33,840 bases of DNA, taken from contig NZ_LWEX01000135.1 in the NCBI RefSeq assembly GCF_001634885.1, positions 1 to 33,840 of the forward strand. The letters run 5' to 3'. Below the pieces are notes generated by a model. The model made no database searches, had not been told where the DNA came from, and saw only the letters and a list, made by a program, of their open reading frames with translations. The position numbers and the translations under genes are program-made. Shown here piece by piece: positions 1-33,840 of the stretch. The stretch's first letter is position 1. Every line of letters begins with the position of its first letter. The DNA comes from Sulfitobacter sp. HI0040 (GTDB lineage Bacteria > Pseudomonadota > Alphaproteobacteria > Rhodobacterales > Rhodobacteraceae).

Positions 1-34
1 CAGACATTCCGGGCCAGCCCGGGATGCGCAGCGG

Positions 35-111
35 GCGGTTGTAGCTCAGTTGGTTAGAGTACCGGCCTGTCACGCCGGGGGTCGCGGGTTCGAGCCCCGT
101 CAACCGCGCCA
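35..111 (+). tRNA. tRNA-Asp (anticodon GTC), copy 1
   Basis: A full cloverleaf can be drawn. The acceptor arm GCGGTTG pairs with CAACCGC, the D arm contains AGCTCAGTTGG, and the T arm contains GGGTTCGAGCCCC. The anticodon stem CCGGC/GCCGG (62-66 and 74-78) encloses loop CTGTCAC with anticodon GTC at 69-71. The discriminator base is G and the 3' CCA (109-111) is encoded. The 77 bases are identical to the second copy at 217. A terminator hairpin follows 10 bases downstream, so this copy appears to be its own transcription unit or the end of one that starts outside the window. Confidence 0.97.
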
Positions 112-121
112 CCGCTGCCTG

Positions 122-150
122 AAAAAGGGATCCTCCGGGGTCCCTTTTTT
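122..150. terminator. Rho-independent terminator after the first tRNA-Asp
   Basis: An A tract and GGGATCC pair with GGGTCCC and a T tract around the tetraloop TCCG. The stem is followed by six T residues on the plus strand. The A tract on the 5' side makes it potentially functional in both directions. It separates the two tRNA-Asp genes into two transcripts. Confidence 0.9.
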
Positions 151-176
151 CGTTCCGGCCGCCTGCATTGTGCCGC

Positions 177-205
177 TTGACGGGTGGGCGGCTTCGGTCT
201 ATCCC
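177..205 (+). promoter_or_regulatory. Predicted sigma-70 type promoter of the second tRNA-Asp
   Basis: The sequence TTGACG (177-182), a 17-base spacer, then TATCCC (200-205) resembles an alphaproteobacterial housekeeping promoter. Transcription would start near 212, about 5 bases before the tRNA at 217. It lies just downstream of the preceding terminator, which supports separate transcription of the second copy. The assignment is by consensus only. Confidence 0.6.
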
Positions 206-216
206 GACCGCATCGC

Positions 217-293
217 GCGGTTGTAGCTCAGTTGGTTAGAGTACCGGCCTGTCACGCCGGGGGTCGCGGGTTCGAGCCCCGTCAACCGCGCCA
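217..293 (+). tRNA. tRNA-Asp (anticodon GTC), copy 2
   Basis: This is a 77-base perfect copy of the tRNA at 35-111, with the same GTC anticodon and encoded CCA. Only the tRNA body is duplicated: the flanks differ, and a terminator and promoter lie between the copies. That fits two functional genes raising tRNA-Asp dosage better than a recent longer duplication. Confidence 0.97.
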
Positions 294-311
294 CTTTCCC
301 CTCATCGCCAC

Positions 312-1085
312 TCAGTCCGCCGGGCTGTCGTAGCTATAGCCCAACTGGCGCTCCAATTCCTCGTCCAGCCGGGCTTGCATGAACCGCCGGCCTGCCTTGC
401 CCATGCGCGCAGGTGTCTTGGGCCGCTCCGGTATGGCCGGCTTGAAGCGGGAGCCGAGGCGTTTGACCACGCGGCGATAGGGCGTGCTGCGCGGGGGATG
501 GCCCATCACGTAGAGCAGGGCGTCCAGCGTCGCTTCCGGCTCGGCTTGCGCCGTCTCCACGCTCAGCAGGAGGCAGGTGCAATCGCGCGACATATACCCC
601 AGCATCGCCCGCATCTTGGCCGTGCGCAGGGCAAAAAGATCCGCGAAGGCGGCCCCGGTTTCGGGATCGCGGTCCGGAAGCAGCGGCCCGCCCAGGGGGC
701 CGGCCTGCATAGCGGCGGTGAAGTAGCGCGGTCGGTCTACCACCGTTTCCCAGGGCGCGCGGATGAAATCGCCGAATTCGAGTGCCTGCAGCTCTGGCGG
801 CGCGTGCCAGGGCTTGCGGTGCATGGAAAGCGCCCAGTCGTCCGCGCGCCTTGTCATGCAGATCACGCCGAGGTCCGCGGGAACCGGCGCCTCGCGCGGG
901 AAGCCGTGTTTCCAGCCCAGATCCGTGGCCGGGCGCATGGATGAATTGCGCCCCAGCAGACGGGAGACGAAATTGGTGCCCGAAGACCGCTCGCCCAGCA
1001 CCTGATAGCGCGCCAGCGGGGTCGGTGCGCGCCGGTTCGCGGCAAAGCCCGCCTCTGCGAAGTCCTGCGGAATCAGTGGGTTCAT
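312..1085 (-). CDS. Sulfotransferase-like P-loop protein
   Basis: The 257-residue protein has a GERSSGTNFV motif at residues 31-40. It resembles the loop that binds the 5'-phosphosulfate of PAPS in sulfotransferases, with R33, S34, S35, G36, T37 and N38 as candidate contacts. A following segment around RRADDWALSMHRKPW fits the second half of such a fold. No signal peptide or membrane segment is visible, so it is probably cytoplasmic. It is divergent from a glycosyltransferase gene, and the two could modify the same surface glycan, though nothing in the sequence proves the substrate. The start ATG lies at 1083-1085 with no strong ribosome binding site. The family assignment rests on the one motif; the acceptor is unknown. 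Confidence 0.6.
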   Translation of the reverse strand: MNPLIPQDFAEAGFAANRRAPTPLARYQVLGERSSGTNFVSRLLGRNSSMRPATDLGWKHGFPREAPVPADLGVICMTRRADDWALSMHRKPWHAPPELQALEFGDFIRAPWETVVDRPRYFTAAMQAGPLGGPLLPDRDPETGAAFADLFALRTAKMRAMLGYMSRDCTCLLLSVETAQAEPEATLDALLYVMGHPPRSTPYRRVVKRLGSRFKPAIPERPKTPARMGKAGRRFMQARLDEELERQLGYSYDSPAD

Positions 1086-1223
1086 CTGTCACTCGTTCGG
1101 GCGGCCCCACCTTTCATGGCAAAGCGGCAACGGCGCGGCGCGGGCCGCAATTTGCGATTCTCTTGTACCAGCCGCTCCTCTAGGATGCGAGGCAGGCATG
1201 GGCAATTTCGGGCAGGTGTGACG

Positions 1224-2096
1224 ATGCAGACGGCGGCCGCGGTGACGATGGTGCGCGATGACGCGTTCTTTTTGAAGGCGTGGCTCGCGCATTACGGCGG
1301 GCTTTTTGGGCGTGAAAACTGCTATGTCATCAACCATGGGCGCGGCGCAGAGGTCGCAGCACTGGCCGAAGGCTGCAACGTCATCGGCATCCCGGGCGAT
1401 CCGCACAAGAATTTCGACGTGAAGCGCTGGCAGTTGATAAACAACCTCGTCGGCGGTCTGCGCAAGTATTTCACCCATGTGGTCGTGGGCGATGTGGACG
1501 AACTGGTGGTCAGCGACCCGGAGGCGGGCGGAACCCTGTTGGATTTCCTGAAGGACGCGCCGAAGGGCCGTATTCTCACGCCGCTGGGGCTGGAGGTGAT
1601 CCACCGCATCGACATCGAACCAGACCCCGTCACCGGCCCCATCCTCGGCCCCCGGATGCATGTGCGGCCCGCGCCGTGGTATTCGAAACCCTGCATCACC
1701 TCGGCGCCCGCGAAACTGTCGCGGGGCGGGCATTACGCGCAATACGACAAGCTGCACGCGCCCGACAGGCTCTACCTTCTGCATCTGAAGTTCTGCGATT
1801 TCGACAATTACGCCGCCGCCATGGATCGGCGCAATGCCGTGACGGCAGAGGTGCCGGGCGATCAGAAAGGCGCCTCCATCGGGGGGCATTGGTTTGCCGC
1901 CAACCGGGGCGAGGACCGGGCGGTTTTCGAAGCCTTCGCGACCCTCGAAATGGTGGAAGGCTTCGACATGACGCCGCTGCGCCGAAGGATGCGCCGGTCG
2001 TTCAAGCCGCGCGGGGATACAGGCTTCTATGAATTCGATCACCCGCGCTACAAGACCCAGTACCGGCTGCCCGACAGGTTTGCCGGGCTGGTCTGA
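1224..2096 (+). CDS. Glycosyltransferase family 2 protein
   Basis: The product begins AAVTMVRDDAFFLKAW, typical of the nucleotide-sugar-binding first strand of GT-A glycosyltransferases. It has a GDVDELV motif with the DxD metal ligands at D90 and D92. The family (Glyco_tranf_2_4 type) transfers sugars to surface polysaccharide or lipid acceptors. I place the start at ATG 1224 (290 residues) because the domain begins there. The frame is open back to 1116, but the extra 36 residues are rich in Arg and Ser and look untranslated. No membrane segment is seen. It is divergent from the sulfotransferase-like gene, which suggests but does not show a shared role in surface glycan modification. The acceptor and donor cannot be told from the sequence. 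Confidence 0.75.
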   Translation: MQTAAAVTMVRDDAFFLKAWLAHYGGLFGRENCYVINHGRGAEVAALAEGCNVIGIPGDPHKNFDVKRWQLINNLVGGLRKYFTHVVVGDVDELVVSDPEAGGTLLDFLKDAPKGRILTPLGLEVIHRIDIEPDPVTGPILGPRMHVRPAPWYSKPCITSAPAKLSRGGHYAQYDKLHAPDRLYLLHLKFCDFDNYAAAMDRRNAVTAEVPGDQKGASIGGHWFAANRGEDRAVFEAFATLEMVEGFDMTPLRRRMRRSFKPRGDTGFYEFDHPRYKTQYRLPDRFAGLV

Positions 2097-2106
2097 CGCG
2101 CGGCCC

Positions 2107-2985
2107 TCAGCCTCCCGGCAGGAAGGCGAGCAGCCGTCGTGCCGTTTCCCCGGGCGATTTGTCGATGAAGAAATGGCCGCCAGGAATGCTTTCACAGCGC
2201 ATGTCGGCCAGACGATCACGCCAAGTGGCGGCAACGTCATAGGCCTGCGCCATCACCCCGTCGCCGCCGTAGAGGACAAGCGCCGGGCAGTCGACCTTGC
2301 GCCCCAGATCCTGCGTATCGAGGTCGAGATCCACGTCGATGGCCGCGCGGTAGTCGTTGCACATCGCCTCGATCGTGCGCGCCCGGTGCCATGACGCGCG
2401 ATAGGCCGCCAGCGCCCGGTTGTCGAAATCCTCAAGCGTGCCGCCGCCCCAGCCCAGCAGGCAGGATTCGTAGAAGAAATCAGGGTCGGCGGCGATCATC
2501 TTTTCCGGTCTGGGTGAGGGTTGGGAGAGGAAAAACCAGTGATAATAATCTCTTGCAACCTCATGTGAAAGTTCGCTCAGCAGATGCTGGGTGGGAACGA
2601 TGTCCATCACGGTCAGGGTCTCTACCGCTGCTGCATGGTCCAGCGCTAGCCGGTGCGCCGTTCTGGCCCCCCGGTCATGCCCCACGAGATGAAAGCGATC
2701 AAAGCCGAGCGTCCGCATGAGCGCCGCCTGATCCGCCGCCATCTCGCGAAAACTGTATTCCGCCGCGCCCTCGGGCGCTTCGCTGTCGCCATAGCCGCGC
2801 AGGTCCGCTGTGATGACGGTAAAGCGTTCCGCCAGCAGGGGGGCCGTGGCGTGCCACATGGCGTGGGTCTGGGGAAAGCCGTGCAATAGCAGCAGCGGCG
2901 GCCCGTTCCCTATGCGGCGATAGGCGATCTCGGCCCGGCCCTCCGGGCGCAGGCGTTCGACGGGCAGTTCGAAGAAATCACTCAT
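2107..2985 (-). CDS. Alpha/beta hydrolase, haloacetate dehalogenase-like
   Basis: This 292-residue alpha/beta hydrolase has oxyanion loop HGFPQ (35-39), DLRGYGDS (61-68) and nucleophile elbow GHDRG with Asp104. An aspartate rather than serine nucleophile points to dehalogenases or epoxide hydrolases. Residues known in fluoroacetate dehalogenases seem to be kept: R105 and R108 after the nucleophile, D128 as possible charge-relay acid, H149-W150 as halide pocket, and H271 as base. The likely reaction is hydrolysis of a 2-haloacid, but epoxide hydrolase activity is possible. The gene starts 10 bases after the M20 dipeptidase stop on the same strand, so the two are probably co-transcribed. No signal peptide is seen, so it is probably cytoplasmic. 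Confidence 0.8.
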   Translation of the reverse strand: MSDFFELPVERLRPEGRAEIAYRRIGNGPPLLLLHGFPQTHAMWHATAPLLAERFTVITADLRGYGDSEAPEGAAEYSFREMAADQAALMRTLGFDRFHLVGHDRGARTAHRLALDHAAAVETLTVMDIVPTQHLLSELSHEVARDYYHWFFLSQPSPRPEKMIAADPDFFYESCLLGWGGGTLEDFDNRALAAYRASWHRARTIEAMCNDYRAAIDVDLDLDTQDLGRKVDCPALVLYGGDGVMAQAYDVAATWRDRLADMRCESIPGGHFFIDKSPGETARRLLAFLPGG

Positions 2986-2995
2986 GCCGTTGCCC

Positions 2996-4375
2996 TCAGC
3001 GGCTCAGCGCGTCGAGGATGCGCGCCCAACTGCGGATGCCTTTGTGAAAGCTCTCCATGTCGTATTTTTCGTTCGGGGAATGGATCTGGTCATCGTCCTT
3101 GCCGAAGCCGATCAACATCGGGCGGGTGCCGAGGATGCTCTGGAAATAGCCCGCGATGGGGATGGACCCGCCGCAGCCGATATAGGCCGCCGGGATGTTC
3201 CATTCCTCGCTCAACGCGTTGCGCGCGGCTTCGAACATCTGCCCTTCGGTATCGACGCCGGAGGCGGGACCGGCCCCGTGGCCGGTGAACTCCACGGTGC
3301 AATCGGGGGGCAGGGCGTCCTGCACCATCTGGCGGAAGCTTTCGCGGATCTTCAGCGGGTCCTGCGTTCCGACAAGGCGGAAGCTGAGCTTGGCATGGGC
3401 CTGTGACGGGAGGACCGTCTTGAACCCGTCACCGGTGTAGCCGCCCCAGATGCCGTTCACATCACAGGTGGGCCGCGACCAGATCATCTCCAGCGGAGTG
3501 CGGTCCTCTTCGCCCGCCGGGGTGGAAAGGCCCACGTCCTTCAGAAAGGCGTCATGATCGAAGGACAGCCCCTGCCATTGGGCCTCCAACTCGTCCGAAA
3601 GCTCCGGCACCCCGTCATAGAACCCAGGAATCGTGATGCGCCCGGTGTCGTCATGCAGCGAGGCCAGGATGCGGGACAGGACGCGGATCGGGTTCATGGC
3701 GATGCCGCCGTACATGCCCGAATGCAGATCCTTGTCGGGCGCGGTGATGGTCAGTTCTTCGCCCAGCAGGCCGCGCAGCATGGTCACGATGGCGGGGGTG
3801 CGGCTTTCGAACAGGCCGGTGTCGCAGATCATCGCCAGATCGCTGCGCAGCTCCTCCGCGTTCTTTTCCATGAACGGCACCAGGGAAGGGGAGCCCGATT
3901 CTTCCTCTCCTTCGAGGAAGAAGGTGATCCGGCAGGGCCATTCGCCGGTCTCTTCCTTCCATGCGCGCAGGGCTTCGACGAAGGTCATCAACTGGCCCTT
4001 GTCGTCGGATGCGCCGCGTGCGCGGATCACTTTACCGTCAGTTGTATCCTCGATCTGCGGGTCGAAAGGGTCGCGATCCCAAAGGTGAAGCGGGTCCACG
4101 GGTTGCACATCGTAATGGCCGTAAAACAGCAGGTGAGGCTTGGCATCGGCTGCCCCCGCGTGGCCCACAACCATGGGATGACCCGGCGTCTGGCGCTTTT
4201 CCGCATCGACGCCCATTTCGCGCAATTGGGCGACGAGCCAGTCCGCGGCCCGGTCGCAATCCGCCTTGTATGCTGGGTCTGTCGAGATGGAGGGGATGCG
4301 CAGAAGTTCCAGCAGCCGCTCGGTGGCGGCGGGCAGTTCGTTGTCGATGCGCCCGAGTATTGCGTCGATGGACAT
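2996..4375 (-). CDS. M20 family dipeptidase (metallopeptidase)
   Basis: The 459-residue protein shows the M20/ArgE/DapE/CPG2 layout of a two-zinc catalytic domain interrupted by a dimerisation domain. Metal and catalytic residues are H87 and D89 (YGHYDVQP), D124 (GASDDKG), E157-E158 (EGEEES) and D185 (CDTG), with a late His in DQIHSPNE. The length fits the M20 dipeptidase branch (about 460 residues) better than ArgE or DapE (about 380). It probably cleaves dipeptides in the cytoplasm. The start ATG at 4373-4375 is followed by SIDAILGRI with no leader. It leads a two-gene unit with the hydrolase. About 220 bases separate it from divergent hemA. The exact substrate is not predictable. Confidence 0.88.
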   Translation of the reverse strand: MSIDAILGRIDNELPAATERLLELLRIPSISTDPAYKADCDRAADWLVAQLREMGVDAEKRQTPGHPMVVGHAGAADAKPHLLFYGHYDVQPVDPLHLWDRDPFDPQIEDTTDGKVIRARGASDDKGQLMTFVEALRAWKEETGEWPCRITFFLEGEEESGSPSLVPFMEKNAEELRSDLAMICDTGLFESRTPAIVTMLRGLLGEELTITAPDKDLHSGMYGGIAMNPIRVLSRILASLHDDTGRITIPGFYDGVPELSDELEAQWQGLSFDHDAFLKDVGLSTPAGEEDRTPLEMIWSRPTCDVNGIWGGYTGDGFKTVLPSQAHAKLSFRLVGTQDPLKIRESFRQMVQDALPPDCTVEFTGHGAGPASGVDTEGQMFEAARNALSEEWNIPAAYIGCGGSIPIAGYFQSILGTRPMLIGFGKDDDQIHSPNEKYDMESFHKGIRSWARILDALSR

Positions 4376-4594
4376 TGGGTTCTCCGGATTGATCTGGGCG
4401 GAGCCTATCAGCCGCGAATTGGGTGTCCAGAGGGGGCGGGGTGGACCGGCACAGGGCCGCTCCGGTCTGCGACAAGACGCCCGCGCGGTGGCGGGGGAAA
4501 AGCATTGTGCACCAAGGTCTCATTCTGTAGTTATTCTAAATGTTGAATATAGGCGAGCGCCTTGTCGCCTGAATACTGTATGATGGAGAGGCAT

Positions 4595-5818
4595 ATGGAC
4601 TATTCCGCGAAGCTCGACGAAGCGATCGCGCGCCTGCACGACGAAGGCCGTTACCGGACCTTTATCGACATCGAGCGGCGGAACGGCCATTTCCCCCATG
4701 CGGTCCGTACCCGGCCCGACGGCAGCGAACAGGAAATCACCGTCTGGTGCGGCAACGACTACCTCGGCATGGGGCAGAACCCCGTCGTGCTGGATGCGAT
4801 GAGCCAGGCGTTGCAGGCCACCGGCGCAGGCTCCGGCGGGACGCGCAACATTTCCGGCACCACGATCCATCACAAGCGGCTGGAGGCCGAACTGGCCGAT
4901 CTGCACGGCAAGGAAGCCGCGCTGCTCTTTACCTCTGCCTATATCGCCAATGATGCGACGCTCAGCACGCTGCCGAAGCTCTTTCCGGGCCTGATCATCT
5001 ATTCCGACGCGCTGAACCATGCCTCCATGATCGAAGGCGTGCGGCGCAATGGCGGGGCGAAGCGGATTTTCCGCCACAACGACGTGGCGCATCTGCGAGA
5101 ATTGCTCGAAGCGGACGACCCGGCGGCGCCGAAGCTCATTGCCTTCGAATCCATCTATTCCATGGATGGCGACTTCGGCCCGATCGAGGCGATCTGCGAT
5201 CTCGCGGATGAATTTGGCGCGCTCACCTATATCGACGAAGTGCATGCCGTGGGCATGTACGGCCCGCGGGGCGGCGGGGTGGCGGAACGCGACCGGCTGA
5301 TGCACCGGCTCGACATCATCAACGGCACGCTGGCCAAGGCCTATGGTGTCATGGGCGGCTATATCGCGGCCTCGGCGCGAATGTGCGACGCCATCCGGTC
5401 CTATGCGCCGGGATTCATCTTTACCACCTCCCTGCCGCCTGCCGTGGCGGCCGGTGCGGCGGCTTCCGTGGCGTTTCTGAAGCGCGCGCCCGACTTGCGT
5501 GCGACACATCAGCAACAGGCAAAAGCGTTGAAATTGCGGCTGAAGGGGCTGGGCCTGCCGATCATCGATCACGGCAGCCACATCGTGCCCGTGATGGTGG
5601 GCGATCCGGTCCATACCAAGATGCTGTCCGACATGTTATTGGAAGAACACGGAATTTACGTCCAGCCCATCAATTACCCGACCGTTCCGCGCGGCACCGA
5701 ACGGCTGAGATTCACGCCTTCGCCGGTTCACGGGCCCAAGGAAATGGATGCGCTGGTTCGGGCAATGGACATGCTATGGTCACATTGTGCGCTGAATCGT
5801 GCCGAAGCGGTCGGCTAG
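4595..5818 (+). CDS. hemA: 5-aminolevulinate synthase
   Basis: HemA condenses glycine and succinyl-CoA to 5-aminolevulinate, the first step of tetrapyrrole synthesis by the Shemin route of alphaproteobacteria. The PLP lysine is K248 in [14 protein letters not shown]214 in YIDEVHAVG contacts the cofactor ring nitrogen, and [12 protein letters not shown] (79-90) is the substrate-binding loop. I chose ATG 4595 (407 residues, the usual family length) because GGAG lies six bases upstream at 4585-4588. An in-frame TTG at 4562 would add 11 unlikely residues. The AT-rich bases 4520-4556 upstream could hold a promoter, for example TATAGG at 4548, but no Fnr-type TTGAT-N4-ATCAA box was found. A RodZ-like gene follows 118 bases later. 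Confidence 0.97.
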
Positions 5819-5936
5819 AAAGGGAACCATTCGTATTCCATCTGCCTTATGGTAGTCTTAACCAAACAAGGGGCTAAATCCGAATCGTGGGGCGATCGGG
5901 ACAAGGCCATAGGCAGGCAGACAGGTAGGGCATGGT

Positions 5937-7265
5937 ATGATCGGGCGGTGGTCCTCCAAGGATGTAGAACAGGACTTGGGCGAACCGCGGGGTTTTGACG
6001 ATTTCGAACTCCGGCTCGGGGATGTCATGCGCGGCGAACGCGCCACCATGGGCAAATCGCTGCTGGATGTTCAGCGCGAATTGCGGATCAAAGCCTCCTA
6101 CATTGCCGCCATCGAAAATTGCGATCCCGATGCTTTCGACACGCCCGGTTTCATCGCGGGCTACGTCCGCTCCTATGCGCGCTATCTCGACATGGATCCG
6201 GACCGGGCCTTTGCGGGCTTCTGTGCCGAATCCGGGTTTTCCGTGGCCCATGGCATGTCAGCGGAAGCCTCTGTCATCAAGAAGCCCACGCGCGAAGAGC
6301 GGTTGAAGCGTTCGGATCCGGGCGACATCTTCGTTCAGCCCAGTCTGCCTTTCACCCCGACGAGTGATTCCTTCCTCAGCCGGATCGAGCCGAGCGCCAT
6401 CGGCTCCGTCGCCGTTCTTGTGGCCCTTATCGGGGCTCTCGGCTTCGGCGGCTGGACGGTGCTGAAGGAAGTGCAGCGTGTTCAGGTCGCGCCAGTCGAT
6501 CAGACCCCTATCGTCCTGTCGGACCTCGACCCGGTCGAAGGCGCGCTGGCCCGTGCCCCCGAGGAGAGCGAAGAGGTCGAAGCCCCCGGGCGCGGCATGC
6601 GGGCCCCCCGGATGGAGGCGCTGGACCGGCTCTATCGCCCACAGGCGCTGGACGTGCCGGTTCTGGTGGCGCGGGACGCGCCGATTTCCACCCTCGATCC
6701 CCGGGCCGTCGGTGTCTTTGCCACGCCCGCAAGCAGCGGTTCGAGCGGGGGTGAGGGGATTGCAACGGATGTGCCGTCCTCCGCCGATGAAGCGATCCGC
6801 ATGGCGCTGGCCGCGGGCGACGTGCCTGAAAGCAGCGCCATTCCCGGTGACAACGCCCTCCCCGGTGAGAACGTGCCGCAGGTCGTCGAAACGCCTGCGC
6901 CCGGTCTTCGCATGGTCGCGGCCTATCCTTCGTGGGTTCGGGTCCGCGCGGCGGATGGCACTGTCATCTACGAAGGCATCATGAACAAGGGCGACACCTA
7001 TGAGGTGCCCCTGACCGAAGAACCGCCCACTCTGCGCACCGGTGAATCCGGGGCATTGTTCTTCGCCATGTCCGACGGCTGCTATGGGCCGGTCGGCGCA
7101 CGCGGCAGCGTGACCTCCAACCTCGTGCTGGACAGCACGCAATTGGCGGCGGCGTATGAAGCAGTGGACCCCAATGCGGATACCTCGCTCTCGCGCATGT
7201 TTGCGGATCTGAGCGGTTCGGTCGATGCGGCCACCCTTGCGGCGCTGCCTTGCCAAAGCCGCTGA
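5937..7265 (+). CDS. RodZ-like HTH membrane protein
   Basis: The 442-residue protein has an N-terminal HTH_25-type domain (about 26-95, with LLDVQRELRIKASYIAAIE). A charged linker follows, then one transmembrane helix at about 155-176, a long Pro/Glu-rich region, and a C-terminal DUF4115-like beta domain (about 335-410, with VRVRAADGTVIYEG). This order is that of RodZ, which tethers the MreB cytoskeleton to the inner membrane and supports elongation. RodZ is also encoded just upstream of ispG in E. coli, and ispG follows here after 74 bases. The linker is longer than in E. coli RodZ (337 residues in total), so the symbol is left blank. Start ATG 5937 is preceded by a weak AGGTAGGG. Confidence 0.78.
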   Translation: MIGRWSSKDVEQDLGEPRGFDDFELRLGDVMRGERATMGKSLLDVQRELRIKASYIAAIENCDPDAFDTPGFIAGYVRSYARYLDMDPDRAFAGFCAESGFSVAHGMSAEASVIKKPTREERLKRSDPGDIFVQPSLPFTPTSDSFLSRIEPSAIGSVAVLVALIGALGFGGWTVLKEVQRVQVAPVDQTPIVLSDLDPVEGALARAPEESEEVEAPGRGMRAPRMEALDRLYRPQALDVPVLVARDAPISTLDPRAVGVFATPASSGSSGGEGIATDVPSSADEAIRMALAAGDVPESSAIPGDNALPGENVPQVVETPAPGLRMVAAYPSWVRVRAADGTVIYEGIMNKGDTYEVPLTEEPPTLRTGESGALFFAMSDGCYGPVGARGSVTSNLVLDSTQLAAAYEAVDPNADTSLSRMFADLSGSVDAATLAALPCQSR

Positions 7266-7272
7266 CCGGGCA

Positions 7273-7301
7273 TTGAGATCCCGCGGGTCGGGGATTAGGT
7301 A
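7273..7301 (+). promoter_or_regulatory. Candidate promoter for ispG
   Basis: TTGAGA (7273-7278), a 17-base spacer, and TAGGTA (7296-7301) lie in the 74-base gap before ispG. The start of transcription would fall near 7308, leaving a leader of about 30 bases with a GGGGGA ribosome site. Consensus match only; ispG may instead be read through from the RodZ-like gene. Confidence 0.4.
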
Positions 7302-7339
7302 AGGGCAAACCCAAGCCAATCAGCCCGGGGGACCCTCTG

Positions 7340-8467
7340 ATGAGCCTCAATCACATTCGCCCGTGGCGTAACATCGAACGCCGCGTCTCGCGCCGGATCA
7401 TGGTGGGCAATGTCCCCGTGGGGGGCGATGCGCCGATTACCGTTCAGACGATGACCAACACGCTGACGACGGATGTGCGCGGCACCATCGCGCAGGTTCA
7501 GGCCGCGGCGGATGCGGGGGCCGATATCGTGCGGGTTTCCGTCCCGGATGAGGCTTCTTCGAAGGCATTACGGGAAATCGTGGCGGAAAGCCCGGTTCCC
7601 ATCGTAGCGGATATCCATTTCCACTACCGCCGCGGGATTGAGGCGGCAGAGGCGGGTGCTGCCTGTCTGCGGATCAACCCCGGCAACATCGGCGACGAAA
7701 AGCGCGTCCGCGAGGTGATCAAGGCCGCGCGCGATCATGGATGTTCCATCCGCATCGGCGTGAATGCCGGCTCGCTGGAACGGCACCTCCTGGAAAAATA
7801 CGGGGAGCCCTGTCCCGACGCGATGGTGGAATCCGGGCTGGATCACATCAAGATCCTGCAGGACAACGATTTTCACGAGTTCAAGATCAGCTGTAAGGCC
7901 TCCGACGTCTTTATGGCTGCCGCCGCCTACCAGAAACTGGCGGAGGCGACGGATGCGCCCATTCACCTTGGCATCACCGAGGCGGGCGGCCTGATGTCCG
8001 GCACGATCAAATCCGCCATCGGCCTAGGTAACCTTCTGTGGATGGGCATCGGCGACACGATCCGCGTGAGCCTTTCCGCCGATCCGGTGGAAGAGGTGAA
8101 GGTCGGCTACGAGATCCTTAAATCGCTTGGCCTGCGGCACCGGGGCGTCAATATCATTTCCTGCCCCTCTTGCGCGCGGCAGGGGTTCGACGTGATCAAG
8201 ACGGTGGAAACCTTGGAAAAACGGCTGGAGCACATCAAGACACCGATGAGCCTGTCGATCATCGGCTGCGTGGTGAATGGCCCGGGTGAGGCGCTGATGA
8301 CGGACGTGGGCTTTACCGGCGGCGGCGCAGGCTCAGGGATGGTCTATCTCGCAGGGGCGCAGAGCCACAAGCTCGGCAACGAGGGCATGATCGACCATAT
8401 CGTCGAACAGGTGGAAAAGAAGGCCGAGGAACTGGAAGCCGCCGCCGCGCAGGACGCGGCGGAATAG
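7340..8467 (+). CDS. ispG: 4-hydroxy-3-methylbut-2-en-1-yl diphosphate synthase (flavodoxin)
   Basis: IspG reduces methylerythritol cyclodiphosphate to HMBPP in the MEP isoprenoid pathway. The [4Fe-4S] ligands are C275 and C278 ([10 protein letters not shown]) and C310 (GCVVNGPGE), with E317 as probable fourth ligand. The 32-residue gap between the second and third cysteines equals that of the E. coli enzyme. The N-terminal TIM-barrel carries [13 protein letters not shown] and [10 protein letters not shown]. At 375 residues it is full length for the two-domain bacterial form. It starts at ATG 7340 after GGGGGA. It ends 52 bases before the convergent DsbA-like gene. Confidence 0.97.
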
Positions 8468-8474
8468 CCATTAT

Positions 8475-8499
8475 GCGGGGGTCGCGCCCCGGCCCCCGC
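8475..8499. terminator. GC-rich hairpin between convergent ispG and DsbA-like gene
   Basis: GCGGGGG (8475-8481) and CCCCCGC (8493-8499) form a 7-bp stem with an 11-base loop. It starts 8 bases after the ispG stop and lies 20 bases beyond the stop of the convergent gene. There is no T tract on either strand, so it is a weak or Rho-assisted terminator at best. Confidence 0.4.
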
Positions 8500-8518
8500 G
8501 ACGAGCGCCTGCGCGGGA

Positions 8519-9274
8519 TCAGCCGCGCTTTTCTTCGACCAGCGCCATCATCTGATCGTACGGCAGGTAGCCGCGCAGCATTTCGTCTTCCAGCACGAAG
8601 GTGGGCGTGCCCGAGATGCGCAGCCTGTCGGCCAGTGCGCGGGTCTTGGCAATTTCGGCGGTGACTTCGTCACTGTCCATCTTCGCCTCGATTGCATCGG
8701 AATCGAGACCGAAGGTCGTGGCGAGCCTGCGCAGGGCGGGCAGCGTGACCTCTCCGTTATAGGCCATCAGCGCATCGCCCAGGGCCTTGTAGCTGTCCCC
8801 CCCAACGACCTGCTTTGCCGCCACGACATAGCGCGACGCCAGCATGGATTCCGCACCCAGAATGGGGAATTCCTTGACGATCAGCTTGATGTTTCCGTCT
8901 GTCTTCAGCAGCTTCTCCACCTCCGGGTGGGCGCGCTTGCAATAGCCGCATTTGTAGTCGAGGAATTCGACCAGCGTGATGTCGCCCTCGGGATTGCCGC
9001 CGACGTAGCTGTATCCGTCGTTGAAGATCGCATCGGCGTTGTCGCTGATGAGCGACTGTTCGGCATTCGCCTGCGCTTCCGCTTCGCGGTTCTGCAGCAG
9101 TTCGACCGCCTCCATGATGACTTCGGGGTTGTCCAGCAGGTAGGAACGGACCTCGGCCCGGAACTGGGCGCGCTCCGCATCCGTGAGTTCCGTCAGATCC
9201 ATCGCCTGCGCGGGCAGGGTGAGGGCCAGTGCGGTGGCGGCTGCGAAGAGGGGGGCGATAAGGCGATGCATCAT
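8519..9274 (-). CDS. DsbA family thiol-disulfide oxidoreductase (ScsC-like)
   Basis: The 251-residue precursor has a clear Sec signal peptide (MMHRLIAPLFAAATAL, cleavage after PAQA at 24), so it acts in the periplasm. An alpha-helical segment (about 28-85) precedes a thioredoxin-fold DsbA domain with active site C109-G-Y-C112 and a cis-proline loop SGTPTFV near the C-terminus. A helical N-terminus with CGYC is typical of ScsC/Com1-type proteins, which often isomerise or reduce rather than oxidise disulfides and may oligomerise through the helix. I start at ATG 9272-9274 because the leader begins there; the frame is open to 9400. Partner DsbB or DsbD genes are not in the window, so direction of electron flow is not known. 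Confidence 0.85.
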   Translation of the reverse strand: MMHRLIAPLFAAATALALTLPAQAMDLTELTDAERAQFRAEVRSYLLDNPEVIMEAVELLQNREAEAQANAEQSLISDNADAIFNDGYSYVGGNPEGDITLVEFLDYKCGYCKRAHPEVEKLLKTDGNIKLIVKEFPILGAESMLASRYVVAAKQVVGGDSYKALGDALMAYNGEVTLPALRRLATTFGLDSDAIEAKMDSDEVTAEIAKTRALADRLRISGTPTFVLEDEMLRGYLPYDQMMALVEEKRG

Positions 9275-9394
9275 GGGCAGGACTTTCAGTTTTATCGGGC
9301 GGACTTTGTGACAAACAGGGCGGTCGGTTGCGGGTCTGCTTGACGCCGCGGGCATGCTGCGGTGAAACCACGTCTGAGAGTAAGGAGCAAGGCG

Positions 9395-10558
9395 ATGCAT
9401 AATTCAACCCGGTCGGCTGTCGATCCCTTCATCGTGATGGATGTCATGCAGGCCGCCAGCGCAGCCGAAGCAGCGGGGCGCCACATCGTGCATATGGAGG
9501 TCGGCCAACCCGGTACGGGCGCCCCCCGCGGCGCGGTCGCAGCACTGGCCCACGCCATGGAGGAAGGCCCGCTGGGCTATACCGTGGCGCTGGGGCTTCC
9601 GGCACTGCGCGCCCGCATCGCACAGATGTACGGTGAGTGGTACGACGTGGATCTCGACCCCGCGCGGGTCGTCATCACTCCGGGATCCTCCGGCGGTTTC
9701 CTGCTCGCCTTTACGGCACTTTTCGACACCGGCGCGCGGGTGGGTATCGGCGCGCCCGGCTATCCCAGCTACCGCCAGATACTCAAGGCGCTGGCGCTGC
9801 AGCCTGTCGATCTGCCGACAACACGCGAAAACCGGTTCCAGCCCCATGCGGATGACCTGCGCGCCCATGATCTGGCGGGTTTGCTCGTCGCTTCTCCGGC
9901 GAACCCCACGGGAACCATGCTGGACCGCAGCGCCATGGCCGCCCTTGCCGAGGCCTGCACAGAGGCGCAGGCGGCTTTCATCTCGGACGAGATTTACCAT
10001 GGCATCGAATATGACAAAAAGGCCGTCACGGCGCTGCAGGTCACGGACAACAGCTATGTGATCAACTCCTTCTCGAAGTATTTCTCCATGACCGGTTGGC
10101 GCGTGGGCTGGATGGTGGTGCCGCCCGATCACGTTCGGGTGGTGGAGCGCATCGCGCAGAACATGTTCATCTGCGCGCCCCATGCCAGCCAGATCGCGGC
10201 ACTCGCCGCGATGGATTGCACCGATGAGCTCGAAGCGAACATGGATGTCTACCGCGCCAACCGGGACCTGATGCTCGCAGGGCTGCCCAAGGCCGGTTTC
10301 GACAGGATCGCGCCCCCCGACGGGGCGTTCTATATCTACGCCGACGTGAGCCACCTGACGGATGACAGCCGCACGCTGGCGGCGGAGATCCTCGAAGAGG
10401 CGGGCGTGGCCGTGACGCCGGGGCTGGACTTCGACCCGGAGCGCGGCGCGGGCACGCTGCGCTTTTCCTATGCGCGCGCCACCGCCGATATCGAAGAGGG
10501 GCTGCGCCGCCTTTCGGCCTTCATGGAGGCGCGGGGGCAGGCTGGCCCGACCGGGTGA
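9395..10558 (+). CDS. Class I/II pyridoxal-phosphate aminotransferase
   Basis: This is a 387-residue fold-type I aminotransferase. The PLP lysine is K228 in NSFSKYFSMTGWRVGW. Other signatures are the ASPANPTGT substrate loop, SDEIYHGIEYD with the ring-nitrogen Asp, and a C-terminal RFSYARA with the carboxylate-binding Arg. The start at ATG 9395 has a good AGGAG seven bases upstream (9383-9387); an upstream GTG at 9362 is in frame but unlikely. The protein is cytoplasmic and probably moves amino groups between an amino acid and 2-oxoglutarate. Substrate (aspartate, aromatic or branched) cannot be set from the motifs. amiC follows 76 bases later on the same strand. Confidence 0.9.
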   Translation: MHNSTRSAVDPFIVMDVMQAASAAEAAGRHIVHMEVGQPGTGAPRGAVAALAHAMEEGPLGYTVALGLPALRARIAQMYGEWYDVDLDPARVVITPGSSGGFLLAFTALFDTGARVGIGAPGYPSYRQILKALALQPVDLPTTRENRFQPHADDLRAHDLAGLLVASPANPTGTMLDRSAMAALAEACTEAQAAFISDEIYHGIEYDKKAVTALQVTDNSYVINSFSKYFSMTGWRVGWMVVPPDHVRVVERIAQNMFICAPHASQIAALAAMDCTDELEANMDVYRANRDLMLAGLPKAGFDRIAPPDGAFYIYADVSHLTDDSRTLAAEILEEAGVAVTPGLDFDPERGAGTLRFSYARATADIEEGLRRLSAFMEARGQAGPTG

Positions 10559-10634
10559 GCGGTGTTATGCAGGACAGGCCGGATCGTGGGTGAAACGACG
10601 ACCGGAAACGGGGCAGGGTGAGGGTGGTTACGCC

Positions 10635-11855
10635 ATGAAAAGAACGGTCTTCGCGGTCTGCCTGATGCTCGTCGCCTCGCTCTCTCCCGTTCGGGCGGAG
10701 CAGGAACTGACGGCGCTGGCCCGGGTGGAGCCGGAACGCAGCGTGATCGAGGACCGCTGGTTCGGAGCCACGCGCATGACCATCGGTCTGAGCCAGGGCG
10801 TGCCCTTCCGCGTCTTCCTGCTCAACGATCCGCCCCGGCTGGTGGTGGACTTCCGCGAAGCCGACTGGACCGGCATCAGCGACGCCGATCTGCTCCCCGA
10901 ACCGGGGCGGGTGACGGCCGTGCGCTTCGGCGCGTTCCAGCCCGGCTGGTCGCGGCTGGTGGCCGATCTGGCGGTGCCCATGCGCCCGACAGAGATCGCC
11001 ATGCCCGTGGATGAGGCAAGCGGCACCGCAACGCTGGAGATTGACCTGAAAGAGGTGGGCGCATCCGAATTCGCCAAAGCGGCCGGGGTGCCGCGCGATC
11101 CGTCGTGGACGGTGGCGCTGACCGCACCGCCCCGCGCGCCCGATCCGAACGATGCGCGTTTCACCGTGGTGCTGGATCCCGGGCACGGGGGGATCGATCC
11201 CGGTGCAGAGCGCGAAGGCGTGGCGGAGAAGGACCTGATGCTGAGCTTTGCGCGCGCCTTGCGGGATGCACTGGTACGTGAGGGGGCGGAGGTCGTTCTC
11301 ACCCGGGACGAAGACGTTTTCGTCGCGCTGGAAACCCGGGTGGCGCTTGCCCATCAGGCGCAGGCGGATCTTTTCGTGTCGCTGCATGCCGATGTGCTGA
11401 CCGAAGGCGGGGCCAAGGGGGCCACGGTCTATACCCTGTCGGACGAGGCGAGCGATGCCGCGACAGAGCATCTTGCCGCCCGGCACAATCGGTCCGACAT
11501 CATCGCGGGCGCGGATCTGACCGGGTCTGACGATCAGGTGGCAGGTATCCTGCTCGATCTGGCGCGGCAGGAGACCGAGCCGCGTTCCGTCGCATTGGCC
11601 GAGGTTCTGGTCGAAGGAATGGCAAAGGCCGGCGGACCGATGAACGGCCGCCCCCTGCGCCGGGCGGGGTTTTCGGTGCTCAAATCCGCCGATATCCCCT
11701 CGGTCCTGGTTGAGGTCGGCTTTCTCAGCTCGAAGCGCGATCTCGCCAACCTGCGCGATCCGATCTGGCGCGCGGTCATGGTTGCGGGCATCGCGGATGC
11801 GCTGCTGGCATGGCGCGATCAGGACGCCGCGCGCAAGCCGCTGGTGCGCCAGTGA
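10635..11855 (+). CDS. amiC: N-acetylmuramoyl-L-alanine amidase (AmiC type)
   Basis: This 406-residue periplasmic amidase cleaves the bond between MurNAc and the stem peptide and acts in daughter-cell separation. It has a signal peptide (MKRTVFAVCLMLVASLSPVRA), an AMIN septum-targeting domain (about 35-135) and a zinc Amidase_3 domain. The zinc ligands are H184 (DPGHGG), E198 (VAEKD) and H251 (SLHAD); E360 (VEVGF) is the catalytic acid. The start at ATG 10635 follows a GGTGAGGG tract, and the upstream open frame is shadow of the aminotransferase. The order amiC-PBP1A-prfB is common in alphaproteobacteria, often next to rne, which is not present here. A candidate promoter lies between amiC and PBP1A. 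Confidence 0.93.
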   Translation: MKRTVFAVCLMLVASLSPVRAEQELTALARVEPERSVIEDRWFGATRMTIGLSQGVPFRVFLLNDPPRLVVDFREADWTGISDADLLPEPGRVTAVRFGAFQPGWSRLVADLAVPMRPTEIAMPVDEASGTATLEIDLKEVGASEFAKAAGVPRDPSWTVALTAPPRAPDPNDARFTVVLDPGHGGIDPGAEREGVAEKDLMLSFARALRDALVREGAEVVLTRDEDVFVALETRVALAHQAQADLFVSLHADVLTEGGAKGATVYTLSDEASDAATEHLAARHNRSDIIAGADLTGSDDQVAGILLDLARQETEPRSVALAEVLVEGMAKAGGPMNGRPLRRAGFSVLKSADIPSVLVEVGFLSSKRDLANLRDPIWRAVMVAGIADALLAWRDQDAARKPLVRQ

Positions 11856-11902
11856 GTGCTGCCCATAGGCGGGCATCCGCGCCCGGCTGACCGCCAAGTG
11901 TT

Positions 11903-11932
11903 TTGACGCGACCCCCCGATCTGGTCTATAGG
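11903..11932 (+). promoter_or_regulatory. Candidate promoter for the PBP1A gene
   Basis: TTGACG (11903-11908), an 18-base spacer and TATAGG (11927-11932) are close to the housekeeping consensus. The start would be near 11939, 31 bases before the TTG start codon. The -10 lies in the string GGTCTATAGG, which shares GGTCTAT with two other predicted promoters in the window. Confidence 0.55.
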
Positions 11933-11969
11933 TCAGGGCCAGTTCAACCGATCCACGGCGGTTTTCTCC

Positions 11970-14537
11970 TTGCTCAGATTTATCCTTTCCTTTCTAGGCG
12001 GTATCTTCACCACCGTGACCATGGGCATCGCCATGGTCGCGCTGACCATCGGTGCCGTCTTCTGGATGTACGGGCGCGATCTGCCCAGCCACGAGTCGCT
12101 GGCGCAATACACCCCGCCGACCATCAGCCGGATCTATTCCGGTCAGGGCCGTCTGATCGACGAATTCGCAAAGGAACGGCGGCTTTTCGCCCCGGCGGAA
12201 ACCATTCCCGATCTGGTGAAACAGGCGTTCATCTCTGCCGAGGACAAGAACTTTTATCAGCACGAAGGCTATGATCTGCGGGGCATCGGTGCGGCTGCGG
12301 TCGATGCGGTGCGGTCGCGCGGGCAGGACGTGCGCGGGGCCTCCACCATCACGCAGCAGGTGATGAAGAACTTTCTGCTGTCGGGCGACCGCCGGGCAGA
12401 GCGCAAGATCAAGGAACTGATCCTCGCCGCGCGGCTCGAAGAGACGCTGGACAAGGAACAGATCCTCGAACTCTACATGAACGAGATCTTCCTCGGCCAG
12501 AACTCCTATGGCGTGGCCGCGGCGAGCCAGACCTATTTCAACAAGACATTGAATGAACTGGCCCCGCATGAGGCCGCCTTCCTCGCCTCGCTGCCCAAGG
12601 CGCCGTCCGATTATCACCCGGTGCGCCGCAAGGACCGGCTGCTCGCCCGCCGCAACTTCGTGCTGCGCGAGATGAAGGAAAACGGCTATATCACCGCCGC
12701 GACCTATGAGCAGGAGGTGGCGGAGCCGCTGCGTTCCGTCCAGAACGGCGATTTCGAAAGCTTCAAGGCAGAATTGCCGCCGCGAGACTATTTCACCGAT
12801 GAAATCCGCCGCCAGCTCAGCCTCGACTTCGGGGAGGGTGAATTCTTCACCGGCGGTCTGACCGTACGCGCGACCATCGACAACGAAATGCAGCCCATCG
12901 CCGCCAACGCGCTGCGCCGCGAGCTGGAGCAATATGACCGGGGCCGCGGCGTCTGGCGCGGCACCCGCAAGACATTGCCGCCCGAAGCGCTGACATCGGA
13001 AGAAAACTGGCGCGCCGCGCTCGCCGATCTGCGCGTGCCCCGCGACATCGATCTGGAAAACCAGTGGTATCCCGCCGTGGTGCTCGAAGTGGGGGCCAGC
13101 GATGCGCGCATCGGCATCGAAGGCGTGGAAGAGGACGCCGACGGCCACTGGATCCCCGCCGAGGATGTGACATGGGCCCGCAAGCTGAAGGTGAACGAGG
13201 AAACCGGCGGCACATCGCTCGGCCCGCGCGCGCAGGTGGCCGGAGACCTCGTGGATGTGGGCGACGTCGTTCTGGTGCGGCGCATGACGTCGGACGACAG
13301 CGGGGAATTCATCCGCTGGACCCTGCGGCAGGTGCCCGAAGTGCAGGGGGCTTTCGTCGCCATGGACGTGGACACCGGCCGGGTGATCGCCATGCAGGGC
13401 GGTTTTTCCTACCAGTCCTCGGTCTTCAACCGCGCCACGCAGGCCAAGCGGCAGCCCGGTTCGAGCTTCAAGCCCTTCGTCTATGCCTCGGCCCTGGATT
13501 CGGGCTATACCCCGGCGACGATCGTCGTGGACGCCCCGATCGAGATCAACACGCCGCAGGGTGTCTGGCGGCCCAAGAACGCCTCCAACAAATATTACGG
13601 CCCGACGCCGCTGCGGACCGGCATCGAACAGTCGCGCAACCTGATGACGGTGCGTCTGGCGCAGGAAGTGGGCATGGACACGGTTGGCAGCTATGCCGAA
13701 CGCTTCGGTGTCTACGAAGACCTTGCACCGGTGCTCGCCAACGCTCTGGGCAGCCAGGAAACCACGCTGTACCAGATGGTATCGGCCTATGCGATGTTCG
13801 CCAACGGCGGCGAGCGGGTGCAGCCGACGCTCGTCGACCGGGTGCAGGACCGCTATGGCCGTACCGTCTACCGACACGATCAGCGCATCTGCAACGATTG
13901 CAACCTGACCGATCTGCCAGAAGGTCAGGCCCCGCGCGTCATCTCCAACCGCGAACGGGTGATGGACCCGGTGACGGCCTATCAGCTCACCTCGATGATG
14001 AAGGGCGTGGTGGAACGGGGCACCGCGCGCCGTTCGGTCGATCTGGGCGTGCCCACCGCGGGCAAGACCGGCACCACCAATGATGCCAAGGATGTCTGGT
14101 TCGTCGGCTTTACCAACAACATCGTGGCGGGCTGCTATATCGGCTACGACCAGCCGCGCTCGCTCGGCAGTGGCGCGTCGGGCGGCGGCATGTGCGGCCC
14201 GGTCTTTCAGCGCTTCATGAGCCAGGCGGTCCAGAAATACGGCGGCGGGGCCTTCAAGGTGCCCGATCAATGCGTCTTCATCAACATCGACCGGTTCACC
14301 GGCGCACGGCTGAGCGATGATGCCTCCGGCCCCAACGTGGTCGCCGAGTGTTTCCGTCAGGGGGAGGAGCCGGTCTTTGGCATCACCTTCGACGGCGGCT
14401 TTGCAATGGGGGCCGACCTGCCGTTGGTGGACGAACGGGCCACCTCTTCCCGTCAGGTCACCACCTCCACCGGGCGCAAGGCTACGGTGGGGCCGAAGGC
14501 AACCTTCGGCACGCTCAGCTCCGGCGGTCTCTACTGA
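11970..14537 (+). CDS. mrcA: Penicillin-binding protein 1A (glycosyltransferase and transpeptidase)
   Basis: This 855-residue class A PBP polymerises lipid II and cross-links stem peptides at the inner membrane. An N-terminal anchor (about 4-30) precedes the GT51 domain with catalytic E91 in SAEDKNFYQHEG and the motifs GASTITQQ and ELYMNEIFLG. An OB-like insert follows. The transpeptidase domain has S498-x-x-K501 (GSSFK), S555-R-N557 and K699-T-G-T. All key residues are present. The start appears to be TTG at 11970: the next in-frame Met lies inside the membrane anchor, and a promoter sits just upstream. TTG use may lower translation. A GC-rich hairpin at 14550 follows the stop. Confidence 0.95.
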   Translation: MLRFILSFLGGIFTTVTMGIAMVALTIGAVFWMYGRDLPSHESLAQYTPPTISRIYSGQGRLIDEFAKERRLFAPAETIPDLVKQAFISAEDKNFYQHEGYDLRGIGAAAVDAVRSRGQDVRGASTITQQVMKNFLLSGDRRAERKIKELILAARLEETLDKEQILELYMNEIFLGQNSYGVAAASQTYFNKTLNELAPHEAAFLASLPKAPSDYHPVRRKDRLLARRNFVLREMKENGYITAATYEQEVAEPLRSVQNGDFESFKAELPPRDYFTDEIRRQLSLDFGEGEFFTGGLTVRATIDNEMQPIAANALRRELEQYDRGRGVWRGTRKTLPPEALTSEENWRAALADLRVPRDIDLENQWYPAVVLEVGASDARIGIEGVEEDADGHWIPAEDVTWARKLKVNEETGGTSLGPRAQVAGDLVDVGDVVLVRRMTSDDSGEFIRWTLRQVPEVQGAFVAMDVDTGRVIAMQGGFSYQSSVFNRATQAKRQPGSSFKPFVYASALDSGYTPATIVVDAPIEINTPQGVWRPKNASNKYYGPTPLRTGIEQSRNLMTVRLAQEVGMDTVGSYAERFGVYEDLAPVLANALGSQETTLYQMVSAYAMFANGGERVQPTLVDRVQDRYGRTVYRHDQRICNDCNLTDLPEGQAPRVISNRERVMDPVTAYQLTSMMKGVVERGTARRSVDLGVPTAGKTGTTNDAKDVWFVGFTNNIVAGCYIGYDQPRSLGSGASGGGMCGPVFQRFMSQAVQKYGGGAFKVPDQCVFINIDRFTGARLSDDASGPNVVAECFRQGEEPVFGITFDGGFAMGADLPLVDERATSSRQVTTSTGRKATVGPKATFGTLSSGGLY

Positions 14538-14549
14538 TCCATTCCGGCG

Positions 14550-14580
14550 CGCGCCCCCCGCATTGCTTGCCGGGGGCGCG
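14550..14580 (+). terminator. GC-rich hairpin after the PBP1A gene
   Basis: CGCGCCCCC (14550-14558) pairs with GGGGGCGCG (14572-14580), and GCA/TGC can pair inside the loop. It begins 12 bases after the PBP1A stop. There is no T tract, so termination would need help. Its 3' arm overlaps the spacer of the predicted prfB promoter. Confidence 0.4.
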
Positions 14581-14595
14581 GCGCTGGTCTATCAG
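14567..14595 (+). promoter_or_regulatory. Candidate promoter for prfB
   Basis: TTGCCG (14567-14572), a 17-base spacer and TATCAG (14590-14595) precede prfB by 50 bases, with the start expected near 14602. The -35 box sits in the loop of the PBP1A hairpin. The GGTCTAT string recurs at the -10. Prediction by consensus. Confidence 0.45.
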
Positions 14596-14645
14596 TCGGG
14601 CGGCCCGCCCGGCGGGTTCCATTCCTCTTTCCCGAAGGCATCTTC

Positions 14646-15770
14646 ATGCGCGCAGAAGCACAGAACACGGTGGATCAGATCAGCAAGTCACTGGACCTTT
14701 TGGCCCAGCGGCTGGACGTGGAAACCGCGCCCCACCGGCTGGAGGAATTCAACGCCCGGGTCGAGGACCCGAACCTGTGGAATGACCCCGAGGCGGCGCA
14801 GAAGCTGATGCGCGACCGGCAGGCGCTGGTGGATGCCATTTCGACCTACGAAGGCATCAAGCAGGAATTGGCGGACAACATCGAACTGATCGAACTGGGC
14901 GAGATGGAAGACGACGCCGAAGTCGTGGCGGATGCCGAAGCGGCGCTGAAGGCGCTGGCGGAAAAGGCCGCGCAGAAAGAGCTTGAGGCGCTGCTAGACG
15001 GGGAGGCGGACGGCAACGACACCTTTCTCGAAGTCAACGCGGGCGCGGGCGGCACCGAAAGCTGCGACTGGGCCGCGATGCTGGCGCGGATGTACGTCCG
15101 CTGGGCCGAGAAAAAGGGCTACAAGGTCGAGCTGCAGTCCGAAAGCGTGGGCGAAGAGGCGGGCATCAAATCCGCAACCTACAAGATCAGCGGTCAGAAC
15201 GCCTATGGCTGGCTCAAATCCGAATCCGGCGTGCACCGTCTGGTGCGCATCTCGCCCTTCGATTCGGCGGCCAAGCGGCATACTTCCTTTACCTCGGTAA
15301 AGGTCTATCCGGTGGTCGACGACAACATCGAGATCGAAGTGAACCCGTCGGATATCCGCATCGATACCTACCGGTCGTCGGGCGCGGGCGGTCAGCATGT
15401 GAACACCACGGATTCCGCGGTGCGGATCACCCACCATCCCACGGGCATTGTCGTGACTTCCTCCGAGAAGTCGCAGCACCAGAACCGGGATATCGCTATG
15501 AAGGCGCTGAAAAGCCGGCTCTACCAGATGGAACTCGACAAGCGGTCCGCCCTTGTGAACGAAGCCCATGAAAGTGCGGGTGACGCAGGCTGGGGCAACC
15601 AGATCCGGTCCTACGTGCTGCAGCCCTATCAGATGGTGAAGGACCTGCGGACGAACTTCGAGACCTCCGACACCAAGGGTGTGCTGGACGGTGATCTGGA
15701 CGGGCTCATGGGCGCGACGCTGGCGCTGTCGGTATCTGGCAAGAGCCGGGCGGAAGCGCGCGAAGGCTGA
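14646..15770 (+). CDS. prfB: Peptide chain release factor 2
   Basis: RF2 reads UGA and UAA stop codons and triggers peptide release. It has the stop-recognition tripeptide S203-P-F205 ([10 protein letters not shown]) and the catalytic G248-G249-Q250 (GAGGQHVNT). The 374-residue frame is continuous from ATG 14646. Unlike E. coli prfB there is no in-frame TGA near codon 26, so the autoregulatory +1 frameshift is absent. Domain 1 (about 1-110) is the helical coiled region; domains 2-4 follow as usual. It sits after the PBP1A gene, with a candidate promoter of its own, and 93 bases before the amidase gene. Confidence 0.97.
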
Positions 15771-15863
15771 TCGCCGGACCCGGAGCGGGCCTCTCCGCTT
15801 CAAGGTTTCCCAAAGGTCAACTCAGGGCTTGCGCCGCCCCGCGCGGTGACGTTTTCTGCGCCC

Positions 15864-17273
15864 ATGGATATCATGAACATGGGGGCCCGCGCCCTGTCGC
15901 GGGCAATCGAAGACGGTGATCTGGGCGTGGCCGAACTGATGCAGGCCACGCTGGGGCGCATCGACAAGGTCAACGGCAAAGTGAATGCCATCGTTTCCTT
16001 GCGGGATGGCGACGACCTGATGGCCGAGGCACGCGCGGTTCAGGATGCCCCCCGCAAGGGCTGGCTGCACGGAATTCCCATCGCCATCAAGGATCTCGCC
16101 GATGCGAAGGGGCTTCCCACCTCCATGGGATCGCCGCTTTTTGCCGGGCAGATCGCGGATCATGACGATATATTCGTGCGCCGCATCCGGAAGGCGGGCG
16201 CCATCGTCATCGGCAAGACCAATACGCCGGAATTCGGCTTGGGCAGCCATACGTTCAACCCCGTGCATGGCGCCACGGCAAACCCCTATGACCCGTCGCG
16301 GTCCGCCGGCGGATCCTCGGGCGGTGCGGCGGCGGCGCTGGCTGCGCGGATGCTCAGCGTTGCGGACGGCTCGGACATGATGGGCAGCCTGCGCAACCCG
16401 GCAGGGTGGAACAATGTTTACGGGATGCGGCCAAGCTGGGGCAGGGTGCCGTCGGAGCCCGAAGGCGACATGTTCCTGCACCAGCTCAGCACCATGGGTC
16501 CCATGGCGCGCAGCCCCGAGGATCTGGCCGAGCTGCTCGATACGATGTCGGGATATGAGCCGCGCCTCCCGCTTTCTGCCAGGTCGGAGGCGACGGTCCC
16601 GCATCTCGAAGGCGACGTGAAGGGGCTTCGGCTGGGATGGCTCGGTGATTGGGGCGGGGCCTTTCCCTATGCCCCCGGCATCGACGCCCACAGCCGCGCC
16701 GCGCTGCGCAGCTTTGAAGAGATCGGCTGCGAGGTATTCGATGCGCCGCCACCCTTCGAGGCGGAGGCCATCTGGAACAGTTGGATCACCCTGCGCTCCT
16801 TTGCCGTGGCCGCCGGTCTATCGGCCCTTTACGACGTGCCGGAACGGCGCAAGGCGCTTAAACCCGCCGCGCAGTGGGAGGTTGAGCGGGGCCGGACCCT
16901 GACGGGGCCGCAGATACAGCGCGCGTCCGAGCAGCGGTCGGACTGGTTCCGCCGGGCGCATGATCTTTTCACCACCTGCGATGTCGTGGTGCTGCCTTCG
17001 GCGCAGGTCTGGCCCTTTGACGTGAACGACGTGCATCCGACCGAAGTCGCGGGCCGGAAGATGGATACCTACCATCGCTGGATGCAGGTGGTGACCCCGG
17101 CGAGCCTGATCGGCTTGCCGGTGGTCAACGTTCCGGCGGGTTTCGGCGATAATGGTCTGCCGCTCGGGCTGCAACTGATCGGTGCGCGGGGCACGGATGC
17201 GCGGCTGCTCCGGCTTGCCGCGCGCTATCACGAGGCGACAGATTGGCCCAATCGCCGCCCGCCCACGCTCTGA
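15864..17273 (+). CDS. Amidase signature family amidase
   Basis: The enzyme hydrolyses a carboxamide or related bond with a Ser-cisSer-Lys triad. The residues are K76 (IAIKDLADAKG), S151 (SAGGSSGGA) and the nucleophile S175 in GSDMMGSLRNPA. The usual GGS before the nucleophile reads MGS here, a variant of a recognisable sub-branch. The C-terminal part (PAGFGDNGLPLGLQLIGARG) is typical and full length. I start at ATG 15864 (469 residues); an in-frame GTG at 15846 would add six residues, and neither has a clear ribosome site. No GatB or GatC lies nearby, so it is unlikely to be GatA. It is cytoplasmic by lack of a leader; the substrate is unknown. Confidence 0.87.
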   Translation: MDIMNMGARALSRAIEDGDLGVAELMQATLGRIDKVNGKVNAIVSLRDGDDLMAEARAVQDAPRKGWLHGIPIAIKDLADAKGLPTSMGSPLFAGQIADHDDIFVRRIRKAGAIVIGKTNTPEFGLGSHTFNPVHGATANPYDPSRSAGGSSGGAAAALAARMLSVADGSDMMGSLRNPAGWNNVYGMRPSWGRVPSEPEGDMFLHQLSTMGPMARSPEDLAELLDTMSGYEPRLPLSARSEATVPHLEGDVKGLRLGWLGDWGGAFPYAPGIDAHSRAALRSFEEIGCEVFDAPPPFEAEAIWNSWITLRSFAVAAGLSALYDVPERRKALKPAAQWEVERGRTLTGPQIQRASEQRSDWFRRAHDLFTTCDVVVLPSAQVWPFDVNDVHPTEVAGRKMDTYHRWMQVVTPASLIGLPVVNVPAGFGDNGLPLGLQLIGARGTDARLLRLAARYHEATDWPNRRPPTL

Positions 17274-17280
17274 CGCGGGA

Positions 17281-17523
17281 TCAGCGCCGGGGCGGTCGTG
17301 GCGGCCCGGGCGGGGCTTCGCGCCCCAGAGCGACCAGTTGCGCGCAGAGCGTTTCGGCCGCAGGCAGCCCCCCTTCCAGCGCGAAGATATGCGCATGGGT
17401 CAGATAGAAGGCACCGGCCTCCGCATCGGCGGCCTGACGCGCGGCTTCTTCGTAGAGCCGGGCAAGCGCCGCGCCGTCCCCCGCGGCATGAGCCTGCAGG
17501 AGCCGTGCGTCGAGCGGGTTCAT
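17281..17523 (-). CDS. Small helical protein of 80 residues coupled to the Rieske oxygenase
   Basis: The frame starts MNPLDARLLQAHAAGDG and ends in a Pro/Arg tail (PPGPPRPPRR). The Ala-rich helices with ALARLYEEAARQAADAEAGAFYL and AETLCAQLVALG look like a TPR- or SEL1-type helical hairpin, which often mediates protein contact. Its ATG (17521-17523) overlaps the stop of the Rieske gene as ATGA, so translation is very probably coupled. I do not recognise a named family. The most likely role is as a small accessory or adaptor for the oxygenase, by context only. It ends 7 bases from the convergent amidase stop, with no room for a terminator. Confidence 0.7.
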   Translation of the reverse strand: MNPLDARLLQAHAAGDGAALARLYEEAARQAADAEAGAFYLTHAHIFALEGGLPAAETLCAQLVALGREAPPGPPRPPRR

Positions 17524-18692
17524 TCCGCCGCCGCCGGGGTGAGGGCGCCCGCGGCGCGATAATCGGCCAGTTGCGTGGCCACCCAATCGTGGAACAGATG
17601 GGTGGGGCCATCCATCGCGGGTGAAAAACGCCCCCCGTCGAAGGAGTGGGCATGGCGCCCGCGCTGCATGCCCTCGACCACGAAAACATCTTCGAGGAAG
17701 ACTTGTTTCCACTGCTCGGTATTGCGCGCGCGCAGGTCGGGATCGGTGTCCGGGCGGGCGTAGTAGATGTGGATATGTTCCTCCGTCCGTTCCGGGCCGC
17801 GCGGCACCAGAATGATGGTAAAGGTATGGTCGCGGTGCACACCGAGCAGGACGTTCGGGAAGGCGGTGATATATTCCGCCGCGGTATCCCACGAAAGGCC
17901 CAACCCATCGAAATCCGGGAAACGGTTCCCGTCCTCGTCGGTCAACTGACGATAGACCAACGTGCCCTGACCCGAGTACTGGCGCGGCTTTTCGATATGG
18001 TAGTGATCTTCGAGCCGTGAATAGCTGTTGAGGCCGGGATGCACCCAGGGCAGATGATAGCTTTCGCAGTAGTTTTCCACCGCGAGCTTCCAGTTACAGT
18101 TCAGTTCAAGCTGAAACTGGCTGTCCGCGCCGCCGTGGTGCAGTGGCTGGTTGAACTCGGCCCAGCGGGCGATCAGGTCGGCATTCGCCTCCTCGAAGGG
18201 CCGCGCCGTGCCCGACAGGTTGACGAAGATCACGTCCATCCAGACATGGGCGCGGAATTCCACCAGCCCGAGGGTATCCCGGTCAATGCTCTCATGGGTA
18301 TTGCGGCCCGGACCGCCGACATGGGGCGTGGAGACGAGGCGCCCGTCGGTCGCGTAGCACCAGCTGTGATAGGGGCAGCGGATCGCACCTTCGATCCGTC
18401 GCGGCTCCTCGATCAGGATCATGCCCCGGTGTCGGCAGGTGTTCTGAAACACGCGGACTTCGCCCGATTTGTCCCGCAAGACCAGCAGCGGCATCCCAAG
18501 CACGGTGAGGGGGATCGCGTCGCCGATCTCCGGAACCTCGGACGCGGTGGCGAGACCCATCCAATTGGCGAAAAGCACGGCGTCGCGTTCTTCGGCGTGC
18601 ACTTCGGGGTCGATGTAATGGGCGTTTGAAAGACCGTTCGCTGCGCCGATGGGCTGGCGAACACGTTCCAGATCGGAAAGGGGGTGGGACAT
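17520..18692 (-). CDS. Rieske non-heme iron oxygenase, alpha subunit
   Basis: This 390-residue ring-hydroxylating-type oxygenase has a [2Fe-2S] Rieske domain with ligands C86, H88, C106 and H109 (CRHRG and CPYHSWCY). The mononuclear iron site has H213, H218 (SYHLPWVHPG) and probably D335 (FLEDVFVVEG). The overall layout is like that of the quaternary-ammonium monooxygenases (glycine betaine, choline or carnitine demethylating) as well as aromatic dioxygenases, and I cannot choose between them. No ferredoxin or reductase gene is adjacent, so electrons must come from elsewhere. A strong AGGAGG lies nine bases before ATG 18690-18692. It overlaps the 80-residue protein downstream. An HTH regulator lies upstream in the same direction. 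Confidence 0.9.
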   Translation of the reverse strand: MSHPLSDLERVRQPIGAANGLSNAHYIDPEVHAEERDAVLFANWMGLATASEVPEIGDAIPLTVLGMPLLVLRDKSGEVRVFQNTCRHRGMILIEEPRRIEGAIRCPYHSWCYATDGRLVSTPHVGGPGRNTHESIDRDTLGLVEFRAHVWMDVIFVNLSGTARPFEEANADLIARWAEFNQPLHHGGADSQFQLELNCNWKLAVENYCESYHLPWVHPGLNSYSRLEDHYHIEKPRQYSGQGTLVYRQLTDEDGNRFPDFDGLGLSWDTAAEYITAFPNVLLGVHRDHTFTIILVPRGPERTEEHIHIYYARPDTDPDLRARNTEQWKQVFLEDVFVVEGMQRGRHAHSFDGGRFSPAMDGPTHLFHDWVATQLADYRAAGALTPAAAE

Positions 18693-18787
18693 GGGCGGCT
18701 TCCTCCTGTGGCCGACAGTCTACCAGCCCCGGTCTGGATCGCGGAACGCGTGAGCGACCCGCACTTTTCTCACCGCGACATCGGAAG

Positions 18788-19591
18788 TCAGGAAAATTCG
18801 GCCTCCGGGCGCAGAAGGCGGCGGTGAAAGGGTTCCAGTTCGGCTGCCGCCTTGAAGCCGGTTCCCCGGGCCGCGGCGAGCACGGCACCGGTTCGCCGCC
18901 CGAGGTGTTCATAGACCAGCCGCGTCACCCGCATGCCGCCTTCGCTTTCGGGGACGGTGCGGGTGACGTAGCCCGCCCAGTAGTTGTTCTGGAACGATGC
19001 GGCCCGTGACAGGTAATTGAAGGATCCCGTCATCGCGTTGCGTCGCGCGGCAAGGATCGTGATGCCTTTTTCCTGCTGCATCACCAACCCTCGGAATTCG
19101 CGCGTCGGCGGATCGGTCGGCAGGTTCTGGAGCCGCATGGCTTCTTTCGTCTCGAAGCCGCGCAGCACGGTATGCCTGCCGTCCCGCCGTACGAGGAGGA
19201 GACCGACGACGAAGAGATCGGCGTTCACGAAACTGCGCCGTGAAAACCGGTAGAAGCCGGAAGGAAAGGCATCCTCCGGCACTTCACGGGCTGCCGTGCC
19301 GACAAAATTGCGCAAATAGGGGTTGGCGATCGGATCGTCAGCGCTGCCTGTGTCCAGATCGTCCACAGGTTCGAGCAGAACGCGGGCATCCACCCCGAAA
19401 AATTCGCACATCCGGGCCAGCACATCGGGCCGGGGGAAGCTTTCGCCGGAAAGGTAGCGGTTGAACTGGGTGCGGTTGATGCCAAGCCGCCGGGCAAGAT
19501 CCGAAATGGAGGGGTATTTCCGTGAAAGCTTGCGGAGGTTTTCCCCGAACATACCCCTCAACTGGGCCGGTGACTGGCTTGGTCGCGCCAT
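18788..19591 (-). CDS. XRE-type HTH transcriptional regulator
   Basis: The 267-residue protein has a Cro/CI HTH at about 13-66 (LARRLGINRTQFNRYLSGES), followed by a C-terminal domain of about 180 residues with no family I can name. It is rich in Arg and beta-strand-like segments (LFVVGLLLVRRDGRHTVLRG). I start at ATG 19589-19591; the frame is open to 19681, but residues MARPSQSPAQLRG fit a normal HTH N-terminus. It lies upstream of the Rieske gene in the same direction and is divergent from the 112-residue protein across a palindrome-rich 217-base gap. Autoregulation and control of the small protein are therefore likely but inferred. The ligand is unknown. Confidence 0.83.
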   Translation of the reverse strand: MARPSQSPAQLRGMFGENLRKLSRKYPSISDLARRLGINRTQFNRYLSGESFPRPDVLARMCEFFGVDARVLLEPVDDLDTGSADDPIANPYLRNFVGTAAREVPEDAFPSGFYRFSRRSFVNADLFVVGLLLVRRDGRHTVLRGFETKEAMRLQNLPTDPPTREFRGLVMQQEKGITILAARRNAMTGSFNYLSRAASFQNNYWAGYVTRTVPESEGGMRVTRLVYEHLGRRTGAVLAAARGTGFKAAAELEPFHRRLLRPEAEFS

Positions 19592-19663
19592 ATGGTAGTT
19601 CCCGTGTTTCTGAATAGATTTGCGGCCGTGGGGGCAATTTTGCCAGTCCGACTGCGTCCTCCC

Positions 19664-19767
19664 GACGCGTAAAAGCGTCATATCTGACGCTAAAGCGCAT
19701 CAGATGCGCAGAATACCGACACAAATTTCGATTGCTGGCTTGGATATTCAGTGTCGCGCATTAATGC
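19664..19767. promoter_or_regulatory. Cluster of inverted repeats between divergent HTH regulator and small protein
   Basis: Four dyads lie in 104 bases. GACGC (19664) faces GCGTC (19675). AGCGTCA (19674-19680) faces TGACGCT (19685-19691) across TATC. GCGCATC (19695-19701) faces GATGCGC (19703-19709) across one base. GCATTAATGC (19758-19767) is a perfect palindrome. Two half-site types recur, GCGTCA and GCGCAT. The position between a regulator and a divergent gene is where operators are expected. Promoter boxes here are not clear enough to name. Confidence 0.6.
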
Positions 19768-19808
19768 AAAATATTGCTATCTTCTCCCAAACCGAGAAGG
19801 GGGAAGCA

Positions 19809-20147
19809 ATGCCGATGATGGGAGTGGTAATTTGGTCCGATCCGACAGAGCGCAAGGCGGTCTTCTGGTGTGAGGATCACGGGGATCTGGCGTTCTACCA
19901 CTGTGATGGCAAAACCCCCGCAGGCGGCTGGGGGATCGAAGCGGGGGACATTGTCCGTTTTGAAGTCAGCCGCAACCGCCACCTGCGGCAAGCCAAGGCC
20001 CCCGAGGTCATGCGCCAGCGCGCCTGCCATGATCTTCCGGACCGGCTACGGAATATATCGGGCCATGGCGCGGCAGCCAACGGCGCCCCGGTGAGTGAAG
20101 CGGTCGTGCCGATTATCCCGCGGGAGGCGGCGCGGGCCAGACTCTGA
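19809..20147 (+). CDS. Small conserved-looking protein, possible OB-fold, 112 residues
   Basis: The product begins MMGVVIWSDPTERKAVFWCEDHGDLAFYH and continues with an AGDIVRFEV strand. The pattern of short beta strands, with a GxVxWSD start and a V-x-F-x-V end, is reminiscent of cold-shock OB folds. The RNP motifs are not present, so RNA binding is only a guess. The C-terminal 50 residues are Ala/Pro/Arg-rich and probably flexible. I start at ATG 19809 because GGGGGA is just upstream (19799-19804), although the frame is open from 19620. It is divergent from the HTH regulator. I do not recognise a named family. Confidence 0.75.
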   Translation: MPMMGVVIWSDPTERKAVFWCEDHGDLAFYHCDGKTPAGGWGIEAGDIVRFEVSRNRHLRQAKAPEVMRQRACHDLPDRLRNISGHGAAANGAPVSEAVVPIIPREAARARL

Positions 20148-20173
20148 AACGATCCGGACCCGCCCGGAAGCGA

Positions 20174-20734
20174 TCAGTCGCCGCGGGACAGGGCGGCAAT
20201 GCCCGTGCGGGCCACTTCGCTGAGGCCGAGGGGCCGCATCAGATCCGCGAAAGCGTCGATCTTTTCCGGGGCGCCGGTGATCTCGAAAATGAAGCTTTCC
20301 AGCGTGCTGTCCACAACATTGGCGCGGAAGATATCCGCGAGCCGCAGCGCCTCCACCCGCTTTTCGCCGGTGCCCGACACCTTGAACATCGCCAGTTCCC
20401 GTTCCACGCTGGCGCCTTCGACCGTCAGGTCATGCACGTCATGTACGGTGACGATCCGACCCAGTTGCGCCTTGATCTGTTCGATCACCTGCGGCGTGCC
20501 GGAGGTGACGATGGTGATCCGCGACAGGTGCCCGGTATGGTCGACCTCTGCCACGGTCAGGCTGTCGATGTTGTAGCCGCGCCCCGAGAACAGCCCGATG
20601 ACCCGCGCCAGCACGCCCGGTTCGTTTTCCACCAGGACGGCAAGGGTGTGCCGTTCGATCACGTCGGAAAAATTGGGTCGCAGGTTGTAGGCGGAATGGG
20701 AGGTCGCGCCTTTCTTGATCTTCAGGGGGGACAT
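20174..20734 (-). CDS. ilvN: Acetolactate synthase small (regulatory) subunit
   Basis: The 186-residue regulatory subunit has an N-terminal ACT domain (HTLAVLVENEPGVLARVIGLF, about 29-100) that binds valine for feedback inhibition. A second ACT-like domain follows (about 105-182). It partners the catalytic IlvB encoded 1.4 kb upstream on the same strand. In most bacteria the two genes are adjacent in one operon; here a gene of opposite direction lies between them. ilvN would then need its own promoter, and a candidate is at 20760-20788. The symbol ilvH is used for the same protein in many genomes. Start ATG is at 20732-20734 after a GAGCGAGG tract. Confidence 0.95.
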   Translation of the reverse strand: MSPLKIKKGATSHSAYNLRPNFSDVIERHTLAVLVENEPGVLARVIGLFSGRGYNIDSLTVAEVDHTGHLSRITIVTSGTPQVIEQIKAQLGRIVTVHDVHDLTVEGASVERELAMFKVSGTGEKRVEALRLADIFRANVVDSTLESFIFEITGAPEKIDAFADLMRPLGLSEVARTGIAALSRGD

Positions 20735-20759
20735 ATCGAGCCTCGCTCTTTCTATGGTC

Positions 20760-20788
20760 TGTGTATTTCGCGTTGGTATTCAGGGCAA
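20760..20788 (-). promoter_or_regulatory. Candidate promoter for ilvN
   Basis: On the minus strand TTGCCC (20783-20788), a 17-base spacer and TACACA (20760-20765) lie 26 bases before the ilvN start codon. It would allow ilvN to be transcribed independently of ilvB, as the gene order requires. Consensus only. Confidence 0.4.
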
Positions 20789-20890
20789 TCGTTGGGGCGC
20801 GTCGGGCCCGGATTCCGCTGTTGTGCTGGCTCCGACCGGGCCGAAAACTGATCGGCTGGTTCGCCTCGGAACGGCATTTTGGTCAGACGT

Positions 20891-20918
20891 TTGTGATTTG
20901 CCATTAATCTGTTACACT
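20891..20918 (+). promoter_or_regulatory. Candidate promoter for the membrane protein gene
   Basis: TTGTGA (20891-20896), a 16-base spacer and TACACT (20913-20918) lie in a noticeably AT-rich patch before the gene at 20947. The start would be near 20925. It is divergent from the ilvN promoter candidate about 100 bases away. Confidence 0.5.
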
Positions 20919-20946
20919 GCGCCATATTAACTAGGCGTCTTTTATC

Positions 20947-21927
20947 ATGACATTTCAACGTTTGTTTGTCTTCGTTCTTTCGCTGATCGCGCTGGCGCTC
21001 GCGGTCCTCATCTCTCCAGAGCGGTTGGCGTCCATCGGTCTGATGGAGCAGTCGCTGGCCCATGAAAACCCGCTGGTCCGCAAGTCGACCCTGATCGAAA
21101 TTGTCTTCGCACGTTGGGTTTTTGCGGTGCTGGGGGGTGCGGGCCTGCTTGCTGTGATCCTGTGGCCGCGACTGGCTGGCAGCGCACGTCTCGCGCGCTT
21201 CATGGCGCGGGACTATGCCATGCCCGAGGCTTATGACAAGTTCCGACCGGGCCTGCGCAGTCTGGCGGCCATGGCGGGGCTTTACATGATTATCGTGCTT
21301 TACGTCATTTTCGGTGACCGACTGTTTTCCGTTGATACGCTGCTGGCCTTCAATCTTGAGGATGGCGTGATTGAAAACGTCTCGGCGGTGCTGTTGCTCG
21401 TTGCGGCCGTGTATGCGGCCTGGGTCGCCGTCACCGTGCGGGCTATCTATCCCAGGATGGCCCTGATGCACGGGTTTCTCGCTCTGCTGTTTGTTGTCAT
21501 GTGCGGTGAGGAGATCAGCTGGGGGCAGCGCTATCTGGGCATCGAGACGCCCGAGGCCATGCGGCGCATCAATGTGCAGGCTGAGATCAATTTCCATAAC
21601 CTTTTCGGTTACTTCTTCGATCATGCGTTTATTTTTTGTTTCTTCCTTTGGGGTGCCGTAGTCCCGGTTCTTGATCGCTATGTACCGCTGTGCCGGCAGG
21701 TGTTCCGCGCCATCGGATTGCCCATTGCCAGCGCGGGGCTGGCAATCGGGATGCTGGCCACGACGTTGTTTCAGGATCAGCTGGTTTACAGCTTTTCGGA
21801 CGGGTTGCCCGGCCTTCGGGTGGCAGAATTGCGCGAACTGCTTTCGGCGCTGGCCTTCCTGCTGATGATGATGGAATCCCGCGAGCTGGTCCGGGCCGCG
21901 CCGCGCACACTGGCGGCATCGCACTGA
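20947..21927 (+). CDS. Uncharacterised multi-pass inner membrane protein
   Basis: The 326-residue protein has about seven to eight hydrophobic helices, the first at residues 4-22. It carries a striking conserved-looking block, CGEEISWGQRYLGIETPE, followed by INVQAEINFHNLFGYFFDH. The acidic pair, the Trp-Gly-Gln, and the E-x-N-x-H-N string look like active-site or metal-binding residues at a membrane face, but I know of no assigned function. It lies between ilvB and ilvN on the opposite strand. Its base composition is visibly less GC-rich than its neighbours, with runs such as tttattttttgtttc near 21630, which suggests later insertion. A weak ribosome site precedes ATG 20947. No partner gene is adjacent. 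Confidence 0.8.
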   Translation: MTFQRLFVFVLSLIALALAVLISPERLASIGLMEQSLAHENPLVRKSTLIEIVFARWVFAVLGGAGLLAVILWPRLAGSARLARFMARDYAMPEAYDKFRPGLRSLAAMAGLYMIIVLYVIFGDRLFSVDTLLAFNLEDGVIENVSAVLLLVAAVYAAWVAVTVRAIYPRMALMHGFLALLFVVMCGEEISWGQRYLGIETPEAMRRINVQAEINFHNLFGYFFDHAFIFCFFLWGAVVPVLDRYVPLCRQVFRAIGLPIASAGLAIGMLATTLFQDQLVYSFSDGLPGLRVAELRELLSALAFLLMMMESRELVRAAPRTLAASH

Positions 21928-22138
21928 AAAATCGCCACCCGGTCGGCGTTGCGCGCTTCGGTCCGGCAGGGGCAGGGGGTGCGCATATGAAAGACCCATT
22001 GCGCAGTCTGTCCCTTTGCTGTGGTCCGGGGCGGCCATCTGTCTGGTCCCTTTTTTCGCCGTCGGTATTCTGCCGGTCTCGCGTCGGTACTGGTGGCCCG
22101 GCCCCGGAGCAGTGATGCCGGATGGGCCGAGCGTTCGG

Positions 22139-22174
22139 AGGCAACCCGGATCAGCGGGTGCCGCCCGGTTGCCT
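22139..22174. terminator. Inverted repeat at the ilvB 3' end
   Basis: AGGCAACC (22139-22146) pairs with GGTTGCCT (22167-22174), and ACCCG/CGGGT can pair inside as an alternative. The right arm reaches the last base of the ilvB stop codon. There is no T tract on either strand, so this may be an mRNA 3'-end structure and not an intrinsic terminator. The 245 bases 21928-22173 hold no other convincing feature. Confidence 0.35.
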
Positions 22175-23925
22175 CACACCAGCACCGAGCCCTTGGCGTC
22201 GATGACGCCTTGCGTATCCACGTCGCCCAGCAGCATTTCGTTATGGGCCTTGCCCGAGGGGATCATCGGGAAGCAATTTTCGTGCTTCTCCACAAGACAG
22301 TCGAGGATCACCGGGCCGGGGTGCTCGATCATCTCCATGATCGCATCGTCGAGCTTGTCGGGGTCGCTTACCTGGATGCCCTTCGCGCCGAAGGCTTCTG
22401 CCAGCTTCACGAAATCGGGCAGCGCCTCGGACCAGCTTTGGGAATAGCGCTCTCCGTGCAGAAGCTCCTGCCACTGGCGCACCATGCCCAGACGTTCGTT
22501 GTTCAGGATGAACTGTTTCACCGGCAGGCCGTACTGCATCGCGGTGCCCATTTCCTGCATGTTCATCAGCCATGACGCTTCGCCCGCCACGTTGATCACG
22601 AGGCTGTCGGGATGCGCCATCTGCACACCGATGGAGGCCGGAAAGCCGTAGCCCATCGTCCCCAGCCCGCCGGAGGTCATCCAGCGGTTCGGTTCCTCGA
22701 AACCCATGTATTGCGCGGCCCACATCTGGTGCTGGCCCACCTCGGTCGTCACGTAGCGATCATGGCCCTTGGTCAACTCCTCCAGCCGGCGGACGGCGTG
22801 CTGCGGTTTGATGGTCTTGCCTGCCTGCTTGTATTTCAGGCAATCCACCGCGCGCCAGCTTTCGATCTGTTTCCACCATTTCGCCAGCGCTTCGCCGTTC
22901 GTCTTGCGACCGCGCGATTTCCAGACCTTCAGCAGATCCTCGAGCACATGGCCCACGTCGCCGACGATGGGAATGTCGATGCGGATCACCTTGTTGATCG
23001 ACGAGGGGTCGATGTCGATATGCGCTTTTTTGGACTTGGGGCTGAACATATCCACGACGCCGGTGATCCGGTCGTCGAAACGCGCGCCGATGTTGATCAT
23101 CAGATCGCAGCCATGCATCGTCATGTTGGCCTCATAGGTGCCGTGCATCCCCAGCATGCCCAGCCACTTGTCGCCCGAGGCGGGATAGGCGCCCAGCCCC
23201 ATGAGGGTCGAGGTGATGGGAAAGCCTGTCGAGTCCACCAGCTCGCGCAGCAGCTGCGACGCGGCCGGGCCGGAGTTGATCACGCCGCCGCCGGTATAGA
23301 ACACGGGCTTTTTCGCGCTTTCGATGGCGGCCACGAGTTCCGTGATCTCTTCCATGTCGCCCTTAACCTTGGGCTGGTAATGAGAGGTCGACGGTTTGGG
23401 TGGCGCATAGGTGCCGGTGGCGAACTGCACGTCCTTGGGAATGTCGATCAGTACCGGACCGGGGCGGCCATGGGTCGCCACGTGGAATGCCTCATGCAGG
23501 ACGCCGGAGAGTTTGTCGGTCTCCTTCACCAGCCAGTTGTGCTTGGTGCAGGGGCGGGTGATGCCCACGGTATCGGCTTCCTGAAAGGCGTCAGAGCCGA
23601 TCATGAAGGTGGGGACCTGACCCGTCAGCACCACGATGGGAATGGAATCGAGCAGCGCATCGGTCAGCCCGGTCACGGCATTGGTCGCCCCCGGGCCGGA
23701 TGTCACTAGCACCACGCCGGGCTTCCCGGTGGAGCGGGCGTAGCCTTCGGCGGCGTGCACGGCACCCTGTTCGTGGCGCACCAGCACGTGTTTGATGCTG
23801 TTTTGCTGGAACACCTCGTCATAGATCGGCAGGACGGCCCCGCCGGGATATCCGAATATGGTATCGACACCCTGATCGATCAGGGCCTGTACGATCATCT
23901 TTGCTCCGGTCATCTGGCGTGTCAT
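22174..23925 (-). CDS. ilvB: Acetolactate synthase large (catalytic) subunit
   Basis: This ThDP- and FAD-dependent enzyme makes acetolactate or acetohydroxybutyrate in Val, Leu and Ile synthesis. The 583-residue protein starts at ATG 23923-23925 (MTRQMTGAKMIVQALIDQG); the frame opens at 23949. E52 in RHEQGAVHAAEG is the catalytic glutamate that activates ThDP. The ThDP-Mg motif is G448-E449-A450 with N475-N476. The usual aspartate (GDG/GDA) is thus replaced by glutamate, seen directly as GAA. Other family motifs (GYPGGAVLPIYD, TSGPGATN) are normal. Expression is probably set by the leader-peptide attenuator just upstream. The symbol ilvI is used for the same protein in some genomes. Confidence 0.96.
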   Translation of the reverse strand: MTRQMTGAKMIVQALIDQGVDTIFGYPGGAVLPIYDEVFQQNSIKHVLVRHEQGAVHAAEGYARSTGKPGVVLVTSGPGATNAVTGLTDALLDSIPIVVLTGQVPTFMIGSDAFQEADTVGITRPCTKHNWLVKETDKLSGVLHEAFHVATHGRPGPVLIDIPKDVQFATGTYAPPKPSTSHYQPKVKGDMEEITELVAAIESAKKPVFYTGGGVINSGPAASQLLRELVDSTGFPITSTLMGLGAYPASGDKWLGMLGMHGTYEANMTMHGCDLMINIGARFDDRITGVVDMFSPKSKKAHIDIDPSSINKVIRIDIPIVGDVGHVLEDLLKVWKSRGRKTNGEALAKWWKQIESWRAVDCLKYKQAGKTIKPQHAVRRLEELTKGHDRYVTTEVGQHQMWAAQYMGFEEPNRWMTSGGLGTMGYGFPASIGVQMAHPDSLVINVAGEASWLMNMQEMGTAMQYGLPVKQFILNNERLGMVRQWQELLHGERYSQSWSEALPDFVKLAEAFGAKGIQVSDPDKLDDAIMEMIEHPGPVILDCLVEKHENCFPMIPSGKAHNEMLLGDVDTQGVIDAKGSVLV

Positions 23926-23962
23926 CTGGCTGCTCCGTAAGGCGTGCAATTGTCTGGCGCAT

Positions 23963-23988
23963 AAAAAAGCCCCCGGGGAAACGGGGGC
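23963..23988 (-). terminator. Attenuator terminator in the ilvB leader
   Basis: Read on the minus strand, GCCCCCG, a 6-base loop and CGGGGGC form a 7-bp all-GC stem followed by TTTTTT. It stands 38 bases before the ilvB start codon and after the leader-peptide stop. Such a strong intrinsic terminator between promoter and coding region only makes sense as conditional. Confidence 0.9.
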
Positions 23989-24029
23989 GCATGGGTTGGG
24001 GTATGGTTGTCCGTTACCGGCCCATGCGC
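23987..24029 (-). promoter_or_regulatory. Predicted antiterminator of the ilvB attenuator
   Basis: On the minus strand GCGCATGGG (24021-24029) can pair perfectly with CCCATGCGC (23987-23995), nine base pairs. The second arm shares two bases with the terminator stem, so the two hairpins compete. The first arm is the Arg-Met-Gly codons at the end of the leader peptide. A ribosome reaching the stop codon would cover it and favour the terminator; one stalled at the Leu-Val-Val-Ile-Val codons would leave it free. Folding energies were not computed. Confidence 0.65.
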
Positions 24030-24061
24030 GAAAATCCTACGATGACGACTAGTGCTGTCAC
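24014..24061 (-). CDS. ilvB leader peptide, 15 residues
   Basis: The minus-strand frame GTG...TAA encodes MTALVVIVGFSRMGR. Five consecutive regulatory codons (Leu, Val, Val, Ile, Val) occupy positions 4-8, and these are the end products of the ilv pathway. A perfect AAGGAG (24069-24074) lies seven bases before the GTG start. It is followed by a terminator 26 bases past the stop. This is the standard design of ilv attenuators such as E. coli ilvBN and ilvGMEDA, where ribosome stalling for lack of charged tRNA prevents termination. The peptide itself probably has no function beyond being translated. Confidence 0.88.
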   Translation of the reverse strand: MTALVVIVGFSRMGR

Positions 24062-24089
24062 GTTTGGGCTCCTTCAAGCGTTGCGGGAC

Positions 24090-24116
24090 ATTATGACCGC
24101 CGTTCGGGAGGGTCAA
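24090..24116 (-). promoter_or_regulatory. Candidate promoter of the ilvB leader
   Basis: On the minus strand TTGACC (24111-24116) and CATAAT (24090-24095) are separated by 15 bases, shorter than the usual 16-18. Transcription would start near 24083, about 10 bases before the leader ribosome site. Both boxes are five-of-six matches. Bases 24117-24243, up to the response regulator stop, show no other feature. Confidence 0.55.
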
Positions 24117-24243
24117 CCGCCGGGAGCGAAAAAAATGTCGCGCGGCAGGCATTTTACGACAGATTCTTGCGAGAGGTCCTGATGGCAGGCAAGTTTCGGC
24201 AATAAATTCGCGGCAAATTGCAACTTTCGGCGCCTGAGCGCTG

Positions 24244-24930
24244 TCAAAGGCGCGCGCCGGTCCCCTGCAGCACCCCATGTTCCATGGCATAGCGGGTCAG
24301 CCCGGCGGTGCTGGAGATGCCGAGCTTGCGCTTGATGTTCTTACGATGGGTTTCCACCGTCCGCACGGAGATATCGAGCGCCTGCGCCACGTCCTTGTTC
24401 GTGCGCCCCTGCGCGAGTTTGAGCAATATGGTCTGTTCACGCTCTGTCAGCGCCTCACGTTCTGCGCCGTCCTTGGGGGCGAGCGATCCCTGCGCGCCGG
24501 TGCAGAGGTAGCGTTTGCCCGACATTACCGTGTCGATGGCGGTCTTGATTTCTTCGGTGGGGACATCCTTCAGCAGGTAGCCCTGCGCGCCGTGACTGAG
24601 CGCGGAGGCGATGTACTCGGGATTGTCATGCATCGTCAGGATCACGACATGCATGTCCGGTCGGCGTTCCAGCACGATTTCCGTCGCGCTCAACCCGCCG
24701 AGTTCGGGCATGTTGAGGTCCATCAGGATCACATCGGGCGCCATTTCCTCCAGCTGCGCGATGACCTCGCGCCCGTTGGAAAGGATTCCCGCGATTTCGA
24801 TATCGTCATAGCTTTCGAGGATCGACTGGATGCCTTCGGCCACCATCGGGTGATCGTCGACGATGAGAACCCGGACCGGGTCGCCCGAAGAAGGCAGGGG
24901 TTTGGCTGCGGGCATGGGCCTTGCCGTCAT
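24244..24930 (-). CDS. NarL/FixJ family response regulator
   Basis: The 228-residue regulator has a receiver domain (about 20-135) with acidic pocket D25-D26, phospho-acceptor D71 (LMDLNMPE) and a Lys in YLLKDVP. A LuxR-type HTH follows (about 158-222, LTEREQTILLKLAQGRTNKDVAQALDIS...). It binds DNA as a dimer after phosphorylation. Its ATG (24928-24930) overlaps the histidine kinase stop as ATGA, so the two are translationally coupled and almost certainly a pair. A dyad next to the divergent TRAP operon promoter is a likely target. A short acidic-free N-terminal extension (MTARPMPAAKPLPSSGD) precedes the receiver. Confidence 0.93.
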   Translation of the reverse strand: MTARPMPAAKPLPSSGDPVRVLIVDDHPMVAEGIQSILESYDDIEIAGILSNGREVIAQLEEMAPDVILMDLNMPELGGLSATEIVLERRPDMHVVILTMHDNPEYIASALSHGAQGYLLKDVPTEEIKTAIDTVMSGKRYLCTGAQGSLAPKDGAEREALTEREQTILLKLAQGRTNKDVAQALDISVRTVETHRKNIKRKLGISSTAGLTRYAMEHGVLQGTGARL

Positions 24931-26378
24931 TGGGCTGCGATGTCCTGTCTTGCGGATGCGGGCGCATCCGGGTTTTCCTCTTCGGGGGGGAGCATATGCG
25001 TCAGCGGTACGGTGGCGTCAATCGTGGTTCCCCCGCCCGGGGCAGACTCGATACGCAGCTGCCCACCAAGCTGTTCGACCCGTTCCTGCATGTTGCGCAA
25101 CCCCAACCCGCCGCCGCTGGCGGGGTCGCGTGCGAGCCGTCCGAGGCCCACACCGTTGTCGGTGATCCGCAGGGTCGCGCCCTTGCGGTGGCCGCGCAGG
25201 TCCACGGCCACGCGGCTGGCGCCTGCGTGCCGTTCGATGTTGGTCAGCGCTTCCTGAGCAATCCGGTAGAGCGCGATCTTGCCGTCCTCGTCCATCCGGT
25301 TTCGGAAGACGACGGTGTTGAAGCTGGTGGCGATGCCCGTGCGGGCCTCGAAGGCCTCCGTTAGGGTCTTGAGCGCGGGGCCGAGGCCCAGATCGTCCAG
25401 CACGCCGGGGCGCAGGTCGCGGCTGATGCGGCGTACCTCCGCAATCGCCTCCGCCAGCGAGGCGATCCCCTTGCCGAGCGGTTTTTCCGCGCCGGACTCG
25501 CCCCGGTCGAGCTTGCGGCGCGCGGTGTCGAGCGCATAGCGCACGCCCACGAGGATCTGGCTGATGCCGTCATGCAGTTCGCGCGCCACGCGACCGCGCT
25601 CCTCTTCCTGGGCGTCGAATACCCGCTGAGTGAGCCGCTTGAGCTTGGCATCCGCCAGCCGCCGTTCGCGCAGGTTGACCAGCATCCCGCTGATGAAGAC
25701 CGCCAGCAGCGCGGTCAGGGTGATCCCCCCGATATAGAGAAAGGTGCGATGCACCCGCGCCTGCACATCCGCCCGCGCCGAGGCGGTGGAGGCGAGCACA
25801 TCGTCGATGAAGACCCCCGTGCCCACGGCCCACCGCCACGACGGAAAGGAGGTGACATAGGTGATCATGCGCCCGACCTCGCCGGTCGAGGTCTTGGGCC
25901 AGAGATAGCTGTGAAACCCGGCCCCGTCGCGGGCGATGCGGATCAGTTCGTCCACGACCGGCGTGCCTTCGGCGTCTGTCTGCCCGCGCCAGTTGCGATT
26001 GATCCGCTCGGTCTGCCGGGGCGAGACGAGCGCGTTGCCGTCGTAGTCGTAGACGAAGAACTGCCCGTCATCGCCGTAGATCATCGCCGACAGGATCTGC
26101 GCCACCTGCGCCTTGGCTTCGGCATCGTCGGGTGCCGCGGATCCGTAGATGAAATAGAACCCGTTGCGCGCCTGGGTGACATAGTTGCGCAACTCCGCCT
26201 TCTTGGCCTCGATCAGCTGCGCTTCGAGCAGATCGATCTCCCGCTCCGCCAGCGCGCGGGCCTGCAATGCAACCACCACGGCGATGGCGGTGGCTGCCAC
26301 GATCAGCGGCACGGAGGCCAGAAGCGTGAGCTTCTGCGCATAGCTGAAGGGGGAAATCAGGCGCAGGTATCGAAACAT
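24927..26378 (-). CDS. Cache-domain sensor histidine kinase
   Basis: The 483-residue kinase has TM1 at about 14-38, a periplasmic sCache_2-type domain (about 40-208, with NGFYFIYG and GQFFVYDYDGNALVSP) and TM2 at about 211-233. A HisKA_3 dimerisation helix carries phospho-acceptor H269 (ARELHDGISQILVG), and the HATPase domain has NGVGLG and GGGLGLRNMQER. Cache domains of this type bind small organic acids in the periplasm. The start at ATG 26376-26378 (MFRYLRLISPFS) gives a normal first membrane helix; the frame is open to 26579 but those residues are low quality. It is divergent from the TRAP transporter, so it probably senses the same compound. Coupled by ATGA to the response regulator. Confidence 0.92.
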   Translation of the reverse strand: MFRYLRLISPFSYAQKLTLLASVPLIVAATAIAVVVALQARALAEREIDLLEAQLIEAKKAELRNYVTQARNGFYFIYGSAAPDDAEAKAQVAQILSAMIYGDDGQFFVYDYDGNALVSPRQTERINRNWRGQTDAEGTPVVDELIRIARDGAGFHSYLWPKTSTGEVGRMITYVTSFPSWRWAVGTGVFIDDVLASTASARADVQARVHRTFLYIGGITLTALLAVFISGMLVNLRERRLADAKLKRLTQRVFDAQEEERGRVARELHDGISQILVGVRYALDTARRKLDRGESGAEKPLGKGIASLAEAIAEVRRISRDLRPGVLDDLGLGPALKTLTEAFEARTGIATSFNTVVFRNRMDEDGKIALYRIAQEALTNIERHAGASRVAVDLRGHRKGATLRITDNGVGLGRLARDPASGGGLGLRNMQERVEQLGGQLRIESAPGGGTTIDATVPLTHMLPPEEENPDAPASARQDIAAQ

Positions 26379-26426
26379 GATCCACAGCGATACGCGCAAA
26401 CGGGCGCGAATCAAAGGGAACCTGTC

Positions 26427-26447
26427 ATGCCGCCCGCGCCGCGGCAT
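26427..26447. repeat. Inverted repeat upstream of the histidine kinase gene
   Basis: ATGCCGC (26427-26433) faces GCGGCAT (26441-26447) across seven bases. It lies 49 bases upstream of the kinase start. It could be a 5'-leader hairpin or an operator. The remaining gap up to 26550 holds GC-rich sequence with a minor GGACCG/CGGTCC repeat and no clear gene. Confidence 0.4.
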
Positions 26448-26550
26448 TGGCCTTCGCGCCCCGCTCCGGGTGCCGCAGGGGCAGGGAAGGGGGCTATTGG
26501 ACCGCCTCCCGGTCCCTCCACCGGTCAAAATCCTGCGGCGGAGGGGGCTT

Positions 26551-26595
26551 CTACGCAGTAGTAGGTATTTCAAAAGCACCCGGGATCGCTAATGT
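26551..26595 (+). promoter_or_regulatory. Predicted dctP promoter with adjacent CTAC-N6-GTAG activator site
   Basis: CTAC (26551-26554) and GTAG (26561-26564) form a dyad, followed by a further GGTA. A possible -35 TTTCAA (26568-26573), a 16-base spacer and -10 TAATGT (26590-26595) come directly after. The -35 is poor, which fits an activator-dependent promoter with the activator bound beside it. The NarL/FixJ regulator encoded next door is the obvious candidate. The leader to ATG 26661 is about 60 bases. Confidence 0.5.
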
Positions 26596-26660
26596 AGCGC
26601 CACTTGAAACGACCTGTGCGTCATCGGCGACACGGGCGTCCTTATGGGAGGAGTATCAAA

Positions 26661-27749
26661 ATGGACCGTCGTTCATTCCTTAAGACATCCGCACTCGGCG
26701 GCACCGCTGCCGCAGCCGGTACGCTGGCCGCACCGGCCTACGCACAGGGCAAGCGCACGCTGACCATGGTCACGTCCTGGCCCCGCGGCTTTGCCGTGCT
26801 CGACGATGCCGCGACATATCTCAACAACATGGTTGACGAGATGTCGGACGGCACGCTGACCATCGACAAGAAAGCCCCGGGCGAGCTTGTGGGCGCCTTC
26901 GAAGTATTCGATGCCGTGTCCTCCGGTCAGGCGGACATGTACCATTCGGCCGACTATTACTTCATCGGCCAGCACCCGGGCCTTGCCTATTTCACCGCCG
27001 TGCCCTTCGGCGCCACGGCGCAGGAGCTGACCAACTGGTACCTGCATGGCGGCGGCCACGATCTGCACAACCAGATCGGCGAGATCTTCAACATGAAGAT
27101 GTTCCTCGCAGGCAACTCCGGCTCGCAGTCCGGTGGCTGGTTCCGCAAGGAAATCAACTCCGCCGCTGACTTCAACGGCCTGAAGTTCCGCATGCCGGGT
27201 CTCGGCGGCAAGGTGCTGGGCAAGCTGGGTGCGTCGGTCCAGAACATCCCCGGCGGCGAACTCTATCAGGCGCTGTCTTCGGGCGCGCTGGACGGTCTCG
27301 AATGGGTCGGTCCCTTCGCGGACGAGCGCGCGGGCTTCCAGGAAGTGGCGAAGATCTACTACACCGCCGGTTTCCACGAGCCGGGCTCCGGTCTGACCGC
27401 CTCCATGAACCTCGATGTGTTCAACGAGCTGACACCGGCACAGCAGAAGATCGTCGAATATGCGACGATGGCCACCACGCACACCGGTCTGGCGGAAACG
27501 CTGGCGAACAACGGTGCCGCGCTGGCACGCCTGCAGCAGCAGGGCGTGAAGACCATGCAGTTCCCCGACGACGTCTGGGATGCCTTCGGCAGCGCCTCCA
27601 AGGAGGTGATGGACGAGAACATGGACGACACGCTCTTCGCGGACATCCGCGAAAGCTTCGAAGCCTCGCTCCAGTCCTCGGCGGAATGGCTGTCGAAGTC
27701 GGACGCCTATTACGTCAACCAGCGTCAGCGGGTGCTGGGTCAGGGCTGA
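26661..27749 (+). CDS. TRAP transporter substrate-binding protein (FcbT1/TakP-like)
   Basis: This 362-residue periplasmic binding protein of a TRAP transporter delivers an organic anion to the membrane subunits. It begins with a Tat-type signal peptide (DRRSFLKTSALGG, ending APAYA), so it is probably exported folded. Segments GGWFRKEI, LKFRMPGLGGKVLGKLG and LDGLEWVGPFADERAGF match the 2-oxo acid / mannitol-chloroaromatic (COG4663) branch rather than the C4-dicarboxylate DctP branch. Start ATG 26661 has an excellent GGGAGGAG seven bases upstream. The substrate is likely a 2-oxo acid or other carboxylate, but cannot be fixed. First gene of dctPQM, with a stable hairpin after its stop. Confidence 0.92.
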   Translation: MDRRSFLKTSALGGTAAAAGTLAAPAYAQGKRTLTMVTSWPRGFAVLDDAATYLNNMVDEMSDGTLTIDKKAPGELVGAFEVFDAVSSGQADMYHSADYYFIGQHPGLAYFTAVPFGATAQELTNWYLHGGGHDLHNQIGEIFNMKMFLAGNSGSQSGGWFRKEINSAADFNGLKFRMPGLGGKVLGKLGASVQNIPGGELYQALSSGALDGLEWVGPFADERAGFQEVAKIYYTAGFHEPGSGLTASMNLDVFNELTPAQQKIVEYATMATTHTGLAETLANNGAALARLQQQGVKTMQFPDDVWDAFGSASKEVMDENMDDTLFADIRESFEASLQSSAEWLSKSDAYYVNQRQRVLGQG

Positions 27750-27772
27750 CCGCCCGGGCATGAATAACGTGG

Positions 27773-27793
27773 GGGGCTGCCTTGGGCGGCCCC
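27773..27793 (+). promoter_or_regulatory. Stem-loop between dctP and dctQ
   Basis: GGGGCTGCC (27773-27781), a three-base loop, and GGCGGCCCC (27785-27793) form a nine-pair stem with one G-T wobble. No T tract follows. In binding-protein operons such hairpins often protect the first cistron from 3' decay, giving more binding protein than membrane subunits. A partial terminator is the alternative. Confidence 0.55.
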
Positions 27794-27879
27794 TCGCCTG
27801 CGTTCACGTCCGGCATCAGACCGGGCGAAAGACTGCCGCGACAGGGGCGTTACGCACCTGAACGTACGGGGAGGGGACA

Positions 27880-28806
27880 ATGGAAAACGATGCTGCCGCC
27901 GGTTGGTTCGGCGCCGTGATCGACGGGCTGATCTGGTTCTTCACGAACCTCGGTCTGGCGTTCTACAACTTCTTTTACGCGCTCGCCAATCCCGGTCTCT
28001 GGCTGGACTGGTCGAATGGCGAATCGCTTATGCGGTTCATCTATTACGGGGCATCGGCTGAACTGCTCTTCGTGCTGCTGGCGATCTTCCTCGTGGTGAC
28101 GGTGATCGGTTTCATCAAGCGTGACTTCATGTGGGCCTGCGTGCGCGGGCTCGAAGGCTTCGCCAACGGGGTCGGTCGGTTCTTTGCCTGGGCGGGTCTG
28201 CTGATGGTGCTTCAGCAGATCATCATCGTGTTCATGCAGCGTATCTTTACCCGGCCCGACATTTCCTTCGGCTTCGGCATCCCCCTGCAATACGACATCT
28301 CGTGGTTCGCGGAGGAGCTGAAGCTCTACAACGCGCTCGTTGTCACGCTCTGCGTGTCCTACACGATGGTGCAGGGCGGGCATGTGCGGGTCGATCTGTT
28401 CTATGCCGGGGCCAAGTTCCGCACCAAGCGCGTGATCGACATGCTGGGCGCGCTGCTCTTCATGATCCCTTTCGCGGTCATCACATGGCTTTATGGCTGG
28501 TTCTTCCTGTGGCGCCATCTTGTCACGCCGAACCCGTCCGCGTCGGACCGGCTGGAGCTGTTGCTGCGCAAGGCGCGACTGCTGCGCTGGAACGTCGAGA
28601 CGATCGGCTTCTCGCCGAACGGCTTCAACGCATATTTCCTGTTCAAGGTACTGCTCGTTCTCTTCTGCGTCATGGTCATCCTGCAGGCCGTCGCGGTGTT
28701 CTACCGCGCGCTGCTCGAATTCCGTGAGGGCCCCGAGAGCGAGGGCAAATATCTGGACAAGGACACGCTGGGCGAGGGCGAAGAAGCCTTCGAGGGCACG
28801 CATTAA
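27880..28806 (+). CDS. TRAP transporter small membrane subunit, extended (FcbT2-like)
   Basis: The 308-residue DctQ-type subunit is much longer than the common 160-200 residues. Extra helices at the N-terminus (about 15-40 and 58-80) precede the normal four-helix core (from about 95, with VQGGHVRVDLFYAGA, the conserved DctQ signature). The C-terminus is acidic and cytoplasmic. Such extended forms belong to the COG4665 family and occur with COG4663 binding proteins, as here. A GGGGAGGGG ribosome site precedes ATG 27880. It is followed by the large subunit 18 bases downstream, so the two are co-translated. Confidence 0.88.
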   Translation: MENDAAAGWFGAVIDGLIWFFTNLGLAFYNFFYALANPGLWLDWSNGESLMRFIYYGASAELLFVLLAIFLVVTVIGFIKRDFMWACVRGLEGFANGVGRFFAWAGLLMVLQQIIIVFMQRIFTRPDISFGFGIPLQYDISWFAEELKLYNALVVTLCVSYTMVQGGHVRVDLFYAGAKFRTKRVIDMLGALLFMIPFAVITWLYGWFFLWRHLVTPNPSASDRLELLLRKARLLRWNVETIGFSPNGFNAYFLFKVLLVLFCVMVILQAVAVFYRALLEFREGPESEGKYLDKDTLGEGEEAFEGTH

Positions 28807-28824
28807 TTCAAGGGGCATCGCTTC

Positions 28825-31179
28825 ATGCTATTTGGTCTCGACGGGGTCGAAATCGGCCTGATCATCGTCTTTATCTGTCTCTTCGGCGGTATCCTTTCCG
28901 GGTTTCCCGTGGCCTTCGCCATCGGCGGGGCGGGGATCATCTCTTTCGGGATCATCGCGGCACTCGATTCCGCGGGCCTGCTGATACATCAGGCCATCGA
29001 CCAGTCGAGCCAGGCCTACCGCGATCTCGTGAACTCCGGCGTGCGGGACGAAGCCATATCGGTCTTCCGATATCCCGACCTGCCCAGGACCGCGGTGTCG
29101 GTCTTTCCGCAGGGCTGGGAAGTGGCACTCGACCGGAACGTGTCCTTCATCGTCAACCGGATGAACGAACGCGTGCTGGCCGGCCAGTCGATCGAAACCC
29201 TTCTTGCGGTACTGATGTTCGTGCTGATGGGCATCACGCTGGAGCGGTCCAAGATCGCCAATGACCTGCTGACCACCATGGCGCGTGTCTTTGGCCCGCT
29301 GCCGGGCGGTCTGGCCGTTTCCATCGTCGTCGTGGGCGCCTTTCTTGCCGCGTCCACGGGCATCGTCGGTGCCACGGTGGTCACCATGGGTCTGCTCGCC
29401 CTGCCGACCATGCTGCGCAACAACTATTCGCCCGAGATCGCGACCGGCGTCATCGCCGCCTCCGGCACGCTTGGCCAGATCATTCCGCCTTCGATCGTAA
29501 TCGTTCTGTTGGGCACTTTGGCAGGCGATCTCTACAGTGCGGCGCAGGAGGCACGCGCTACCGCTGCCGGTTGTACCGACGCGCTGACCTTCCTTGGCGA
29601 ACCGGCGGTCGTTTCGGTGGGTACTCTGTTCCAGGCGGCGCTGCTGCCGGGTATCCTGCTGGCGCTGCTCTATGCGCTTTATGCCTTCGGCTATGCGCTG
29701 ATGAACCCCGACAAGGCGCCCGCCGTGCCGATGGGGGCCACCAATGCGGAACCCGTGACGAAGGGCGAGGCCTTCACATGGTTCCTTGGCGCGCCGGCGC
29801 TTCTGATCGTCGGCACCATCCTGCTGGGCAACCTCGGCATCGTGGGCAGCCAGTCCACCACCGTTTCCAGCTTCTCCGACATCGGCGAAGCGGCAAGCCT
29901 GCGGACCAACGTGGGCCCGGAATGCCAGGCCTCGATGATCGAGTTGCACGGGCAGGCCGCATGGGACGCCGCGGTGGCCGAACAGGCCCAGATCGACTCC
30001 GAGGGCGGCATCCAGCAGAGCGAGCGCCTGTCCGAAGAAGCACTGGTTGAAAAGCGTGCCGCCAAGGTCGCGAGCGCAGCGCCCGTGGGCACAGGCGTGG
30101 CGATCATCCTGATCATCCTCGCGTTGTTCCTGACCACCGCGCGGGGTGTCTCACCCTCTGCAAAAACCCGACCGCTCATCATCGGGGCCATCGGCGTGGT
30201 GCTTGCCGTGCTGGTCGATATCCTGCTGGTCGGGCCGTTGACCTCTTCCGGGGTAATGGTGGTGCTGATGGCCATTCCCTTCGCGCTGATCCTTTACGGT
30301 GTTACCTATGCCACCAAGGTCTGCGCGGGGAACGAGTTGATCCGCGTCGTCTTCCCGCCGCTCATCCTGATCGTGGCGGTGCTGGGCTCCATCCTCGGGG
30401 GGATCACCAACCCCACACCGGCGGCGGCACTGGGGGCGGGCGGGGCCATCATGCTGGCCGCTTACCGCAAGCTGAAGGATCAGGACCGGTCGCCCAAGAT
30501 CGTGATCTTCTCCACCCTTGCCATCGTGGTCTGCATCCTCGTCGGTGTGAACTTCGATCTGCGGATCAATACCGAATCCGTCAGCTTCGAGTCCTGGATC
30601 GCCTTTATCGTGGCCTATGGCGCTTATCTCTATGCCATCTTCGGGCTGCTGTTCTCCTGCTGGGTTCTCTACACCTCGGGCGTGCTGACGCCGGTGGTGC
30701 GCGAGACGGCGAAGGTGACCTCCATGGTCTTCACCATTCTGATCGGCTCGCAACTGCTGAACCTCGTGGTGATCTCCTTCGGGGGGGAGCATTACATCCA
30801 GCAGTTCCTCAAGAGCTTCGACAACGAATTGACGGTCTTCCTGATCGTAATGCTGGTGCTCTTCGTGCTGGGCTTCGTGCTCGACTTCCTCGAGATCATC
30901 TACATCGTCATCCCGATCGTGGGGCCGGTGATCTACGGCGGCACCTTCGATCCGAAATGGGTGACGATCATGATCGCGGTGAACCTGCAGACGTCCTTCC
31001 TCACGCCGCCCTTCGGCTTCGCCTTGTTCTACCTGCGGGGCGTGGCACCAGCGAGCGTGACAACCGCGCATATCTATCGCGGCATCGTGCCCTTCGTACT
31101 GATCCAGGTGGCGGGGCTTACGATCCTCTGGCTCTTCCCGTCGATCGTAACCATCGTGCCGGACCTCATTCCGAACTGA
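28825..31179 (+). CDS. TRAP transporter large membrane subunit, extended (FcbT3-like)
   Basis: The 784-residue DctM-type permease forms the Na+-coupled elevator domain of the TRAP transporter. Standard DctM has about 430 residues. Here a soluble loop sits at about 52-120, and a charged segment of about 85 residues (335-421, with QSERLSEEALVEKRAAKV) lies between blocks of helices. Conserved core strings include GATVVTMGLLALPTML, GTLGQIIPPSIVIVLLG and, near the C-terminus, QTSFLTPPFGFALFYLRG. This enlarged form is known in the COG4664 branch. The ATG at 28825 follows AAGGGG. A strong terminator at 31206 ends the operon. Confidence 0.9.
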   Translation: MLFGLDGVEIGLIIVFICLFGGILSGFPVAFAIGGAGIISFGIIAALDSAGLLIHQAIDQSSQAYRDLVNSGVRDEAISVFRYPDLPRTAVSVFPQGWEVALDRNVSFIVNRMNERVLAGQSIETLLAVLMFVLMGITLERSKIANDLLTTMARVFGPLPGGLAVSIVVVGAFLAASTGIVGATVVTMGLLALPTMLRNNYSPEIATGVIAASGTLGQIIPPSIVIVLLGTLAGDLYSAAQEARATAAGCTDALTFLGEPAVVSVGTLFQAALLPGILLALLYALYAFGYALMNPDKAPAVPMGATNAEPVTKGEAFTWFLGAPALLIVGTILLGNLGIVGSQSTTVSSFSDIGEAASLRTNVGPECQASMIELHGQAAWDAAVAEQAQIDSEGGIQQSERLSEEALVEKRAAKVASAAPVGTGVAIILIILALFLTTARGVSPSAKTRPLIIGAIGVVLAVLVDILLVGPLTSSGVMVVLMAIPFALILYGVTYATKVCAGNELIRVVFPPLILIVAVLGSILGGITNPTPAAALGAGGAIMLAAYRKLKDQDRSPKIVIFSTLAIVVCILVGVNFDLRINTESVSFESWIAFIVAYGAYLYAIFGLLFSCWVLYTSGVLTPVVRETAKVTSMVFTILIGSQLLNLVVISFGGEHYIQQFLKSFDNELTVFLIVMLVLFVLGFVLDFLEIIYIVIPIVGPVIYGGTFDPKWVTIMIAVNLQTSFLTPPFGFALFYLRGVAPASVTTAHIYRGIVPFVLIQVAGLTILWLFPSIVTIVPDLIPN

Positions 31180-31205
31180 CCCGGGAAGGGCATGTTCGGG
31201 ATGTG

Positions 31206-31230
31206 AAAGGCGCCCCTTGGGGCGCCTTTT
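31206..31230 (+). terminator. Rho-independent terminator of the dctPQM operon
   Basis: AAAGGCGCCCC (31206-31216) pairs with GGGGCGCCTTT (31219-31229) around TT, giving 11 pairs and then a T run TTTT (31227-31230). It lies 27 bases after the dctM stop. This is a clear intrinsic terminator. Confidence 0.9.
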
Positions 31231-31268
31231 GCGTTACGGGAACTGACGTGGCGCTTTGACGGAAGGAT

Positions 31269-31306
31269 GAGGGGCGCTGCCCCTCAAACTCCCCAAAGTA
31301 TTTGGG
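31269..31306. repeat. REP-like double palindrome near the 3' end of bpt
   Basis: GAGGGGC-GCT-GCCCCTC (31269-31285) is followed by CCCAAA-GTA-TTTGGG (31292-31306). The arrangement of a GC palindrome, then CTCCCC and a GTATTT core, followed by a purine-rich ATGAGAAGG, resembles extragenic elements I recall as common at gene ends in Rhodobacterales genomes. No second copy was found in this window. It lies between the convergent dctM and bpt genes. Confidence 0.5.
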
Positions 31307-31348
31307 ATCATGAGAAGGGGGCGCGGGGCTGTTCGTGGGGTCGGTGGT

Positions 31349-32167
31349 TCAGCTGCGGCGGCGGGCCGTGTCAGGCAGCGAGATGTTGGCGACCTGCTCG
31401 GCGATGGGATCGGTGCTGAGGGGGTGCCGCTCGGCCGAGAAGGTTTCGGGGTCGCGCATGCGGCGCCAGCGGCCGCCCATATAAACCTCGAGCCCGGAGA
31501 ACTTAGCCTTGTAGCCCATCTTCGGGCTGCCCGGCACCCAGTAGCCCAGGTAGACATACGGCAGCCCGGCGGCGCGGGCGATTTCCACGTGATCGAGAAT
31601 GATGTAATTGCCCAGCCCGTCCTGCGGGCGATCGGGCGTGTAAAAGCTGTAGACCATGCTCACCCCGTCGGAGAGCACATCCGTGAGGCAGACCCCCGCG
31701 AGCGTCCCGTCGCTTTCGGAATATTCAATCACGCGGCTGCGGATCGGCGTTTCCTCGATCATCGCGGCGAATTCGAAGACATCCATATCCGCCATGCCGC
31801 CATCCGCATGGCGGCTGTCGAGATAGCGCCGGAAGAGCTCGTATTGCTCCTCCGTCGCCCAGGGCGAGGTGGCGCGGCGGGTCAGATCCGCGTTACGTTT
31901 GATCGTGCGTTTCTGGCTGCGCGTGGGTGTGAAGGCCGAGACGTTGATCCGCGCCGAGAGGCAGGCCGCGCAATCGGTGCAGGAGGGCCGGTAGAGCACA
32001 TTCTGCGAGCGGCGGAACCCCTGTGCGGAGAGGCTGTCGTTCAGCCGGGCCGCGTTTTCCCCCTGCAGGGCCGTGAACAGCTTGCGCTCCATCCTGCCAT
32101 CGAGATAGGGGCAGGGTTGCGGGGCGGTGACGTAGAACTGCGGTGTGAGGGGAAGCGTATGGCGCAT
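31349..32167 (-). CDS. bpt: Aspartate/glutamate leucyltransferase (aminoacyl-tRNA-protein transferase)
   Basis: The 272-residue enzyme transfers leucine from Leu-tRNA to N-terminal Asp or Glu, marking proteins for ClpAP (the N-degron pathway). It has the N-terminal Cys motif CPYL (19-22) and [15 protein letters not shown] with C62, C65 and C68. A C-terminal GNAT-like domain includes [20 protein letters not shown] and [20 protein letters not shown]. These are shared by eukaryotic Ate1 and bacterial Bpt; in bacteria Bpt activity (leucine) is the established one. The ATG is at 32165-32167 with no strong ribosome site. An RDD-family gene lies just upstream in the same direction. Confidence 0.93.
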
Positions 32168-32237
32168 GGGATTCCGGTCTTGAACTCTCCAACAGTAACA
32201 AGGGCGGCGGGTTTCGCCAAGGGCGCGGGCCCCGTCT

Positions 32238-32675
32238 TCAGCGACGCGCGCGCCGATTGATTGCCACGGTGCCGAGGATCATGTCCGTCAGGCCCTGTGC
32301 CCGGGGCGAGGTGGCCATCAGTACAATCGAGATAAGCTGGATCGGAGCCATTGCAACCGAGACCGCGTAGCCGCTGGTATGCAGAAATGCGCTCGTGAAA
32401 TCGAAGGGCGCGTCGGAGGCATCGCGGAACTCAATCGCCATCAGCCGCATGCCCCATGTGGCCGAGCCGTTGGCGAGGGTGATCAGACGGTAGCAGAAGC
32501 CCACCACCATCATCATCGCCGGGAAAAAGAAGATACCCGTGAAGGCCGTGAAGGGCAGCAGTACCACGGTGACGAGGGCGATCAGCGTCACGTCGACAAC
32601 CCATGCCAGCAGCCGCTTGAGGGCTACGCCGTCATAGAATTGCGGATGGGTTTCGGGATCAGGAGAGCGGAGCAT
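32238..32675 (-). CDS. RDD family membrane protein
   Basis: This 145-residue inner membrane protein has three to four hydrophobic helices (about 17-35, 36-62, 100-125). The RDD signature residues are visible: Arg in [10 protein letters not shown], the Asp following it, and a C-terminal Asp in [12 protein letters not shown] proteins are mostly of unknown role, with some linked to ion transport. No signal peptide is present beyond the first helix. It is followed by bpt after 70 bases and preceded by the DUF2852 gene, whose terminator separates them. The start ATG (32673-32675) lacks a good ribosome site. Confidence 0.85.
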
Positions 32676-32712
32676 GGGGGGATACTTTCGGATCGGGGCG
32701 GGGGATGTAAAG

Positions 32713-32740
32713 GCCGCGACCCGGGCAAATGGGTCGCGGC
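32713..32740 (-). terminator. Terminator of the DUF2852 gene
   Basis: GCCGCGACCC (32713-32722) and GGGTCGCGGC (32731-32740) are perfect ten-base arms around an eight-base loop. On the minus strand the stem is followed by CCTTTAC, a short T run. It starts 6 bases after the DUF2852 stop codon. Confidence 0.75.
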
Positions 32741-32746
32741 AGGGGA

Positions 32747-33172
32747 TCAGGCTTTGGGTGTTTCAGCGTCTTCGCTGCTGTCACGCTTGGCGCGTTCTTC
32801 CATGAACTGGTCGAACTCGGCTTTGTCGCGGGCTTCGCGCAGGCGCTTGAGGAAAGCCTCGAAGTTGGTCTGTTCCTCTTCGAGTCGGCGCAGGGTATCG
32901 GCCTTGTAGGCGTCGAACGCCGCGTTGCCGGTGCTGCGCATCTGCGTCGCGAAGGGCAGGCGGGGTGCATGGCGTGTCCGCTTCGACGATCCCAGCCGCC
33001 CGCTCCAGAGCATATAGCCGAGGAGGGCGAGGCCCAGGGGCCAGAACAGGACGAACCCCACCACCGTCGCGGCGATCCAGGCGGCCTTGCCGCGGGCGTC
33101 GAGCCAGCCTTCGGTGCGGGCAAGAAGGTTGCCGCGCGGGGAATTCAGGGTTTCGGATGCGATGGTCGTCAT
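32747..33172 (-). CDS. DUF2852 family membrane-anchored protein
   Basis: This 141-residue protein has one long hydrophobic helix (about 30-55, AAWIAATVVGFVLFWPLG) and a charged, coiled-coil-prone C-terminus (about 85-135, RRLEEEQTNFEAFLKRL...). It matches the DUF2852 family, whose function is not known. The start at ATG 33170-33172 is supported by AAAGG eight bases upstream; the frame is open to 33427 but that part runs over the operators. Upstream lie a hairpin and two matching palindromes, so its expression is likely tightly controlled. A strong terminator follows, so it is transcribed alone. Confidence 0.85.
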   Translation of the reverse strand: MTTIASETLNSPRGNLLARTEGWLDARGKAAWIAATVVGFVLFWPLGLALLGYMLWSGRLGSSKRTRHAPRLPFATQMRSTGNAAFDAYKADTLRRLEEEQTNFEAFLKRLREARDKAEFDQFMEERAKRDSSEDAETPKA

Positions 33173-33193
33173 CGTCGGTACCTTTCGTTTGGG

Positions 33194-33213
33194 GAAAGGC
33201 CGCCGGGCCTTTC
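33194..33213. repeat. Hairpin in the DUF2852 5' leader
   Basis: GAAAGGCC (33194-33201) and GGCCTTTC (33206-33213) form a perfect eight-pair stem with tetraloop GCCG. It lies 8 bases upstream of the AAAGG ribosome site on the minus strand. GAAAGG occurs both in the stem and at the ribosome site, so the arm GGCCTTTC could in principle pair with the latter instead. A regulatory role is inferred. Confidence 0.5.
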
Positions 33214-33220
33214 GCAGTGG

Positions 33221-33239
33221 ATGTGAACGTCTTTCACAT
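33221..33239. promoter_or_regulatory. 19-bp palindromic operator 1 upstream of DUF2852
   Basis: ATGTGAA, CGTCT, TTCACAT: a perfect seven-base inverted repeat with five central bases. The spacing is odd, so it is not the TGTGA-N6-TCACA site of CRP. It lies 48 bases before the DUF2852 start codon. Confidence 0.65.
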
Positions 33240-33278
33240 TGCATAGATTGGGATCGGCCCATGGCTCTGCAAGGGGCG

Positions 33279-33297
33279 ATGTGAATGTTTTTTACAT
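33279..33297. promoter_or_regulatory. 19-bp palindromic operator 2 upstream of DUF2852
   Basis: ATGTGAA, TGTTT, TTTACAT: the same design as operator 1 with one mismatch between arms. The centres are 58 bases apart. A weak minus-strand promoter (TTGCAG, then AATCTA) can be placed between the two sites. It also lies 79 bases before the glnE start and could affect both genes. Confidence 0.62.
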
Positions 33298-33376
33298 ATC
33301 CGTCGTGCCGGCCCTTTCGCCGAGGGCGCCGCCCGCGGGATTGACCTTGCCCCGGTGCCGCATCAATGCTGGCGGC

Positions 33377-33840
33377 ATGACGCAGACATCGCTCGCCGCC
33401 CGCATGACCCGCAGCCCCCGTGTGCACAACGCAGACCGCGCCCGGGATGCGCTGAACCTGCTGGGCGACCTGCCGGTCGAGCTGCGCGAGGCCGTCGCGG
33501 GATCGGCATCCGCCGCCCCCTATCTGATGAGCCTTCTGGAAAAGGAAGCCGATTGGTTTCGCGGCGCTGCCGAAGATCCGGCATCCGCACTCGCGGCAGA
33601 GATCGCTTTCACCCGTGCGCTGGACAGCGCGGGCCTTTCCGATGCCCTGCGCAAAGGCAAACGCCGGATCGCGCTGATGACGGCGATGGCGGACCTTTGC
33701 GGTGCATGGACGTTGGAAGAGGTCACGCAGGCGCTCAGCCTTTTCGCCGATGCCGCCTGTACCGCCGCGCTGCGGGCCGGGGTGGCGCAGCAGATCCGGC
33801 GCGGCAAGCTGCCCGGCATGACCGAAGATGACCTGGCCGA
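33377..33840 (+). CDS. glnE: Glutamine synthetase adenylyltransferase/adenylyl-removing enzyme, N-terminal part
   Basis: The open frame from ATG 33377 (MTQTSLAARMTRSPR) runs past the end of the window after 154 residues, so the gene is partial. KRRIALMTAMADLCGAWTLEEVTQALSLFADAA (about 95-127) is characteristic of the first nucleotidyltransferase region of GlnE, which adenylylates and de-adenylylates glutamine synthetase according to nitrogen supply. The motif is the main evidence; the catalytic GSxxDxD lies beyond the window. It is divergent from the DUF2852 gene over a 204-base gap containing the two palindromes. Confidence 0.85.
   Translation, partial: MTQTSLAARMTRSPRVHNADRARDALNLLGDLPVELREAVAGSASAAPYLMSLLEKEADWFRGAAEDPASALAAEIAFTRALDSAGLSDALRKGKRRIALMTAMADLCGAWTLEEVTQALSLFADAACTAALRAGVAQQIRRGKLPGMTEDDLA

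Follow-up and report, generated by a model that had tools for sequence, protein, structure and literature searches.

A very small, probably ribosome-mediated attenuator of ilvB kept across Rhodobacteraceae, and related leaders before an MFS transporter gene

Attenuation of ilv genes is already known in Alphaproteobacteria. In Caulobacter crescentus, the ilvBN attenuator is described, in the accessible text of a citing paper, as having tandem Ile and Val codons and a Rho-independent terminator, with read-through when charged tRNA-Ile/Val is low (Tarleton, Malakooti & Ely 1994, cited in PMC4117421). Likewise, a putative cis-regulatory element from an attenuation study is mentioned for Sinorhizobium meliloti ilvIH (Vitreschak et al. 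2004, cited in the accessible part of PMC2573895). By these descriptions alone, both are like the leader reported here, since the first serves the same genes in an alphaproteobacterium and the second precedes the large-subunit gene in another. Within the same order, Rhodobacterales, the uORFC-8-2 motif before cysS has been proposed, in the portion of the source available, to work by ribosome-mediated attenuation with a conserved uORF (PMC8632094). It shares uORF attenuation with the ilvB leader, but its codons are for Cys, the gene is another and so is the structure. The E. coli leaders thrL, trpL, ilvL and hisL offer a further comparison, as they too have a leader peptide with control codons, a hairpin sensitive to the ribosome and a terminator. 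Among the literature matches listed, none dealt with a Rhodobacteraceae leader of this kind or with an MFS-linked valine attenuator, most subscription papers being beyond the search. As far as those matches show, what is new here is a 15-codon layout shared by the family, a hairpin around the stop codon, the very small overlap between the two main helices, and the link to a transporter gene and to the Rfam family Atu_C8.

The window is a 33,840-nucleotide stretch of DNA from Sulfitobacter sp. HI0040. On its minus strand, at 24116-23963, the sequence reads as a leader of ilvB in which every part listed by a first-pass annotation, made from the letters alone, is present; its counts of pairs (nine), codons (fifteen), control codons (five) and T residues (six) are all exact. 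The helix that it had called an antiterminator is referred to here as P1. The features are as follows.

24111..24116, minus strand: −35-like box TTGACC, read from the sequence
24090-24095, minus strand: candidate −10-like box CATAAT, with a 15-nt spacer, read from the sequence
24088-24093, minus strand: alternative candidate −10-like box TAATGT, with a 17-nt spacer, read from the sequence
24069..24074, minus strand: Shine-Dalgarno AAGGAG, 7 nt 5′ of the GTG, read from the sequence
24014..24061, minus strand: leader ORF, 15 codons followed by TAA, encoding M T A L V V I V G F S R M G R (MTALVVIVGFSRMGR), from sequence and family comparison
24061 (start GTG) and 24016-24014 (stop TAA), minus strand: ends of the leader frame, from the sequence
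24038..24052, minus strand: control codons 4-8, CTA GTC GTC ATC GTA (Leu Val Val Ile Val), from the sequence
24021..24029, minus strand: P1 5′ arm, GCGCATGGG, from the third base of codon 11 to the second base of codon 14, from sequence and comparison
24011..24020, minus strand: stop-codon hairpin CCG-GTAA-CGG, with the TAA inside a GNRA-type tetraloop, from family comparison
23987..23995, minus strand: P1 3′ arm, CCCATGCGC, making 9 perfect pairs with the 5′ arm, from sequence and comparison
23969..23988, minus strand: intrinsic terminator stem GCCCCCG(TTTCCC)CGGGGGC, 7 bp, with arms 23988-23982 and 23975-23969
23963..23968, minus strand: U-tract of six T, read from the sequence
22174..23925, minus strand: ilvB, acetolactate synthase 3 large subunit, the gene proposed to be controlled, NF006581 (PRK09107)
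20947-21927, plus strand: ORF of 326 aa with the look of a membrane protein, between ilvB and ilvN
20174..20734, minus strand: ilvN, acetolactate synthase small subunit, with a PF10369 match at 20180-20401

Upstream of the leader start, TTGAC occurs within 110 nt in 122 of 123 selected family leaders and an SD-like motif is found in 113 of them; a −10 match of at least 4/6 at a spacer of 15-19 was scored in only 52. The IlvB protein matches NF006581 with 1130.5 bits (cut-off 974), its start being taken as ATG 23925, with a TTG at 23949 also open. The plus-strand ORF lies between ilvB and ilvN, so the ilvB leader need not control ilvN, and the two genes are probably not one simple transcript in the window. 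A gene for a NarL/MctR-like response regulator (24244-24930, minus strand; 265.3 bits against NF052445, below the cut-off of 300) ends upstream of the leader. The leader itself folds better than its own shuffles (z −2.70; 2 of 200 shuffles as good). At the gathering level, Rfam finds only two tRNA genes in the whole window (35-108 and 217-290, plus strand, near each other and with equal Rfam scores) and no cis-regulatory leader family in the leader. Below that level, Atu_C8 (RF02502) reaches 20.6 bits on the leader, with gathering at 50; three other sub-threshold matches in the window, seen in E-value mode and one of them on the opposite strand, were taken as chance.

The layout is not confined to this genome. 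Inspection by eye showed a near-identical leader before ilvB in 80 titled records (Sulfitobacter, Ruegeria, Leisingera, Roseovarius, Yoonia and others), apart from a Nereida locus (L081) without the leader and one (L078) truncated by a contig end. For counting, 149 genomes of the family were used, nearly all of different genera, from which 148 ilvB-upstream regions were read, G017 and G021 being excluded and G024 giving two copies. A rule devised after such leaders had been seen, which asks for a uORF 13-18 codons long in which 4 or more of 5 codons are branched-chain, followed by a terminator, picks out 120 of the 148 regions, against 1/148 reverse strands and 1/2960 dinucleotide shuffles. 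With a looser scorer, leaders were called in 140 of the regions and in 8 none. Exactly 15 codons are present in 111 of those 140; thus, the layout that the first-pass annotation had described as minimal is indeed compact, but it is not peculiar to one genome.

After 17 of the 140 were excluded (few control codons, length, or no terminator found), the remaining 123 leaders made up alignment A1, from which the covariance model R1 was built. This model matches 137 of the 149 family genomes, and in 134 the match lies 23-110 nt before ilvB, which is a count rather than an independent test, since all 123 model sequences come from the same genomes. Of the 15 genomes without an ilvB-linked match, one (G017) carries a leader that lies at a contig end, ahead of an apparent ilvB start read by eye; two others, G122 and G130, are in the alignment (as L240 and L241) and were overlooked when the search was filtered. 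In the window's own genome, R1 is confident at the ilvB locus only, the next best match having E = 1. Peptide, P1 and terminator are therefore kept family-wide, where a lack of such conservation in related genomes had been named at the outset as an argument against attenuation, and this supports reading the locus as a putative ribosome-mediated ilv attenuator.

In 88 ilvB-upstream stretches from the class (two sets, of 28 and 60), of which at least two (L280 and L286) are misplaced, their contigs starting near the gene, the only calls of a 15-codon RMG leader were L262 and L263, which come from genomes of the same family. The bare string CGCATGGG also occurs in L269. Other short frames rich in branched-chain codons were seen before ilvB (L288/L120, L305, L307, L308 and L336; e.g., MSLLIVPCAPNEGLA and MINSLVNVVVVLLVEVRRA). 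In addition, a longer ilvB-upstream uORF with the recurring pattern 'EIxSxI..xGLT' is present in other Alphaproteobacteria (L270-L272, L289, L292, L293, L295, L314, L319 and L328), and these uORFs are possibly another conserved leader type.

The five control codons counted in the window are real and general in the family, where they occupy positions 4-8. In 105 leaders of 15 codons, 500 of the 525 codons at these positions encode Leu, Ile or Val, a share that is partly built in, as the leaders had been preselected for at least 4 branched-chain codons in some 5. What this selection does not build in is the fixed position of the control block and its choice of codons. CTA makes up 36% of the leader Leu codons, but 1.9% of those in ilvB itself at the 80 titled loci, and GTA 56.6% of the leader Val codons, compared with 4.9% in the same genes; no ATA codons were seen in the leaders. 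Spacing is also close to constant: in 75 of 122 leaders, the P1 arm ends 17 nt beyond the last control codon, and in 92 of 122, 4 nt lie between this arm and the stop codon. Although 12 different amino acids occur at codon 11, its third base is G in 103 of 105 leaders, and P1 opens with this G. Thus, it is the RNA, and not the peptide, that accounts for the end of the frame.

Alignment of the leaders, suggested in the first-pass annotation as a check for covariation, reveals compensatory changes in P1. In this helix (helix 1), 95.5% of the cells are paired and 6 of the 9 pairs are changed on both sides. For instance, the P1 arm of L170 is largely different and the pairing is kept (GCGCAGTCGC/GCGACTGCGC), and L239 has a swapped pair. 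In 22 divergent leaders, the best helix score averages 21.1 with their own arms and 16.7 with swapped ones, although 15% of the swaps attain the median of the leaders' own. The terminator is paired in 96.1% of its cells in A1, its presence having been one entry criterion for that alignment.

Directly 3′ of the P1 arm, a further small hairpin is formed by CCG and CGG flanking G-UAA or G-UGA, so that the stop codon sits in a GNRA-type loop (CCTGTAACAGG, GTCTCTAAGAGAC and CGGATGTAGGACATCCG are examples). In this hairpin (helix 2), 89.5% of the cells are paired and all 3 pairs are changed on both sides. The exact form is found in 77 of 123 leaders. A score of at least 8 is reached in 118 of 123, the threshold being lenient: among the 40 non-canonical leaders, 35 attain it with their own halves, compared with 58% with swapped halves. 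Nevertheless, the mean score of these 40 is 10.45 with their own halves against 7.39 with swapped ones, and 0 of 2000 permutations attain the former. Taken together, P1 and the stop-codon hairpin beat all 500 shuffles on all five measures used, where, by the comparative tool's own caveat, shuffles of related sequences give no probability. They also beat slid controls on paired cells and covariation score; by the number of pairs changed on both sides, one slid control ties with the real structure (9 vs 9). In the window, the stop-codon hairpin is absent from the minimum-energy fold of the leader, in which another small pairing is preferred in that loop.

These comparisons also bear on two readings in which the short frame would not act as a sensor in cis. 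The element could in principle be the ordinary terminator of an upstream transcript next to a short ORF present by chance; lone terminators are common and several weak model matches elsewhere span the terminator only. However, the leader is in register with ilvB in 134 of 149 genomes, just 1 of 2960 shuffles passes the rule, and compensatory changes are present, which makes this explanation extremely improbable. It is also very unlikely that a metabolite-binding riboswitch, or a small RNA or peptide acting in trans, takes the place of the ribosome as the sensor. In its favor, P1, the stop-codon hairpin and a frequent second mini-hairpin further 3′ (63% of leaders vs 26% of shuffles, which is suggestive only) resemble a small junction, the relative Atu_C8 is classed in Rfam as an sRNA, and trans roles are reported for the S. 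meliloti trp leader RNA and its peptide in the accessible text of PMC10117765. Nevertheless, a conserved frame, branched-chain codons in several synonymous forms and a preference for rare codons are all explained by translation, and roles in trans would be compatible with attenuation.

Most probably, then, this leader is a ribosome-mediated transcription attenuator of ilvB, and the following course may be proposed from comparison of the sequences. RNA polymerase would make the leader and a ribosome would translate its 15 codons. If Leu-, Val- or Ile-tRNA were short, the ribosome would stall with one of codons 4-8 in the A site, its leading edge being at or just before P1, and P1 would form. 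P1 would then abut the terminator and hold the bases of its basal 2-3 pairs, leaving the terminator as a short stem at least 2 bases from the U-tract, and the polymerase would read into ilvB. With amino acids plentiful, the ribosome would reach the stop codon and cover the P1 5′ arm, the full terminator would form, and transcription would stop. One may guess that the stop-codon hairpin speeds the folding of P1 or keeps the ribosome on the P1 arm. No protector (1:2) hairpin was noticed by eye in these leaders.

The leader, the conserved codon block, P1, the stop-codon hairpin, the terminator, their spacing and the two-base overlap of P1 with the terminator were all computed. The spacing is that expected of such a device if a ribosome is taken to shield the 15 nt that follow the first base of its P-site codon. 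Under this footprint, all 9 bases of the P1 5′ arm are free when the A site holds any of codons 2-7; the number falls to 7, 4 and 1 at codons 8, 9 and 10, respectively, and to 0 from codon 11 onward. Consequently, the control codons 4-8 fall in the permissive stretch. P1 thus fits the class of helices that a ribosome can cover, its 5′ arm going from free to blocked between A-site codons 8 and 11, again with the assumed footprint. The stop codon is 25 nt from the terminator stem in 59 of 122 leaders (range 22-36), which agrees with the distance of more than 20 given for amino-acid attenuators in the accessible part of PMC4824070.

How P1 would act on the terminator is less straightforward. In the window, the two share 2 bases, 23988-23987, and both are present in the minimum-energy structure. 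In 122 leaders (one short segment of the 123 being excluded), the overlap is 2 nt in 52, 3 nt in 55, 1 nt in 2 and 4 nt in 2, and a gap of 1-4 nt separates the helices in the other 11. The penalty for the coexistence of P1 and the terminator is 4.0 kcal/mol in the window, with a median of 4.0 and a range of −3.4 to 10.6 among the 122, whereas the same measure gives 12.0, 7.9, 12.2 and 10.9 kcal/mol for E. coli thrL, trpL, ilvL and hisL, whose competing helices cover 5-9 nt of the terminator 5′ arm. These values do not support P1 as a classic antiterminator that excludes the terminator; any competition would be for its base only. When the leaders are folded with ribosome positions masked, as the first-pass annotation had proposed, P1 and the terminator both form and do not behave as exclusive alternatives. 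For the 95 canonical leaders usable from the 123, the terminator has a mean pair probability of 0.78 without a ribosome; this becomes 0.85 and 0.97 when codon 4 or codon 8, respectively, occupies the A site, and 0.98 with the ribosome at the stop codon, and that of P1 stays at 0.83-0.86. At equilibrium, therefore, the model predicts that the terminator is hardly weakened by P1, least at codon 8. The last codons of the peptide do form an arm of the helix, as had been claimed (the P1 arm is in codons 11-14), but the claim that ribosome position directly chooses the fold does not hold as stated, in view of the 2-nt overlap and of the presence of both helices in the minimum-energy fold. Any such choice would be restricted to the terminator's basal pairs, unless the effect is steric.

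One way out would be attenuation of the classic kind with a true antiterminator, in which a pairing other than P1 excludes the terminator upon a stall. The enteric leaders, with their long competing helices and high penalties, are a precedent, and in 108 leaders an average of 55% of the terminator 5′ arm is paired at the stage before synthesis of the 3′ arm, with the P1 overlap accounting for only part of this. However, where a helix covering at least 4 nt of the terminator 5′ arm can be found (115 of 122 leaders, with the same start in 79), the best has a median of −6.7 kcal/mol, compared with −18.0 for P1. In the search for a hidden antiterminator, the usual best was a 4-bp helix, which is too weak; it pairs GGGC with GCCC or GCCU in the six leaders that were inspected. 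A classic antiterminator is thus improbable here.

The basal pairs themselves offer another route. Extraction of the RNA from the hybrid within a transcription complex depends on a terminator's basal pairs, and a balanced fight for them could therefore decide termination. The shared pairs are worth nearly the same in the terminator (−8.6 kcal/mol) as in P1 (−7.6), and without them the terminator has −6.4 instead of −14.2 kcal/mol (medians of the 111 overlapping leaders; −7.9 instead of −14.6 in the window). From these features we would infer stalling, read-through and a weakening of the terminator by P1, either by taking bases or by crowding the RNA exit channel. The stealing of bases is not the whole story in the 11 gapped leaders or where gaps of the Atu_C8 type occur (see below), for which steric abutment or pausing may be the alternative.

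Pausing could also be the main role of P1 throughout: the polymerase would wait near the terminator loop for the ribosome, and timing, instead of competition for bases, would set termination. Pause hairpins act at a distance of 10-12 nt, and the terminator loop ends approximately one such distance downstream of P1; leaders in which a gap parts P1 from the terminator are accommodated as well. By itself, however, pausing gives no reason for read-through upon starvation, and the overlap of 2-3 nt in 107 of 122 leaders is unnecessary for a pause, so that this appears a rather unlikely account of the element.

Elements of the same kind are found before a gene of another function. In a sample of the class, R1 matches 18 of 386 genomes at E ≤ 0.001, 6 of them in the window's family and 12 in 10 other families. 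All 12 matches outside the family (L362-L373) precede genes related to one MFS transporter (47-68% identity in the 11 others when the L362 protein was the tblastn query). For the first 90 residues of this transporter, the best NCBIfam name is Bcr/CflA efflux, TIGR00710, below the full-length cut-off. The leaders before it are mostly Val-rich (e.g., MHILIVVVGERRLDR and MNTGVVLVGSRRMDR), and in several of them the stop-codon hairpin seems weaker by eye. Four genomes of the window's family also carry a transporter copy (L401-L404); named copies are on Roseobacter denitrificans OCh 114 pTB1, Phaeobacter piscinae pP14_b and a Leisingera caerulea plasmid. A second model, R2, made from 19 transporter leaders, recovers the same 12 genomes outside the family at E ≤ 2.4e-18 and gives weak matches in 16 further genomes. 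At the loci of 5 of these 16 (L424, L426, L427, L429 and L431), no ilvB or MFS relative was found by tblastn and the matches seem due to chance; so do three extra R1 matches (L406, L407 and L408), near which tblastn found no MFS relative.

Among 34 plasmid records with a relative of the MFS protein, 10 homologues were examined, with an R1 match in 7 (including L411, L412 and L414) and none in 3 (L416, L417 and L410). In L410 (Agrobacterium tumefaciens pAt2), the MFS homologue lies behind a TPP riboswitch (RF00059, positions 515-631, 74.6 bits) and not behind the attenuator, a hint that the substrate of that copy is related to thiamine.

The Rfam family Atu_C8 is linked to the same transporter family. 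In the literature matches listed, this name occurred only as a string in an unrelated rice paper. At the gathering level, RF02502 is found in 6 of 36 genomes of one other family (L119 and L254-L258) and on four Rhizobium plasmids, of etli 8C-3, lusitanum, sp. BG4 and sp. 007 (L413, L415, L418 and L419). In all 10 of these loci, a Bcr/CflA-like MFS gene is directly downstream, and a frame with R-M-G near its end (R-V-G in L255) can be seen by eye. Like the ilvB leader, Atu_C8 has P1 arms (GCGCAUGGG/CCCAUGCGC), R-M-G codons, a stop-codon hairpin and a terminator; unlike it, Atu_C8 is Val-rich, precedes the MFS gene and has a gap of 7 nt between P1 and the terminator in the 3 leaders measured. 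The idea that Atu_C8 is a Rhizobiales ilv attenuator was rejected, as the 10 gathering-level loci examined precede the MFS gene instead. In the class sample, RF02502 is at the gathering level in 1 of 241 genomes and at E ≤ 0.01 in 13; of 17 loci there, L120 and L121, both below threshold, precede ilvB by tblastn. The simplest reading of these sequences is that Atu_C8 would be the terminated leader of the MFS gene and not an independent small RNA.

Somewhat more tentatively, with a little less than an even chance in our judgment, all of these leaders may be one portable RNA element, consisting of a branched-chain codon block, a P1 arm in the last codons, a stop-codon hairpin and an abutting terminator. 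Across Alphaproteobacteria it would serve two unrelated jobs, before ilvB in Rhodobacteraceae and before the Bcr/CflA-like MFS gene in other families and on plasmids, with Atu_C8 as the terminated leader of the transporter gene. It would work without a true antiterminator, P1 either taking the basal pairs of the terminator or blocking it by abutting.

In the light of the transporter copies, the supposed small RNA family Atu_C8 looks like an attenuator, and a valine-linked role may be suspected for an MFS family that is annotated as multidrug efflux. The ilvB leaders provide a clean comparative case of a very small attenuator, in which sensor codons, a hairpin that a ribosome can cover and a terminator are kept in near-constant register in more than 100 genera. 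If it is true that P1 prevents termination while sharing just 2-3 bases, then the basal pairs of a terminator would be a sufficient regulatory target, and searches that are now limited to large, mutually exclusive folds would be broadened. For the family itself, a leader of approximately 100 bases probably allows a gene of branched-chain amino acid synthesis to be switched on whenever a ribosome stalls at a sensor of five codons.
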